A DNA stretch of 64,000 nucleotides from Rubripirellula tenax (GTDB lineage Bacteria > Planctomycetota > Planctomycetia > Pirellulales > Pirellulaceae), in assembly GCF_007860125.1 (NCBI RefSeq), contig NZ_SJPW01000003.1:830764-894763 (forward strand), in the 5' to 3' direction. The stretch's first letter is position 1. Each line of letters starts with the position of its first letter. Shown in pieces: positions 1 to 64,000 of this stretch. A program made the translations under genes and the position numbers. The notes beneath the pieces were generated by a model. The model was not told where the DNA came from and did not search any database. It worked only from the letters and a program-made list of their open reading frames with translations.

Positions 1-145
1 CTTCGGCGCCCGCCGCGCTGTGGTTGTTGCCTTCGACGCCACGCCACGCCGGCCAGTCGTCGGCGAATGCTGGTAAGCTCGCAAGGCAAACCCATGCCAG
101 CGACATGAACCCTTGCCGTGAACACAACCTGAGACGTTGGAACAT
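1..145 (-). CDS. PQQ-like beta-propeller secreted protein, N-terminal fragment
   Basis: Reading leftward from an ATG at 145, the frame stays open to the window edge (about 48 codons). It begins with a basic stretch and a hydrophobic signal segment ending near LPAFA, followed by DDWPAWRG. Export followed by a DDWPxWRG-type opening is what I know from the start of planctomycete outer-membrane-assembly/PQQ-binding beta-propeller proteins. The fold itself lies outside the window, so the family is inferred from this start alone. It is divergent from the oxidoreductase at 207, with only 61 bases between the two starts. Confidence 0.6.
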   Translation of the reverse strand, partial: MFQRLRLCSRQGFMSLAWVCLASLPAFADDWPAWRGVEGNNHSAAGAE

Positions 146-206
146 CTTAAACTCTCGGTAAGAAAAGGTATGGCAACTCGGTATCCCAAACCCAAAAGCG
201 ATCAAC

Positions 207-1220
207 ATGCGTGCAGGAATTGTCGGCGTCGGCTTCATGGGCTGGATCCACTATCTAGCTTATCAACGTAGTCCCGCTGCCGAAGTGGTCGCATTTTGTT
301 CCAGCAATCCCGCCAAGCGCGCCGGTGATTGGCGGTCCATTCAAGGGAATTTCGGACCACCCGGGGAACAGATCGATGTTTCAGGGTTGAATGTCTACGA
401 AAATTTCGAAGACATGTTGGCCGACGATTCGATCGATGTCGTCGATATCTGTTTGCCACCGGCAATGCACGCCGAAGCGATCCGAGCGTGTTTGGATTTC
501 GGCAAACGGTGCTTGTGCGAAAAGCCGCTCGCGCTCGATGCGGCGACGGCAACGGATTTGGCTCGCGAAGCAACCGCCGCCAATCTGGCCGTCGCCCACA
601 TTTTGCCGCTGATGCCAGAATTTAAAATCTTGGTTGACGCTGCGGCCGACGGGCGCTTCGGCAAACCCGTCGCGGGCCGATTCAAACGCACGATCGGACC
701 GCCCGATTGGATTCCCGATTTTTACGATGCGGATAAGGTCGGTGGTCCGTTGGTCGATTTGCACGTGCATGACGCGCACTTGATTCGCTTGTTGTTCGGC
801 ATGCCCCGGGCGGCTCGCACCGCCAGCCATCGGCGCGGCGGGGTTCCCAAGTTTTATGAAACCGTGTTCGATTTCGGCGACGATTCAAAAGTCGTCTCTG
901 CGGGCGGTGGCGTTATTGATTCGTCGGCGCGGGGGTTCACGCACGGGTATGAAGTCAGCTTTGAAGCGGCGACGATCCAGTACGAATTCGCCGGGTACGC
1001 CGACGGGTCGTCTGCACTGATTCCCGTCACGATCATGCACAACGACGGTCGCGTCGAACGGCCCGAATTTGGCGATGGCGATCCTGTTGAAGCGTTCGTT
1101 CACGAGATTGACGCAGTGGCCAAGTGGATCGACAACGGCGAAGTGTCGCCGTTTCTTGATCCGACCATCGCCGCAGACGCGCTGAAGATCTGCGAGATGC
1201 AGTTGCCTGACGCTGAATGA
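207..1220 (+). CDS. Gfo/Idh/MocA-family NAD(P)-dependent oxidoreductase
   Basis: A 337-residue cytosolic dehydrogenase of the sugar/inositol oxidoreductase family. The N-terminal Rossmann fold shows GVGFMG at residues 7-12. The family EKP motif is E105-K106-P107, whose Lys normally takes part in catalysis. The C-terminal half has the GPxxDLHVHD-type stretch, with the His used in substrate binding by many members. Length is typical. The substrate cannot be read from sequence; planctomycetes carry many paralogs acting on polysaccharide breakdown products. It is monocistronic, divergent from the fragment at 1-145 and convergent with the kinase at 1253. Confidence 0.9.
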   Translation: MRAGIVGVGFMGWIHYLAYQRSPAAEVVAFCSSNPAKRAGDWRSIQGNFGPPGEQIDVSGLNVYENFEDMLADDSIDVVDICLPPAMHAEAIRACLDFGKRCLCEKPLALDAATATDLAREATAANLAVAHILPLMPEFKILVDAAADGRFGKPVAGRFKRTIGPPDWIPDFYDADKVGGPLVDLHVHDAHLIRLLFGMPRAARTASHRRGGVPKFYETVFDFGDDSKVVSAGGGVIDSSARGFTHGYEVSFEAATIQYEFAGYADGSSALIPVTIMHNDGRVERPEFGDGDPVEAFVHEIDAVAKWIDNGEVSPFLDPTIAADALKICEMQLPDAE

Positions 1221-1252
1221 AAAGTGAAATTCGCCCGGACAAGCTCGCGAGA

Positions 1253-2245
1253 CTACGACAAACTCGACAGGGCTTCGATTTCAGCCTTGGTGAATTTGCG
1301 TTCTAGACGAGCACCCAGTTGAGAAACAACGCGGGCGGATGCTTCGCTGGCCAGGTGGCCGGCTTGGCGCCAAGACATGCCGTTGGTGATGCCGTACAGC
1401 AACGCGCCGGCATACATGTCACCGGCTCCGGTCGTGTCGATGGCTTTCACTTGCACGCCTTCGATCGGAAACGCTTCACCGCCGTGCATCACGATCGACC
1501 CTTTCTCGCCAAGCGTTAGCGCCACATTTTCGGCATGGTCGTGAATCATCTTGGCGCAAGCGATCGCATCGGATTCACCGGTCAAGCTCTTCGCTTCTTC
1601 TTCGTTGCAAAACAGCAGATCGACTGGGCCGGTGATCAGTTCCCAAATCTCATCGCGCATCATGTTGATCAAGAACGGATCCGACGCCGTGAAAGCGATC
1701 TTGATGCCGTGCTTTTGCGCCAAATCCATTGCGCGATAGGCCGCTGCCTTGGTGTTCTCGCCGGTGAACAGATAGCCTTCGACATAGATGTACTTGGATC
1801 GTTTGATCATTTCCTCGTCGATGTCATGCTCGGTCAATGTTACCGACGCGCCCAAGTTGGTCAGCATCGTTCGTTGGGCATCTTCGGTGATCAGCACCGC
1901 GCACGTGCCGGTTGGTTCGCCGGCCGGTTCGACATCGATCGAGATCCCCAGATCCTGCATGTCTTTCAAAAAGAACTTGCCGACGTCGTCGTTGCCGATC
2001 TTGCCGACGAACGCCGACTTGCCACCGAATTCGGCAACCGCGACGATCGTGTTGGCCGCGGAACCCCCTGCACATCGGTTCAGTGGGCGGCCGTCCAACT
2101 TGGCCAGTACTTCTCGTTGGCGGGCGTCATCGACCAGCGTCATGATGCCTTTATCCAAAACCAACTCGGTGAGCACGGCGTCTTCGACGGTGGCTTGAAT
2201 GTCGACCAGGGCGTTGCCAACGCCGAAAACGTCAAAATCAGTCAT
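1253..2245 (-). CDS. PfkB-family kinase, adenosine kinase-like
   Basis: A 330-residue ribokinase-superfamily kinase. The N-terminal GG-containing sugar-binding stretch is [11 protein letters not shown]. The C-terminal DTTGAGD motif is at residues 270-276, and D276 is the expected catalytic base. The opening ([16 protein letters not shown]) matches bacterial adenosine kinase-like PfkB proteins, so phosphorylation of adenosine or another nucleoside to the monophosphate in the cytosol is the best guess. A sugar substrate is not excluded. A run of eight G at 2271-2278 lies 26-33 bases upstream of the start codon on the coding strand. The gene stands alone. Confidence 0.85.
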
Positions 2246-2566
2246 CTTGCTGAAGTTTCTCTAATAGTAAGGGGGGGGACTTGGCGGCTGGTTCGGTGGC
2301 TGGTTTCTCGATGCCCAGCTCGGCCGCTGCCACGTTACCGAAATCGCACGGAAGTCGTCAGGTGCTTGCCCTTGCAAAAACCAGCTTTTCCAGCCAAACT
2401 TTGCCGCTTCCCAAAATCCCCGCGTGACCAGCGGGCCGGAATCGTTCTGGCCCTCGCACGGATCACGCCGGCCGGCGATGTCTGAAAGCCTCGGTTTTCG
2501 ACTCGTTCGACCACGTTCCACGAAGCCGCTTGGTCGATCTGGCCTGCGGAAAGAAAGGCATTGCCC
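2246..2566. other. Intergenic region between kinase and rpsD
   Basis: This 321-base gap separates two divergent genes and must hold both promoters. No convincing gene is visible; the open frames here are overlaps of the kinase frame. The only notable feature is the G8 tract at 2271-2278. Confidence 0.5.
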
Positions 2567-3175
2567 ATGGCCCGCTATACCGGCCCGAAAGCTCGCGTCA
2601 ACCGCCGTCTCGGTATTCTGATTTACGAAACTGCCGGTGCCGCTCGAGCACTGGACCGTCGACCCACACCTCCCGGGATGCACGTCCGCGGCCGCCGCCC
2701 GAGTAACTACGGTTTGGCGTTGATGGAGAAGCAAAAGATCAAGCACTATTACGGCTTGGGCGAACGTCAACTCCGTCGATACTTTGATGCCGTCAGCCAC
2801 AAGCCGGGCAATACCGGCGAATTGTTGTTATTGATGTGCGAGCGTCGTTTGGACAACGTGGTCCGCCGAGTGGGATTCACCAAGACCCGTCCGCAAGCCC
2901 GCCAAGGCATCGGCCACGGACACTTCCGCGTCAACGGCGTCAAAGTCACCAAGCCCAGCTACATCCTGCGTCCTGGTGATATCATCGAACTTCGCGGTCG
3001 CGAAAACCTGAAGAACCTGTACCGCGGCGTGATCGCGAACGCTTCGCCGGACGCCCTGGATTGGGTTTCGTTCGATAGCGAGAACCTGAAAGCGACCGTG
3101 CTGGGCAACCCCGGCGCCAGCGACATCAGCTTGCCGGTGGACGCGAACAGCGTCGTCGAATTCCTGTCACGATAG
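2567..3175 (+). CDS. rpsD: 30S ribosomal protein S4
   Basis: A 202-residue primary 16S rRNA-binding protein that nucleates assembly of the small-subunit body. The start MARYTGPKARVNRRLG is the family start, and the ATG at 2567 is preferred over the in-frame TTG at 2561. The N-terminus is the zinc-free (C-minus) form. The S4 RNA-binding domain spans roughly residues 90-155 (RRLDNVVRRVGF, then RPGDII). S4 is usually in the alpha operon with rpsK, rpoA and rplQ; here it stands alone and is followed directly by its own terminator. Confidence 0.98.
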   Translation: MARYTGPKARVNRRLGILIYETAGAARALDRRPTPPGMHVRGRRPSNYGLALMEKQKIKHYYGLGERQLRRYFDAVSHKPGNTGELLLLMCERRLDNVVRRVGFTKTRPQARQGIGHGHFRVNGVKVTKPSYILRPGDIIELRGRENLKNLYRGVIANASPDALDWVSFDSENLKATVLGNPGASDISLPVDANSVVEFLSR

Positions 3176-3227
3176 TGCCCTGAAAACGGCGATCGTTCAC
3201 GATTCAAAAGACGACTACAATCAACCA

Positions 3228-3270
3228 CGATCCGCACGCGCCCTTTGTCGCTCGTGCGGATCGTTTTTTT
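3228..3270 (+). terminator. Rho-independent terminator of rpsD
   Basis: A perfect inverted repeat (GATCCGCACG / CGTGCGGATC) is followed directly by GTTTTTTT. It lies about 50 bases after the rpsD stop, in the textbook arrangement. Confidence 0.9.
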
Positions 3271-3327
3271 ACACACCCGACTTTTCCGAAGGTCGGCCTT
3301 ACACTTTTTCAACCGAAGTTTTGACCC

Positions 3328-4773
3328 ATGCATTCGCCTGTAGTTGTTCTTGGTGGTGGTCCCGGTGGTTATGCAGCCGCGTTCTTGGCGGCCGACGAAG
3401 GCCTAGAAGTGACGATCGTCGAATCCGAACCGACGCTCGGCGGCACCTGCTTGCTTCGCGGATGCATCCCCAGCAAAGCCCTGCTTCACGTCGCCAAAGT
3501 GATCAGCGAAGTCGCCGACTTGGGTGCCGAGTGGGGCGTCGAGTACGCCGGCGGACCGAAGATCGATATCGATTTGGTTCGGGCTCGCAAGGACAAAGTC
3601 ATCTCGAATTTGACAGGCGGACTGGGCAGTCTTGCCAAACGACGAAACGTCACGATCATCCGCGCCCGCGGCAGTTTTATCAACTCGACGACGCTGAAAC
3701 TGGACGGCGATGACGCGTCGATCCCCGAGGGCGGCCAACTGACATTCGATCACTGCATCGTCGCCACCGGCAGCGTTCCCGCCATGCCGCCGGCGTTCGA
3801 CATCGGCAGCGATCGGGTCATGGACAGCACCGGTGCTTTGAAATTGGCCGACATTCCCGAAACGATGTTGGTCATCGGTGGTGGTTACATCGGACTGGAA
3901 ATGGGCAGCGTCTATGCTCACTTGGGTTCCAAAGTCACCGTCGTTGAGATGACGGAAATGTTGTTGCCCGGCGCCGATCGCGACTTGGTCAAACCGCTTT
4001 CTAAACGCATTCACAAAATGTGCGAAGACCGGGTGTACTTGAACACGAAAGTCGGTTCGCTAACCGAAGATGGTGACAAGATCCAGGTCACCTTCGAAGG
4101 TCCCGGCAAGTTCGGGCGAGAAGCGTTCGATCGCGTCTTGGTCAGCATTGGTCGCCGACCGGTCACCAAGGGACTCGGTCTGGAAAACACCCTCGTCGAA
4201 GTCAACCCGCGCGGCTTCATCGTTTGTGACAAGCAACAGCGCACGGCTGATCCGCACATCCTGGCCATCGGCGATGTCGCCGGCGATCCGATGTTGGCTC
4301 ACAAGGCGACTCACGAAGGCCGCGTCGCAGCCGAAGTCATCGCGGGCAAGTCGTCGGCCTTTGACAAGGTCGCGATCCCGGCCGTCGTCTTCACCGACCC
4401 AGAAATCGCCTGGGCCGGATTGACCGAAGACGAAGCCAAACGCGACGGCATCGAAGTCGATGTCGAAGTCTATCCGTGGGCAGCCAGCGGTCGGGCCCAA
4501 GCCCTGGGTATCACCGACGGTTTGACCAAATGGTTGGTCGATCCGAAAACGCACCGCGTCGTCGGTTGCGGCATCGTCGGCAGCGGCGCGGGCGAATTGA
4601 TCGCCGAAGCCGTTTTGGCGATCGAGATGGGATGCGAAGTCCATGACATCACCGATAGCGTCCACCCGCACCCGACGCTCAGCGAAACGTTGATGAATGC
4701 TGGTGAAGTGCACTACGGCACCGCGACCGAGATCTTCAAACCGAAGAAAAAAAAGCCAGTCACAACAGCTTAG
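3328..4773 (+). CDS. lpdA: Dihydrolipoyl dehydrogenase (E3)
   Basis: A 481-residue FAD flavoenzyme that reoxidises dihydrolipoamide of 2-oxoacid dehydrogenase and/or glycine cleavage complexes with NAD+. The FAD-binding GGGPGGYAAA starts at residue 9. The redox disulfide is C41-LLRG-C46. An NAD-binding GGGYIGLEMG lies mid-protein, and the C-terminal HPHPTLSE carries the His/Glu catalytic pair. The far C-terminus is Lys-rich (PKKKKPVTTA). No E1/E2 genes are adjacent, so it may serve several complexes. A stem-loop follows at 4817-4842. Confidence 0.96.
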   Translation: MHSPVVVLGGGPGGYAAAFLAADEGLEVTIVESEPTLGGTCLLRGCIPSKALLHVAKVISEVADLGAEWGVEYAGGPKIDIDLVRARKDKVISNLTGGLGSLAKRRNVTIIRARGSFINSTTLKLDGDDASIPEGGQLTFDHCIVATGSVPAMPPAFDIGSDRVMDSTGALKLADIPETMLVIGGGYIGLEMGSVYAHLGSKVTVVEMTEMLLPGADRDLVKPLSKRIHKMCEDRVYLNTKVGSLTEDGDKIQVTFEGPGKFGREAFDRVLVSIGRRPVTKGLGLENTLVEVNPRGFIVCDKQQRTADPHILAIGDVAGDPMLAHKATHEGRVAAEVIAGKSSAFDKVAIPAVVFTDPEIAWAGLTEDEAKRDGIEVDVEVYPWAASGRAQALGITDGLTKWLVDPKTHRVVGCGIVGSGAGELIAEAVLAIEMGCEVHDITDSVHPHPTLSETLMNAGEVHYGTATEIFKPKKKKPVTTA

Positions 4774-5289
4774 TTTCGTACCGTCGCCAAGCCGCGCATC
4801 GAACGGCACCCCCACAGATCCGCCGCTTTGCTGCGGCGGATCGTAGTGGAAATCTTCTCAGATCCCGCGCCGCCATCGCCGCCAACCTGCCCCGATGCCC
4901 CCTTGATGGCGTCGTTGGTCAGGGATTTGTTGCCCCCCAACGGCGAAGTTTGTCCTGCAATTCTCGGCAGGGAACCATTTTTTCAGTGACATTCTTTCAC
5001 GGAACCGCGATAGTGAAACGGCTTTGCTTGCCGTTGCCGTCGTCATAATCGCGACAACCTGAACATCTGGTGGTGCGGCGTAATTAGAATGTTAGGAAAG
5101 CATTGAATTGTGATCTCGGCGATCTACGCTCGGAGTCGGGTTTCCATTGCTAGGAAGTGCACCCGAAAGTCGATCGGCAATCACAGGCCCATCAGGCATT
5201 GGGTGATTCAGTGTTTGTGGTCCCATTGAATGGGAACTTAGGAGACTCGCTTTTCATCATCGAGTCAGCCAGGAGCTAGTTGGCGAAAT
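4774..5289. other. Intergenic region after lpdA
   Basis: A 516-base gap. It contains the stem-loop at 4817-4842 and presumably the promoter of the gene at 5290. An AGGAG near 5271-5276 is rather far from the ATG at 5290. I see no ORF, tRNA or repeat worth calling. Confidence 0.5.
4817..4842 (+). terminator. Stem-loop after lpdA, possible terminator
   Basis: A perfect 10-bp stem (GATCCGCCGC / GCGGCGGATC) closes a 6-base loop about 45 bases after the lpdA stop. No T tract follows, so factor-dependent termination or 3'-end protection is as likely as intrinsic termination. Confidence 0.5.
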
Positions 5290-6495
5290 ATGTCAAAAAG
5301 AATCGGAATGGTCGGAACGGGTTTTATCGCCGGGGGCGTATCCCGCCTGGTGAAGAACCATCATCCCGATCTCTCCATTTCGCAAACGCTGACAAGACGC
5401 TCGATCAGACTCAGCCCCGATTTGTCCGCCCAACACCCGCTCACAAATTCGATCGAGGAGTTGATCGACAATTGTGACCTGGTTTTCGAGTGCTCGGGTG
5501 ATCCCGTCTACGCAACGGAAGTCGTCGACGCGGCATTTTCCGCGGGCCTTCCCGTGGTGACGATGAATGCCGAATTCCATGTCACCACTGGGTCGTACTT
5601 TGCCAGTCGCGGCCATCTGACCGAAGCCGAAGGGGATCAACCGGGTTGCCTGGCCAAGCTGCGCGAAGACATGTTACAGATGGGATTCGAACCGCTCGTG
5701 TACGGAAACATGAAGGGGTTCATGAACCACTATCCCAAACGCGAGGAAATGGAAATGTGGTCCAAGCGACAAGGAATTGCACACGAGCAAACCACATCCT
5801 TTACTGATGGAACGAAGCTTCAAATCGAACAAGTGCTGATCGGCAATGCAAGTGGCGCTACGATCGTCCAACAAGGTATGGTTGGCATCGAGAGCGACGA
5901 AACCTATCAAGCGGCTAGCCAACTGGGTGCATTGGCTGACAAGGGTGGACGGCCGATTGCCGATTACATCCTTTCACGGACCCAAGTGCCGGGCGTTTTT
6001 ATCACCGCAAAACACGATGCCATCGAGCAAGATTCACTGCGATATTACAAGTTAGGCGACGGTCCCTATTACACGTTGATCCGAAACTATCACTTGTGTG
6101 CCTTCGAAGTTGTAAAGACCATTCGCCGCACGCTCAGCGGTGGGCCGATCTTGTTGAACAACAGTGTTTCACCGACGCTTAGCGTCGCGGCGGTCGCGAA
6201 AGTCGCCATGCCCAAAGGCGAGCACATTGTTCGAGCGACGGGTGGGTTTTTGTTCCGAGGGGAAGCCGTCGACATCGCCTCGTGCCCCGACCATGTGCCC
6301 ATTGGCATCCTGGCCGGCGCCCGATTGAAACGATCCGTCGAACCGAAGCAGATCTTGACCTGGGACGATGTGGAATTGAAACCGTCCAAAGCAGCGGGAA
6401 TCGCGTCATCGATCTTCCAGCATCGAAACGCATCCCTGGGTGCGGCCAACGGAGTTGCATCGATGTGGCCTTCGCATCCTTCGGTGAAGTCTTGA
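5290..6495 (+). CDS. COG4091-type oxidoreductase: homoserine dehydrogenase-like Rossmann domain plus SAF domain
   Basis: A 401-residue protein. The N-terminal dinucleotide-binding motif is GTGFIAGG at residues 9-16. The middle is a homoserine dehydrogenase-like region (LVFECSGDPVYATEVV), and the last roughly 80 residues form an SAF-like module (GEAVDIASCPDHVPIGIL). The same architecture occurs in DXR-like (DRL/DXR-II) enzymes that make methylerythritol phosphate in some bacteria, but most COG4091 members are uncharacterised and this function is not assigned here. The stop overlaps a possible TTG start of the next gene, suggesting translational coupling to a glycosyltransferase-like protein and so a role in surface glycan precursor metabolism. 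Confidence 0.75.
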   Translation: MSKRIGMVGTGFIAGGVSRLVKNHHPDLSISQTLTRRSIRLSPDLSAQHPLTNSIEELIDNCDLVFECSGDPVYATEVVDAAFSAGLPVVTMNAEFHVTTGSYFASRGHLTEAEGDQPGCLAKLREDMLQMGFEPLVYGNMKGFMNHYPKREEMEMWSKRQGIAHEQTTSFTDGTKLQIEQVLIGNASGATIVQQGMVGIESDETYQAASQLGALADKGGRPIADYILSRTQVPGVFITAKHDAIEQDSLRYYKLGDGPYYTLIRNYHLCAFEVVKTIRRTLSGGPILLNNSVSPTLSVAAVAKVAMPKGEHIVRATGGFLFRGEAVDIASCPDHVPIGILAGARLKRSVEPKQILTWDDVELKPSKAAGIASSIFQHRNASLGAANGVASMWPSHPSVKS

Positions 6496-7634
6496 ACGAT
6501 GTGGGCCACGCCCGTCGGGCAAAAATCAAAGGGCTTGTCGTCGGACCAACCGAAGACTGCATCTATCAGTGGATGACCGACAGCTTGCATGACAATGTCC
6601 GAGCGTTTCGGAAGTTCGGACTGTCGCTGTCGTTCGCCAATCAGGCAGGTTTCGCCGAGACCATCGCGATGGTCCGCGAAAAGCGACCACAGGTGCTGTT
6701 CATCACGTTCGATTGGCGAGAAGAAGTATCGGCGTGCGTCGACATGCTCGCAGCGTTACGATCCAGCGGGGATTGTCCCAAGATCGTCTATGTGGACACG
6801 TACGATCAAACGACAACACCGTTTTTTCCGGTACTTCCTTTTGTCGACGTCTATTGGAAGAAACAAATTCTCAATCCGATGTCGTTGTACAACACCAACG
6901 ACTGGCCCGGCGGGAATCCGCTTGCAGAAATCGCTGCGAAGCACTGCGATGTGGACGTTGGGGATTGGAGTTTCAGTTCGCCGCTGCCGACCGAATACGC
7001 TGATCGAGTGAAGGTCTATTGGAATCTGGGGGCGTGGGGTGAAATCAGCAAGCGAGCCCGTCACCCGGTCATCGACTCGGCCAAACGAATGGCGGAACGA
7101 AAGAAGTCGATCGATATCTTTTGTCGCGTGTCGGTGTTGCCGATGAAGGGAGCCGACCCGAAAAACATTTATTCGGCGCATCGCAGGCAGTGTCTCAACG
7201 CGCTCGAGCCGCTGGAAAAGAAGTACAAGATCGAATCGAATCGCGATGACTCGAAAGTACCGCTCAAAGAATTTTATCGGCAACTACGGTCATCGCGGAT
7301 CGCGCTGAGTCCTTGGGGTTGGGGCGAGGTCACCGATCGTGATTTTCGAATCGTCGATTGCCGTGCGCTACTGATCAAGCCGGACACGTCGCACATGTTG
7401 ACCGATCCCAATATCTACGTGCCTGGCGAAACCTATATTCCGGTTCGTTGGGATCTCGCCGACCTGACGGAAAAGTGCGAGTACTATCTGGAACGTCCCG
7501 ACGAAATTCGTCGCATCACCGACAACGCGTTCGACGCGTTCAAGCGATTCTTCCAAGAACGAACGATCGAGAAACGAATGCAAGAATTGCTGGTCGGATT
7601 GAAGTTGCTCGGCGATGGTACACCGGCTTCGTGA
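6492..7634 (+). CDS. Glycosyltransferase-like protein
   Basis: About 380 residues, with no signal peptide or TM helix. The C-terminal third has the layout of a Glyco_trans_1_2/CgeB-like domain: a region with SPWGWGEVTDRDFRIVDC, then LLIKPDTSHMLTDPNIYVPG and a terminal helix (RRITDNAFDAFKRFF). The N-terminal half mentions VLFITFDWREE and a strand/helix pattern fitting a first GT-B domain. No ATG lies at the beginning of the similarity; TTG 6492, whose TTGA overlaps the previous stop, or GTG 6501 is the likely start. The frame extends upstream to 6282 but that part overlaps the preceding gene. The substrate is unknown. Confidence 0.6.
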   Translation: MNDVGHARRAKIKGLVVGPTEDCIYQWMTDSLHDNVRAFRKFGLSLSFANQAGFAETIAMVREKRPQVLFITFDWREEVSACVDMLAALRSSGDCPKIVYVDTYDQTTTPFFPVLPFVDVYWKKQILNPMSLYNTNDWPGGNPLAEIAAKHCDVDVGDWSFSSPLPTEYADRVKVYWNLGAWGEISKRARHPVIDSAKRMAERKKSIDIFCRVSVLPMKGADPKNIYSAHRRQCLNALEPLEKKYKIESNRDDSKVPLKEFYRQLRSSRIALSPWGWGEVTDRDFRIVDCRALLIKPDTSHMLTDPNIYVPGETYIPVRWDLADLTEKCEYYLERPDEIRRITDNAFDAFKRFFQERTIEKRMQELLVGLKLLGDGTPAS

Positions 7635-7682
7635 CCCGTTTTTTGTCTGACGGTGACGCGTGATTGTTGCCGTCCGGAAAGC

Positions 7683-9263
7683 CTAATGTACTTTCAACTC
7701 GCCGGTGAATTGGAAGTCGTCGGTATCGCAGGACCAGCTTCTTCGGATCGACGACAAGAGTTCCGCTTCGGCGGGTGAAACATTTTCGTCCGCGGAAACG
7801 GTGCGAGCAATGGCGGTCATCAGTTCTCGTTTCTGGCGAGGCGTTGCATCGGCCAGTGCGTCGATGGACATTTGGATCAAGTCAGCGTCCAGGTCGGTAG
7901 CCGGCAATCGGTTGGCGTGCCCGAGTCCCAGGTGCGACCAGCCTCGCATGAACTCGTAGTCCGACATCGGCGTTTCCCCGTCGCACGAAGCGATCGCCGA
8001 CAACACGACGATCGACGCCGCTTGAGCCGACTTAGGATCGATGGACGTTCGTTGTGTGTTCGTTGTTGGCGCGATCGCAGCACCGACAAACATCATGTTG
8101 AACAAGGCGACCGTGTGCGGTGACTCGTTGTGAGTGGGTGGCGGACCGGTGGGTTGTTCAAAAATGGGGCTGTGATCCCCCGCCGGATCAATCGCCCGAA
8201 TCCGATCGGCCAATGGCGGGTGCGTCGAAAACCATCGATGGGTTTGCGAAGGCTCGACAAACAACATGGGTGCAATCAGCGCCGTCATCGGGTGTCGGAT
8301 TTGTCCCTGGTGGTCGTGTCCCGCGATCTTTCGCATCGCGCGAGCCAACGGGATGGGGTTCCGGACGCGAGCGACCGCTTCGGCATCCGCCAAGGACTCG
8401 CGTGATCGACCCAGCGACATGGTCAGCACCGTTGCAGCGACGGTTCCGAACAAACCAAAGGGCCAAAGGACGCCGCCGACCAACATGTACAGATAACCTT
8501 GAAGGGTCCCTTCCATTTCGCACTCGGCCAAGTGGTGACCCAATCGAAAGATCGATTCGGCCAACACGCGAATGCTTTGAATGCCCAACAGAACCGACGT
8601 CAACCGGGTGCCCAGCAACGTGTCGCCGTGAACGAGGTGGCTGATTTCGTGCGCGACAATCGATTGCAATTCATCGCGGTCCAGGTGGTCGATCGCACCG
8701 CCTGTAATGCAAAGGATACTGTCGTCGGATGATAGCCCCGCCGCAAAGGCATTGATGCCTGGCTCGCCGGGCAACACAAACACGGCCGGGGCAGAGGTCC
8801 CGTATGCGATGGCGACCTCTTCGACGATATTGCTGAGCTGTCGTTCGTTCGAATTTGCGATCGCATCAACGCGGCGGCCTCCCATCGCTAACCCAATTGC
8901 CCATCCACCGTCGCGTCGGATGCATCGATGCTCGACCGCTGTGACAAGAATCAGACCCGTGGCTGTGGTTGCGATACCGAGCAGCGATGTAAACCAGAAA
9001 ACCCGTTTCGGGTCAACGCAATGATCATCGATCGGTATTGATTCATCAAACGCGCGCAGAAACGTCTTTTCCGCCGATGCCCGGTCTGCCGCCGATTCGG
9101 ACGGATCTTGGTTGGCAAACACCAACACGACGGGAAACATCAACAAGTATCCAATTGCAACGCCGGTGGCCACCGCCGTGAACGTCTGAGTCAAGATGAC
9201 GAGCGCGAACCATCGAGCCGAGGCACGAAGTGCGCGCGTCCTTCGTGCGAGGAAGTCAAACAT
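7683..9263 (-). CDS. M48-family zinc metalloprotease with TerB-like C-terminal extension
   Basis: A 526-residue membrane protein. Two hydrophobic segments precede an HtpX/Ste24-like catalytic domain with H205-E-I-S-H209, and a downstream SRESLADAEA provides the third ligand of the M48 pattern. The STHPPLADRI motif is also typical. Beyond about residue 380 comes an extra domain (VLSAIASCDGETPMSDYEF ... VSADENVSPAEAELLSSI) that looks TerB-like (inferred). The ATG at 9263 is chosen over the in-frame TTG at 9278. It is cotranscribed 40 bases behind the LemA gene, a pairing known from other bacteria and taken to reflect membrane-protein quality control. Confidence 0.88.
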   Translation of the reverse strand: MFDFLARRTRALRASARWFALVILTQTFTAVATGVAIGYLLMFPVVLVFANQDPSESAADRASAEKTFLRAFDESIPIDDHCVDPKRVFWFTSLLGIATTATGLILVTAVEHRCIRRDGGWAIGLAMGGRRVDAIANSNERQLSNIVEEVAIAYGTSAPAVFVLPGEPGINAFAAGLSSDDSILCITGGAIDHLDRDELQSIVAHEISHLVHGDTLLGTRLTSVLLGIQSIRVLAESIFRLGHHLAECEMEGTLQGYLYMLVGGVLWPFGLFGTVAATVLTMSLGRSRESLADAEAVARVRNPIPLARAMRKIAGHDHQGQIRHPMTALIAPMLFVEPSQTHRWFSTHPPLADRIRAIDPAGDHSPIFEQPTGPPPTHNESPHTVALFNMMFVGAAIAPTTNTQRTSIDPKSAQAASIVVLSAIASCDGETPMSDYEFMRGWSHLGLGHANRLPATDLDADLIQMSIDALADATPRQKRELMTAIARTVSADENVSPAEAELLSSIRRSWSCDTDDFQFTGELKVH

Positions 9264-9303
9264 TGATGGAGGCCCCAATCGGTGCGAAGGTCAAGGCGTG
9301 CAA

Positions 9304-9915
9304 CTATGCGACCAATTCGACTTTCAGCGCGTTGTGGATTTCGGGTTGATCGTCAAAATTCAACAACATCAAATCATCGCCAAAACCGATTGCAGCAGCG
9401 TAGACGACGGTTGGGAAACTTTGGCGATCGATGTTGAAGGTGGTGACCGTATCGTTGTACAGGCCACGAGCGAACGCTATCCGATTTTCGGTGCTCGTCA
9501 ATTCTTCGGTCAGTCCGGCGATGGTCTCGTTGGCCTTTAATTCGGGATAGGCTTCGATCAACATTGCCAAGCGTCCGATCGCTCCACCGAAGGCTGATTC
9601 CGATGCGGACCATGAACTAACGGTCGCCGGGTCGTTCAATTGTCCGCTAACGCCGGATAGCTTCGACGATGCGTTTCCGCGTGCGGCGATCACGGCTTCC
9701 AAGGTTTCACGTTCGTGACCCATGTAGGAACGGACGGCTTCGACCAGGGAAGGGATCAAGTCGTATCGACGCTTCAATTGCACTTCGATTTGCGAAAACG
9801 AGTTGACTGCGACTTGTTGGGCTGCAACCAATCGGTTGTAAGTGCGGCTGATCAGAACCGCCGCCAGCGTTAACAAAGCGACAACGATTGCGAAGGGCAC
9901 AAGCATTACTAACAT
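9304..9915 (-). CDS. LemA family protein
   Basis: A 203-residue protein with one N-terminal membrane anchor followed by a helical bundle. Family hallmarks are ISRTYNRLVAAQQVAVNSF then QVQLKRRYDLIPSLVEAV-like text, and a C-terminal RIAFARGLYNDTVTTFN. The function of LemA is not well defined; it commonly sits beside M48/HtpX proteases, as here. The ATG at 9915 (or 9906) is favoured over the in-frame TTG at 9927. Confidence 0.93.
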   Translation of the reverse strand: MLVMLVPFAIVVALLTLAAVLISRTYNRLVAAQQVAVNSFSQIEVQLKRRYDLIPSLVEAVRSYMGHERETLEAVIAARGNASSKLSGVSGQLNDPATVSSWSASESAFGGAIGRLAMLIEAYPELKANETIAGLTEELTSTENRIAFARGLYNDTVTTFNIDRQSFPTVVYAAAIGFGDDLMLLNFDDQPEIHNALKVELVA

Positions 9916-9945
9916 GAGTCGAACCAATGGGAAGTGAGGGTAAGG

Positions 9946-10830
9946 CTACTTTGTTGAGGGCGTCCACATGCCCCATCGAATCACGGTCTGTTTCCAGTCT
10001 TCGATGATCGCGCTGAACAGAAACGAAGCGTTGGCCGCATATCTTGGAACCAGTCGTTTGGGATCGCTTAGCATTCGATAGGCCCATTCCATGCCGAACC
10101 GCTGCCACGCTTCGGGTGCTCGTTTTGCAGTTCCCGCAATGAAGTCGAACGAAGCGCCCAACTGGATGCTGACGGGGACGCCGAGTCGGCGATAGTTTTC
10201 ATGGATCCATTGCTCGCCCTTGGGCTGGCCAAACGCGACCAACAAAATCGCGGCGCCGGATTCTTTGATTCGGGCGTCTTGAGCGGCTTGTTCTTCGTCG
10301 CTTAATTTTCGAAACGGAGGTGATTCCACACCGGCGATTCGCAATCCCGGGTACATCGTCGAGAGTCGCTCGGCGCAGGTCGCCGCGACACCCGGTGCGC
10401 CGCCAAGGAAATAGATGCCCCAACCTTTTTCACCGGCGCGCTGGGCCAGCCGATAAATCATTTCGCTGCCGGCGACGCGCTCGGGAAGCGGTTCGTCATT
10501 GAGTCGGCTGCGCCAGACGATGGGTTGTCCGTCGGCCAGAATCAAATCGGCTTCGCGAGTGATCGGCTTCATCTCGTCGCGCCGATGGTTCAGCATCGCG
10601 TAGTTCAAATTGGCCGTGATGACATAAGCCGGTTGGCCGTGCGTCACCAGGCCTTCGATACTGTCGACGGCTTCGTCCAAGGTGACGTGATCGAACGGCA
10701 CGCCCCAAACGACCGAACGCGTGTGGCGAATCGGTGGCGACTCGGCGGGCAATGATGGAAGCAACGTCGGTGCAACGACGGGGCTGTTCCCGGGCATCGA
10801 AGTGGGCGAAGCATCAATGGGCGTGGACAT
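9946..10830 (-). CDS. WecG/TagA/CpsF-family glycosyltransferase
   Basis: A 294-residue GT26 enzyme, transferring a sugar from a nucleotide donor to a lipid-linked intermediate at the inner face of the membrane. Family features are VITANLNYAMLNHRRDE, ADLILADGQPIVW, YFLGGAPGVA and a C-terminal RAPEAWQRFGMEWAYRML. The ATG at 10830 (MSTPIDAS) gives a normal length, while the frame stays open to 11001. It precedes lemA and M48 with a 30-base gap, so it may share their transcript without functional relation. It is divergent from the gene at 11016. Confidence 0.92.
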   Translation of the reverse strand: MSTPIDASPTSMPGNSPVVAPTLLPSLPAESPPIRHTRSVVWGVPFDHVTLDEAVDSIEGLVTHGQPAYVITANLNYAMLNHRRDEMKPITREADLILADGQPIVWRSRLNDEPLPERVAGSEMIYRLAQRAGEKGWGIYFLGGAPGVAATCAERLSTMYPGLRIAGVESPPFRKLSDEEQAAQDARIKESGAAILLVAFGQPKGEQWIHENYRRLGVPVSIQLGASFDFIAGTAKRAPEAWQRFGMEWAYRMLSDPKRLVPRYAANASFLFSAIIEDWKQTVIRWGMWTPSTK

Positions 10831-11015
10831 GATTGAGAGAATCGTCGGTGGAAAAAGGGGAACCCGTGCCAAGAACGCTAGGTCACCCATAGACTGGGTG
10901 CACCCGTCCGTAGGTGCTACGCTTCTATGGCAAGTCGCCTTGGCGACCGACTGCGACGAATTTGTCGGTTGTGCCGGGTGTTCGTTTCCTTCATCCCCCA
11001 TGGGTTTCGCCGATC

Positions 11016-12194
11016 GTGTCCGACGTTCGCCCCGCTCAATCGAATCATGCAGCCAAGCCGTTGATCGTTTTGTCCTTTGAAGGCTTGGCGACGGCAGCGG
11101 TTGGTTGTTACGGCTCGTCTTGGAATCAAACGCCGGCGATCGATACCATCGCGACCGGCGGTTGTGTTTGGGATCGCTGGATCGCGACCGATGACGAATC
11201 CGCAGCCGTGATGCAAAAGTGGTTCGCCGATCAAGTCGACCACTGGTCCCAACGCTATCGCGATCGGGGACAGTGCAGCGGTGGCGCCGTTGACTTGATC
11301 ACAGATGATCCATCAATCGGGCGCCATGCCGATTGCTTTGATCGCGTGATCACGTTGCCACAGTTGCCCGTTGGTGACACCGACGAACCGGCGGATGACA
11401 TTGAAAGCACCCAATTGGCATCGATCATTGCGGCAGCGATCGAACGCGATTCGGAAGCGGAACCTTGGAACGTGTTGTGGTTGCACAGCAATTTTTTAGC
11501 CAATCGCTGGGACGCGCCACGGTCGTTATTCCCGATCGACGAAATCGAACTGCCTTCGCGTGAAGCGTTCGAAGATGTCGAACTGATCGGAATGCCGAAC
11601 GACGAAGTCATCGACGAACCGACGTTACCGATTTTCGACACCGTTGCAGTGCCGCGCCAGCCGATCGGCGATTCGGTCGATCCGGACTGGATCACGTCAT
11701 GGATGCGCACGTACGGATGTCAGGTGCGATTGATCGATTTGATGATCGAAGTGTTGTTGCAATCGATTGGGGTGGAGGATCCGCAAGTGATTGTCGTCGG
11801 CACGAACGGATTCGCGTTGGGACAAAACGGATGGATCGGCCATCATTGCGGTCCACTGCGCAGTCCAGAAATTCGCGTGCCTATGATCGTTAGCGACATC
11901 GGACCGATTCGAATATCTGGCCCAACATCGGACCAGACGATGGTCGACTTGCTTTGCCAATTGGCCGACGGTTCGTGTTCTCTGATATCGCCTGCGGCGT
12001 GGGTCAAGACCGATCCGAGCTTAGAGATACGCACGCAATCGTCGCGTGCTCGCGCGGCCGTGACGACGCCCAAGTGGTTCTATGTCCGCGACGAAGATGA
12101 GCAAGAACATCTGTTCCTGAAGCCTGATGACGTCGAGGATTTCAATGACGTCGGGCGACGGCGTCTCGACGTGATCGAAGAATTCGATATCTAG
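11016..12194 (+). CDS. Sulfatase-fold protein lacking catalytic residues
   Basis: About 392 residues from a GTG at 11016. The opening PLIVLSFEGLATAAVGCYGS, followed by TPAIDTIATGGCVWDRW, aligns with the start of sulfatases (NIVLIxxDxLRADxLGCYG, TPNIDxLAxxG). Late in the protein, VIVVGTNGFALGQNGWIGHH followed by IRVPMIVSD matches the sulfatase stretch that normally reads TSDHGExLG. The metal-binding Asp pair is replaced (SFEG), the CxPxR nucleophile motif is absent and DHG is TNG, so it is probably not a sulfatase. No signal peptide is evident. It may be a binding or scaffold pseudoenzyme. Confidence 0.6.
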   Translation: MSDVRPAQSNHAAKPLIVLSFEGLATAAVGCYGSSWNQTPAIDTIATGGCVWDRWIATDDESAAVMQKWFADQVDHWSQRYRDRGQCSGGAVDLITDDPSIGRHADCFDRVITLPQLPVGDTDEPADDIESTQLASIIAAAIERDSEAEPWNVLWLHSNFLANRWDAPRSLFPIDEIELPSREAFEDVELIGMPNDEVIDEPTLPIFDTVAVPRQPIGDSVDPDWITSWMRTYGCQVRLIDLMIEVLLQSIGVEDPQVIVVGTNGFALGQNGWIGHHCGPLRSPEIRVPMIVSDIGPIRISGPTSDQTMVDLLCQLADGSCSLISPAAWVKTDPSLEIRTQSSRARAAVTTPKWFYVRDEDEQEHLFLKPDDVEDFNDVGRRRLDVIEEFDI

Positions 12195-12221
12195 CGAGAA
12201 CGGATTTTTTCCCCACGCATC

Positions 12222-12257
12222 AAAAAAAACCTCGCCGATCGGATGATCGACGAGGTT
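12222..12257 (-). terminator. Intrinsic terminator, probably bidirectional
   Basis: A 13-bp stem with one mismatch (12228-12240 / 12245-12257) has loop GGAT. On the minus strand it is followed by a run of eight T (12222-12229), about 50 bases after the stop at 12309. On the plus strand it is followed by TTCTTTATTTC, so it may also serve the gene ending at 12194. Confidence 0.8.
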
Positions 12258-12308
12258 CTTTATTTCGACTAGAAGTTCGATGCGACCCGAAGCGGATCGC
12301 AACCGAAA

Positions 12309-13022
12309 TCATGCATCGGTTGATGCATCAGGTGTCGGTGCCGGTGGTGCGGCTTCTTCGACTGCTTCGACAGCGTCGCTGCTGCTGGCCGGTGCTTCGG
12401 CTGCGGGAGCAGCTTTAGGGGCAGGAGCGGCTTCTGCGGTTGGTGCAGCTTCGACAGCGCCACCTTCAGAAACGGTCTGGACGCTACCGGGGACGAGTTG
12501 TTCGCCCGGTGCCAAGTCGTAGCCTTGGCTGCTGCTGTCCATCATCACTTCGCCGGTCATGCCTTGATCGCTAACGGCTTCGCCACAACCGACGCAACCT
12601 GCGCCAGTCGCCATCGGTGCCGATTCCATCATAGGAGCTTCCATCATCATGGGAGCCATTTCGACCGAGCCACCACAGCAAGGTGCTGACATTTCAACGG
12701 CCGGAGCCATTTCGACAACGCCACCACAGCACGGTTCGGCAACAGGTGCCGGTGCGCAACAGGGTTCGGCAACCGGTGCTGGTGCACAGCAAGGTTCTGG
12801 AGCTGGTTCGCAGCAAGTTGGTTCGGGAGTGCAGCAACCCGAGGATCGTTTTGCTTTTAAGCGTGAGAACAATCCACAGCCACCGCCACAGTTCTTATTG
12901 GCGTGAAGCTTTGCGAGCAATCCACCACCGTGGTTGCAACCGGCTTGCGCCACGTTCATGTTCAAGGACGCACTGATCAAAAGTGCGAATGCGGCAATGC
13001 CGCTCACCACGGTCCGATTCAT
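12309..13022 (-). CDS. Secreted Cys/Pro/Ala/Met-rich repeat protein
   Basis: A 237-residue exported protein starting at ATG 13022 behind a good GGGAGA ribosome site. The signal peptide ends near NVAQA. The mature protein starts with Cys/Gly-rich text (CNHGGG, CGGGCG) and then tandem repeats of EPCCAPAPVA and CCGGxVEMAP. A Met/Pro segment follows, and the tail is Ala/Pro/Glu-rich and disordered. Abundant CC pairs suggest disulfide cross-linking or metal binding in the envelope (inference). Similar low-complexity proteins are common in planctomycetes. The gene is flanked by its own terminator at 12222. Confidence 0.8.
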   Translation of the reverse strand: MNRTVVSGIAAFALLISASLNMNVAQAGCNHGGGLLAKLHANKNCGGGCGLFSRLKAKRSSGCCTPEPTCCEPAPEPCCAPAPVAEPCCAPAPVAEPCCGGVVEMAPAVEMSAPCCGGSVEMAPMMMEAPMMESAPMATGAGCVGCGEAVSDQGMTGEVMMDSSSQGYDLAPGEQLVPGSVQTVSEGGAVEAAPTAEAAPAPKAAPAAEAPASSSDAVEAVEEAAPPAPTPDASTDA

Positions 13023-13106
13023 AGAATTCTCCCAAGATTTCGGAGTGCTTGGTGCGATCCGAATTCGCACATCATTTCGAAGGCTCCCAAATCCTTGGGC
13101 TCCCCA

Positions 13107-13142
13107 ACCGAACCGTCGGCAACATGCCGACCGTCATTCGGT
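13107..13142. other. Nested stem-loop upstream of the Cys-rich gene
   Basis: The inner stem is GTCGGCA / TGCCGAC with a three-base loop. An outer stem, ACCGAA / TTCGGT, brackets it with small internal bulges. It lies about 85 bases before the start at 13022 and may be a terminator for the upstream lipoprotein transcript or a 5' leader structure. It has no strong T tract. Confidence 0.4.
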
Positions 13143-13206
13143 CTTTCATCGACAAAGCGTACACTGCGTAAGATGCGTAAGTTTTGCCGCTCGCGTAATT
13201 TCGTCG

Positions 13207-13419
13207 TTACAGTACCTGGACGATGGCGAGTGTCAATCCGTCATCAAAGTGCGGGCGGCCGGTAATGGAAGGTTTTGCGGCATGGTTCGGGGCACGACGG
13301 GCCCGAGTTGAGCTCCGTTTTGCCGCGAATTCCAACGTTTGGGCGAGCGCAACGTCGGATAGCCACCCGTTGGGGTGGCTGGCAGAGGCGAACGAGATGG
13401 GGAGACAGAAAACCGCCAT
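13207..13419 (-). CDS. Possible small secreted protein (doubtful)
   Basis: A 70-codon frame whose first 20 residues (KLAFMAVFCLPISFASA including upstream in-frame codons) look like a signal peptide. The remainder (LEFAAKRSSTRARRAPNHAA) is compositionally unlike neighbouring proteins and has no recognisable domain. There is no clear ribosome site. It may be a chance frame. Confidence 0.2.
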   Translation of the reverse strand: MAVFCLPISFASASHPNGWLSDVALAQTLEFAAKRSSTRARRAPNHAAKPSITGRPHFDDGLTLAIVQVL

Positions 13420-13479
13420 GAATGCCAGTTTTCGCTGGAAATCATGGGTCAGCCGGGTGCCCGGCCGGGCGATCGGGGC

Positions 13480-14079
13480 CTACCGAGCGATCGTATCGTT
13501 GGCGGCCGGTGGGGCCGTATCGTCGAGCAATTGCGCCAGACGTTGTCCGTTTTCGAAGTCGATGATCAGCGGGTTTTGGTTCGGATCAATCTCCATGGCC
13601 AAACCGGAAATTCGCCATCCGACGGATTCGCGTTGTAGCGCCCATACGACTTGATACTCGACTTTTGAGCCGTCTGTGGTCGGTTCGCCCCAAATCGAGT
13701 GAACGAGAGCAGATCCCGGCTCATCAGGAATCATTTCGGCTCGCGTTACGGTGAATTTGGCGTTGGGAGATCCAATCGGCTGGACGTTGCGGCCGATTCG
13801 CCGTAGTTCTGACTGGGCTTGCTGGGTCAGCAACGATCCGGCACCGGAATCCGCGCCGCCGCGTCGGACTAGATCCAGAAACTGGCTGACAACATCGGTC
13901 GGGCCGGGAACCGATTCACCGTCAACGGTGGTCACCGATGCGACGGAACCGCCCGTGGTGGACGCATCTGCGACGGCATCCGTTTTCGAGCCGCAACCGA
14001 TCGACGTCAAAAACAGAGGCGATACCAGGGTTGCCAGAAGGAGTTTCGGCCAGGCTTTGCAGAATTCGAATCGTGCCAT
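13480..14079 (-). CDS. Hypothetical lipoprotein
   Basis: A 199-residue exported protein. A basic start is followed by a hydrophobic stretch ending in the lipobox LTSIGC, so C29 should be lipidated. A Thr/Ser/Ala-rich linker leads to a compact domain with VVSQFLDLVRRGG (helix) and ALVHSIWGEPTTDGSKVEYQ. The layout resembles NTF2-like or DUF4878-type lipoproteins, in which a helix followed by strands forms a cone-shaped pocket; this is only a structural guess. The gene is alone, with a 457-base gap downstream. Confidence 0.75.
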   Translation of the reverse strand: MARFEFCKAWPKLLLATLVSPLFLTSIGCGSKTDAVADASTTGGSVASVTTVDGESVPGPTDVVSQFLDLVRRGGADSGAGSLLTQQAQSELRRIGRNVQPIGSPNAKFTVTRAEMIPDEPGSALVHSIWGEPTTDGSKVEYQVVWALQRESVGWRISGLAMEIDPNQNPLIIDFENGQRLAQLLDDTAPPAANDTIAR

Positions 14080-14297
14080 GGAAGGAGCCGTATAGGGATG
14101 TGGGGTTGGACAGTGTGTGTGTCGGTAAGCACTTCCTGTAGGAAATCAAATCCGGCGGGGTCAAGACAAGCGATCCAAGATTCTGGGTTGGTAGCCGAAG
14201 AATGACCGAGGCATTCACCTACCGCCCTGAATCGCTTTAACCCACAATGGGCCTCGCACGCTTACCCCGAATCCAATAGCTAACGCAAAGAACCCTG

Positions 14298-14900
14298 ATG
14301 GCCGCGGACGAAAAAAACACAATCGAAGTCGACGGCAAAGAGGTAAATCTCAGAAACCGACCGCTGGCTGCTCTTCTGGCTTGGCTGATCCCCGGCGCGG
14401 GACACGTTTACCAAGGACGAACGACCAAGGGATGTTTATTTTTCGTCTGCATCATGTCGGCGTGGATTTTGGGATTCGCTCTCGGCGGCGGCCACGTTGT
14501 TTACGCGTCGTGGCAGCCCGGTGACAAACGTTGGCACTATTTTCTGCAGGCGGGCGTCGGCGCGGTCGCATTGCCGGCGATGATCCAAGGCGACCGGATG
14601 CGGAAAGCCACTGCCAATGGACGCACGTCACCGGCCTACGAACCACTTTGGGGAGGTTTCATGGCACCACCGTTTCGACCGGTGTTGGAAAGCGAAGCGG
14701 ATGAGGTGTCGGCGTGGTACGCGCGGCGCGGCGCGGGCTATGAATTGGGCACCTGGTACACGGTGATCGCGGGATTGCTAAACATATTGGTGATCTACGA
14801 TGCTTATGGGGGACCGTTGGCGATCCCGATCAGTGGTCGCAAGAAAGACGGCGAGGCGGAATCAACCACAGCCTCCGAAACTTCGCCGGCCCAGGCCTAG
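14298..14900 (+). CDS. Membrane protein, DUF6677-like
   Basis: A 200-residue integral membrane protein. After a charged N-terminus (IEVDGKEVNLRNRPLA) come hydrophobic segments around LLAWLIPGAGHVYQGRTTKG and FFVCIMSAWILGFALGG. A soluble loop (residues 75-155) and one more helix near the C-terminus (TVIAGLLNILVIYDAYGG) follow. The PGAGHxYQGRxxKG motif resembles TM2-type small membrane domains and matches what I remember as planctomycete DUF6677. It is the first gene of a rightward run with 14951 and trkA. Its function is unknown. Confidence 0.75.
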   Translation: MAADEKNTIEVDGKEVNLRNRPLAALLAWLIPGAGHVYQGRTTKGCLFFVCIMSAWILGFALGGGHVVYASWQPGDKRWHYFLQAGVGAVALPAMIQGDRMRKATANGRTSPAYEPLWGGFMAPPFRPVLESEADEVSAWYARRGAGYELGTWYTVIAGLLNILVIYDAYGGPLAIPISGRKKDGEAESTTASETSPAQA

Positions 14901-14950
14901 CACTCGCGCAGTGCGACTTGGACTTCATCCCCACCACGGACTCTCTCACC

Positions 14951-15142
14951 ATGCTCTCGATCGCTCCATCTTATCTGCTGTACTACGTTCCACTGATCAT
15001 CGCGATTTCGTTGGTCTTCGGCGGTACACGTCATGAGGACACGTCGTTGGTTCTGCGACACGCGTGGCAAACCGGTCGCTGGATCACCGGATTTATGGCA
15101 ATCATCTTTGCCGTGATTTGCGTTTTGGATTGGATGGCCTAA
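14951..15142 (+). CDS. Small two-TM membrane protein upstream of trkA
   Basis: A 63-residue protein starting at ATG 14951 (MLSIAPSYLLYYVPLI). Two hydrophobic helices (YLLYYVPLIIAISLVFGG and ITGFMAIIFAVICVLDW) flank a short charged loop (TRHEDTSLVLRHAWQTGR). It ends 4 bases before trkA, so the two are almost certainly cotranscribed and probably translationally coupled. An accessory role in the potassium system is a guess from position; no known family was recognised. Confidence 0.7.
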   Translation: MLSIAPSYLLYYVPLIIAISLVFGGTRHEDTSLVLRHAWQTGRWITGFMAIIFAVICVLDWMA

Positions 15143-15146
15143 TCCG

Positions 15147-16493
15147 ATGCGAGTACTGACTCTTGGCGCTGGTACGGTCGGTCGTTGGGTTGCCGACATG
15201 CTTTGTCGTCGCCGACACAGCGTTACCGTCGTCGACCACAATCCCGAAAATGTTCGCCGCATCAACAGCGAATTGGACGTGCGGGCGATCGAAGGCAGCG
15301 CGTCTCGCAGCACCGTGTTGTTCCAAGCCGATGTATGCGCCGCCGATATGGTATTGGCCGTTACTGGTGATGATGAAGTTAATATCGTCGCGGCCAGCAT
15401 GGCCAAGGCGCTTGGTGCGCGGCGAAGCATCGCTCGCGTGTACGCGCCGGCGTTTCGCGACCTGTCAACGTTTGACTATCAACGTCACTTCAACATCGAC
15501 AGCCTGCTTAGCCTGGAACAACTCTCGGCGTTCGAACTCGCACGCGCGATTCGGAATCCCGATGCGATCCCGCTGGAACACTTTGCTCGTGGACAATTGG
15601 AAGTTTACGAGCTTGAAGTGAACGCCAAAAGCAGCGCCGTCGATCACAAACTTCGCGACTTAAAACTGCCCGCGTCGATCCGCATCGGTTCGATCTCACG
15701 GCAAGGTCGGATGTGGATCGCTAGCGGCGAAGACGAATTGCACGGCGGTGACAGGGTCAGTTTGATTGGGACTCCCGACACGGTCGCCAAGACGCGCAGC
15801 ATCTTCGTCACCAACATCGACGACAAAGCGAAACAACGCGTCATGATCGCCGGCGGTGGCGAAACAGGATATCACTTAGCCGAATCACTCAGCCGACGTG
15901 ACTATCGAATTGTTATGCTCGAACGCGATGTCGATCGATGCGATCACTTGGCAAAGATTCTACCCAACGTGACGCTCGTTCACGCCAACGCGAACCGCCG
16001 TAGCATCCTGGAAGACGAGGGCGCTGGAAAAGTTGACTACTTCGTCGCCTGCACCGGCAGCGACGAAAGTAACATCATGGCCGGCGTCGAGGCCCGCGAA
16101 CTGGGTGCAGCGCGAGTCATGTGTGTCGTCGGTCGTCCGGATTATGCCAACGTTGTTGGTAAGCTAGGCATCGACCGCGCGGTGTCTGAACGCGACGTTG
16201 CGGCGAGGCAAATTTTGGGCTTTCTGAACGAAGGTGCCATCATCAGCCAAACGCGTTTGCCCAATGGCACGATCGGCGTGTTCGAATTGGAAGTGACGGA
16301 GGGATCACCGGTCACCCAAGCTAGCTTGGCCGAATTGCCGTTGGCCGGGAAGTGCTTGATCGCGGCCATTCATCGCGATGGCTTCGTTCGCGTTCCAACC
16401 GCTTCGGATCAGTTGAAGGTGGGTGACGTCGTTGTCGCGTTGATCGATCAGTCCGCGACTGAAGATAGTTTGAAGCTCTTTAATCCGGCGTGA
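15147..16493 (+). CDS. trkA: Trk potassium uptake regulatory protein TrkA
   Basis: A 448-residue cytosolic NAD(H)-binding subunit that gates TrkH/TrkG-type potassium channels. It has two RCK modules in tandem. The first Rossmann motif is LGAGTVG near residue 6 and the second is IAGGGETGYHLAE near residue 234. Each is followed by a TrkA_C domain (for example LPNGTIGVFELEV). This is the full-length duplicated form. No trkH gene is in the window, so the membrane partner is elsewhere. The HyuA-HyuB fusion starts 4 bases after the stop. Confidence 0.93.
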   Translation: MRVLTLGAGTVGRWVADMLCRRRHSVTVVDHNPENVRRINSELDVRAIEGSASRSTVLFQADVCAADMVLAVTGDDEVNIVAASMAKALGARRSIARVYAPAFRDLSTFDYQRHFNIDSLLSLEQLSAFELARAIRNPDAIPLEHFARGQLEVYELEVNAKSSAVDHKLRDLKLPASIRIGSISRQGRMWIASGEDELHGGDRVSLIGTPDTVAKTRSIFVTNIDDKAKQRVMIAGGGETGYHLAESLSRRDYRIVMLERDVDRCDHLAKILPNVTLVHANANRRSILEDEGAGKVDYFVACTGSDESNIMAGVEARELGAARVMCVVGRPDYANVVGKLGIDRAVSERDVAARQILGFLNEGAIISQTRLPNGTIGVFELEVTEGSPVTQASLAELPLAGKCLIAAIHRDGFVRVPTASDQLKVGDVVVALIDQSATEDSLKLFNPA

Positions 16494-16497
16494 TGCC

Positions 16498-19400
16498 ATG
16501 ACGATTGCCGTATGGGCCGATGTCGGCGGAACGTTCACCGATTGCTTCGTCGTCGATGGCGACCGTCGCCAAGCCACCAAAGTGCTAAGCTCCGGTGCCG
16601 TCTACGCGCGAGTCGTCGAGGTCACTGCGGACGGATCGATCACGTTGGACGCAATCCCAGCGTTGGATACGGATGGTTTCTGGATCGATGCGGACGTATC
16701 GGTGGTCAATGGCGATGGAACGCTGACTCCGCTGGGTAAGATTGTCCGCCAATCCAGTCGCTTGATCACGCTTTCGATTCACGGCCAGAATGTTGCACCC
16801 GAGTCTTCGATCCTAGTCGACGCGAGACTGGAGGCACCGGTGCTGGCCGCCCGGATTCTGCTCGGCGTGCCGTTGCGAATGCCATTGCCGAAACTTGATG
16901 TTCGGCTGGGGACGACGCGAGGCACCAACGCACTGCTGACACGCCGCGGCGCCAACACGGCGTTGTTGGTGACGGCTGGCTTCGGTGATGTGCTACGAAT
17001 CGGACAACAAGATCGACCCGACCTTTTCGCATTGTCGATCGTCAAACCGACGCCGTTGACCGAAACGGTGGTCGAAGTCGTCGAACGTCTTGATTGCGAC
17101 GGCAACGTGCTTACGGCGATGGACACGGACGGACTTCGCTTGGATTTGCAACGACTCTACGATCAAGGTGTCCAGTCGATTGCGATCGCGTTGATGCACG
17201 CTCATGTCAGTGACGTCCATGAACGAAGCGCCGAGGAATTGGCTCGCGAGATCGGTTTCGTTCACGTCAGCCGGTCCAGTGAGGTGGCGCCGCTGATCAA
17301 GTTGGTTTCTCGCGCCGAAACGACAACCTTGGATGCCTACCTTAGCCCGATTTTGGCGGGCTACGCGGCGAAGGTGTGGAACCAGTTCGGCGGCGAAGCG
17401 ACGTGCCGATTTCGTTTGATGACCAGCAACGGCAATCTCGTTTCGCCCGATGCGTTTCGCGGTCGCGACAGCATCTTATCAGGACCGGCCGGTGGCGTCG
17501 TCGCGCTCGCTCACGTCGCCAGACAGTACGGCGCTGACCGGGCGATCGGACTCGACATGGGCGGGACCAGCACCGACGTCAGTCGCTTTGAAGGAATCGT
17601 TGGAAGACGCCAAGAATCTATCGTCGCAGGTGTTCGTGTGATGACGCCGATGATGGATATCGAAACGGTCGCGGCGGGTGGCGGTTCCGTTTGTAACTTC
17701 CAAGGTGGGCGTTTGATCGTCGGCCCCGCCAGCGCGGGCGCCGACCCGGGACCAGCCTGTTACGGTCGCGGTGGACCGCTGACGGTGACGGATGTGAACC
17801 TGTTGCTGGGTCGAATCCCAGTAGACCGGTTCCCGTTCGTGCTGGACCGTGCTGCTGCACAAAGGCGAATCGAAGCGATCGCCGCCGAAATGGGATCTGG
17901 TGCATTAACGTGTAATGAAGAACTGGCCGACGGTTTCTTGCAGATCGCCGTCACGCACATGGCCGAAGCCGTTCGCACGGTTAGCACGTCCCAGGGCGTC
18001 GACGTGCGAGAGATGACGCTGGTCGGTTTCGGGGGCGCTTCGGGGCAGCATCTGTGCCGCGTGGCGACGGCGTTGGGCATGAAACGTATTCTGGATCATC
18101 CCGATGCTGGAATGTTGAGTGCCTTGGGTATGGGATTGGCCGACATCGGACGTGTGGTGACTCGCGGTGTCTATCGTCCCCTCTGCGAGGTCGATTCGCC
18201 CGAAGTGCAAGCGATGATCGACGAATTGCAGTCGGAAACGACCACGATGTTGTCGGGGGAATCGACGGAATCGAATGCCTTGGATCATCGCTTTGAATGC
18301 GATCTTCGATATCGCGGCACCGACGCATCTCTGACCGTGTCGTTGTCGCCAATCGAATCCCTTGAACAACGGTTTCACGCCGCGCACCAGTCCATTTTTG
18401 GCTACCACCAATCGGATCGCTCGATCGAATGGGTCGCCCTCCGATGTGAATCGACGATCAGTCACAACGTTGATCTGGCCACTTCGACCATATCCACGCC
18501 TTCGCGTCCGACGACCAAAACAACACTTTGGCACGACGGTAAAGAAATCCAAGCGATGTTGATCGATCGGGCCGGTTTGGAAACGGGCGATTCGGTGGAT
18601 GCACCCGCGATGATCGTTGCCGATCATTCGACGTTGTTGGTCGAACCGGGCTGGCGTGCGAACGTTTTGGCAGCTGGCGTGATCGAGTTGTCGCTGGCGT
18701 CGGCGCCGTCCTCGCCGGCAAAGTCGATGGACGCTTCGGATCCCGTGCTGGTGGAAGTTATCGCGCGGCGGTTGCAAGGCATTGCCGATGCGATGGGGGA
18801 AGTACTGCGGCGGACGTCGATCAGTGTCAACGTGAAGGAACGACGTGACTATAGCTGTGCGGTTTTTCGAGGCGACGGTTCGCTGATCGCCAACGCGCCG
18901 CACGTTCCGGTGCATTTGGGTGCGATGGGGCACACGGTACGCCATCTGATGAATGTGTTTCCGGTCATGTCGCCGGGCGAAGCGTACGTCAGCAATGATC
19001 CGTTCGCCGGCGGATCGCACTTGCCGGATGTGACGTTGGTGACACCCGTTTTCTGTGACGCTTCGGCTCGTGACGCCAAGCCTGATTTCTTTGTGGCGTC
19101 GCGTGCCCATCACGCCGAAATCGGTGGGCGGACGCCTGGGTCGATGCCGCCCGATGCCACTTCGTTGGCCGAAGAGGGGGTCCTGATACGTGACTTCGCG
19201 CTTGTTCGCAATGGAGTCTCGTGCGTCGACGAACTGCGCAGTTTGCTTTCGTCGGGGCGGTACCCGTCGCGCAGCGTCGATGAAAACTTAGCCGACATTG
19301 CGGCCGCTCAAGCGGCGGGCTCGCACGGCGCGGGGGCACTTCGCGATTTAGCTGCGACGTATTCACCGGCGGTGGTGACGGACTTGATGGGTGCGATCTT

Positions 19401-20274
19401 GGACTTGGCTGGCGATTCCATGGCCCGCTGGATCGCCGGTCTTTCGAGTCATCCGATGGAGTTTGCGGACACGCTTGATGACGGTACCTCGATCGCGGTA
19501 ACGATCCAAAGGCGATCCGCCCGATTGTCGATTCACTTCGTCACCGATCCGGTGCATCGATTCGGATTCAACGCCACGCCCGCGATCGTAACGGCGGCGG
19601 TGTTGTATGTGCTGCGATGCGTGTCACAGTCCAACTTGCCATTGTGCGAGGGTGTGCTACGGGATGTCGATCTGCAAATCGACCCTGGGTTGCTGGATCC
19701 ACCGGCTGATCCGGATGTCACGAAATGCGCGGCCGTGGTTGCGGGCAATGTGGAAACGAGTCAGCGGATCGTTGATGTGTTGTTCGGCGCCATCGGGGGC
19801 GTTGCTGCGTCACAGGGCACCATGAACAATGTCATCTTCGGCGATAAAACGTTTGGCTACTACGAGACGATCGGTGGTGGCAGCGGGGCGACGGCGGACG
19901 CCGACGGCGCCGATGCTGTTCATACGCACATGACCAATACAAGAATCACCGATCCGGAAGTCGCCGAGTCACGATTGCCGATTCGCATCCGGCGATTCGA
20001 AATTCGACGTGGCAGTGGCGGAGGGGGGCGCCGTCGCGGAGGAGACGGGATCATCCGAGAATTCGAGTTCCTGAAACCGCTGACGCTTAGTCTGTTGACC
20101 GGCCGTCGGACCACGTGTCCCTATGGCATCGCTGGTGGTGAACCGGGAATGTCCGGGCGGAATACGCTCGTTACTAGGGACGCAACCACCGAACTGCCCC
20201 CTACGGCAACGGTAAATGTTCAGACGGGCGATCGACTGATCATCGAAACGCCGGGCGGCGGCGGATTCGGATGA
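16498..20274 (+). CDS. HyuA-HyuB fusion, 5-oxoprolinase/N-methylhydantoinase family
   Basis: A 1258-residue ATP-dependent cyclic-amide hydrolase. The N-terminal half is HyuA-like: VWADVGGTFTDCFVVDG at residues 4-20, RGTNALLTRRGA, and the ATPase motif GLDMGGTSTDVSRFEG near residue 353. From about residue 745 the HyuB-like half begins (VEVIARRLQGIADAMGEVLRRTSISVNVKERRDYSCA), ending in the characteristic GGGGFG. The fused form is typical of 5-oxoprolinase, which converts 5-oxo-L-proline to glutamate with ATP, but a hydantoin or acetone-carboxylase-like substrate cannot be excluded. It lies 4 bases after trkA, probably cotranscribed. Confidence 0.93.
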   Translation: MTIAVWADVGGTFTDCFVVDGDRRQATKVLSSGAVYARVVEVTADGSITLDAIPALDTDGFWIDADVSVVNGDGTLTPLGKIVRQSSRLITLSIHGQNVAPESSILVDARLEAPVLAARILLGVPLRMPLPKLDVRLGTTRGTNALLTRRGANTALLVTAGFGDVLRIGQQDRPDLFALSIVKPTPLTETVVEVVERLDCDGNVLTAMDTDGLRLDLQRLYDQGVQSIAIALMHAHVSDVHERSAEELAREIGFVHVSRSSEVAPLIKLVSRAETTTLDAYLSPILAGYAAKVWNQFGGEATCRFRLMTSNGNLVSPDAFRGRDSILSGPAGGVVALAHVARQYGADRAIGLDMGGTSTDVSRFEGIVGRRQESIVAGVRVMTPMMDIETVAAGGGSVCNFQGGRLIVGPASAGADPGPACYGRGGPLTVTDVNLLLGRIPVDRFPFVLDRAAAQRRIEAIAAEMGSGALTCNEELADGFLQIAVTHMAEAVRTVSTSQGVDVREMTLVGFGGASGQHLCRVATALGMKRILDHPDAGMLSALGMGLADIGRVVTRGVYRPLCEVDSPEVQAMIDELQSETTTMLSGESTESNALDHRFECDLRYRGTDASLTVSLSPIESLEQRFHAAHQSIFGYHQSDRSIEWVALRCESTISHNVDLATSTISTPSRPTTKTTLWHDGKEIQAMLIDRAGLETGDSVDAPAMIVADHSTLLVEPGWRANVLAAGVIELSLASAPSSPAKSMDASDPVLVEVIARRLQGIADAMGEVLRRTSISVNVKERRDYSCAVFRGDGSLIANAPHVPVHLGAMGHTVRHLMNVFPVMSPGEAYVSNDPFAGGSHLPDVTLVTPVFCDASARDAKPDFFVASRAHHAEIGGRTPGSMPPDATSLAEEGVLIRDFALVRNGVSCVDELRSLLSSGRYPSRSVDENLADIAAAQAAGSHGAGALRDLAATYSPAVVTDLMGAILDLAGDSMARWIAGLSSHPMEFADTLDDGTSIAVTIQRRSARLSIHFVTDPVHRFGFNATPAIVTAAVLYVLRCVSQSNLPLCEGVLRDVDLQIDPGLLDPPADPDVTKCAAVVAGNVETSQRIVDVLFGAIGGVAASQGTMNNVIFGDKTFGYYETIGGGSGATADADGADAVHTHMTNTRITDPEVAESRLPIRIRRFEIRRGSGGGGRRRGGDGIIREFEFLKPLTLSLLTGRRTTCPYGIAGGEPGMSGRNTLVTRDATTELPPTATVNVQTGDRLIIETPGGGGFG

Positions 20275-20552
20275 CACTGGGTTGGCCACGGCAAACAGGA
20301 AAGACCCAACGATGTCCGCACGATGTTGAATCGATTTCGCCATGCTTGGTCCAATCAACACGAGGCATCAGTGCAAAACCATTCTGCCTGATGCTCGAAC
20401 AACGGCCCGCCCAATACGAAACAGCATCGAACTGTAAAATTTTCGGTATGCTGAAAAAATTGTCCTTGCTTTTGGTTTTTCAATGCGTCAACATTCCACC
20501 GATTGAACAGGGCACCGTTCAACAAAACTTCTTCATCGCTTAGGGGCATCGT

Positions 20553-23410
20553 ATGGGCAAGGAAAGAGTCAGTCGTCAAGAAAACGATATCGACTTTCGA
20601 GATCGTTAGCCTTCCAAAATCTTGAATCTCGACAATTACTTGCCGGCGATATGCCGATCGTTGAACAGACGATTATCAATGACGGCGCCGCGACTCGGTC
20701 GAGTCTCACCAAGATAGAATTTCGTCTCGATCAACCTGTTTTGCTCGATTCGACTCACGGCTCGCCTATCACTCTCCTCAACACGACGACGGGAACTATC
20801 GTTGGCACGTCGATTTCGAATTCGATTGTTGATGGCAAGTCACGTCTAACACTCGGATTTCTTCCCGGCAATTCGGTGATCGATGGGCAAGTTCCCGTTG
20901 CCCCAAGCACGCTCGCCAATGGCGTGTACCAGCTTCGTCTTCATTCGGATGCAGTTTCGTCGCTCGCGGGAACACCACTCGATGGAAACAACGACGGAGT
21001 CGCTGGCGACGACTATGTTTTCGGTGGCTATAGATTCGATCAGTCGCACCGCTGGTTTGGCGAATTGACCGGTGACGGCCTCAACAACAATTCGGACCTT
21101 ATTGTTTTTGTTCCGTACTTCGGTGAGCCTCCGCCGCCCTACCGCGAAGACATGGATCTCGATCGTGATGGCGTCTTCGATTCGACGGACAAAAACGGGT
21201 TGATTTCGTCAGTCTTTGCTCCCATACCAACACAGCTTCGCCCCGCGGCAATTGTGGATGTTCAGCGTTTCAGTGGCGAAGTTGCCGAACCGGACAGCCA
21301 GGCAGCCTTCCTAGTCAGCATGAGCTCGCCACGGGCCTCGGATACGGTGATCCAATACACGGTGGGCGGCGACGCCATAGGCGGGACCGACTACGTTTCG
21401 CTTAGCGGTACAGCGACCATCTTGGCCGGACAAACATCCGTTTCGATCGACGTAACGGTGTTGCCAGACTCCCAGATCGAGGCACCCGAAACGGTTGCCA
21501 TCACGTTGATCTCGATCGCCCCGGGGGGAACGACGGTCGGGCTTTCTCCGACGGGTCGTAGTTCAGAGATCACAATTGTCGAAGCGCCGACCGGCAATCA
21601 ACCCCCAGATTTTTTTCCCGGTCAGTCACTGTCCCAGCCGGGGCCGATCTCGCTGGGAAGCTACCTCGGACGCATTCCCGCGTATGATCCGGATGGCGAC
21701 TCGCTGACCTATGCGATCAGCACCGGATCCAGCTCGCTTGCGTCCGGATTGATTTCCGTCGATCCCGCCACGGGCGATTTGTACTTGCGCGATTTGGTGC
21801 CGCTTCCCACCGGTGGCACAACGGGCGCCCTCTCCTTCACGGCAACCGATCCGCTGGGATTGCAGGTTTCCGGAACCGTCAACATCACGATTCCCGAATT
21901 GCCAGAAACGGTTAGCGACGACTACCGCGATGCCGGATCCCATCGTTACGGCATCACGTTTGATTTACGGCCCGCAAGTGTTTCGGCCGATGGCGAAACA
22001 CTGTATACGACACTGCTGAAACCGGACGGTAATCCGCTCTCCCCGGGACAGACCCTAGACGATGTCCAAGGCGGTTATACCTACGGCAGTTATACCGCAG
22101 GTCTTGATGGCGTCCTGAAGTACACGCCCAACGAGACGCTATACGCCGACCGATACTTTAGTTTCAATGACGACTTCGCGTTGACAGGCATTTCACGTTT
22201 AGAACGTCCACAGCAAACATTGGTATTGCTCGCGGCAATCGGATCTAGCGGCGCCGCGGTCGCCACCAATCCGCCAACGTCGGCAACGACCTACCAACGG
22301 CTGGCCGAGCGAAAGGCAACGCCCCGGCTGACCAATACCCAGCCCGTCGGGATCGCAGACGGGCTCTTCAGCTACGACTTTGGCGTTTTGACGACACGTC
22401 CCGTCTTCGCACAACTCAATGACCTACTCAGCATTGATGTGTCCCAGTGGTTTATCGATCCCGATGGCGACAAAGTCATCGTGCAAGGTGCGTTTGCCGG
22501 ATTCGGAAGTGACAACATTGGCATCGACGTTCAGTCTGAGTCTTCGAAGGCACTGATTGACATCAAGGGAGACGTTTTTGGGTCTTCACAACAGTTCGAT
22601 CAGGCGACAGTCACGCTCTACATCAGCGATCATCCTTTCGTCTCGACAGGGCCCGAGCTAGAAATTCCTCTTCGCGATTTCGATGACGCTTTCCCCACCT
22701 ACGATATCCTTGAAGGCATCACCTACCTGAAGCCAACCCAGCGTCCTGACCTTAACGAGACGTCCAGTTCGACGCCTGCTGAAATTGCCGGCAATGCTGC
22801 GTGGCGGCAACGGTTCAATGAATGGCGAGTCTCGTCCACGACCTTTGCGTCCGGCACCGATCGTGCCCAAGGCTTCACGTCGGGGAACACCTCGGTCGAT
22901 TTGACGACCGGAAATGCGAAGGTCGCGCAAACGTTGCCGCTGTCCGATGCGTTTGACGAATTATCGATCCCGCTTGGCGGGCTGATCTATTCAGGCGACT
23001 TGGTCGACAACAAATCGCTTGCCAAAGTGGTGATCGATCGTCCGGCTTCGGAATTGAATCTTCCCGTCGCCACGATCCGTGCGATCGATCGCTTTGATGT
23101 CGAAGTCACGCTGGCAGATCATTACGTCAACGAGGCCAGCACTCCCGTCGTCCGAACGTATCAGTTCCCTGTTGCCACGGTCGACCGGAAGAACGGTCGA
23201 TTCGAGTTGACCGTTCCGATCATCGACAAGTCGACCGATGTGCGGGACAGCGGTGTGTTCGGATACCAAATTTCCGTCAAGCCGCACTACACGACCACGT
23301 CCACCGATCCCGCGGACCGACCCGTGACCTTGACCAGCAGCGGTCGCGTTGCGGTCGTCAAACAGACGACGGTCAAGCCCGCCGATTTCAATTCAGCCGA
23401 CACTAGCTAG
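20553..23410 (+). pseudogene. Large planctomycete surface protein, frameshifted near its N-terminus and possibly C-truncated
   Basis: The 919-residue open frame from ATG 20651 lacks any export signal, but its in-frame upstream codons read SLAFQNLESRQLLAGD, the planctomycete surface-protein signature. No start codon exists in that frame. An ATG at 20553 with an AGGGG ribosome site lies in another frame that stops at 20607. Adding one A to the AAAA run at 20581-20584 joins them into a 952-residue protein. Later regions are a dockerin-like EF-hand stretch (about 21060-21220), a Calx-beta domain (21250-21580) and a cadherin-like domain (21620-21900). The C-terminus resembles the start of the giant repeat proteins of this phylum and stops abruptly at 23410. 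Confidence 0.7.
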
Positions 23411-23618
23411 TGTCTGTCCAGAAATCGCATGGCCGCAGGAATTACGACTAATTTCGAAGAAAAGCTCCCCGAAGATCGAACCCGCAAGCGGGTTCGCGCG
23501 TTGGAATTGTTGACTAAAAGCAATTTCAAACGCGAACGTGGGAGTCAACCTATGGCGCGGTCTTGAAGGCTAATGAGGCGTCGATACGACCTTACGCACC
23601 CAAAGCTACCACGAACCA

Positions 23619-24245
23619 TCAATTGGCCGCGTAAACTCGCGCCCTGGCGAGACGACACCCCGCGCATTCGGCAACGCAGTGTTCAATCAATACATTGCTG
23701 CACATCACGGGATAAAGACCATAGGCACCGTTTGCTGCATCAGGCCCGCCCGTCCACCAAGTCCGAACGCGCCGAATCGTTAAGCCCTCGCAGTCCTGCA
23801 ACTTGATCGCGTCACCCGGCGTATCTTCAATCGTCAAATCTTCCAGCAGAAATTTACTGGACTTGATTTTTAGGCCTTCCCCACCCTTGCCGGCTCCGAG
23901 TTTGGCAAAGTTTAGGATCGTCTTTTCCATTCCCTTGCCATGGATCGTCACGTCGTTGACGCCATCGAGAGACAACGTCCCGTCGAACTCAAACGTTCCT
24001 TCTGAAAACTCAATCACATCACCGGGCTCAGCCAAAACCAAAGCCTCCTGAGCTTCCGTTTGAGCATCAGGCCCCGGTTGAATGACAACTCGAACTACTG
24101 CATCCTGCTCAGGCACATTGGCCGTCGAGTTGCCCGAGCCTGCATTTCCACCATCCGCGGTGGGATCAGGCGCTGGCGAGGAGTCTGCGCATCCCGTCAC
24201 AAGCACGATAGCAGAGATGAGGAGCAAAACGTATGCAAGTTTCAT
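23619..24245 (-). pseudogene. Parallel beta-helix lipoprotein, C-terminally truncated
   Basis: From ATG 24245 the protein begins with a signal ending in LVTGC (C19 lipidated). An Asn/Gly-rich linker leads to a pectate-lyase-like right-handed beta-helix (EALVLAEPGDVIEFSEGTF, then repeated rungs DGVNDVTIHGKGMEKTIL, FLLEDLTIEDTPGDAIKL and GLTIRRVRTWWTGG). The family normally continues for 150 or more residues. Here the match stops at IEHCVAECAG, near 23660, and is replaced by 13 unrelated residues before a stop. The same short tract is where the opposing gene ends, so a deletion or excised insertion is likely. Confidence 0.75.
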
Positions 24246-24267
24246 TGTGATGGCTTTCGAATAGTTT

Positions 24268-24735
24268 TCAGTGGCCGAGTTTTCGAAACAGTTTATCCAG
24301 GACCCAGGCAGGTCCAATCAACAAGAATTGAAGGTCCTGAAAGAATGCGGGCTTCTTGCCTTCGATCTTGTGTCCGATGAATTGCCCGATCCATGCGACG
24401 ACAAACAACGTCAACGAAGGAATCCAGACCGGAATCGTAGTATTTGATTCGTAGAAAATGATCGCCGCGACAACAGCTGCGCAAAAAACGGTCATGCCGA
24501 TGGCGAGCGTGATTGAGAGCCGAAAGTAAAAGACGAGACTGGCGGCGATCACAATTGTTGCCCAATTGATAAAGCCCGAAGCCATAATCCAAGGGAACGG
24601 GATCGCCCAAAGCAGTCCGAGTACCGCAGCAGCAATGGCGGGCACGCACACCCAGTGAATCAACTGATTCACTCCGTTTTGGTGACAAACGGCGTACTCG
24701 TCAAACCATTGCTTCGTCGTTTTACGTGACATCAT
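24268..24735 (-). CDS. DUF962/Mpo1-like membrane protein
   Basis: A 155-residue protein with four hydrophobic segments. Family landmarks are the N-terminal WFDEYAVCHQNGVNQLIHWV, with conserved His residues, and the C-terminal FIGHKIEGKKPAFFQDLQ followed by LLIGPAWVL. Yeast Mpo1, the characterised relative, is an iron-dependent dioxygenase acting on 2-hydroxy fatty acids; the bacterial role is not established. It lies 22 bases before the truncated beta-helix gene on the same strand and appears intact, unlike most neighbours. Confidence 0.88.
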   Translation of the reverse strand: MMSRKTTKQWFDEYAVCHQNGVNQLIHWVCVPAIAAAVLGLLWAIPFPWIMASGFINWATIVIAASLVFYFRLSITLAIGMTVFCAAVVAAIIFYESNTTIPVWIPSLTLFVVAWIGQFIGHKIEGKKPAFFQDLQFLLIGPAWVLDKLFRKLGH

Positions 24736-24906
24736 GAGTTACAAACGCTCGTTCATCAGAAATTAGAGCCGCAATTCCAGCTTCGCTCGCGTTGGCCTGT
24801 TTCGTTCTCGACTGTCGTCACGATCAGGTCCAAATTCTTTGATGGACGACAATGGAGGACAGAATGGGTCGCAGCGCCGAAGCCCCGCGATGCCTCATGA
24901 ACGCAA

Positions 24907-24935
24907 ACAAGCGGCCCTGTAGCAAGGCCGCTTGT
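24907..24935 (-). terminator. Stem-loop after the DUF1559 gene
   Basis: A perfect 10-bp stem (ACAAGCGGCC / GGCCGCTTGT) has a 9-base loop, about 40 bases past the stop at 24974. On the minus strand it is followed by TTTGCG, a weak T tract. It is a plausible terminator. Confidence 0.65.
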
Positions 24936-24973
24936 CGCGTGTTTCGACATTTCTATTTCAGCAATAGATAGGC

Positions 24974-26262
24974 CTACAGTTCTTCTTGGATAACTTCCTT
25001 CGATGCACGTGTGCCCAACGAGCCCCACAGTCCGTAGGGGCTAGCGGAACCAGGGGTACTAACACCCACACCGCCAAACATCACGTTCACAGCACCGCTG
25101 TCACCAGCTTCGATGGAATCGGTGATGAACTTCACCGCACCATCGGCCATCACGATGTGCGCACCACCTTGGTGGCGACTGGAAAGCGTGTACGAACCGG
25201 GGCGTGTGTATCCCCGGATCGAGCTACCATCAAGCGGATCGCTCCCCTGCAAGCAGAGTTCACGGTTCGGGGGCAGCATGGTCACAAACGCTGTAAACAT
25301 GGGCGAGGAAGAAGGCCAGCGATACCCACGTCGGTTCTCGAATTCGCTGGCAGCATTGATCGCTCCAGTCAAAGTGGGATTCCAAAATTGCGGACGCAAA
25401 GGATCTTTGCTGTTGGCACAGATATTTGGAATTCCGGCCGAGATGTTGGCATTCTCTAGGGGCGTCGTCCTCGCGTCTTGGTCGCCCAGGTCGGTGGCGA
25501 TCTCGCCCAACATGATGGTGTTGGCGAGGCCGTCCAGAATGTCGCGGAACTTATTTGGCTGTCCGCCAACAAAGGCTCCGCGGCAGCCTGCTCGAACGAT
25601 CTGGGCTCTGTTGGAATTTGGACGGGTGCCGTCAATTTCTGCAAGGCCGTAACCCATGCGTTGCATCGAATCACCCAAGCACGCGGCGTAGTTCGATCGG
25701 CCAGTGGCTGGCAGCCCTGCACCTGGATCGCTGGGGCATCGCATGGCTGGCATTTCAGTCATCCAAGGATCGTACTGAGCTTGAACCTGACCAATTAAGT
25801 CGTAGAAGTTCGGCATTGGCCCCATGGGCTGGAATGCGGTGCCAGGAGGAAGGCTGCCAAGCGCGGATCCCTGCGTGACGAGGAACGGATTGCTGATTTG
25901 CTCCCAAATTGCTTGCTGCTCGAAGAACGGCGTTAGGCCGACGAAAATACTCAAGTTCAGGCCGCTATGTTCAACGGGGGGGCCAAACGGGCTTGCGGAA
26001 TATCCAGAGCTGAGCGGGCCACCGCCAGTTCTGTCCAGCCATCCGCTGCCAGACCCGTGCTGTGGCAACTGTTTGTAGGCAGAGTGATAATTTGAACGGA
26101 CAATCCGAGCTGCTTCATGTTATTGCTGCAGCTCATACGGCGGGCTGCTTCACGGGCAGCTTGAACGGCTGGCAGCAACAGTCCCACCAAAACACCAATG
26201 ATGGCGATCACAACGAGAAGTTCCACCAATGTGAAACCCAGTTGCTTCTTCGGCTTACTCAT
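24974..26262 (-). pseudogene. DUF1559 pilin-like protein with a single-base frameshift
   Basis: The first segment (ATG 26262) has the type IV pilin/pseudopilin signature [20 protein letters not shown], with G9/F10 as cleavage site and Glu at +5, then the family text RREAARR-like and [10 protein letters not shown]. After SVQ the frame leaves the family and ends at 25957. The other frame resumes with [17 protein letters not shown] and runs to 24974 with all DUF1559 landmarks, including the C-terminal GGAHIVMADGAVKFI. Adding one T to the TTT at 26091-26093 (plus strand) restores a 429-residue protein. The family is abundant in planctomycetes and assumed to be exported. A ribosome site GAGGATTGAG precedes the start. 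Confidence 0.88.
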
Positions 26263-26304
26263 CTCAATCCTCTTGAACCGTGGAAATAGAAAAAAAGACG
26301 TGGA

Positions 26305-26493
26305 TTACTTTGCAGCACCAGGCTTTTCAAACGTCGCTTGACGGGCCTTTTGCTTTTCAGCCATCTCAGGATGGGCATCGATATAAGCCTGCATGTCGCT
26401 GGTCTCAAGGGTTGTGTTGGCACCACCGTCGCCGCACCCGATCACGGGAACGAACAACAAGACTAGAAACATAGACGTGTGGGCAAGACGCAC
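26305..26493 (-). CDS. Small lipoprotein upstream of the DUF1559 gene
   Basis: A 62-residue lipoprotein. The GTG at 26493 is chosen because TAGGAG sits six bases before it; an in-frame TTG is at 26499. The hydrophobic segment ends with PVIGC, so C20 is the lipidated residue. The rest is short and hydrophilic (MQAYIDAHPEMAEKQKARQ). Such tiny lipoproteins regularly precede DUF1559 genes in planctomycetes, and the gap to 26262 is only 42 bases. Function unknown. Confidence 0.75.
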   Translation of the reverse strand: MRLAHTSMFLVLLFVPVIGCGDGGANTTLETSDMQAYIDAHPEMAEKQKARQATFEKPGAAK

Positions 26494-26669
26494 TCGCAAC
26501 TCCTAAAAAGACATGTAAAGGGCCGGGAATGCCCAGTTTCAGGGAACTAATGCATTCTAAAATAACCTTATCACTTAGAAGATCATATCCAGCCCATTGA
26601 ATGCGGATATCGGAATCCCGCAATCACTGAAAAAATGCAGCATCTTGCCCCGGAGGCTCGTCGTGGCTC

Positions 26670-26774
26670 TAGCAGCCTGTTGAAAAAGGGGCTGACCCTC
26701 TCCGACGTTTCGAATTCACAATGTTTCAGCAACGTCTCCAAAGGGTCAGACCCCCCTTTTTCAACAGGCTGCTA
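26670..26774. repeat. MITE-like inverted-repeat element
   Basis: A 105-base element bounded by near-identical inverted ends. The left end is TAGCAGCCTGTTGAAAAAGG and its inverse begins at 26774, with about 30 paired bases interrupted only by a 2-base difference in the G run. The interior (CGACGTTTCGAATTC and TTTCAGCAACGTC) continues a weaker dyad. There is no coding capacity and only one copy in this window. It fits a non-autonomous transposon or REP-like element. The interval 26494-26868 holds no gene. Confidence 0.8.
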
Positions 26775-26868
26775 ACCCCTGCGTTCCTCGGTATTTACGG
26801 CTCTACAGGTTGCCAAGACGGTGCCATTCGTACCTGACGCCTCATTCGCTCCCGAGCCGATATTCCGG

Positions 26869-27167
26869 TCATTTGCCTTTGGCCAGTGCTGACTTGATCA
26901 GCCCGACAACGGCCATGACGACGCCGCCACCAACTCCGCCCGATGCGATACTTCCAACGATCGACGCGATATCGAGTCCACCACTGGGGCCTGCGCCGAT
27001 GCCAAGCATCCCGATCAGTTGCCCTCCAAGGCCGCCTCCGACGACTCCCGCGATCGAGTTCCAGAGAAGTCCAAGGTCTAGTTTCTTGGCCAACTTGCCT
27101 ACGATGTTGCCGCGTTGCCGCCGGCAGAGCCAGAGAGCAGTTGAATGACGAGCGGTAGAATTTCCAT
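26869..27167 (-). pseudogene. Glycine-rich small membrane-type protein broken by an 8-bp tandem duplication
   Basis: The ATG at 27167 starts MEILPLVIQLLSGSAGGN, then the frame shifts and stops. Another frame continues with NIVGKLAKKLDLGLLWNSIA, then glycine-rich GVVGGGLGGQLIGML, and a C-terminal helix ending SALAKGK. The break coincides with two tandem copies of GCGGCAAC (minus strand). Deleting one copy gives a seamless 96-residue protein with the AGGNIVGKL junction expected for this widespread, uncharacterised glycine-zipper-like family. The intron at 27181 lies just upstream of its start. Confidence 0.8.
27106..27121 (-). repeat. 8-bp tandem duplication causing the frameshift
   Basis: Two adjacent copies of GTTGCCGC (plus strand). 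Removing one restores the reading frame of the surrounding gene, so this is the mutation itself. Confidence 0.85.
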
Positions 27168-27824
27168 TGATCGAACTTTCGTGTGCGTGATTGAAATGGG
27201 GTCCATTTGAGCTCGCGAGAACTAAACCGGCACACCGAACAGGAAAGAAAAGACTTTGCTCCTGATGTCGTCGCGACTCTTGCGCTCGCAATCGGACTGC
27301 AACGGAATCAGCCGCTCGGCGGGCGGCGCCGCCAATTCGGATCCCATGCCCAGCGTTTTCGACCCACGAACGCAGCGGAAGAGCTCAATTTTCAGATAGC
27401 GGACGAGGTTACGAATCCTCTTCCCGGCCGCGAATAGTGAGGGGGACTCGTAACCTCGGAAAACGCCGGGATAAACCGGTTTGGAATAGAGAATGAAAGT
27501 TTCTTACAGTGAAATCTTAGCCAAGAACGCTGGCCCTGAGTCGTACGCTGACCGTGGTGACACGTTGGGTGTGGTATCGACAAGGGGACAACTAGGCGCA
27601 GCGAGTGAGCTCCGAAAACAGAGTTTTTCCGAATGCCGACACCGTCGAGGTTGTGGAAGGCAGTACGGACGAGGTCGCTATTGGCGAGACCGCGTTCGGT
27701 TCGGCGGAGTCAAGGAGCTGAGGCATGGTTGGAAGTTCCAAACACGAGAACCGGGAGATCCCATGAGCACGTCGGCATCAGTCACCGACGTCGGTCCGAA
27801 AACTCTAGGAAGAGGACAGCGGAC

Positions 27825-29324
27825 GTGAACGCGAGTGGGAAGTCAGATGGACCCATAGTACCGATGACATCGGCGAACAACGATGCTGCTGAAGCATCTG
27901 CGGAGTCGGTCGAGGTAAGGCGTCCAGCAAGGAGGAACACCAGCAGACCTAACCTCGACCGGACCTTGAAGCCGGGTTATCGCAGGTCACGCGGGCTGCT
28001 TGGTGTGCGTGAGACGGCGAAGAATCGCCGTGATCTCAAATTCAGCAACCTGCTGCACCACATCAACCCCGAACTGCTGACGGCGAGCTTTCACAAGCTC
28101 CGCAAGAAAGCAGCCCTCGGAGTCGATGGAATCAGTTGGCACGAATACGAGACAGACCTGGAAGAACGCATTGACGATCTTCACGGTCGAATTCACCGCG
28201 GAGCCTTCCGAGCGAAGCCATCCAAGCGGGTGTACATCGAAAAGTCTGACGGCAAGAAACGCCCACTGGGCATTCCTTCACTAGAAGACAAGATCGTTCA
28301 GCACGCAGTGCGAACGGTCATCGAGTGCATCTACGAAGAAGACTTCGTCGGTTTCAGCTACGGCTTCCGTCCCCGGTGTTCACAGCATCAAGCTCTTGAT
28401 GCGTTGGCGACCGGGATCGACGAAAAGCGAGTGAACTGGATATTGGATGCCGATATCGAAGGGTTCTTTGACAACATCGACCGTGACTGGCTGGTGAAGT
28501 TCATCGAACATCGAATCGGCGACAAACGGATCGTTCGACTGATTCTCAAGTGGCTAAACGCTGGAATCATCGAGGATACCGATTGGAGTGACAATGGTAA
28601 GGGAACGCCACAAGGTGCGATTCTTTCACCGATCCTGGCTAACGTGTTTCTGCACTACGTGTTCGATCTTTGGATCGGGCAGTGGCGAAAATGACACGCT
28701 CAAGGCGACGTGATTGTCGTCCGCTACGCGGACGACTTCGTGATCGGTTTTGAGCATGAAGCGGACGCCCGAGCGTGTTTGGAAGCCCTACACCAACGAC
28801 TCGGTGAGTTTGGATTGAACCTGCATCCGAAGAAGACTCGCCTGATCGAGTTCGGTCGCGGTAGCGCGGCCAGACGCGAGCGGGAGGGTCGAGGCAAGTG
28901 CGAGACGTTTGACTTTCTGGGCTTCACGCATGCGTGCGGAAAGACTTGGCGGGGAAAACGTTTCAAGCTACTTCGGATCACGATGGCGAAGCGCATGACT
29001 CGCACGCTGGCAGCGATCAAGGAACAACTCCGTCGTCGTCGCCACCACAAGCTGGGCCAAACTGGTCGCTGGTTGTGGAGTGTGGTTCGCGGGTGGCGTC
29101 AGTACTACGCGGTTCCAGGAAACTACGACCGGCTCAAGCAGTTCGACGACGAAGTGCAGCGTCTTTGGCTCCGCCAAATCCGCCGTCGCTCTCAACGTGG
29201 ACGAAGGGGCTGGACGTGGGATCGGCTCTCGCGATTGTACAACGCCTACATCCCGAAACCCAAAATCCTCCATCTTTACCCCAATGTTCGGCATCACGCC
29301 CGACTCAGAGCAGGAGCCGTATGA
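27825..29324 (+). pseudogene. ltrA: Group II intron reverse transcriptase/maturase with in-frame UGA
   Basis: From GTG 27825 (ribosome site AGGA upstream) the frame encodes the N-terminal RT blocks: KKAALGVDGISWHEYE, KKRPLGIPSLEDKIVQ, GFSYGFRPR, DADIEGFFDNID and GTPQGAILSPILANVFLHYV. A TGA at 28692-28694 follows IGQWRK. Without leaving the frame, translation would resume with HAQGDVIVVRYADDFVIGF, containing the catalytic YADD, then the thumb/maturase domain (WRQYYAVPGNYDRL) and RAGAV at the end. A CGA-to-TGA transition explains the stop. The total would be 499 residues, with no endonuclease domain. The short product lacks the active site. Confidence 0.88.
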
Positions 29325-29378
29325 GGGAAAACTTCACGTACGGATCTGTGCGGGGGGCTGCCGGCGACGGCAGTCCCT
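29314..29378 (+). ncRNA. Group II intron domains V and VI
   Basis: Domain V is the 34-36-base hairpin 29314-29348: GAGCCGTATGA, a GAAA-like internal tetraloop region, then ACGTACGGATCTG, so CCGTA pairs with TACGG. Domain VI follows as GGGCTGCCG / CGGCAGTCCC with a GCGA loop and the CTACC strand carrying the presumed branch A at 29379. It begins within the last codons of the maturase ORF, as usual. Confidence 0.75.
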
Positions 29379-29423
29379 ACCGCGATTCCACTGCCCATTG
29401 CTTCACTTTCGGTTAGGCCGTTC

Positions 29424-30512
29424 TTAACGCTGAACGCGGGCGCTGCCGCCCTTGGCGAAGGCTTCGACTTCCGGCAAAACTGCTCGGCTGACGTCGCCCG
29501 TGAACGTGGTCAACAGAGCGCCGTGGGCCCAGCCCAACTTCAACGATTCTTCGGGTGATCGGCCGTTGATCAATCCATAGATCAATCCAGATGCGAATCC
29601 GTCGCCACCGCCGATTCGGTCGATCACGTCAAGTTCCGCTGTCGGCGCGACATATTCTTTGCCGTCGTGCCACAGTACGGCGCTCCACGAGTGACGGTTG
29701 GTCGAGTGGACTTCCCGCAGCGTCGTTGCAACCGCTTTGATATTGGGAAACTTGGCAACCGCGTCACCGATCATCTTGAAGAAATTCTTCGGGTCGAGCT
29801 TGCCTTCGTTGTGTTCTTCGACGTCAGGGCCTTTGATACCACAACCCTTTTGAAGGTCTTCTTCGTTGCCGATCAATACGTCCACGTTCTTAACGATCTT
29901 GGCCATCATCTCTTGTCCCTTTGCCAAGCCACCAATCGTGTCCCATAGTTTCGCTCGATAATTCAGATCGAACGATCGGACCGCACCGGCGCGACCAGCT
30001 GCTTCCATCATCTCGATGACGACTTCGGCGGTCGTTTCCGATAGCGCCGCGAAGATACCGCCGCTGTGAACCCACCGAATTCCGCCGGCGAACATCTTAT
30101 CCCAGTCAAAGTCGCCTGGCTTCAGCATGCCGCCGGCTTCGTTTGCGCGGTTGTAGAACACGACGGGAGCGCGGACGCCTTGACCACGATCGCTGTAAAC
30201 GGTCGCCATGTTCGGGCCGCGGACGCCGTCATGCTTGAAGTGCTTGTAGAAAGGCTTGACGCCCATCGCTGCAACTTGGCGCTGGATCAATTCGCCGATC
30301 GGATTGTCAACCATCGCCGTGGCGACGGCGGTTTTCAAGCCGAAGCATGACGAAAGGTTCGCGGCACAGTTGTATTCGCCGCCCGAGACGTGAACTTCAA
30401 AATTGTTTGCGGTACGAAATGGGATCGTGCCCGGGTCCAGGCGATGAACAAGTGCGCCGAGGGCACAGAAATCGATTGCTTTATCGCCGGTGGGGATGTT
30501 CAGACCGCTCAT
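29424..30512 (-). CDS. 2-keto-3-deoxygluconate kinase-type PfkB kinase
   Basis: A 362-residue cytosolic sugar kinase. N-terminal features include LGALVHRLDPGTIPF and VHVSGGEYNCAANLSSCFG (sugar-binding GG motif); the C-terminal catalytic motif is DRIGGGDGFASGLIYG. The arrangement fits KDG kinases, which make 2-keto-3-deoxy-6-phosphogluconate from uronate or aldonate breakdown. The upstream SDR gene at 30569 would supply the keto-sugar step, supporting a two-gene uronate/hexonate module. The group II intron lies just past its stop and leaves the gene intact. Confidence 0.87.
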   Translation of the reverse strand: MSGLNIPTGDKAIDFCALGALVHRLDPGTIPFRTANNFEVHVSGGEYNCAANLSSCFGLKTAVATAMVDNPIGELIQRQVAAMGVKPFYKHFKHDGVRGPNMATVYSDRGQGVRAPVVFYNRANEAGGMLKPGDFDWDKMFAGGIRWVHSGGIFAALSETTAEVVIEMMEAAGRAGAVRSFDLNYRAKLWDTIGGLAKGQEMMAKIVKNVDVLIGNEEDLQKGCGIKGPDVEEHNEGKLDPKNFFKMIGDAVAKFPNIKAVATTLREVHSTNRHSWSAVLWHDGKEYVAPTAELDVIDRIGGGDGFASGLIYGLINGRSPEESLKLGWAHGALLTTFTGDVSRAVLPEVEAFAKGGSARVQR

Positions 30513-30568
30513 GTTTTCTATTGGTTTTGTTAGGGTTCAAAATTAAAAAGTCAGTGCCAATCGACGAA

Positions 30569-31381
30569 TCAAATCGTGACGGACGCGAAGCCGCCGTCGA
30601 CGGCAATGTTTTGGCCGGTGACGAATGAAGCCGCACGTCGACTGGCCAACCAGACCACCGCACCGGCCAATTCGTCGGGCTTACCGAATCGACTCATCGG
30701 CGTGTGCCCAATGATTTGTCCGCCACGCTCGGTGTACGAACCATCATCATTGAACAACAGCTTGCGATTTTGTTCGGCAGGGAAAAAACCGGGACTGATC
30801 GCATTGACCCGAACTCCGGTCGTTGCCCATTCGCGAGCCAACCACAACGTCAAGTTGATGACCGCCGCCTTGGCTGCTGAATAGGCAACCACGCGCGACA
30901 GGGGAATCATGCCCGACATTGATGCAATGTTAATCACGCTGCCGACGCCTGCTTCGATCATATCGGGGCCAAAAATTTGGCTGGGCAACAACGCACCGCC
31001 GACCAAATTCAGGTCGAAAACGTCTCGCCACGCATCCAGTGGCAACTTGCAAATGTCGCCGCCGGGCGGAATCGTGGCGTCGGGGCGATTTCCGCCCGCC
31101 GCGTTGACCAGCACTGAAGCCGGCCCACCGGCCCACGTTTTGATCGCTTGCCGAGCCTGGTCCAGCGATTCGGCGGATAAACCATCGGCGGCGAAGAACT
31201 TTGCCTGACCGCCGGCATCGTTGATTTTCTTGGCCCGGGCGTCGCCTCGCTCGGCATTTCGCCCCAGCACGGCCACTTTGGCGCCAAATTTCCCAAGCGA
31301 CTCGGCCATCAATCCGCCAAGCTCGCCCGTGCCGCCAATGACGACGGCTACATCATCCGATAGATCAAATAGGTTTTTCAT
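30569..31381 (-). CDS. SDR-family oxidoreductase (D-mannonate/gluconate dehydrogenase-like)
   Basis: A 270-residue NAD(P)-dependent classical short-chain dehydrogenase. The cofactor motif is GGTGELGG at residues 17-24. The catalytic Ser lies in INIASMSGM and the Tyr-Lys pair in VVAYSAAKAA. An insertion around VNAAGGNRPDATIPPG is typical of the fructuronate reductase/gluconate 5-dehydrogenase subgroup. It lies 56 bases before the KDG-type kinase on the same strand; together they could convert a hexuronate-derived keto sugar to KDPG. The exact substrate is inferred from context. Confidence 0.87.
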   Translation of the reverse strand: MKNLFDLSDDVAVVIGGTGELGGLMAESLGKFGAKVAVLGRNAERGDARAKKINDAGGQAKFFAADGLSAESLDQARQAIKTWAGGPASVLVNAAGGNRPDATIPPGGDICKLPLDAWRDVFDLNLVGGALLPSQIFGPDMIEAGVGSVINIASMSGMIPLSRVVAYSAAKAAVINLTLWLAREWATTGVRVNAISPGFFPAEQNRKLLFNDDGSYTERGGQIIGHTPMSRFGKPDELAGAVVWLASRRAASFVTGQNIAVDGGFASVTI

Positions 31382-31550
31382 AGTGGCAACAATTTAGTCA
31401 GTGCCCCCCATCGATAACAGGGTGCCGGCTCGATTCACGTCGGTTTGGATCTGGACGACGGGACGGGGCGTCCGTCCGAGTAAGATACGTCGCTATATCC
31501 AGTATCGGCTGGAGCTCAAATTGAACGATTTCTCGAACCCATGATCCACG

Positions 31551-33071
31551 ATGATTCGAAACTGGATTCCCCTACTTTGCCTTCTGGTGGCCCCCGCAAC
31601 TGCCCTCGCCGACAAGCCCAACCTGATCGTGATCATGGCTGACGATCTGGGGTACGGAGACGTCTCCTGCAACGGTGCGACTTCCTTTCAGACGCCCAAT
31701 ATCGATCGTTTGGCTGCCCAAGGGCAACGGTTCACCAGCGGATACTGTTCTGCATCGACCTGCACCCCAACGCGCTATTCGTTTTTGACTGGCACCTATG
31801 CCTTTCGCGAAAAGGGCACCGGCATTGCACCACCGAATAGCCCCTCATTGATTCGCCCCGGGACGCCGACCATCGCCTCGGTGCTTCATAACGTCGGTTA
31901 TGCGACGGCGGTGATTGGCAAATGGCACCTGGGATTGGGGGATCCCAAGCCGGACTGGAACGGCGATTTGAAACCGGGCCCTCTTGAGATCGGCTTCGAT
32001 CATTGTTTCCTGTTGCCGACCACGAACGACCGCGTGCCACAGGTCTACGTTCAAGACCATCGCGTACTGAATCTCGATCCCGCCGATCCGCTTTGGGTAG
32101 GCGACAAGTCCCCTTCGCCCGATCACCCGACCGGGATCAGCCACCGGGACACGCTGACGATGGATTGGTCGCATGGTCACAACAGCACCATCCACAACGG
32201 AATCAGCCGAATCGGTTTCTACACCGGCGGTCATGCGGCGAGGTTTCGCGATCAAGACTTGAGTGATCGATGGGTGGCCGAATCAAAGACTTGGATCACT
32301 TCCAATCAAGACAAGCCGTTCTTTCTGTTTTTCGCATCACACGATTTGCACGTACCTCGGGCCGTCCATGAACGCTTCGTCGGAACCAGCGGCTTGGGAC
32401 CACGAGGCGACGCGATCATCGAATTGGATTGGTGCGTCGGCGAGTTGATGAACACGCTGGACGAATTGAAGCTTGCTGAGAAAACGATGGTTGTCTTCTG
32501 CAGTGATAATGGCCCCGTGCTGGATGACGGATACAAAGACGACGCCATCGAAAAACTGGGCAGTCATCGCCCCGCCGGACCTTACCGTGGAGGGAAATAC
32601 AACATATTCGAAGGTGGCACCCGGACGCCGATGATCACACGATGGCCCGGTACGATTTCCGTCGGCGTCAGCGACAAGATGGTCTGCACGATCGACCTGG
32701 CAGCCAGTTTCGCCAAGCTCGCCGGTGCGACCCTGCCCAGTGACGGGTGTCTCGACAGCTTCGATCTCTCCGCTGCATTTATGGGTAAGCCCGATGCCGA
32801 AGGTCGCGAGTACTTGGTTCAACAAGACAACGGCCAAAACGGAACGTATGGACTTCGCGAAGGAAATTGGAAACTGCTGCGGCACGACGTTGGGAAGACC
32901 CACAACACCGAACTGAAGCTTGAGCGGCGCAAAATCGACCAGTTCCAGTTGTACGATCTGTCGTCCGACCCTGGTGAACGAACCGACGTGATCGCCGACA
33001 ACCCCGAGATCGCCGCCCAGCTAAAGAAGCGTCTCGCATCGGTGATCGAGCGCGGCAGAAGTCGCGACTGA
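31551..33071 (+). CDS. Secreted Cys-type sulfatase
   Basis: A 506-residue exported arylsulfatase-like enzyme that hydrolyses sulfate esters, probably on algal polysaccharides. The signal peptide ends near ATALA. Metal ligands D31-D32 lie in MADDLGYGD. The nucleophile motif is C71-T-P-T-R75, so C71 should be converted to formylglycine by an anaerobic-type or other maturase encoded elsewhere. Downstream are FCSDNGPVLDDG (metal Asp/Asn) and the C-terminal YDLSSDPGERTDV. It sits beside a GH-type hydrolase and a DUF1080 protein, consistent with a polysaccharide-use locus. Confidence 0.95.
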   Translation: MIRNWIPLLCLLVAPATALADKPNLIVIMADDLGYGDVSCNGATSFQTPNIDRLAAQGQRFTSGYCSASTCTPTRYSFLTGTYAFREKGTGIAPPNSPSLIRPGTPTIASVLHNVGYATAVIGKWHLGLGDPKPDWNGDLKPGPLEIGFDHCFLLPTTNDRVPQVYVQDHRVLNLDPADPLWVGDKSPSPDHPTGISHRDTLTMDWSHGHNSTIHNGISRIGFYTGGHAARFRDQDLSDRWVAESKTWITSNQDKPFFLFFASHDLHVPRAVHERFVGTSGLGPRGDAIIELDWCVGELMNTLDELKLAEKTMVVFCSDNGPVLDDGYKDDAIEKLGSHRPAGPYRGGKYNIFEGGTRTPMITRWPGTISVGVSDKMVCTIDLAASFAKLAGATLPSDGCLDSFDLSAAFMGKPDAEGREYLVQQDNGQNGTYGLREGNWKLLRHDVGKTHNTELKLERRKIDQFQLYDLSSDPGERTDVIADNPEIAAQLKKRLASVIERGRSRD

Positions 33072-33088
33072 TGACAGGTGACCACCGC

Positions 33089-34507
33089 CTAAGGATCAAC
33101 GATTTCAATGCGATTGATCGACAACGGCGGTAAGATCGGGACGGGCGAACTTGATGCACTTGTTTCAAGAACGTCCGCATCGATCGGAAAGCGAGGCGAA
33201 TCTTTCGTGTCATCAAAGGCGAGTGATCGCAGTGACCATTGGCGAGCCGCAGCATCATCCTTGACGGCAATGGTCAACGGGACGGAACGATTCGTCTTGT
33301 TGATCGCGACGACGATCGTTTTTCCGTTTTGTCGAACGGCCTGAGCGCTGACGGCGTCGAAACTGGGTTGGATCTTCGTGGATTCCACGTCGCTGGGAAG
33401 TATTTCGCTTGTTTCCAACGCGTCTCGAATGACCTGGTACGCGGCGCCATATGCGGTCCGTGAATGAACTTGAGTGGCACGGTCGTAGTGGATCAACGGA
33501 TGGCTGGCATTGATTTGAAAGTAGTCCGCGATCTGAAAGGGCGCCGGTTCGTCAAATAGGCTCAACAGCGCACTGGCCATCGCGAGTGTACTGAGCGAGT
33601 TTTCGCCGCAACTGACCGACCATTCAGTGACCCATTGGGGCTTTCCGGGGAAGACGCTTTGCAAGGCCTTTGACATGTCGACCATCGTTTGGCGTGCCGA
33701 GAATGCCTCGGTCACGCCCTTCGCGTCGGCGCTGTAGTTCATGTGTTTGTGGATGGTGATTGCGTCGTAAAAGTCTTCTTTCATCAACGCTTGGTTCCAC
33801 GGATCGGTGACCGCGTTGCGCCAGTGAACGGGCACCGAAAATTTCGTTTGTGGTGACACCGATCGAAGTGCGGTCGCGTGTGCCTTGGCAACCTCGATGT
33901 ACTTTTCAACGTCGCGAACCGACTCGCTGCGCTGAGTCTTCCAAAACGTTTCATTTCCCAATTCGATCCAACGAGCCGGAAACCCTTTGCTTTGCCGATC
34001 TTTTAAACGTCGAACGCTCTTGTCGACGTCGTCGTAGTTGACGTTCCATGTGTGGACGACTTCGAACGAAAGTGCGTCGTGCAGTTCGTGAAAGCCGTCG
34101 AACCCGTATCGCAACTCGGGGTGATCTTTGACAGCCGAATCATACGGTGTCACGTAGTCGTCATTCATGCGGCGACCATCGGATTCCCAGTCATAGAAAT
34201 TCGACCAAACGCCATGAGGGAATCGCAGCGACGAGGGTTGCAGCGTCTTGATCAATCGCTGCGCATCGGGGTGGTTGTAGCCGACCTTTCCGTATAGTCC
34301 TTCGGGCCAATTGCAGTTCAGACCCAACAGCATGGCGTTGACCGGCGCAGGTTCGTTCGCATCGATCGTCAGCGTCGCCGACAATTCGGCCGGCAACTCA
34401 AACGGGTAGGCAAACGGACCAGAATGCTCCTGAGCTTGACCGGGGTGGTTCGTCGCCATCAGGAATACAGTGGCGAAAAATCCTAAGCAACCAAACGTAA
34501 ACTTCAT
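33089..34507 (-). CDS. Exported clan GH-A-like glycoside hydrolase
   Basis: A 472-residue protein from ATG 34507 with a signal peptide ending near GQAQ. The body looks like a TIM-barrel hydrolase: PSSLRFPHGVWSNFYDW, then WIELGNETFW, whose N-E pair is the usual acid/base of clan GH-A, and PQWVTEWSVSCGE with a candidate nucleophile Glu. The C-terminal part is a beta-sandwich (TIVVAINKTNRSVPLTIAV) as in GH51/GH39/GH79 relatives. The family number was not determined. It is convergent with the sulfatase, 17 bases apart, and may act on the same glycan. Confidence 0.75.
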   Translation of the reverse strand: MKFTFGCLGFFATVFLMATNHPGQAQEHSGPFAYPFELPAELSATLTIDANEPAPVNAMLLGLNCNWPEGLYGKVGYNHPDAQRLIKTLQPSSLRFPHGVWSNFYDWESDGRRMNDDYVTPYDSAVKDHPELRYGFDGFHELHDALSFEVVHTWNVNYDDVDKSVRRLKDRQSKGFPARWIELGNETFWKTQRSESVRDVEKYIEVAKAHATALRSVSPQTKFSVPVHWRNAVTDPWNQALMKEDFYDAITIHKHMNYSADAKGVTEAFSARQTMVDMSKALQSVFPGKPQWVTEWSVSCGENSLSTLAMASALLSLFDEPAPFQIADYFQINASHPLIHYDRATQVHSRTAYGAAYQVIRDALETSEILPSDVESTKIQPSFDAVSAQAVRQNGKTIVVAINKTNRSVPLTIAVKDDAAARQWSLRSLAFDDTKDSPRFPIDADVLETSASSSPVPILPPLSINRIEIVDP

Positions 34508-34603
34508 CGAATGTGACTGCGTGTAAAAGAAGTATGGCTCGACCCCTGCGAACAAGAATCGAGCCAAACGGGTCAGTGGAGAAGGTTGTTTCCGGGCAAA
34601 TCG

Positions 34604-35344
34604 TTACTTCAACGACTTGATGCGAATGTCTTTGAATTCGGCCCACATCGGTTTACCGGCGTGCAATTGGACGCCGAACAGTCCTTTGCTGAATGCCTTT
34701 TCAGGATGGTTGTCGGTGAAGTCCAACAGGAGTTTGCCGTTGAGGTAATGTTGGATGTGATTGCCTTTGGCGCGAATGATCACGTCGTTCCATCCGTCGA
34801 TCTTCATCAGTTCTTTGAACGCGGCTTGGTCCATCAAGTCGTCTCGCAGAACCTTCTTGCCATCTTCGTTCCACTCGGCAACTTCGCCAACGACACAAAT
34901 GCGACCTCGAGTGCCCCGTTCGTCATAAATGAAACCAGGAACATTTGGGAAGTCTTCTTCGTTGCGTCCTTCATACTGGTAACCCTTCAAGACCCATTCG
35001 TTCTTGACGCCTTTGGTGACGTGTTCGGATCGATACATGATTCCCGAGTTGTTGATCGCATTGCAACGAAACGACAATCGGACTTCGAAATCATCGATGG
35101 GATCTTTCCAAATCAGGAAAGTGTTTCCAGCGGCCGCGTTCTCGGGAGTCGTTTCGCCGTGGATGACGCCGTCTTTGACCGACCACAATCGAGGGTCGCC
35201 ACTCCAGCCTTCCAAGTCGGTGCCGTTGAACAAGGATGTCATGTCGGACGTCTCGGCGGGCGCCGTCATCACCAAGTCTTCGGCACGAGTCGCCGAGAAG
35301 GTTGACAGGGCAGCAAGCAGCGCGATCGCAAAAGCACGAACCAT
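34604..35344 (-). CDS. DUF1080 (3-keto-disaccharide hydrolase-like) secreted protein
   Basis: A 246-residue exported protein with a signal peptide ending near SATRA. It is a single concanavalin-like jelly-roll domain with the family landmarks SLFNGTDLEGWSGD, VKDGVIHGETTPEN, FEVRLSFRC, NSGIMYRSE and ending GVQLHAGKPMWAEFKDIRI. Members are very abundant in planctomycetes; some relatives bind or hydrolyse 3-keto-glycosides. It lies 96 bases upstream of the GH-like gene on the same strand and may be cotranscribed with it. Confidence 0.92.
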   Translation of the reverse strand: MVRAFAIALLAALSTFSATRAEDLVMTAPAETSDMTSLFNGTDLEGWSGDPRLWSVKDGVIHGETTPENAAAGNTFLIWKDPIDDFEVRLSFRCNAINNSGIMYRSEHVTKGVKNEWVLKGYQYEGRNEEDFPNVPGFIYDERGTRGRICVVGEVAEWNEDGKKVLRDDLMDQAAFKELMKIDGWNDVIIRAKGNHIQHYLNGKLLLDFTDNHPEKAFSKGLFGVQLHAGKPMWAEFKDIRIKSLK

Positions 35345-35485
35345 AGGGGAAGTCTCCGGGGAGTGGGATCAGAGGAAAGGTGGGAATTGGGGCTGGCACA
35401 AGATGCCAGGGCCCGCCGAGTATGACTGGTCAAGCTCGCCGACTCAAATGGGCCGACGGAAGAAGCTGTAAGAAAACGCTGAGAA

Positions 35486-37120
35486 TCAGTTCCCAGTCAG
35501 CCCCAGCACTTCTTGACCCTGTCGGAAGACGACGTCGACCGGGATTCCGTTTTTGCTAAGCATGTCGAGTTCGGCTTGCAATTGTTCGCCGATGACGCCC
35601 TTGGTCTCGATCAGATTTGAAACCGCTTGGTAGTCTCCGTCGCCCTGCAGTTCCAGCAGCAGTGACGACAGATCCTGCGTCGCTTGGCGAAACTTGTCCA
35701 CGTTGACGCGGTACTTCCCGTCGTCCTGCCGCGCAAACGCACCGGCGTCTCGGAAAAAGTTGAACCGAATCATGTTGGCTTTTCCATGGGCGCTGGATGC
35801 ACCGAAGCGGACGCTGCGAAAAATGCCAGCCATGAAGGTGACGTAGAAGTCTTCGAGGTCTTCGCTGATCTCACCCTTCTGATGCAGTTGATTGATCATG
35901 TGCAGCCCCAGAATGTCGGCTTTGCCTTCTTCGATCGCACCGGCGTGTTCCTTCAGCGCTGTTCGTACCGGACCACGATCGTTGATCGTGTTCTTAATGC
36001 CCAACCCGTGGGCGACTTCATGGAACATCGTGTTGCTAAAGAACGCATCAAAGGTCACATGGACTCGTTGGTCATCGGCGATCAAAACATCGGCGATGGG
36101 TAATAAGATCTTGTCGAACTTGGCTCGCATCGCGTTTTTCAGTTGTAAGCGACGCGTGCCTTTTTCCAACTGCACCGTTTCGTCATTGGGCAAATTGATC
36201 GCGATCGTTTTCGATCCCGAATTGCAATCGCCGGCGTAGTAGATGACGTCGTAAGCGTTCAGTTCGGTGTCCGTCCCCGGTTCTTCCTGTTTGTATGCGT
36301 CGGCGACGGGCAGGGTTCGTTGAAGCTCGGGTAAGAATGCGGCGTACTTCGCCAATCGCTCGCTCCACTGTTTGTCTTTGATCAACACATAGGCTTCGTG
36401 AGCCGTTTTGTACCCGTACAGTTGGTCTTCATAGTTTTCGATTGGGCCAATCACGACATCGATGGTGTTGCCGTGCATTTCTAGCCACGCAACGTCGCTG
36501 GGTCGATAGTCATCGGTCAACAACGCATCGGCTCTTAGCAACAAATAGTGTCGAAGCCCCGCGTCGTCGGCCAGGGCGGCTGCGTCTTTTAACAACTTTG
36601 ACGCCGCATTCATTTCGTCGGCAAACTGGTCGCGATACGGAACGGATTTCAGCGTCCCGTCTTCGTTCCGCCGTAAGAATGTGTAGAGCCCGTCTTTGCC
36701 GACCAGTTCCGACTTTTCAAATTCGTCCTTGGTCATGTCGATGGGATAGAAGTTGGCGCCCTTCGGTTTGGCCCCAACGCCGTCGACAAAGGGTTCGTTA
36801 CCAGCTAACCGATCCCACGGTCCGTAATTGATGACCGCGAAACGCTTTGTGTCGGCGTCCTTGATTTCACTCAGAAGCGAGGACGGTTCGCCGTACGCTT
36901 CGTACCAAAAACAGCCGTCCATGATCTTTGCGGCCTCGATCAGCAAGCCGATCATCTTTTTCTGTTTTTCCGACAGCGATTGCACGTCCGTCGTCAATTC
37001 AACTTCAACGTATTGTTCAAGTCGTTCTTTGACGTCGACGCTGCTCTGGCCATTCGAACAAGGCGCAAGTGTGGAACTGAAAAGGAATCCGATGACGGTC
37101 AAGGCGATTGATTTTCGCAT
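35486..37120 (-). CDS. Exported zinc peptidase, dipeptidyl-peptidase III (M49)-like
   Basis: A 544-residue protein from ATG 37120 with a signal peptide. The active-site region is H367-E-V-A-H371 followed by E397-E-G-K-A-D402. The second element matches the EExxAD/EECRAE site of M49, while the first is a plain HExxH, one residue shorter than the HExxxH of classical DPP III. Other family-like stretches are FWYEAYGEPSSLL, RFAVINYGPWDRLAG and YYAGDCNSGSKTIAINLPN. It probably cleaves peptides outside the cytosol. It is divergent from 37375, with a long low-information leader. Confidence 0.82.
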   Translation of the reverse strand: MRKSIALTVIGFLFSSTLAPCSNGQSSVDVKERLEQYVEVELTTDVQSLSEKQKKMIGLLIEAAKIMDGCFWYEAYGEPSSLLSEIKDADTKRFAVINYGPWDRLAGNEPFVDGVGAKPKGANFYPIDMTKDEFEKSELVGKDGLYTFLRRNEDGTLKSVPYRDQFADEMNAASKLLKDAAALADDAGLRHYLLLRADALLTDDYRPSDVAWLEMHGNTIDVVIGPIENYEDQLYGYKTAHEAYVLIKDKQWSERLAKYAAFLPELQRTLPVADAYKQEEPGTDTELNAYDVIYYAGDCNSGSKTIAINLPNDETVQLEKGTRRLQLKNAMRAKFDKILLPIADVLIADDQRVHVTFDAFFSNTMFHEVAHGLGIKNTINDRGPVRTALKEHAGAIEEGKADILGLHMINQLHQKGEISEDLEDFYVTFMAGIFRSVRFGASSAHGKANMIRFNFFRDAGAFARQDDGKYRVNVDKFRQATQDLSSLLLELQGDGDYQAVSNLIETKGVIGEQLQAELDMLSKNGIPVDVVFRQGQEVLGLTGN

Positions 37121-37374
37121 ATCGTTGGTTGATTCTTCGAGAAACAGGTCGGGGGAGGGGCCGTGCGAGTCGTTTAGCAATATTTTAGCGGCTGCGTCGC
37201 ATCTCGGTTGTAGCGAAACGATGCAGGTGTTCGATTCCGCCGCGTCGGCGGACCGATCCGAATCGTTCAAACGCGGCAAATGGCGAGGGTTCTCGGTTTG
37301 GTACGGAATCTGCGATGTCGAATGGTCTCGGCAAAAACTTGTGGATCTCATTTTCCGACCTCGGGGACACCTTG

Positions 37375-38160
37375 ATGCGAAAAAGTAAACTGTTGTGCGC
37401 GGCAATGATCTGCGTTTCCGTGATGTGCCAACAAACATCCACGGCGGACGATGTTGTCACGTCGGTGGAACTGTTCGCAGCGATCGATACGCAAACGGTG
37501 GAGGCCACCTTCATTCCGGCCGACTCGACCGAGGCACGGGTGGTCTTGAAGAACTTGACCGACGCGCCGATCGCTTTGCGTTTGCCGGCGGCGGTCGCCG
37601 CGGTGCCCGTGCTGGCTCAATTCGGAAACGGGCAAGGGCAAGGCGGGCAACAGGGCGCTGGCGGTGGCCAAGGCGGGCAATCGGTGGGCGGTGGAGTGCA
37701 GGGGCAAGGCGGGGGCCCCGGTCAAGGGTTTGCTCAAGGCGCGGGACAACAGGGCGGCCAAGTCGGTGGCTTCATGCGAATCCCACCGGGCAAGACGATG
37801 CGGATGAAGTTAACGACCGTCTGTTTAGAACATGGCAAACCCGAACCGAATCCGCGGATGGCCTACCGTTTGGTCCCGCTGGAACAAGTGACCGATCAAT
37901 CGGCGATCGCCGTGCTGTGCGAAAAGCTGGCTGCCGGCGACGTTTCACAACGTGTCGCCCAAGCGGTTGCGTGGCACTTGATTGACGGCATGGGTTGGCA
38001 AACACTTGCCGCTAAGAATCAGGTTGAATCAAAGTATCTGGGTGAAATCAAGTTCTTCACTGCGAAGGAACTCACCGAAGCCAAATCGCTGGCGATCAAG
38101 CTGCAAGGTCAAACACTGACGGCCACCGATTCGTATAACCAACATTCCGTTGATCGGTAA
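37375..38160 (+). CDS. Secreted protein with Gly/Gln-rich insert
   Basis: A 262-residue product from ATG 37375 with a signal peptide (LLCAAMICVSVMCQQTSTA). A short beta-rich first part (EARVVLKNLTDAPIALRLP) is followed by a low-complexity stretch of GQGGQQ/GGGQGG units at about residues 82-130. The C-terminal half has AYRLVPLEQVTDQ and a helical tail (AQAVAWHLIDGMGWQTLA). The first and last parts suggest regulation or binding rather than catalysis. No family was recognised. The insert length may vary between strains because it is repetitive. Confidence 0.7.
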   Translation: MRKSKLLCAAMICVSVMCQQTSTADDVVTSVELFAAIDTQTVEATFIPADSTEARVVLKNLTDAPIALRLPAAVAAVPVLAQFGNGQGQGGQQGAGGGQGGQSVGGGVQGQGGGPGQGFAQGAGQQGGQVGGFMRIPPGKTMRMKLTTVCLEHGKPEPNPRMAYRLVPLEQVTDQSAIAVLCEKLAAGDVSQRVAQAVAWHLIDGMGWQTLAAKNQVESKYLGEIKFFTAKELTEAKSLAIKLQGQTLTATDSYNQHSVDR

Positions 38161-38195
38161 GTTCGCGGCGAAGGATCAGCATTGGAAGGCATCGA

Positions 38196-39353
38196 TCAGC
38201 GTTTCGGTGGCGAGTCGATTCCGAAACGTCGCCGTTCGCTTTCGGTCATCCAGTGCATGCCGTCGCCGGGTGCGGCGTCGAGCGTGAACCAGTAGAAGTC
38301 GGCGGGTATGTCGAGTTCGGCAAAGCTGGACAGATACGCCTGATGCTCTTCCGCCTCGCGATTGCGGGTCGCTGATCCGTCGATATCCGCCCAGGCGTGA
38401 ACGCCAATGCGAGCGTCGACGTGCGCGATCCGCTGGGTCGCGGCAAGGAAAAAATCCGTCGCTCCCGAGGCGATCAAGCCTTGCCGAGGAATGATGGCGG
38501 TGAAGCGATGCCGATGAATCAGTTCCGAAGCGATCCGGTTGGCGTGCTGGTCAATCGAACCGGGAACGTACCGCATCACGATCGTATCAACGAAGGGATG
38601 ATTGACGATCAAATCCAACACACCTGCCGGCGTCGAAGGACCGATCGTCCCAACCATTGTGGCGACGTTGCCGTCGACGGTGAACGATGTTTCACAAAAA
38701 TTGCCCCGCAGGTCGACTTCCAACTCATTTGCATCGACCAGCCCATCGTGGTCCGCATCGGCCATCTCGATGGATTGCCAGTCTTCGAGTGAGACTTCAC
38801 TTCGACACAGTTTTCCGTCGCCGTCAGCATCGTCTCGCATCCAAATTCGCATTTCTTCGTTGATCGAATGCGTGTCACTTGCCGACCACAGTCCACCGTA
38901 TCGCAGCGACAACGCGATCTCGTCGACCGAGGCCCGTTTATCGCCGTCGCGATCCACATCGATCAAGAACGCATTGTCGGCGCTGTTGATTTCCGATTTC
39001 GACAATCGACGATCTCGATTCTTGTCATGACGCCGCAACAGCGACTCGGCTTCGCGGCGTTCCATGGCGGACGATTGACGAACGTACCGAGCCAATTCGC
39101 GATGCGAGACTTGCTTGTCGCCTCCTTGCCAATGGGCGGCGTGTTCGATGGCGACGGATGCTTCGGAGGGATCGACGCGTCCGTCGCCATTCAAGTCAAG
39201 CAACCGCATCGCCGCATCGGCAATCGTTGCGGACGACACATCATCGTGTGGGTCACGACTGGGGCGTTTCCACTTTTCACCAGCCGGCACCCATCGGGTT
39301 GATATCACGCAGCTGGCTAACAAAATCGACGCCACGATGAAGTTTTTTGTCAC
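38196..39353 (-). CDS. EF-hand protein with ClpP/crotonase-like C-terminal domain
   Basis: About 385 residues from a GTG at 39353; the frame is open to 39428. After a hydrophobic export segment come at least four EF-hand loops: DLNGDGRVDPSE, DKNRDRRLSKSE, DVDRDGDKRASVDE and DADHDGLVDANE. From about residue 230 the text HPFVDTIVMRYVPGSIDQHA, then GLIASGATDFFLAATQRI and ARIGVHAW, follows the layout of periplasmic ClpP-like hydrolases. In those, a Ser in the (C/A)SA/GA turn is the nucleophile and a His follows the strand. This second assignment is an inference from pattern. Calcium probably stabilises it. Confidence 0.7.
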   Translation of the reverse strand: MTKNFIVASILLASCVISTRWVPAGEKWKRPSRDPHDDVSSATIADAAMRLLDLNGDGRVDPSEASVAIEHAAHWQGGDKQVSHRELARYVRQSSAMERREAESLLRRHDKNRDRRLSKSEINSADNAFLIDVDRDGDKRASVDEIALSLRYGGLWSASDTHSINEEMRIWMRDDADGDGKLCRSEVSLEDWQSIEMADADHDGLVDANELEVDLRGNFCETSFTVDGNVATMVGTIGPSTPAGVLDLIVNHPFVDTIVMRYVPGSIDQHANRIASELIHRHRFTAIIPRQGLIASGATDFFLAATQRIAHVDARIGVHAWADIDGSATRNREAEEHQAYLSSFAELDIPADFYWFTLDAAPGDGMHWMTESERRRFGIDSPPKR

Positions 39354-39457
39354 GATCAGTTGCTTTCGTGGTGATGACAAGTGAAAGGCCCGGCACTTCC
39401 GAGGGCGGGTGAAGTGAACGCGAGCCAAAACAGAAGGCTACGCAATCAACGACTGGA

Positions 39458-41185
39458 CTAGACCCAGTCCATGTCCAGCACCGGCCCGTAGACGAATCCG
39501 CAAATCGCTTCGTCGTTGGCAGCACCACGAGACACACGCTGTGACACACTGCGGCTGGTGCGATTGTTGATCGTCAATCGGAAGTCACCCGCATCGCCGC
39601 TGTATTCCGAGACTTCGACGGAATAGACTTCGCCGGCGACCGCTTGGAAGTCGACGCGGCTATTCAATCCGCGACCATAGTCGTCGTTCATCGCGACGAC
39701 GTTTCCGCTGCTGTCGAGCACTCGCATCACTGTATCGACACCGCGCGACTGGGCCGACGCGTTGATGGTGGTGCGTCCTGAGCCGACGGCTTCGAAAGTG
39801 AGCGTCGTCGTTTGACCGGCAATCAATTGCGACTCGATTTGGCCTCGGCCTCGTTCGTCGAGATCGATGTCAACATCGCCGCCCCCGTCTGAGGTTTGCG
39901 AAACCGTTGCTTGGGCTTCAACGCGATAGTTGCCTTCTTCTCCGTCGTTGTAACCACCGGCGCTAAAGTAGTAACGACCGGCGGCCAGTCGCGTCGCCAA
40001 GGCGCTATCGAGTGATCGACCCGTATCGTCGTTCTCGCCGATCAAGTTGCCGGTCGCGTCATAGAGCCGTAGGTACGTGTCGACGTCCGAACCGTTGCTC
40101 GACAGTGCCAACGAAACTTCACTCGCTTCGGCCAAGTCGAATGAGAAAAAATCGCGATCCCCTTCGACTTCGAGTATGGCATCCAAGGACGCTCGCTCGC
40201 CACTGCCTAGATCGATTGGCGTCGCGTCCGCAAGACGGTCGCCGTGATCGTCTCGATTGGGATCCAGTGGATCCACTGGATCGATTGGATCGATTGGATC
40301 GACGGGGTCCACCGGATCGATGACCTGCAAACCGACGATGGAATCGATCCAGCTTGCGAACGCGTCGACTCGCGTATCGCCGCTTTGATCGCCGTAGCCC
40401 GCGTTGTCGTTTTCGCCGTAGGATGTGACGCCGGCCAGATAGCGAACGCCGCCGACCGTCACAAACGCGGGGCCGCCGCTGTCACCCGGCGCGGTGTTGC
40501 TTTCGCCCGGTGCGAACGTCCATTGAATCTCGGTCGCCGTCACACGGTCGATCGGCGTTTGCCCGACTCGCTTGGTGCCAAAGTCGCCGGTATGTCCGCT
40601 GGCGCCGGTTCCGCCGGCACCGAAGCCAACTAGAGTCAATTGCTGGCCCACGGTCGGCGCGGATCGCGAGATTTGTTCGGGCGTGATGCCCACCACCGGT
40701 TCGCGAAGTTGGAAGATAGCGATGTCGTTGGCCAGCGAGTTGTTGTCGTAGCCGGGATGAACAAAAACTCGCTCGGTTTGATAGGTTCGGCCGCCGACGG
40801 TGAACGTTCCCGACGTGTCGGAGATCGGTCGTCCACGATCGGTGACGCTGCAGTGTGCGGCGGTCAGCACGTGCGTCGGGCTGATCAGTGTGCCGGTGCA
40901 TCCGGGGCCATTGGCTTGATCACCGACGACTCCCACCGCGGCATAGTCACTGGTTCGTGTCCCATCGACGATGCGAGCGACGCGGTCGTTCGAACCCGTT
41001 CTGGCGGCAACGTTCGTAGCGCCCGCGGTGACGGGGGCGATCTGGATGGGGCCGTAGAAATCCGTCGTGTCCACCACATCGATCGGGGCGATTGCCGACG
41101 CGATCATCAACCGCCGGTCTTCCAGCTTTTCGAGATTCCAACGACGATTCTGTTTTCCGGGGCGGTGTTTTTGCAATCGCTTCAT
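39458..41185 (-). CDS. Surface-exported trypsin-like serine protease with two PPC domains
   Basis: A 575-residue protein from ATG 41185. The N-terminus carries the planctomycete surface motif NLEKLEDRRLMIASA. The S1 protease domain has the complete triad: H111 in LTAAHC, D154 in NDIAIF and S236 in PGDSGGP. A linker of DPVDPIDP repeats (about 40240-40320) leads to two pre-peptidase C-terminal-like beta domains, each with the text DVDTYLRLYDATGN or DTVMRVLDSSGN. The frame stays open upstream to 42295, but that part is antisense to the sigma factor gene. It is divergent from the ECF sigma gene, and the shared upstream region may link their expression. Confidence 0.92.
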   Translation of the reverse strand: MKRLQKHRPGKQNRRWNLEKLEDRRLMIASAIAPIDVVDTTDFYGPIQIAPVTAGATNVAARTGSNDRVARIVDGTRTSDYAAVGVVGDQANGPGCTGTLISPTHVLTAAHCSVTDRGRPISDTSGTFTVGGRTYQTERVFVHPGYDNNSLANDIAIFQLREPVVGITPEQISRSAPTVGQQLTLVGFGAGGTGASGHTGDFGTKRVGQTPIDRVTATEIQWTFAPGESNTAPGDSGGPAFVTVGGVRYLAGVTSYGENDNAGYGDQSGDTRVDAFASWIDSIVGLQVIDPVDPVDPIDPIDPVDPLDPNRDDHGDRLADATPIDLGSGERASLDAILEVEGDRDFFSFDLAEASEVSLALSSNGSDVDTYLRLYDATGNLIGENDDTGRSLDSALATRLAAGRYYFSAGGYNDGEEGNYRVEAQATVSQTSDGGGDVDIDLDERGRGQIESQLIAGQTTTLTFEAVGSGRTTINASAQSRGVDTVMRVLDSSGNVVAMNDDYGRGLNSRVDFQAVAGEVYSVEVSEYSGDAGDFRLTINNRTSRSVSQRVSRGAANDEAICGFVYGPVLDMDWV

Positions 41186-41401
41186 GGCTTGCTTCTTTGT
41201 GCAAAAGAGTTTTGAAGAGCACCGAGACCAGCCTCGGTTCGCAAGGGTTACGAGACTGGGGCGGTGAACCTTGCGCGACAATTCAAGAAAATCAGAATGT
41301 TTGTTGCGGCCGCGTGATGGCTCGGTCCCACACTTTGAGTCACAATCCACCGCGGCGCGTCGAACGACACGTCCCCGCATTCGGCCAAACCAAAGATCAA
41401 G

Positions 41402-42010
41402 ATGCCACGCGATTTCTCTGACGAAACCAGCCCGACGCTGCTGGGTCGATTGGCGGCCGGTCCGTCTGACGACGCTTGGAATGAGTTCGTCGAACAATAC
41501 GCGCCGGCGGTTCACGCTTGGGCTTGGCAATCCGGGCTGCAGGAAAGCGATGCGGCGGACGTGACTCAAGAAGTGCTGATGAAGCTGCTCGAGAAAATGC
41601 AAACGTTCCGGTACGACCGTTCGGTAGGAAGCTTTCGCGGTTGGCTGAAGACCGTGACCGTCAACGCGGCCAAAGATTTGGGCCGCCGGATATCCCGTTT
41701 GCCCGACGGCCCGGCCGGACTGTCCAGCGTCGGCGATCCGAAGAGCTGGGATGATCTGAGCCGACGCATCGATGAAGAATACCAACGCCAACTCGTCCGC
41801 CAAGCCGAGCAACTCGTTCGCACCAGAGTCAACGAGCAACAGTGGATGGTTTACGAGTTGCTGGTTCAACAGGAATGTTCCGCCAGCGACGTCGCCAAAC
41901 AATTGGAGATGAAGTTGGCCGACGTGTATGTCGCCAAGAGCCGTTTGCTGAAGCGTCTTCGCGATGTTGTCACGACGCTCGAATCGATCGACGCGGGAGC
42001 GATTCGATGA
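41402..42010 (+). CDS. ECF-family RNA polymerase sigma factor
   Basis: A 202-residue sigma-70-like regulator. Region 2 contains ESDAADVTQEVLMKLLEKM and SFRGWLKTVTVNAAKDLGRR. Region 4 is the C-terminal VYELLVQQECSASDVAKQLE helix-turn-helix followed by KSRLLKRLRDVV. Its stop TGA overlaps the ATG of the kinase gene (ATGA), so the two are translated as a pair. This fits the planctomycete class of ECF factors controlled by Ser/Thr kinases rather than by a separate anti-sigma factor. Confidence 0.93.
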   Translation: MPRDFSDETSPTLLGRLAAGPSDDAWNEFVEQYAPAVHAWAWQSGLQESDAADVTQEVLMKLLEKMQTFRYDRSVGSFRGWLKTVTVNAAKDLGRRISRLPDGPAGLSSVGDPKSWDDLSRRIDEEYQRQLVRQAEQLVRTRVNEQQWMVYELLVQQECSASDVAKQLEMKLADVYVAKSRLLKRLRDVVTTLESIDAGAIR

Positions 42011-44418
42011 CCGATTCGTCATGCCCTCGCGTCGAAGACTTGCAGCGGCTGCTCGACGATACGCTGCCCGAGGATCTGAGCGCCACGATTGGATCTCATA
42101 TCGAAGACTGTGCGGGGTGCCAGTCGTTGCTTGATCACTTGTCGAGTGATGCGTGGGTCGAAGACGCCAGTGGTTCGTCCAGGACGCTTTCGGCAAGCGA
42201 ATACACCGTTCGTCTGAATCAAGGTCAACTTCCCAAGTCGCCGACCGGCCAAAGTACGCCAAATAGAAGCACGATGAGGTTTCCGCTTCCGCCAATGACT
42301 TCGCGAGGCATCGGGCGGATCGGACGGTACGAAGTACTTCGTCAAATTGCCAGTGGCGGTAGCGGCGTGTTGTTCGAGGCTTGGGACAGCGATCTTGATC
42401 GGCCGGTCGCGTTGAAGGTGTTACGTTTTGAAAATGCCGGCGATGCGGATTCTCAACAACGACTCAAACGCGAGGCGCGTGTCGCATCCGAGTTGCGGCA
42501 CGATCATATTTTGCCGGTCTACGAATTCATTTCGGCAGCGTCGGACGAGTTTCCGCCCGCGCTGGTGATGAAACTGCTTAGCGGACGAACGCTTGCGGAT
42601 TTCGCCCGCGATGGTCGCAAGGTGATGCCGATCCAGGCGGCGAAGTGGATCCAGCAAGCCGCACGCGGCGTCGACGCGGCTCATCAAGCGGGGCTGGTCC
42701 ATCGCGACATCAAGCCATCGAACTTGTTGATCGACGAGGGAAACACCGACCGAGTGATGGTCGCCGATTTCGGTTTGGTTAGCGAAACGGATGGCAATTC
42801 CGATCTGACACGGACGGGCGACATCGCCGGAACGCCGGCCTACATGAGCCCCGAACAAATCGAGGACGCTCGTGCGATCGACGCGCGCAGCGACATTTAT
42901 TCACTCGGCTGTGTTCTGTATCAATTGTTGACCGGCCAGGCTCCGTTCGCCGGCACCGTGCGAATGGTTCTCTGGCAGATTCTGAACGATGAACCCAAGT
43001 CGCCACGATCGCTGGATGATCAAATCCCAATCGCGATCGAAAACATCTGTTTGAAGGCGATGTCCAAGGATCCGAGAAATCGTTACGACACGGCTGCGGC
43101 CATGGCGGACGACGTTCAACGTTTCGTCGACGGCAACCCGACGATCGCCAAACCCGTGGGCGTCATGACTCGGGTTCGGCGCATGCTGAAGCAACATCCC
43201 GCCGCGGCGGCGACGCTGGGAGTGACGATGATTTCGGCCGTCGTGATTGCCGCGATCGCATCGGCCGCCGCGATCAAGTTGGCGGCAGCCAATGCCGAAA
43301 CGCGTTATCAAGCCGCACAATCGGCGCTCGATCGGGACATCGCGCTTCAAGCGATGGAGACGGTCGTTTTCACCGCCTACGACGAACTGGATGCCGACGA
43401 GTTCGAAACCGACGAGATTCAAATTCGTTTGCTCGAAAAAGCGGCGCACAGTTTGTCGATGATCGAAGATCGCGGCGATGCGAAACTGTTGCGTTATCGC
43501 GCCGAGACGCACGCACGATTGGGGCTGGCTTTGCAACGATCGCAGCAGTGGGACCGGGCGTTAGAACATCTTTCGTTGGCCTCGGAATCGTTGCGGCAAA
43601 TCGGTTTGGCCGAACGAGAGACGAAGCCGCTTCGGTTGTTGCAACTGCGCATCGTGGCCGGCCAGGCACGTGTGCGCTACGAGATGGAACCGACGCCCGA
43701 GATGTGGCCGACGCTCGAGCAGGCTAGAACGTTGGCCGACCAAATGCTGGCCGATGATCCGACCGACATCGACGTGGCAGTGTTGGCCAGTGACATCTTC
43801 CGTGATTTTGGGCATGCGGTTTCGGATCGTGACGGCGACACCGCCGCGATCCCGCATTACGTCCGATCGCTTGAATCCCACCAACGGATCGGGGCGCTCG
43901 ACACGATCAGCTACTATCAACGCGTATCGCGACTGATGATCCAGAACGACATCGCCGTCGCATACTACGACAGCGAAGCGACCGAATCGGCTCTCAAGGA
44001 ATTCAGCCAACTGCAAACTTGGTCCCAACAGTGCATCGCGATCGACCGGCGGGACGAAGACCCCGCCGACTTGTTCGAGACTCAAGAGTACTTGGTCGAA
44101 GCCTATTCGGGTCGTTCGAGTTGCTTGGCAGATCAAGGGAAATTGGATGAAGGCCTCCGTATCGCCGAACAGGGTTGGCCGATTTCCGAGGCGTATCTCC
44201 AGCAGCGTCCACTTGACGTTTCAGTTAACGAAATCGTCGACTTGTTCGCAAAGAACGCTCATTCGATCGCCGTCGACGCGAACGACCCGGTTGCGAAAAA
44301 ACGGTGGGCAAAGCGACTTCTCGACTTGGCCACTGCCAGCCACGAAGCCGATCCGACCCGCGCGACTGAGAAACGACTGTCACGCGCCAAACGCCGACTC
44401 GAAGCAAACCGCCGTTAG
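42007..44418 (+). CDS. Ser/Thr kinase with N-terminal zinc-finger-like domain and TPR-like output
   Basis: An 803-residue membrane protein starting inside the sigma stop. Residues 1-45 (RLLDDTLPEDLSATIGSHIE then DCAGCQSLL) have the HxxxCxxC spacing of anti-sigma zinc fingers. The kinase domain has a Gly loop IASGGSGVLFEA, Lys in VALKVL, HRDIKPSN near residue 231 and DFG near 254, so it should be active. One TM helix is at about 400-425 (TMISAVVIAAIASAAAI). The exported C-terminal part is helical and TPR-like (LGLALQRSQQWDRALEHL). It likely senses an envelope signal and controls the sigma factor. Confidence 0.92.
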   Translation: MTDSSCPRVEDLQRLLDDTLPEDLSATIGSHIEDCAGCQSLLDHLSSDAWVEDASGSSRTLSASEYTVRLNQGQLPKSPTGQSTPNRSTMRFPLPPMTSRGIGRIGRYEVLRQIASGGSGVLFEAWDSDLDRPVALKVLRFENAGDADSQQRLKREARVASELRHDHILPVYEFISAASDEFPPALVMKLLSGRTLADFARDGRKVMPIQAAKWIQQAARGVDAAHQAGLVHRDIKPSNLLIDEGNTDRVMVADFGLVSETDGNSDLTRTGDIAGTPAYMSPEQIEDARAIDARSDIYSLGCVLYQLLTGQAPFAGTVRMVLWQILNDEPKSPRSLDDQIPIAIENICLKAMSKDPRNRYDTAAAMADDVQRFVDGNPTIAKPVGVMTRVRRMLKQHPAAAATLGVTMISAVVIAAIASAAAIKLAAANAETRYQAAQSALDRDIALQAMETVVFTAYDELDADEFETDEIQIRLLEKAAHSLSMIEDRGDAKLLRYRAETHARLGLALQRSQQWDRALEHLSLASESLRQIGLAERETKPLRLLQLRIVAGQARVRYEMEPTPEMWPTLEQARTLADQMLADDPTDIDVAVLASDIFRDFGHAVSDRDGDTAAIPHYVRSLESHQRIGALDTISYYQRVSRLMIQNDIAVAYYDSEATESALKEFSQLQTWSQQCIAIDRRDEDPADLFETQEYLVEAYSGRSSCLADQGKLDEGLRIAEQGWPISEAYLQQRPLDVSVNEIVDLFAKNAHSIAVDANDPVAKKRWAKRLLDLATASHEADPTRATEKRLSRAKRRLEANRR

Positions 44419-44534
44419 CCGGTTTGGTGCCTGCAGATTTTTCTTCGATGATTGTCGATTTTCTGCGCAAGGTCGAACGGCGTTTTGGAGTACTGGATAC
44501 GAGTACTCTTTCTCGTCCAACCGCCGAAACTGAC

Positions 44535-46214
44535 ATGAATCCTCGGATCATCGCGACGCTTTTTGCCAAACCGAAGTCATCGCTGCGACAGCGGCGCGGT
44601 CTGGCGATCGAACGACTTCAGTCACGCGAACTGATGGCCGTCGATTTTGAATTCAACTATGGCGGCGAGATCGGGTCGGGGATCGGTTTCGAAGATGCCG
44701 TGCAAGGGCAATACCGCCGCGACCTGTTGCAGTCGGCCGCCAATCAATTGGGTCAGTGGTTCGATCACACAGCCACGATTCAATTGAACGTGTTGTCCGA
44801 AGAAGACCAAGCCTCCGATACGATCGCGTCCGCGCAAAGCGAGTTCAGCGATAGCAGCACCCCCGGATTCGGGCAAACCGAAGTCGTTCGCCGCAAAGTC
44901 ATCGATGGCGTCGACTTGAACGGCGCTACTTCGGATGGATCGGTGACTGTCAACTGGGCGGTGACGTGGTACACCGGCGTCGATCCCGCGGGCGCGATGG
45001 CGAACGAAGAAGATTTTTTCGGCACCCTATTTCACGAGATTCTGCACACGTTCGGCTTCGCAAGTGACGTCACGCTTGCGGGCGAAGACGGATACGGCAA
45101 CGCTGCGGGCAGTCCCGGCGTATGGTCCCAGTTCGATCGCTATTTGTCGGATGCTTTGAGCAGCCCCGTCATTGATTCGTCGTCCTTCGTCCTCGACGCG
45201 GCGTTGTGGGACCGTGTCAAACTTGGCGGCGCCAGCCCGGATCGGGGGCTGTTCTTCAACGGTCCCAACGCGATGGCTGTCAACGGCGGCAAGCCCGTAG
45301 GTCTGTTCTCGCCCAAAAAATTCGTCGAGGGCAGCAGTTGGAGCCACTTGGATGACGAGAACCCGGTCTACGACAACGCTTTGATGCGTTCGGCAGGCAG
45401 CCCCGATGTTGTTGCGCCCCGGTCGCTATCCGCAGTCGAAGTCGGGATCTTCCGGGACCTCGGGTTCCGGATGACGGAACCCACGCGATTGGTCGTGAAC
45501 GTAGCGGACAATTCGATTTACGAGAGCCAACGGACGACCATGACCGTTGATCGTGGTCAAGCCAATCTGGCCAGCGAGGTAACGGTCGCGTTGACCTTGA
45601 ACACGACCGTGCGAGCGAGCGTGCCCGTGTCGGTAACCATTGCTGCGGGTCAATCGAGCGTGGGTTTCGCACTGCAAGCGACGGAGAATTTGATCATCGA
45701 CAACGATTCGACGGTCACCATCACGGCCAGCGCGGACGGCTTCACCGCGGACGCGGCGACGGTCGTCATCCGCGACAATCCTTTTCCTTTCCAGAATCCC
45801 AACGATATCTACGACGTCAACGACGATGGCGCGGTCACAGCGGCGGACGCCCTACTGGTCATCAACCAGATCAGTCGCGCGACATTACCCGCGGTACCGC
45901 CGACGCGGAATGTGGGTCGTTACTTTGATGTCACAGGCGAAGGCGAAGTGTCGGCGTTGGACGCATTGCGGGTGATCAACCGATTGGCTCGACAACCCAC
46001 AACGAGTCTAAACATCGAGGGCGAAGCCGTCGGATCCAGTCGACGCAATGCTCAGGCCCCGCGGTCAGCGACTGCGGTCGACATTTGCTTTGCCCAATGG
46101 CCGATCTTGTCTCCGGCAATGAACACGATCACGCCCGCCCAAACGAATGCAAACCCGATGAACTGGGACGTGCTGATGGGTTCGCCCAAGATTATCGCAC
46201 CGACGATCCACTGA
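44535..46214 (+). CDS. Surface zincin peptidase with Calx-beta-like and dockerin domains
   Basis: A 559-residue protein from ATG 44535. The N-terminus has the surface motif LAIERLQSRELMAVDF. The metallopeptidase site is H167-E-I-L-H171-TFGF. A beta domain with TMTVDRGQANLASEVTVALT resembles Calx-beta. The dockerin-like repeat pair is DVNDDGAVTAADALLVINQI and DVTGEGEVSALDALRVINRL. The usual C-terminal tail AVDICFAQW is followed by about 45 extra residues that lie antisense to rarD; the ancestral stop may have been lost. It directly follows the sigma/kinase pair and may be a target of it. Confidence 0.85.
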   Translation: MNPRIIATLFAKPKSSLRQRRGLAIERLQSRELMAVDFEFNYGGEIGSGIGFEDAVQGQYRRDLLQSAANQLGQWFDHTATIQLNVLSEEDQASDTIASAQSEFSDSSTPGFGQTEVVRRKVIDGVDLNGATSDGSVTVNWAVTWYTGVDPAGAMANEEDFFGTLFHEILHTFGFASDVTLAGEDGYGNAAGSPGVWSQFDRYLSDALSSPVIDSSSFVLDAALWDRVKLGGASPDRGLFFNGPNAMAVNGGKPVGLFSPKKFVEGSSWSHLDDENPVYDNALMRSAGSPDVVAPRSLSAVEVGIFRDLGFRMTEPTRLVVNVADNSIYESQRTTMTVDRGQANLASEVTVALTLNTTVRASVPVSVTIAAGQSSVGFALQATENLIIDNDSTVTITASADGFTADAATVVIRDNPFPFQNPNDIYDVNDDGAVTAADALLVINQISRATLPAVPPTRNVGRYFDVTGEGEVSALDALRVINRLARQPTTSLNIEGEAVGSSRRNAQAPRSATAVDICFAQWPILSPAMNTITPAQTNANPMNWDVLMGSPKIIAPTIH

Positions 46215-46984
46215 AGCGTCGGACCGACGTACTGCAGGATACCAATCGTTGACAGCGGGACACGCTTGGCTGCCACGGCAAACAATGCGAGCGGCGTGAT
46301 CGTGACGGCGCCGCCTAGCACCAGCAGACTCCAAGTCGCCGAAGTGTACGACGACGGATCGGATTGAGAGGTGGCAATCAAGTAGATCGACGCGATCGGA
46401 AGCAACATGCCGGTTTCTAGCGTCAAGCCTTCGAATGCACCGAGCGTCGCTTTCTTCTTCAACAGTGCGTAGCTACCGAACGACAACGCCAGCGTTAAGG
46501 CAATCCACGGCATGCCGCTGCCTGCAACCGCCATCACACCGACACCGATGGCTGCCGAAACCACGGCGATTATCTGTGAACGCTTCAGTCGCTCGCCCAA
46601 GACGGCGACGCCTAGCAGCACATTGACCAACGGGTTGATGTAGTAGCCCAGGGACGCTTGTAGGACTCGGTCAGTGCCGACAGCGTACAAGAACGCAAGC
46701 CAATTGATCGCGATCATCACCGCGGCGGCTGCGTAGATCGCGATCGTCCAACGCGGATGACGTCGCCAAACCAGATGTCGCAATCTTTGTACCGAGACCG
46801 TCAGCACGGTCAAAATTGCGAACGACCATACAACTCGGTGAGCGGTCAGCTCGACAGCGGAAACGCTTCGCAGCATCCGCCAATACAGCGGAAAGAATCC
46901 CCAACAGACGTGGGCCAAGATCGCAAAGACGACGCCAACCCGATAGGATCGAAGATCGGTCGCCGAAATGTTCGCGTCGTTCAA
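46052..46984 (-). CDS. rarD: EamA/RarD-family permease
   Basis: A 310-residue integral membrane protein with ten predicted helices in two EamA halves. RarD features are FAILAHVCWGFFPLYWRML near the start, then LFYAVGTDRVLQASLGYYIN and ERLKRSQIIAVVSAAIGV. RarD proteins are transporters, associated with chloramphenicol resistance in some bacteria; the substrate is unknown. The only start at the beginning of the similarity is TTG 46984. The last 163 bases overlap the opposing gene tail to tail. Confidence 0.9.
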   Translation of the reverse strand: MNDANISATDLRSYRVGVVFAILAHVCWGFFPLYWRMLRSVSAVELTAHRVVWSFAILTVLTVSVQRLRHLVWRRHPRWTIAIYAAAAVMIAINWLAFLYAVGTDRVLQASLGYYINPLVNVLLGVAVLGERLKRSQIIAVVSAAIGVGVMAVAGSGMPWIALTLALSFGSYALLKKKATLGAFEGLTLETGMLLPIASIYLIATSQSDPSSYTSATWSLLVLGGAVTITPLALFAVAAKRVPLSTIGILQYVGPTLQWIVGAIILGEPISTSQFIGFAFVWAGVIVFIAGDKIGHWAKQMSTAVADRGA

Positions 46985-47091
46985 TGCATCGTCTTTGAAA
47001 AGGAATCGCGCCGAAAGCTAGCCACAGTCTCGCCGAAGTCGCGGATCAGTTGCTGGTCTGACACGATCGATCGCGAAAGAGTTCGTTTCGA

Positions 47092-48381
47092 CTAGGCGGA
47101 CTCTGGCCCCGCAATCCCATCGATGGCGGTGCGAAAGAACGTGGCGTTGCCGAAATTCCCGGATTTTAGGGCCAAGGCGACTCGCGGCGTGCCTTGCGAG
47201 TACGTCCACGGGACGCCTGGAGCGATTTCGTCACCGATTTCGATCGCTTCGATCCCCAGTCGTTCAACCACCGCGCCGGATGTCTCACCGCCGGCCACCA
47301 CCAGGCGGCGAATGCCGTGGTCGACTAGGTAGGCACCCAATTCGGCCAACATTGATTCCGCCATCGCCGCAGCGGTTTCGCGAGTCGACGATTGCTGGAT
47401 CTGCGCAAGTGTTTCTTGGTCCACCGTTGTCGAAATCAAAACCGGCCGACCCGATGTCTGCGCGTCCACCCACCGTTTTGCCGCGCCAAGCACGTCTACG
47501 CCGTCACACGCCGAAACGACATCGAGCGTCAGATGCTCATGGTCGCGCGCAAAGTCTTGCACCTGAGCCTGTGTCGCGGTCGAACAGCTACCGGCCAGCA
47601 CGGCAGCCGGCCCGTCGATGGTCGCATCGGCTGGCGTTCGCACGGTGCCAGCATCGACTCTTGGTGACGAGCGGCGTTTCATCAGTACGTCGGCGATGTG
47701 TCCGGCGATCGCCGATCCGCCGGTGACCAACCGATGATGGGCCACGGCGACCGCGATGGCGTGCAGATCGTCATTGTCGATCGCATCAACGATGACCATC
47801 GGCGCCGCCGCTGCAAGCGTTGCACCAAAGTCGTTGCCCGCCACCGGTCGACCGACTCGCCCCACGGCTCGTTGGGTTTGTGCCGCCAATACACGAACCA
47901 GGTTTGCATCCGTCATCGGGTTCAGCGGATGGTGTTGCATGCCGCACTCGTTCAACATCGCGTCACCGACGAACAAGTGACCTTGAAAAACCGTTCGTCG
48001 GTTCTCGGGGAAACTAGGACAAAAGATCGTTTGCTGCACATTCAAGTGATCCATCAACGCCTCGGCGACGGGGCCAATATTGCCATCGGGGGTCGAGTCG
48101 AACGTGCTGCAGTACTTGAAGAAAAATCGCTCGGTTCCGATCGATGCGAGCCAACGGGCCGCATCACACGATTGATGGCAAGCCTGATCGGCGGCGATCG
48201 AACGCGACTTCAATGCCACAACGACGGCGTCAAAGCCTGCGACCAAACTTGCATTCGCAGGGATACCGAAACACTGGACGACGCGCATCCCGCTGCGGCG
48301 CATCAATCCGGCCACATCGGTCGCACCCGTGAAGTCATCCGCGATGCAACCGATCAACGGGCCGCGTACGTCTTGGTTCAT
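47092..48381 (-). CDS. Four-carbon acid sugar kinase (OtnK/DtnK-like)
   Basis: A 429-residue cytosolic kinase. The N-terminal domain has the signature IGCIADDFTGATDVAGLM at residues 9-26 and the C-terminal nucleotide-binding domain ends with RRLVVAGGETSGAVVERLG. Characterised relatives phosphorylate 3-oxo-tetronate or D-threonate/erythronate. The usual partner genes (dehydrogenase, OtnI isomerase, OtnC decarboxylase) are not adjacent. Instead its start codon overlaps the stop of a cyclase-family hydrolase (TGATG), so the two proteins are probably made together. Confidence 0.9.
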   Translation of the reverse strand: MNQDVRGPLIGCIADDFTGATDVAGLMRRSGMRVVQCFGIPANASLVAGFDAVVVALKSRSIAADQACHQSCDAARWLASIGTERFFFKYCSTFDSTPDGNIGPVAEALMDHLNVQQTIFCPSFPENRRTVFQGHLFVGDAMLNECGMQHHPLNPMTDANLVRVLAAQTQRAVGRVGRPVAGNDFGATLAAAAPMVIVDAIDNDDLHAIAVAVAHHRLVTGGSAIAGHIADVLMKRRSSPRVDAGTVRTPADATIDGPAAVLAGSCSTATQAQVQDFARDHEHLTLDVVSACDGVDVLGAAKRWVDAQTSGRPVLISTTVDQETLAQIQQSSTRETAAAMAESMLAELGAYLVDHGIRRLVVAGGETSGAVVERLGIEAIEIGDEIAPGVPWTYSQGTPRVALALKSGNFGNATFFRTAIDGIAGPESA

Positions 48382-49079
48382 CAGTGCGTTTCCGTATTTG
48401 TGATGGTTTGAAACCCCATCGCCGAAACGGGATCGGGTTCACCGTCACCCACGATGGCGATCGCGCGGACGGGGCATCCATCGCCACCGACAATCCTAAG
48501 CGGCAGGGCGATGAATTGACATCGATCAGTGCCGATTTGGTCTAAGTGAGCGAGGCCTTCGATGATGACAATGCCGGCCTTGAAGAGAATGTGATGGATC
48601 TCGGTGACTTCGGATAGATCGTTGACGTCCGCGACCGATGGCGGCTCGACGCCGACCAGACGGACTTGGTGGTGAGCGAACCAATTCGCCAATTCCGTCG
48701 AGATGCGAGGCAATCGGTCGCGATACTCAGCCGCCCGGTAACGTCGATACCAATCCGTTCGGATCAGCAGGCGTTCGCCGGGCGCAAGATCGCGTCCGAG
48801 GGCACGATGAAATTCTTCCACAGAGATCGATTGGGACGGCTCGGCGGGCGACAGATCGACGACCGTCGCGATTCCACAGCAAGCCTCTAGATTCAATTCG
48901 TCGATCGACTGGCCATGGGGCAAGAAGTGGCAAGTCGCGTCCATGTGCGTGCCGCAATGCGAATACAGCCGCAGCATGGTGGCCCGCCAGCCGTCGCGGT
49001 CGATTGATTTATGAGGTTCGACGCTGGCATTGGGCAGGTTGCCGTCAATGGGCAGCGTTAGGTCGATGATTCGGCGCAT
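48381..49079 (-). CDS. Cyclase/kynurenine formamidase-family metal hydrolase
   Basis: A 232-residue metal-dependent hydrolase. The metal-binding motif is present as SHCGTHMDATCHFLPHG (HxGTHxD). An N-terminal RRIIDLTLPID and mid-protein LLIRTDWYRRYRAAEY are also typical. Members open amide or lactone bonds, for example N-formylkynurenine or sugar lactones. Since its stop overlaps the four-carbon acid kinase start, a lactonase or related step feeding that kinase is more likely here than tryptophan catabolism; this is an inference. Confidence 0.88.
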   Translation of the reverse strand: MRRIIDLTLPIDGNLPNASVEPHKSIDRDGWRATMLRLYSHCGTHMDATCHFLPHGQSIDELNLEACCGIATVVDLSPAEPSQSISVEEFHRALGRDLAPGERLLIRTDWYRRYRAAEYRDRLPRISTELANWFAHHQVRLVGVEPPSVADVNDLSEVTEIHHILFKAGIVIIEGLAHLDQIGTDRCQFIALPLRIVGGDGCPVRAIAIVGDGEPDPVSAMGFQTITNTETH

Positions 49080-49216
49080 GGTCGATTCCGCGGTTTGATT
49101 CCGTCGGTTGATTCCGCAACGGTCGTCGCACAGTGTAAAGTGAAAGGACTGCCGGTGTCACGGCGGCGCGATGTCCTTGACGGCGTCGGAAAGGATGTCA
49201 CCGACCGCGAGCTTCC

Positions 49217-49582
49217 ATGAATGAGAAAGAACGTCTGAACGAGATTCAAATGCGGGCCGATGGGCTGGCTCGTTTGATGGACGATATCATTACCATTCCG
49301 TTTCTTGGAATTCGGTTGGGCTGGGACAGCATCCTGGGGTTCATTCCTGGTATTGGTGATGCGGCGGGTTTGGTATCGCACGGTTTTTTGATCTTACAGG
49401 CACACCGGGCGGGTGCTCGCAAGCGTGTGTATTGGTGGATGTTTATCTATGCTCTGATCGACTTCGTGATCGGAGCGATTCCGGTGTTGGGCGATTTGTT
49501 CGACATCTTTTGGAAAAGCAATCGCAAGAGTGCAGATCTGCTGCGCCGCGAGATTGCACATCAGGCTTCCCAACAAGGTTGA
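49217..49582 (+). CDS. DUF4112 membrane protein
   Basis: A 121-residue protein. A charged N-terminal helix (MNEKERLNEIQMRADGLARL) is followed by two hydrophobic regions. Family text is PFLGIRLGWDSILGFIPGIG and YALIDFVIGAIPVLGDLFD, both ending in a Pro-Gly-Asp turn, then FWKSNRKSADLL. Function unknown; it occurs in many bacteria. The next gene starts 7 bases after the stop. Confidence 0.92.
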   Translation: MNEKERLNEIQMRADGLARLMDDIITIPFLGIRLGWDSILGFIPGIGDAAGLVSHGFLILQAHRAGARKRVYWWMFIYALIDFVIGAIPVLGDLFDIFWKSNRKSADLLRREIAHQASQQG

Positions 49583-49589
49583 AGTAAAA

Positions 49590-49850
49590 ATGAGTCATCA
49601 AGAGTTGACGGACGCGCTTGCGAGCGTCCACCGCGAACTAGCCAATGCCGACCAACTTGATCCCGGCGACGTCGAGCGATTGCAAGCGACGATGAAAGAA
49701 ATCGAAGTCGCGATACAGCAGCGAGCGAAGACCGATACATCGCTTAGCGAGAACGTTACCGATGCGGCGACTTCGTTCGAAGAATCGCACCCAAGATTGA
49801 CGATGGAGCTGGGTCGCATCGCCGACATGTTGCAACAGATGGGTTTCTAG
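49590..49850 (+). CDS. DUF4404 small protein
   Basis: An 86-residue soluble protein, predicted all helical, from ATG 49590. Family features are MSHQELTDALASVHREL at the start, a central MKEIEVAIQQ, and the C-terminal SHPRLTMELGRIADMLQQMG. It is cotranscribed with DUF4112. The last four bases overlap the malic enzyme gene, which runs in the opposite direction. Function unknown. Confidence 0.9.
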   Translation: MSHQELTDALASVHRELANADQLDPGDVERLQATMKEIEVAIQQRAKTDTSLSENVTDAATSFEESHPRLTMELGRIADMLQQMGF

Positions 49851-51022
49851 TCGTTCGCAGCCACTTTTGCGACGGCATCGGCGATCCGCGGCGAGACGGT
49901 TCGGTCCAGCGGATCGGGCAGGATCTTGTCAGCCGTGGGTTGCTCGACGCAGGCAGCGAGGGCACGCGCGGCGGCGACTTTCATCTCTTCGGTGATCGAA
50001 TGCGCCGCCGAATCGAGGGCACCGCGGAAGATTCCAGGGAAAACCAGCACGTTGTTGACTTGGTTCGGAAAGTCGCTGCGACCGGTGCCCACAATCGCGG
50101 CGCCACCCGCGTGGGCTTCCTCGGGCATGATTTCGGGAATCGGGTTGGCCATCGCCAGCACAATCGCGTTGTCGTTCATTGTGCGGATATCAGCCGCGGT
50201 TAGCAGATTGCCTTTGCTGACGCCGATGAAAACGTCTGCGCCCACAAGTGCTTCCTTCAAACCGCCCGCGACCGATTGCCGATTGGTGTACGCCAACAGT
50301 TCTTGTTTGTAACCGGCCAGATCATCGCGGTCCCGATGAATCGCGCCGCGTGAATCGCAAACGATCACGTCTTTGACGGGAACACAAACGTTGGGGTCGT
50401 GCCCGACACAACGCAGCAGCTTTGCGATCGCCGTGCCCGCCGCGCCGGCGCCGTTGATGACGATTTTCAGATCGATCAAGCTGCGGCCTAGTACCTTGGC
50501 CGAATTGATCAGTGCAGCCAACAACACGATCGCGGTTCCGTGCTGGTCGTCGTGAAAGACGGGAATGTCCAGACACTGCAACCGTTGTTCCACCTCGAAG
50601 CACCGTGGCGCCGAAATATCTTCCAGATTGATGCCACCGAAAACCGGCGCGATGCGTTTGACGGTTTCGACAATGTCGTCGACGTTTTGGGTATCCAAAC
50701 AGATCGGCCACGCGTCAATTCCGGCAAACTCTTTGAACAGGATCGCCTTGCCCTCCATGACCGGGATTGCAGCATACGGGCCAATGTTGCCCAAGCCTAA
50801 AACCGCAGACCCGTCGCTAACCACGGCGACCGTGTTGCGTTTGATCGTCAGGTCCCGCGCTCGCATCGGATCGGCCGCGATCACTTCACAAGGCCGCGCG
50901 ACGCCGGGAGTGTAGGCGACCGAAAGATCATCGCGGGTCAGAATGGGCATCCGCGACTGGATTCCCATCTTGCCACGCAGTTGTTCGTGAATGATCAAAC
51001 TGCGTTCAAAAAAATCAGACAT
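49847..51022 (-). CDS. NAD(P)-dependent malic enzyme
   Basis: A 391-residue short-form malic enzyme: malate to pyruvate and CO2. Landmarks are YTPGVARPCEVIA, VSDGSAVLGLGNIGPYAA, GINLEDISAPRCFEVE and FHDDQHGTAIVLLAALINS (metal and substrate site), then the dinucleotide fold VINGAGAAGTAIAKLL. There is no C-terminal phosphotransacetylase-like domain. The ATG at 51022 (MSDFFERS) is chosen over the alternative at 51031. NAD versus NADP preference is not decided. Confidence 0.95.
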   Translation of the reverse strand: MSDFFERSLIIHEQLRGKMGIQSRMPILTRDDLSVAYTPGVARPCEVIAADPMRARDLTIKRNTVAVVSDGSAVLGLGNIGPYAAIPVMEGKAILFKEFAGIDAWPICLDTQNVDDIVETVKRIAPVFGGINLEDISAPRCFEVEQRLQCLDIPVFHDDQHGTAIVLLAALINSAKVLGRSLIDLKIVINGAGAAGTAIAKLLRCVGHDPNVCVPVKDVIVCDSRGAIHRDRDDLAGYKQELLAYTNRQSVAGGLKEALVGADVFIGVSKGNLLTAADIRTMNDNAIVLAMANPIPEIMPEEAHAGGAAIVGTGRSDFPNQVNNVLVFPGIFRGALDSAAHSITEEMKVAAARALAACVEQPTADKILPDPLDRTVSPRIADAVAKVAAND

Positions 51023-51123
51023 CGCGAGCACCTTGGGCGTGGATAGTCATCCACCAGTTGCGGCCCCTGGCGGCGTTTTGCAAAACGAGCCGTTCACCGC
51101 GCGTGCCCGCCGAAACATCCGAC

Positions 51124-51666
51124 TTAAACGGGAACCTTGCAGGGCACCAAAGACGGGCGAACTGAAAATTGCCAAGCAGCAAACAGGATGGTCGTGAAGA
51201 TCAAGTCACCAGCAACCGTATAACCGAAAAACGGAATCGCGGCCGCGTAACAAGCCAGCAACCCGATGGCGGTCATCGAATACCAGCCCGCGAGCCAAAC
51301 GCCCAAGTTGCTGATCAAGAAAAACAGAGTCGATGCGGCCAGCGAACCACCCGCGGTTCGAACCGTTTTACCTATCCCGCCGGACGACTGATGGCGTGCA
51401 AGCCAGCGTCCCACCGGCACGGCTAACGTGGCGCCTGCGTAAACGCTGGCCATCGCGATTGGCGAATAGAACCCCATGCCGGGAATCCCAAGCAAATGCC
51501 CGACAATGTCGCTCACCAGCAAAACTGCTGCGGGCACCAAATAGGCGCGACGTCCCGCCAAATAGCATCCGGCGAACAATCCGAGTGCACCGACACAGGC
51601 GACGTTGGGCGGATGAGGCAAAAAACGGCTAGCGGCCACAATCAGGGTTAACGCGTAGAACATCAT
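51124..51666 (-). CDS. DUF6580-like membrane protein
   Basis: A 180-residue integral membrane protein with about five helices. The start ALTLIVAASRFLPHPPNVACVGALGLFAG and the middle GMGFYSPIAMASVYAG fit a family that resembles the S-component-like membrane proteins of ECF transporters. The role is unknown. The last residues (RPSLVPCKVPV) face the cytosol or exterior. It lies about 100 bases before the malic enzyme on the same strand. Confidence 0.8.
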   Translation of the reverse strand: MMFYALTLIVAASRFLPHPPNVACVGALGLFAGCYLAGRRAYLVPAAVLLVSDIVGHLLGIPGMGFYSPIAMASVYAGATLAVPVGRWLARHQSSGGIGKTVRTAGGSLAASTLFFLISNLGVWLAGWYSMTAIGLLACYAAAIPFFGYTVAGDLIFTTILFAAWQFSVRPSLVPCKVPV

Positions 51667-51771
51667 GGCGGGCGAGGGCTCTTTCGAGAATAAAGGGTTT
51701 CACCGATGACTGTATCCGACCGGTCAAACCCGCGGAAGACCTTCCCCTTGCCTATCTTACGGGAAGTCACT

Positions 51772-52425
51772 CTACGGCAGGACAATCATCCCGGTCGCCA
51801 CCGCGGCCGATTCGGCGATGATCGCTCGTCGATCCCACGGCGGACGCTGGAACGTCCGCGGGGCACAGGATCCGGGGCGGTAGTAGCCCAGCGTGTATTC
51901 ACAGTCGCAGGGGTGACTGATCGCCATCAAGTAGGGCAGCATCGGCACCGTGGCGAAGAATCGGACGCCACTTGCCAGGGGTTGAGCGATCCCGAACCGC
52001 TCGTGCCCGTGCCGTTCAAGCATCCGGTCTTCGAAGTATCGCGGGTTCGAGTAGGTGTTCGGTGCGGCCCAGTCGGCCATCGACCAAGACCAATTACCAG
52101 CCCGGTCGGCTCCCGATTCGGGTAACGCTTGCAGGGGACGTTCTTCGCCCTCGCGGAATCCGTCCGGTGTCTTTCCATTTCCGATGCCCTCGAATGCCGT
52201 CGAGCGACCTTGGATCGGTGGAATGATGAAGCGGCCATCGACGAACTTCGGCTGCGAATCCTTTTCGGCGGTCATGCCGACCTCATCGTCAATGTCTGCT
52301 TGATCAGCCGCCATGACCGTGCCCGAAACGACAACGCAGATCAAAAGCGATGTCATCCAGACCAGCGGCGTTATGACCGCGAACGGGGAATTCAATGGGC
52401 AGACCGCGAGAGTATTCGTTTTCAT
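51772..52425 (-). CDS. Secreted hypothetical protein with planctomycete-specific C-terminal domain
   Basis: A 217-residue exported protein; the hydrophobic export segment is LVWMTSLLICVVVSGTVMA. The middle is acidic and flexible. The last roughly 100 residues (WAAPNTYSNPRYFEDRMLER, then FFATVPMLPYLMAISHP and CEYTLGYYRPGSCAP) resemble a domain I remember recurring in many Pirellulaceae proteins, with conserved NPxYFED, LER, LPY and YRPGSC positions. Its function is unknown. The Cys pair in HPCDCEY may form a disulfide. Confidence 0.75.
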   Translation of the reverse strand: MKTNTLAVCPLNSPFAVITPLVWMTSLLICVVVSGTVMAADQADIDDEVGMTAEKDSQPKFVDGRFIIPPIQGRSTAFEGIGNGKTPDGFREGEERPLQALPESGADRAGNWSWSMADWAAPNTYSNPRYFEDRMLERHGHERFGIAQPLASGVRFFATVPMLPYLMAISHPCDCEYTLGYYRPGSCAPRTFQRPPWDRRAIIAESAAVATGMIVLP

Positions 52426-52659
52426 CGTTCAGATTCATCCATCCTTGGGTGCATCGTGTCCAAGAGATAGGTTCGGCCGTTTCGACCCTCAAGACATAGC
52501 TTGACCGACCAACGGCGCAAAAGCGGCATCGACGGCACAACCGTCACGACCCCAATCTCTATGGCTGTTCGTCAAGGAACCCACGACTGGCTTGCCAGCC
52601 ACACCGTTTTGCATGACCTAGCTTTCAACCGACCCATTCACGATTCTCGCGAGCCAAAC

Positions 52660-53625
52660 ATGCAAACGGTCCAGTACTACGAAGAACCCGTCGTTCCGAA
52701 CAACTCGATGTCCATGAAGGCAAGATTGTTTTGGACGCTCGTATTCTTCGGTCCCGCAACGTTCTTCCTTGTTCAGCGGGACTTCGTCGCAGCCGCCATG
52801 TTGATGGTCGCCGGTTTCGCCGCGTTTGCCGGTTATCGCAGCGGCGTGTTCTCGATATTCGCATCGGTCGTCGCGCTTGCTGCGGCAATCGCCTTTGCAC
52901 CAAAAATCGGGATGGAGAACGCTTATCGGTTCTCGGAAATTTTCGGTACGACGGGATTGGCAAACCGATTTCTCAGTATCGGCATCGTCGCAGCAGCGAT
53001 CGGCATGTTTGTGATGCTGTGCCTATGGTTCATCCTCGGGCGGATGGTCCGCCGTCGGTCATCGCTGGATCGATGGAACCGTCGCCTGGGCTTTACGTTC
53101 GGAATGTTGCAAGGCGTCGCCGGTCTGGTGTTCTTCTTGGGCGGCATGTTGGTCGTCGAACCGATGCAGAAGCAACGTGCGGCTCAAGGTGATGCCAAAG
53201 AAGGCAAAAGCCAATTCGCATCGAACGTGATTTTGAAAACGGCCGCAGCGACACATTCAAGCGTGGTCGGGCCATACATCGTCAAATACAATCCGTTGGA
53301 ATGGGTGCCGGAGCTGAACAAGGTCGAAGAATTCGGACGAACCGCCGAAGTGCTTCGCGATCCGGTCAAAATGCAAGAACTATTAGATGCACCGGAAATC
53401 AAGACGCTGCGTGAACAGCCTTCCGTGCAACGACTTGTCAATCAACTGAACACGGATCCCGACGTCCAAGAAATGTTGAAGTCGGGCAACTCCCTAACGC
53501 CGTCGATGGCGATGAAATTGCTCAGCCATCCGGCCGTGATGGAGTTGGTCGATCAGCCCGGATTCTTGACCGAAGCCGCCAAGGTGATCAAGAACGCCGC
53601 CCCGACCCCAGGTTTCGCCAACTAG
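52660..53625 (+). CDS. CvpA-like membrane protein
   Basis: A 321-residue protein from ATG 52660. Four or five helices occupy residues 20-170 (FWTLVFFGPATFFLV, AAMLMVAGFAAFAGY, VFSIFASVVALAAAIAFAP, VMLCLWFILGRMV, GVAGLVFFLGGMLV). The spacing and the GxxRGxxS/IFS pattern resemble CvpA-type proteins. The cytosolic or periplasmic tail of about 130 residues is helical with repeated short units (LLDAPEIKTLREQPSVQRLV, then LLSHPAVMELVDQPGFL), similar to sequences in other planctomycete membrane proteins. Function unknown. Confidence 0.75.
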   Translation: MQTVQYYEEPVVPNNSMSMKARLFWTLVFFGPATFFLVQRDFVAAAMLMVAGFAAFAGYRSGVFSIFASVVALAAAIAFAPKIGMENAYRFSEIFGTTGLANRFLSIGIVAAAIGMFVMLCLWFILGRMVRRRSSLDRWNRRLGFTFGMLQGVAGLVFFLGGMLVVEPMQKQRAAQGDAKEGKSQFASNVILKTAAATHSSVVGPYIVKYNPLEWVPELNKVEEFGRTAEVLRDPVKMQELLDAPEIKTLREQPSVQRLVNQLNTDPDVQEMLKSGNSLTPSMAMKLLSHPAVMELVDQPGFLTEAAKVIKNAAPTPGFAN

Positions 53626-53672
53626 ATTGCGAAACATTCAAGGGAATCGAAATCTTTCATCGTACCGAAGCA

Positions 53673-54224
53673 TTAGCCCTCAATTCGCGAGGTCCACTCG
53701 GCGCGGTCGATCACATCGCTGATGAACATCTGCTGGGCAACCAAGATCGACTCGTGTAGTTGTTCGGCCGTGACGCTGCCGGCTTTGTTGGCGACGTCAA
53801 GTGTTCCCGTCGCGTCGCTCAAAAACTCGACTTTGTATCCGCGGTGAAACGCCTGGCGGGCGGTCGTGTCACAGCAAACCTGTGTCATGTATCCCGCGAT
53901 CGAAACCGTTTCGATTTCGTTCGCTTTCAAAAAATCGTCTAGCGAAGTGTTCGTGAACGATCCGGGCAATTGCTTGTCGATCAACACGCTACGCGGACGT
54001 GATTCAACTTCGTCGTGCAACTGCCACATGTCGCTGCCGTGACAAAACACGGGTGACTGGGGATCGGGTTGGTGGTGACGAACGACAATCGTCGGAATCT
54101 TTGCTTTCGCGGCGGAATCCATCGCCGCCAAGATCGATCCCAAATGACCGACCGGGTGGCGAATCGGAAAAGCGCCCTCAAAGTACTCGCGCTGTACGTC
54201 GATGACCAATAGCGCACGTTTCAT
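53673..54224 (-). CDS. Isochorismatase-like cysteine hydrolase
   Basis: A 183-residue cytosolic hydrolase. The catalytic triad of the superfamily is visible: Asp in LLVIDVQREYF (D9), Lys in VLIDKQLPGSF and Cys in GYMTQVCCDTTARQAF. A cis-peptide-type turn precedes the Cys. Relatives hydrolyse isochorismate, nicotinamide or other amides; the substrate is undetermined. The gene stands alone between convergent or same-strand neighbours. Confidence 0.9.
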   Translation of the reverse strand: MKRALLVIDVQREYFEGAFPIRHPVGHLGSILAAMDSAAKAKIPTIVVRHHQPDPQSPVFCHGSDMWQLHDEVESRPRSVLIDKQLPGSFTNTSLDDFLKANEIETVSIAGYMTQVCCDTTARQAFHRGYKVEFLSDATGTLDVANKAGSVTAEQLHESILVAQQMFISDVIDRAEWTSRIEG

Positions 54225-54378
54225 AAACAGTATCCTTGCTCAGCATTCCTAGCATTGAAGTCGATCGCGACACGGATCGACGGTCCGTCGATCTTATCGC
54301 AAGACGCTGGCGAAGGGGGGGCCATCGGAACTCGAACAGCCGAAGTTTTCTCTCGAGAACTCGACCGCTCTGTGAACG

Positions 54379-56808
54379 TCAGTTTGCGGACTTCCGCACG
54401 ACCGCCAGCCAGTCTTGGTCTTGATCCACGGGCGGTGGGCCCAAGGTTTCTCGCTTGCCTCCGGCGATTCGGCCGACGGTACCCTGTTGCAAGCCGCCGC
54501 CGGTTCGCGGGTTGAACCACTCGACGGTGAACGCGCCGTTTGCGTCACTCAGATCCAAACTGCTTTCGCCACCATTCGGCAAATAGACAAGATAGATTTC
54601 ATCTTGCTTGGCGAAACAAAATTTCGAGTTGCCGTTTTTGATGTTTCCGATCAACGAATCGGCATTCGTCATTTCCGCAAATGGAATCGCGTTGTCGGCA
54701 AAGAACGTTACCGCAATTCGGCAATAATCCCAACTTGTGTCGCGGCTTCGGAAGTCTTCACAGACCAGATCGTTCTCTGGGAGTTTGTAGCCGAAGTAGT
54801 ATTCCACACCGCCGCCGCCGGCCATCAGCGTACCCCAAAGACATAGTTTGCGAATGTCGTGAGCCGTGTAGGTCTTGCCGTCTTGCGTTCCGGTCCCGTC
54901 GTTGCCCTGGTAACCGGGGTCGGCGGGGACTCCGTCGCTTGCGGGGCCCTGTTCGTCATTGGCGCACACCCACGGTCGGCCGGCAAGGGCGGATTGGCGA
55001 ACCCATTTTAGGGTTCGCCCGTGAGCTTGGTTCCAAGAATTTTGCAGCGACACGCCCGTCAACTTTGACTGGTCACCTAGCAAGGGCGTGTACTGTTTGT
55101 CCTGCTGGTTGGGATACGTGTGCAGAACGATCGGATGGTGGTACGGATCGGTGTCGTGAATGTAGTTGACCATGTCGCGGATTTCGTCGCTGCTTTGAGT
55201 GTTCTCTTCGCCGATGTTCCAGTTCAACGCCAACGCGTGCCCGTATCGAGCGATCAGCTCGCGACAATACAGCTTGCGTTCGACTCCGGTCTTGCCGCCG
55301 TCAAGCGATTCGGGAACCTGTCCCGCTTGGTCGCCGTGACCTCGGCGATTGTCGTCCATTTCGTTCTCTTGCATTTTGAAGTGCAGGTGCATTCCCTTTG
55401 CCGTCCCGTGATCCAGAATCACACCCCATTGGTCAAGTTTGGAACAGTCATAGTGAAGTTTGTCTTCGCGTTTGACGAACGGCCAAACGTTGTCACCGTC
55501 TCCGCCTGCGTTGTAGGTCAAGAACGAAAACGTGTTGCATCCCTTTTTAGCCAAGTAGTTGATGGCACCGATCAGTCCCTTGCCCTTGCCGTTCTTCCAG
55601 GCCGGATCACCCGATTGCCAATCGCCAACGTGAGGCTTCCATGACTTCAGGGGAACACCGGACTTGCGAGCGATCGTGTTGTCGAAGTCTTGATAGCCGA
55701 GCATCGTTTCGGGTGCGTCGGGCCCCACCTTCAAGAAAAATTCTTTCGATCCCGCATACTGCAGATAGTGTTTTCCGATGTACTGCAGACGCCCTCTTGC
55801 GCGCATGTCGCGGCCGATCTTGTCGCTGTCTTCGATCTGAAAATCACCGTGCGTGCCATCGAACAGAGTGATCGCCGTTCCAGCGTTGTCGCCAATCGCC
55901 GCGCCCGCGCCTTGCTTGAACGAGATCGTGTACGTCCACCGTCCGACTTTGTCGGGCGACAAATGGGCTCGCCACATTGTCCCGAACTCCGCGGACGATT
56001 CAGCCGCGTTTCCGTCTGCGGCGAAGTAGCCGGGAACCGTGTAGCTCGGCGATCCACTTTCGTGTTGGAAGGCGACGTTGAACGCCAAATCCGTGAACGC
56101 GTTGGGCCGGTTATCGCCTTCGTGTGCAAATGGGCCGTCAAGGGTCAAGGTGACCTTGTGCCATTGCTTTGCTTCGCCACTGATCACGACGGAACCGTCG
56201 CCGTCATTACCACGTGGCCCAACCAGTGCCTCGCCGTGCGACGTTTTAGACGGAGCCTTCATACCCAGCGTCTTGACTGCTGCGACGGTCGCGGCGTCCG
56301 CAGGTGTGAATCGGATTCTGGCCACGCGTGCCCGACTGAACTCTTTGCCATCGGCAGACGCGATCTGTGAACTGACCGTGACAACGTCGCCTTCGCCGAC
56401 TCGGATGTCACGCCACATGTGGTGAAACTGGGGTCCCGTTTCGAACGTTTGGCGGCTGATCGGGCACGTAAAATCACCCACCTGGGAATCGTTGATCGCG
56501 ACTTGATAGGTCGCCCGACCGTCGCTCTCGCCGACCGCCTCGAGCGTGACGTGATACTTGCCACTTGCCGACGGAAACGCGGACTGAGTTTTCGCAGACT
56601 TATTGCGTTCGGGATGAATCGCCAGCCACTTGCCTTGATCCAAATAGTAGGCGGTGCCGTCGATCGAGAAATCGGTCGCTTCCAGCACGATGTCCTGGGT
56701 GCCAAGGGCGTTGTCTTGCGCCCGTGTGGTCGGCGAAAGTACGAAGCAGACGAGTGCGGTCGCCGCAAGCGCGGATCGGACCAAGTGTGAGTAATTCATG
56801 ACGGACAT
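54379..56808 (-). CDS. Exported DUF5060 glycoside hydrolase-like protein with collagen-binding-type C-terminal domain
   Basis: An 809-residue protein with a signal peptide ending near TRAQ. Three parts follow. The first is a DUF5060 beta domain ([45 protein letters not shown]). The second is a TIM-barrel-like catalytic part ([51 protein letters not shown]) in which the EE of NIGEEN is a candidate catalytic Glu. The third is a C-terminal collagenase-associated domain ([26 protein letters not shown]). It is expected to act on external polysaccharide. Either ATG 56808 or 56799 starts it. Confidence 0.88.
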
Positions 56809-56840
56809 CTCGAAGGCGGGGAAGGGTTAGGGGGACGCGA

Positions 56841-57953
56841 TCAAACGGACGTTGCGGTGCAATGCGACAATGCTTGCGCGATCGCTTGAGCGACTTCGGT
56901 GGTCGATGACGTGCCTCCGACGTCTCGTGTTTGGATTTTGCCATCAGCAAGCACTTTGGCGACAGCGCCTTCAAGCACAATGGACGCGTCATGGCACACC
57001 GGATCGCTATGCTTGTCCCCCAGCCAATCTAGCATCATGGCGGCGGATAGAATCGTCGCCATCGGATTGGCAGCGTTCCGTCCAGCCAATTGCGGCGCGG
57101 TGCCGTGCGACGGTTGGAATAATCCGTTTTCTTCACCCATCTCGGCCGATGGGCCCAGACCAAGTCCGCCGACCAAGCCGGCGCCTAGGTCCGACAAAAT
57201 ATCGCCGAACTGGTTCTCCATCACCAAGACGTCAAAGTCCCACGGGTTCTGAACCATGTACAGACTCATCGCATCCACGTAGACCGCGTTGGCATCGATC
57301 TGGGGATAGGCCTTCGCGGCGTCAAAGAACACCTCGCGAAAAAAGGCCATGCTGCGGAACACGTTGGCTTTGTCCACACAGGTGACCATCTTCTTTCCAT
57401 CGCTGGGGCGTCCGCTACGACGCTGGGCCAATCGAAATGCGAAGTCTGAAACTTGCGACGTACCCTTCCGCGTTACGACCAACGTATCGGTGGCGACTTC
57501 GTTGCCGACTTTGGCACCGCCGCCAAACGAAGCAAATAGTCCTTCGAGATTTTCGCGAATGATGATGAAGTCGATCCCTGGCCCGGTCTCTTTCAGGGCG
57601 CACGGCGCACCCGGGTAAAGCTTGACCGGCCGAACGGCAGAATGCACGTTCAACGCGCGGCGCAGTCCCACCATCATCGTGGGTTGAACCTCGGTGCCAT
57701 CGGGATAGCGTACATCGGGCAACCCGATCGCCGACAACAGCACCGCGTCCGCCGCCAAGCATTCCGCGAGCACCTGATCGGGCAGCGTTTCGCCGGATTC
57801 GCGAAACAGTTCCGCGCCGGCTCGGTGAGACTTGAAGCTCAAATCCAAGCCCGAAAACTCCTGAACCAACTGGTCGAGAACGATTCGAGTAGCGTCCATG
57901 CACTCGGGGCCGATCCCGTCACCGGGCAACAGGGCGATCGAATAAGCAGCCAT
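56841..57953 (-). CDS. Isocitrate/isopropylmalate dehydrogenase-family enzyme
   Basis: A 370-residue NAD(P)-dependent beta-decarboxylating dehydrogenase. Landmarks are ALLPGDGIGPECMDA, VRPVKLYPGAPCAL, FIIIRENLEGLFASFGG, the catalytic Tyr/Lys region, and metal Asp residues in MENQFGDILSDLGAGLVGGLG; GLFQPSHGTAPQLAG is also typical. The substrate loop differs from canonical LeuB, so a tartrate/malate-like or other substituted malate is likely. It is divergent from a LysR regulator with a dyad operator between them, as for an inducible catabolic gene. The start is ATG 57953. Confidence 0.9.
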   Translation of the reverse strand: MAAYSIALLPGDGIGPECMDATRIVLDQLVQEFSGLDLSFKSHRAGAELFRESGETLPDQVLAECLAADAVLLSAIGLPDVRYPDGTEVQPTMMVGLRRALNVHSAVRPVKLYPGAPCALKETGPGIDFIIIRENLEGLFASFGGGAKVGNEVATDTLVVTRKGTSQVSDFAFRLAQRRSGRPSDGKKMVTCVDKANVFRSMAFFREVFFDAAKAYPQIDANAVYVDAMSLYMVQNPWDFDVLVMENQFGDILSDLGAGLVGGLGLGPSAEMGEENGLFQPSHGTAPQLAGRNAANPMATILSAAMMLDWLGDKHSDPVCHDASIVLEGAVAKVLADGKIQTRDVGGTSSTTEVAQAIAQALSHCTATSV

Positions 57954-58034
57954 AGCGATGTGGGATTCTTCAAAAAAAGAGACACAGGAGGAAGGTTTTC
58001 GCCACTGCGAGTGGACATTGGCCAAGATTGTATC

Positions 58035-58059
58035 TTTAATGCCATGAATCACCATTAAA
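58035..58059. promoter_or_regulatory. LysR-type operator between divergent genes
   Basis: A perfect 7-bp inverted repeat, TTTAATG (58035-58041) and CATTAAA (58053-58059), is separated by 11 bases. This is the T-N11-A core expected for LysR regulators. It lies 31-55 bases upstream of the lysR start and 82-106 upstream of the dehydrogenase start. Confidence 0.75.
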
Positions 58060-58089
58060 TAGTCGATAACAATCGTTCGAAATTCCTTT

Positions 58090-59025
58090 ATGAAAATATC
58101 GCCCCCGCGTGGTCGTGTCGAAGACCTGAGCGTCTCTCACTTGCACACCTTCCGGTTGGTGATGCAGCACGGCGGGTACGCATCGGCTGCCAAGGCATCG
58201 GGAATGTCGGTGCCGTCGGTGTGGCAGCACATTCGCTCGCTCGAGTCGATCTACGCAGTCAAACTGTTCGAGAAGGTCGGCCGTCAGGTGCAGCCGACCG
58301 ATTCAGCAAAACGGCTGTTCGATCAAGTGGACCAAGTTTTGGTTCACCTGGAATCGACGTTCGATCACGTCGACAACTCCCAAGCCGAGCGGCTGATCCG
58401 GTTGGTCGTCGGTACGCGAATGATGATGGAAGACTTGGCTTTGCCATTGGCAGCGTTTCGCAAACGCCATCGCAACCAGCTTGTCATCCGACAGGGAAAC
58501 GAACAACGCGCCGAAGAACGTTTGCTTGCTGATGAAACCGACATCGCGTTGACGCTGGAGCCCGGCCCGTACCAGCGTTCGCCGCGGATCCATTACGAGC
58601 GTGCCTATACGGTTGACTTTCTGGCGATCGCGGCTAGGAAACATGCGTTCGCCAAATCGGGCACAAGCAGCCTACGAGAACTGGTCAAGCATGAACTCGT
58701 CGTCACCACGGTCGGAACTCACGGTCGCGACACACTCGAACAAGCGTTGCATCGCGATGGTCTGAGTGCCACGATTGCGATCGAGACTGACAACAGCGCA
58801 TTCACGATTGCGTGCGTTGCCGCGGGCATGGGCGTCGGAGTGTTGGCCGGGCGAGGCAAAGGCACGCTGTGCAAAAACCTTCTTTCACGATCGCTTACCA
58901 AACAACTGGGACAACGCAACATTGTCTTCATGTGGCGAAAGGGAACGCTGCTCAGTCGGCCAATGCTGGATTTCGTCGATCACGTTCGGCGTCTCGATGC
59001 TGACTGGAACGCGTCCAACCCCTAG
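58090..59025 (+). CDS. LysR-family transcriptional regulator
   Basis: A 311-residue regulator. The N-terminal winged helix-turn-helix is VSHLHTFRLVMQHGGYASAA, then MSVPSVWQHIRSLESIYAVKLFEKVGR. The rest is a periplasmic-binding-like effector domain (LVVTTVGTHGRDTLEQAL, AAGMGVGVLAGRG). It probably senses the substrate or product of the divergent dehydrogenase and binds the dyad at 58035-58059. Typical autoregulation is expected but not shown. Confidence 0.93.
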   Translation: MKISPPRGRVEDLSVSHLHTFRLVMQHGGYASAAKASGMSVPSVWQHIRSLESIYAVKLFEKVGRQVQPTDSAKRLFDQVDQVLVHLESTFDHVDNSQAERLIRLVVGTRMMMEDLALPLAAFRKRHRNQLVIRQGNEQRAEERLLADETDIALTLEPGPYQRSPRIHYERAYTVDFLAIAARKHAFAKSGTSSLRELVKHELVVTTVGTHGRDTLEQALHRDGLSATIAIETDNSAFTIACVAAGMGVGVLAGRGKGTLCKNLLSRSLTKQLGQRNIVFMWRKGTLLSRPMLDFVDHVRRLDADWNASNP

Positions 59026-59142
59026 CCGCGCTGACGAACCCTTCACGGCGCGAAGTGCCCCTCTCGAACGAACTCGCGGAACTTTCGTGGGCACTTGGGG
59101 TTCAATTCCGAGATGTCGTTCTTTCAGAAAAGTGAGCTGAAA

Positions 59143-60441
59143 ATGGGTCGGTTTGGATTTCTTGTAAAACTCGTTTCATGCATTGGCATTGCGATCGTTT
59201 CGTGCCCGGCAGACGCTCAAAATCGAGGGCAGTTTATCGAGTCGCGGTTCGATTCGTTCGACAAAGACGGCGATGGTCGCATCACCGCCAGCGAAGCCAA
59301 TCGACCCTTTCTGATTCGCCAGTTCGACAAAGATGGTGACGGCGCGTTGTCCATCGACGAGTTTCGCGCAGTGATGGAAAAGGCCGTGAATCGCCAGGGA
59401 CCGTCAACGGATGCGGGCAAACCCTGGCAAGCAGCGGACTTTGTCGGCGACATCCCCGATGCGGCGCCGATCTCGCAGCAATCGGTTCTCGCCGCCGCCC
59501 AATACAGTGCGTCCAAGAAGGGGATTTCCTTCTTGGTGATGTACGACGGCAAACCGATCTACGCCGACTATCCCAACGGGGGCTCGGCGACCCGAGGACA
59601 TGAGCTGGCCAGCGGTACCAAGAGCTTTACCGGCGTGATGGCGATCGCCGCGATCGAAGACGGCTTGATCGCGTCGCTTGACGAGAATGTCAGTGATACG
59701 ATCACTGAGTGGAAGGACGATCCGCTTAAATCCAAGATCACCGTTCGCCAACTTTTGGACCTGACCAGCGGGATCAGCCCTGGCAGTAGCGACGGTGGCC
59801 AAGTGCCCAGTTACGCATCGGCAATCAGAAACCCGACGCTGACACCGCCGGGCGAGAAGTTCAATTACGGCCCGGCCCACTTTCAATGCTTCGGCGAATT
59901 GATGCGCCGCAAACTCAAGTCCGGTGGCTCGTCGGAAAGCCCGCTCGAATATTTGACTCGCCGCATCTTTAAGCCGATCGGCCTTGATTACGCGCGTTGG
60001 CGAAGCGATGAAGACGGTCATCCGCACCTGCCCTCGGGCGCGGCGTTGACAGCCACCGAGTGGGCAAAGTTTGGCGAATTGATTCGCTTGGGTGGAACGT
60101 GGGAAGGGACGTCGATCATCCCGCAATCGAAACTCGACCAGTGTTTTGTCGGCAATGACGCGAACCCCGCGTACGGATTGACGTTCTGGCTAAACACCAA
60201 GGTGAAACCGGCCACGCGACGTTCGATCCCCCAGATTCGCTTCGGCTCGGACGACCTGACCAACACAACGAAGATTCCCTCGGACATCGTGTTCGCCGCC
60301 GGAGCGGGCAAGCAACGATTGTTCATCAGCCGGGACGCAAAACTTGTTGTTGTCCGGCAAGCCGACGGTATCGTGGACGCGCTCGACGGCAAACGCGACA
60401 GCTATTCCGATCTGGAATTTCTCAGTCGTCTGCTGAAATAG
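59143..60441 (+). CDS. EF-hand-bearing serine hydrolase (beta-lactamase family)
   Basis: A 432-residue exported protein from ATG 59143 behind a GAG ribosome site. The signal peptide ends near PADAQ. Two EF-hand loops follow (DKDGDGRITASE and DKDGDGALSIDE). The class C beta-lactamase/esterase domain has the nucleophile motif S-G-T-K in HELASGTKSFTGVM, then TSGISPGSS and a likely YGP as the second motif. Substrates could be esters or peptides in the envelope. The calcium-binding part is a planctomycete habit. Confidence 0.9.
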   Translation: MGRFGFLVKLVSCIGIAIVSCPADAQNRGQFIESRFDSFDKDGDGRITASEANRPFLIRQFDKDGDGALSIDEFRAVMEKAVNRQGPSTDAGKPWQAADFVGDIPDAAPISQQSVLAAAQYSASKKGISFLVMYDGKPIYADYPNGGSATRGHELASGTKSFTGVMAIAAIEDGLIASLDENVSDTITEWKDDPLKSKITVRQLLDLTSGISPGSSDGGQVPSYASAIRNPTLTPPGEKFNYGPAHFQCFGELMRRKLKSGGSSESPLEYLTRRIFKPIGLDYARWRSDEDGHPHLPSGAALTATEWAKFGELIRLGGTWEGTSIIPQSKLDQCFVGNDANPAYGLTFWLNTKVKPATRRSIPQIRFGSDDLTNTTKIPSDIVFAAGAGKQRLFISRDAKLVVVRQADGIVDALDGKRDSYSDLEFLSRLLK

Positions 60442-60459
60442 AATCGAAACGCAAAGGGG

Positions 60460-60648
60460 TCAAGCTGCGAAATAATGCTGCACGATGACAATCACCCGGC
60501 CCACGAAGACCCCGAGCAGATTCATCAAGATAAGAACGCTGATCGGCAACCCAACGATAAGCAGGCAAATCGCACCTAACGATAGTCTGTCTTTCAGCGG
60601 CGTTCGATGATCATCGTCGGCGTTCATCGTTACCGTCCATTGATTCAT
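60460..60648 (-). CDS. Small single-TM protein
   Basis: A 62-residue frame with a charged N-terminus (MNQWTVTMNADDDHRTPLKD) and one or two hydrophobic helices (LGAICLLIVGLPISVLILMN, then GVFVGRVIVIVQHYFA). Topology and composition are those of a real small membrane protein. No family was recognised. It starts at one of two nearby ATGs (60648 or 60627). Confidence 0.5.
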   Translation of the reverse strand: MNQWTVTMNADDDHRTPLKDRLSLGAICLLIVGLPISVLILMNLLGVFVGRVIVIVQHYFAA

Positions 60649-60763
60649 GGTTCACGATTCGAGTAAGAGAACGTCGTCCCGCATCAACCAAAACCGCCAG
60701 CGAAGCGTCGGCAAGGAACCAAAAGGTCCCGAGCCAATCCCACCGCTGGCGGTTTCCACTAAA

Positions 60764-60837
60764 TAGGGCTGGCAGGACTTGAACCCGCGACCTAGGGATT
60801 ATGAGTCCCCAGCTCTAACCAACTGAGCTACAGCCCC
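60764..60837 (-). tRNA. tRNA with CAT anticodon (Ile2 or elongator Met)
   Basis: A 74-base cloverleaf: acceptor GGGGCTG / CAGCCCT with a G-T closing pair, D arm GCTCAGTTGGTTAGAGC, anticodon stem GGGGA / TCCCT with loop CTCATAA (CAT) and T arm GCGGGTTCAAGTCCTGC. The discriminator is A and CCA is not encoded. The anticodon arm plus GGTCGC variable region resembles lysidine-modified tRNA-Ile2 (AUA) more than elongator Met. Initiator is excluded by the anticodon stem and acceptor pairing. Confidence 0.9.
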
Positions 60838-61132
60838 GAAGCGTTTTTCGGTCGCTTGCCGATTCGGCGCCCGAAAACGATGTGGATAACGCCGAGACAT
60901 CATCCGGTTCATCACCACCTTGCTGCAAGGAGCATCAGCGGTGAAGGCATCTAGTCTATCGAAGCATCGGCGACGATCGAAGCCCGCTAAACCCAGTCCC
61001 CAATTTCCGCTGAAGCCGTAGGGCAACGAGGAGGCGGAGAAAACAAAGTCGATGGCGGTAGGCATTTGCGAAATATTGCGTTTCGCTCGGTCCCGCAATG
61101 GGCACAGATGCGCTGCCGCTCAACCGTGCGAG

Positions 61133-62041
61133 TCAATCTCGCTGGTCCCCGTCAACTGCGGCGAGAAACTGGTCGATCAGTCCTTTCGGTGCTTTGACGA
61201 TATGTTCGGGCCCTGGAAACCTGCCGCCTTTGACATCATCGATATAGTCGCGGAACCCCTCGACTCGCTCCACTTGCATTGCCTGCTCCATCTTGTACAG
61301 GTCCCGGTATTGCTTGGTGTGTCGTGGATAGGGAGGCGCGTGATTGCCAAGGATGTCTTCGGCAAACATGAATTGAATGTCACCGCCGCTGCCCGCGCCA
61401 ATCGACGAGGTGACCAAACGGGTGCGACTCGAAATCTGCGCAAGCAACTCGGCCGGTACAACTTCAACTTCGACCGCCCAGGCTCCTGCTGCTTCGAACG
61501 ACTGGATCTGTTCGAATATCCAGATCGCCTGTTCGATGGTTTTGCCGACTGCCTTGAGGCCTCCTGTCCAGGTGCTCAAACGGGGCACCAGCCCGGCGTG
61601 AGCTTCAACAGGAATTCCAGCGTCCGAAACAGCGCGAATGAACTCTGGCCCCCATTGGCACATGATTCCATCGGCGCCGGCTTCCATCGCGTCGTAGCCG
61701 GCACGGACGGCTTCCGCCGCGGTCGCAATCTTTGTCAGCCCGATACAGAACGTCATGAACGTATTCGGCGCCGCATTTCGGATCGCAATGGCACCGGCCG
61801 GATTCCCAGGATCAAACTTGACTTTGAGCGTATCGATGCCCGCCTCTTCCGCCGCGACTGCCTCGTCGGTCGTAAAGGGCATCGTCTCGGTGAGAACGGC
61901 TTTCCCTTTCAAGTCTTGAAGGTGCTTGATGGTGTAGTTTCGGGTTGCGTATGCCCCGCCAAGGGTCATGGTCCGGTGCAATCCTCGCTTGTGTGCGTCT
62001 CTGGGAGGCAGCGCACTCGATTGGTTTCCGTCAGATTTCAT
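61133..62041 (-). CDS. PanB-like (ketopantoate hydroxymethyltransferase superfamily) enzyme
   Basis: A 302-residue TIM-barrel protein. Parts matching PanB are GIPVEAHAGLVPRLSTW, KAVGKTIEQA, VEVEVVPAELLAQIS (catalytic Glu region) and SSIGAGSGGDIQFMFAEDIL. Other canonical PanB positions differ: the VGDSLG-type metal loop reads TLKVKFD, and the KLEGG substrate stretch reads GADGIMCQWG. It is therefore probably not the pantothenate enzyme but a paralog in the PEP mutase/isocitrate lyase superfamily with another 2-oxo acid substrate. It is about 370 bases from a nitrilase gene on the same strand. Confidence 0.75.
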   Translation of the reverse strand: MKSDGNQSSALPPRDAHKRGLHRTMTLGGAYATRNYTIKHLQDLKGKAVLTETMPFTTDEAVAAEEAGIDTLKVKFDPGNPAGAIAIRNAAPNTFMTFCIGLTKIATAAEAVRAGYDAMEAGADGIMCQWGPEFIRAVSDAGIPVEAHAGLVPRLSTWTGGLKAVGKTIEQAIWIFEQIQSFEAAGAWAVEVEVVPAELLAQISSRTRLVTSSIGAGSGGDIQFMFAEDILGNHAPPYPRHTKQYRDLYKMEQAMQVERVEGFRDYIDDVKGGRFPGPEHIVKAPKGLIDQFLAAVDGDQRD

Positions 62042-62410
62042 GGATTCTATTTTCTGTTCCAGCGAACGGTTGTTACACGCCAGGCAGATTCACTCGATCT
62101 CGCCAAGCCGCATCAACGAGGTAGCAGTAAGTTCTGCATCTTAGCGTGCTTGATCCGAACACCGAAGAGAAGCGGCTTTGCAAATGCGACATTACCGCGG
62201 GGATGCTTTGCGACTGCCCGGACGCGTGCCATGGATTGCCTGGACTGAATAGCCTCTTCTGACTTGGGCAAGCAGTTTTGCTGGTCAAGCTCTCCGCCGT
62301 TCCCGCTGCTGGCTTGAAGGTCATTTGAAGCTTCCCTTTTTGGCCCTGTCGCGCACGTCGTTGCAAGAAACGATCATCGCATTTGTCACGCAGATCCTCT
62401 GCTCTGCATG
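62042..62410. other. Gap between PanB-like and nitrilase genes
   Basis: 369 bases. An open frame covers it on the minus strand (62073-62612), but its text is Arg/Ser/Cys-rich and overlaps the nitrilase gene, so it is not accepted. No RNA or repeat was recognised. Confidence 0.5.
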
Positions 62411-63199
62411 TTAGGCCTGTCCCTTCAATCGTCCCGCAAGGAAACCGGTGGCCCGCTCGGTTTCTACTTCGCCAAACAGAATTCCTTCTTCGCCGTAGGG
62501 TTGGTGAACCATCAGTTCGCCTTCGGGATCGACGATGGCGGATGTTGTCACGGCACCACGGAGGGCGCAGTTGACGGTTGCGAAGTAGCACGTGTTTTCG
62601 GCAGCGCGGCACAGGGCTGCTTTTTCATGGAAAGTGCTGGCAGGATCCGCAAACTGGCGCGGTCGAAAATTGGGATCCGAAACGATTTCGAAATGCGGAT
62701 GGAAGACCACGTGTGCGCCATGACGGGCGGCCCAGCGAACGGTCTCGGGGTACCGCCATCCTTCATGGCAGATGACGATTCCGAATGTCAGCGGCCCACA
62801 CTGAAAGAGTCGCCGCCCCACGCCGGCGGCGTACTCGTTTTCCTCGGAGGGGTCGAGTTGGACCTTGTCTTGAAACCCACCGTGACTGCCATCGGAATGA
62901 GTAACGCGCGCTGTGATCAGGGCATCATCAACGACACGTCGCTCGGTCCCCAGGATGACGCAAAGGTTCAGCTCGGCTGCCTTTCGATCAACGATCGACC
63001 AGGCGTTTTCCAGCCATCCGGTTTCTGGAACCGTTCCCGTTGTGCCTGCACGATAGCCCGGAAGAATGCATTCGGGAAAGCAAACAACGGACGCATTCCC
63101 TGCCGATGCGTTTAGCATCGCGTCGAGAACGATTTCGATCGACGCTTCGGGTGTCGCTGGGCTACGCACATTGGCCAGAGCGATACGAACGTTTGTCAT
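62411..63199 (-). CDS. Carbon-nitrogen hydrolase (nitrilase superfamily)
   Basis: A 262-residue cytosolic amidase/nitrilase. The Glu-Lys-Cys triad is visible: E in VCFPECILPGY, K in GGFQDKVQLDP, and C in FGIVICHEGWRYPE. The substrate may be a C-N bond in an amide, carbamoyl or omega-amide; it is not determined. The ATG at 63199 (MTNVRI) is chosen over the longer frame. It begins 7 bases after the rhodanese gene, so the two form an operon. Confidence 0.9.
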   Translation of the reverse strand: MTNVRIALANVRSPATPEASIEIVLDAMLNASAGNASVVCFPECILPGYRAGTTGTVPETGWLENAWSIVDRKAAELNLCVILGTERRVVDDALITARVTHSDGSHGGFQDKVQLDPSEENEYAAGVGRRLFQCGPLTFGIVICHEGWRYPETVRWAARHGAHVVFHPHFEIVSDPNFRPRQFADPASTFHEKAALCRAAENTCYFATVNCALRGAVTTSAIVDPEGELMVHQPYGEEGILFGEVETERATGFLAGRLKGQA

Positions 63200-63206
63200 T
63201 GCCGTT

Positions 63207-63599
63207 TCACCCGCATCCGCAGTTCGTCTGTCCATCCGATGATCCCTCGCAATGGACGGGGTGCTGATCTCGCTTCCACCAGTCCAGTCCGCCGAGTAGT
63301 TCTTTGACGCGGAATCCGAGCTTCAGCATTTGCAACGCACCTTTCGTCGATGCATTGCACCCGATGCCATCGCAGTAGGTGACGACCAGCGAATCCTTGT
63401 CGACGATCGACGTCGTTTCCATTGACATCGTTCGATGCGGAATATTGATCGCGCCGGGAATGTGCCCTTGTCGGTACGCGTCGGGCGAGCGTGCGTCGAC
63501 GACAACAATCTTGTCGTCCGATTCCAACGCGACTTTCAAGTCCCACGAATCAATTTCGTAGGCAAGCTTGTTCAAGTAGTGACGTTGCTGGTCTTCCAT
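63207..63599 (-). CDS. Single-domain rhodanese-like protein
   Basis: A 130-residue sulfurtransferase-type domain from ATG 63599. Features are VVVDARSPDAYRQGHIPGA, then the active-site loop TYCDGIGCNASTKGA with the catalytic Cys first in the loop, and KELLGGLDWWKRDQHPV. The tail NCGCG is short and Cys-containing. An extra Cys in the loop is unusual for simple rhodaneses. It is the first gene of the pair with the nitrilase. Confidence 0.88.
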   Translation of the reverse strand: MEDQQRHYLNKLAYEIDSWDLKVALESDDKIVVVDARSPDAYRQGHIPGAINIPHRTMSMETTSIVDKDSLVVTYCDGIGCNASTKGALQMLKLGFRVKELLGGLDWWKRDQHPVHCEGSSDGQTNCGCG

Positions 63600-63836
63600 G
63601 GAGAACCCACCGGGGTGGTTGTGAATGGCGAATAGAACGCCACCTATCCTATCGCTGGCGGATCGCGACGCCAAGTAACAGGCGGTCGGCTGTTGGTTTC
63701 GCTCAGGGTTTGATCGCATCGGTTTTTGCAGACTCTTGGACCAGACGTGTCACACCGGTCGGAAACACTGGTCTTCGTTGAACAAAAAAGTCGGCCATCG
63801 ATGGCTGGCATTCACGAACCATGGAGCGATGGATTG

Positions 63837-64000
63837 ATGAAAAATGTGAACCCAGCAGTCACCGATACGACCGCCAATTTTGACCCGAGCCCGATCCAAA
63901 CGATGGCCGGCGGAATCGGTGGGACCCTTGCGGGATTGTGGGCGTTGAGCGGCTTGCAGCCACGCGACTACCAGAGCCGAATCATCGAATCGGCGATCAA
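63837..64000 (+). CDS. Partial hypothetical protein, N-terminus only
   Basis: An open frame from ATG 63837 to the window end (about 54 codons). It begins MKNVNPAVTDTTANFDPSPI, then an Ala/Gly-rich hydrophobic stretch (MAGGIGGTLAGLWALSGLQP) and YQSRIIESAI. No family was identifiable from this fragment. Confidence 0.45.
   Translation, partial: MKNVNPAVTDTTANFDPSPIQTMAGGIGGTLAGLWALSGLQPRDYQSRIIESAI

Follow-up and report, generated by a model that had tools for sequence, protein, structure and literature searches.

A full-length group II intron with an interrupted maturase frame

In the window (64,000 nucleotides of a Rubripirellula tenax contig, to which all plain positions refer), a group II intron carries a reverse transcriptase (RT)/maturase gene that is broken by one in-frame TGA just before the YADD box. 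Is this a recently lost enzyme, an error of assembly, or a stop that the ribosome can pass?

On the forward strand, 27633-29324 forms a single 563-residue frame in which TGA 28692-28694 is the sole internal stop; the terminal stop of the gene is likewise TGA. The 5′ piece of the intron's protein (IEP; 27633-28694, start codon uncertain) holds the N-terminal part and the RT blocks up to the stop (ORF list; RVT_1 profile positions 1-143), and the 3′ piece (28695-29324) holds the remaining RT with YADD plus the maturase domain (RVT_1 positions 146-204 and GIIM). The YADD codons lie at 28725-28736, with the TGA 30 bases ahead of them. Read through the TGA, the frame scores 352.9 bits against TIGR04416 (group_II_RT_mat; cut-off 300), which neither half alone passes. 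The first-pass annotation had described two maturase pieces in one frame, split only by this TGA, and the frame check and the adjoining RVT_1 parts bear it out. The domains of an RT/maturase are thus there but are interrupted by the TGA, and for this interruption the window intron was classed as a degenerate copy.

Based on similarity to introns in related genomes, the intron starts at 27457-27459 and stops at 29384-29386, and it was annotated at 27459-29386 (forward strand; 5′ end ±2 nt; about 1,928 nt), with RT, YADD, GIIM and domains 5 and 6 recognisable. Both ribozyme models exceed their gathering scores: RF02005, the D1-D4 part, at 27496-27719 (147.6 bits; gathering 49) and RF00029, domains 5 and 6, at 29312-29386 (49.6 bits; gathering 40), both on the forward strand. 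Domain V is therefore preserved together with the RT blocks, YADD and maturase domain, as the annotation had also stated.

A hairpin (CGAGGTTACGA...TCGTAACCTCG; 27404-27458, forward strand) abuts the 5′ end of the intron, as folds and an alignment of the genome's three 5′ junctions show, and is likely the insertion target. Strong hairpins, each different, directly precede all three junctions at the same relative position. At one of them (L009), the hairpin is preceded, at a distance of about 25 nt, by ...CCTTAG, which may be a gene end, as for group IIC insertion after terminators. The exact palindromic target had no match elsewhere in the genome, and a search for an empty site in the genus was uninformative, because conservation is limited to the downstream PfkB end. 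The minus strand carries both flanking ORFs (26869-27291 and 29424-30512, the latter PfkB). No host gene therefore needs splicing here, and the host should not suffer from its loss, the intron being intergenic and its neighbours oppositely oriented. Separately, the stretch at 26670-26774 (about 105 bp; AGCAGCCTGTTGAAAAAGGGG...) is a MITE-like imperfect palindrome, at 78% in self-comparison.

Relatives carry a sense codon at the TGA

Every relative compared has a sense codon at the TGA site (mostly Arg, Gln or Pro; Arg or Gln in the nearest ones), which makes the stop genuine by comparison with the family and not the product of a mis-set frame. The introns of Ca. Laterigemmans baculatus (L041) and Roseimaritima sediminicola (L042) are the same intron (72-79% protein identity, same ends) yet lack the TGA. 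The codon is CGC in L041, L012, L043 and L044, and CAG (Gln) in L042, the nearest. The proposal of a single CGA-to-TGA change is therefore only partly upheld: it fits the Arg codons of several relatives, whereas the Gln codon of the nearest one means that the ancestral codon is not fixed. Among long copies of the same subfamily in ten other related genomes (>50% identity and about 400 residues or more; hand-counted from the search table), none of 21 contains a stop. No relative was found in viral contigs, and plasmid relatives reach about 50% identity at best among the matches listed.

Upstream of the TGA, dN/dS between the window copy and L042 is 0.10, and downstream it is 0.13; for the stop-free pair L042 and L041 the values are 0.09 and 0.14, respectively. 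Lineage-specific nonsynonymous/synonymous changes in the window copy number 11/19 before the TGA and 13/23 after it. As dN/dS past the stop does not exceed that of two stop-free relatives, the stop is recent relative to the split from these relatives, although with the nearest one at 79% protein identity the lineage test is coarse and bounds the age only loosely. The open downstream frame, the unchanged dN/dS and the stop-free relatives together support the recent nonsense event that had been proposed. The match in L042 (3001-4690) is split over two frames, with an overlap around query residues 157-193, so the maturase of L042 may itself be frameshifted.

Sister copies and the assembly

A DNA search of the genome with its own intron returned three 5′ ends (window, C1:829.9 kb and C2:570 kb) and three 3′ ends (window, C4:94 kb and C2:591 kb). 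Outside the window, identity to the intron extends over about 127 bp, and three of the four stretches end directly at 100-N gaps. In the simplest reading the genome holds up to three copies that are nearly identical, and the interiors of two of them are unassembled; from such copies it follows that the intron was recently mobile. The end at C2:591 kb (L049, 10911-11047) joins 127 identical bases of the intron 3′ end to unrelated sequence without a gap, which could be a truncated copy or a scaffolding or assembly join.

The assembly seems to have collapsed further copies, so it matters whether the reads bear out the TGA base: the window copy could be a consensus, in which a base error, or a stop carried by only some copies, would appear as the TGA. 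Three 5′ and three 3′ junctions against one interior favour such an artefact, as do partial copies that end after identical 127-bp overlaps, three of the four directly at gaps, just as the ends of a k=127 graph predict. However, the copy has no frameshift or second defect, and isolated miscalls are rare in a deep short-read consensus; an artefact is considered unlikely. Beside these gaps, a further match was seen: window 23534-23660 (127 bp) is identical to the right side of the gaps at C1:830 kb and C2:570 kb, which have the intron 5′ end on their left side, and it represents either another repeat often beside the intron or a scaffolding error.

Read-through, recoding and the downstream hairpin

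An RNA hairpin (28698-28755, forward strand) starts 3 nt past the UGA, with a minimum free energy of −32.4 kcal mol−1 for 66 nt. None of 2,000 synonymous resamplings folds equally well, and the site is the most extreme of 271 scanned ORF positions (synonymous-codon z −5.3). It is private to the window copy: in 12 relatives with sense codons the hairpin is absent (z from −1.9 to +0.7 at the site). Given overlapping windows and other strong hairpins in the ORF, its significance is perhaps of the order of P=0.01-0.05 by our own estimate. The hairpin is left as unexplained and is not counted as evidence of function.

Read-through of the UGA at a useful rate, yielding full maturase, had been offered as an alternative to a recent event. 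UGA followed by C reportedly terminates weakly, the downstream frame is conserved, and a hairpin with the strongest z of the scan (about −4.5 to −5.3) and missing in 12 relatives could assist. Yet no relative conserves the UGA, relatives carry Arg or Gln and not Cys or Trp, strong hairpins at 28827 and 28011 accompany no stop, and local pairing changes in a longer fold. The decoding apparatus also speaks against it: no tRNA-Sec was found in the genome (best match 44.2 bits, gathering 47, called tRNA-Ser by ARAGORN), no SelB scored over the cut-off (best 151.5 bits against 242), no tRNA with a UCA anticodon occurs among the tRNA loci scanned, and none of the homologues compared has Cys at the site. 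UGA recoding is therefore unsupported. Read-through did not hold up as proposed, and it retains a slim chance because of the UGA-C context and the private hairpin just downstream. That hairpin-stimulated read-through throttles the maturase, so that the intron limits itself through rare full-length protein, has a slimmer one.

Specific forms of recoding were rejected. Selenocysteine was rejected for the lack of tRNA-Sec and of SelB over the cut-off, and with no such machinery the hairpin, whose apical loop is only UAC, was not taken for a SECIS. Reading of TGA as Trp throughout is countered by the gene's own TGA end and by the lack of any relative with Trp at the site. No UGA suppressor was present among the scanned tRNAs: the ordinary tRNA-Trp has a D-arm that looks normal, and the one tRNA with a UUA anticodon would be wrong for UGA by standard pairing. 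That tRNA (ARAGORN 'tRNA-Stop'; a possible UAA suppressor) lies in L099, one of three tRNA arrays of one genome (G000; L097 at C4:762000-769000, L098 at C9:7500-12000 and L099 at C13:15000-21500), which hold 27, 17 and 29 tRNA genes, respectively, with overlapping gene content.

It is highly improbable that two cooperating halves are made by ribosomes that terminate at the UGA and then reinitiate from GTG 28710: an open frame does run from this GTG, with AAGG shortly upstream, but the GTG lies within the hairpin, the stop is absent in the nearest relatives, and the split falls within the RT palm beside the catalytic box, an arrangement with no known precedent in group II RTs.

A probable case of a recently disabled mobile intron

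The window intron is best explained as an intergenic, group IIC-like mobile intron whose RT/maturase gene was recently hit by a nonsense mutation at an Arg/Gln position before YADD (probability about 0.8 for the explanation as a whole). Translation would stop ahead of the catalytic box and leave an inactive N-terminal fragment, and this copy could presumably neither splice via its own maturase nor move in cis. The host would pay nothing, the intron being intergenic and antisense to both neighbours, and would not notice the disabling mutation because the intron lies between genes. Since the ribozyme is intact, splicing or movement in trans by an intact sister copy, if one exists, would be possible, and any intact sister copies in this genome could act in that way.

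Three points weigh against this explanation: the unexplained hairpin, the coarse lineage test, and the reported scarcity in bacteria of full-length copies whose IEP is broken (PMC4424553). In its favour, the majority of bacterial group II intron copies are described as truncated or inactivated and as located outside housekeeping genes (PMC4424553). The locus is judged to be an ordinary retroelement copy, recently disabled; neither the element nor its decay is of a new type. It captures a mobile intron shortly after enzyme loss, at an intergenic site where such loss is invisible to the host. If the sister copies had the TGA as well, mobilisation in trans or read-through would be indicated.

Comparison with known introns

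The best PDB sequence scores of the IEP (144.6, 144.2 and 137.8 bits) belong to entries that we take to be class C maturases; they are barely above LtrA (135.1), and GsI-IIC scores 116.8. No endonuclease domain was found in the window intron, as in group IIC. Its intergenic position directly after a hairpin resembles that of group IIC introns, which follow terminator hairpins or attC sites (PMC4028801, PMC4424553). Relative to the class C boundary consensus (GUNYGCC... / CCUACYCGAU; PMC4028801), the 3′ end CCTACCGCGAT and the 5′ GCCGGG are near, but the window copy begins with GAAAACGCC (AAACGCC) instead of GUNYGCC, while its relative L015 fits with GTGTGCC. Unlike the class C comparators, its protein frame is interrupted. 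By its site directly after a hairpin, the intron appears hairpin-targeting and group IIC-like.

In T. elongatus, the IEP of one copy carries an early frameshift together with multiple premature stops, and the IEP of a sister can mobilise introns that have no usable one themselves (PMC2882425). The window intron is like TeI4d (broken IEP) and the ORF-less TeI3 introns (sister IEP) in combining an intact ribozyme with no usable IEP of its own, and in having sister copies in its genome; it differs in bearing a single stop, against deletion or multiple lesions there, and its mobilisation in trans is only putative.

Integrons were also observed. At L050 (8479-14178), L051 and L053, repeats that are about 100 bp long, fold like attC sites and lie 400-700 bases apart form integron cassette arrays. 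Four integron integrases score over the cut-off in the genome, and the one at C4:100260 is separated by about 6 kb from an intron 3′ end.
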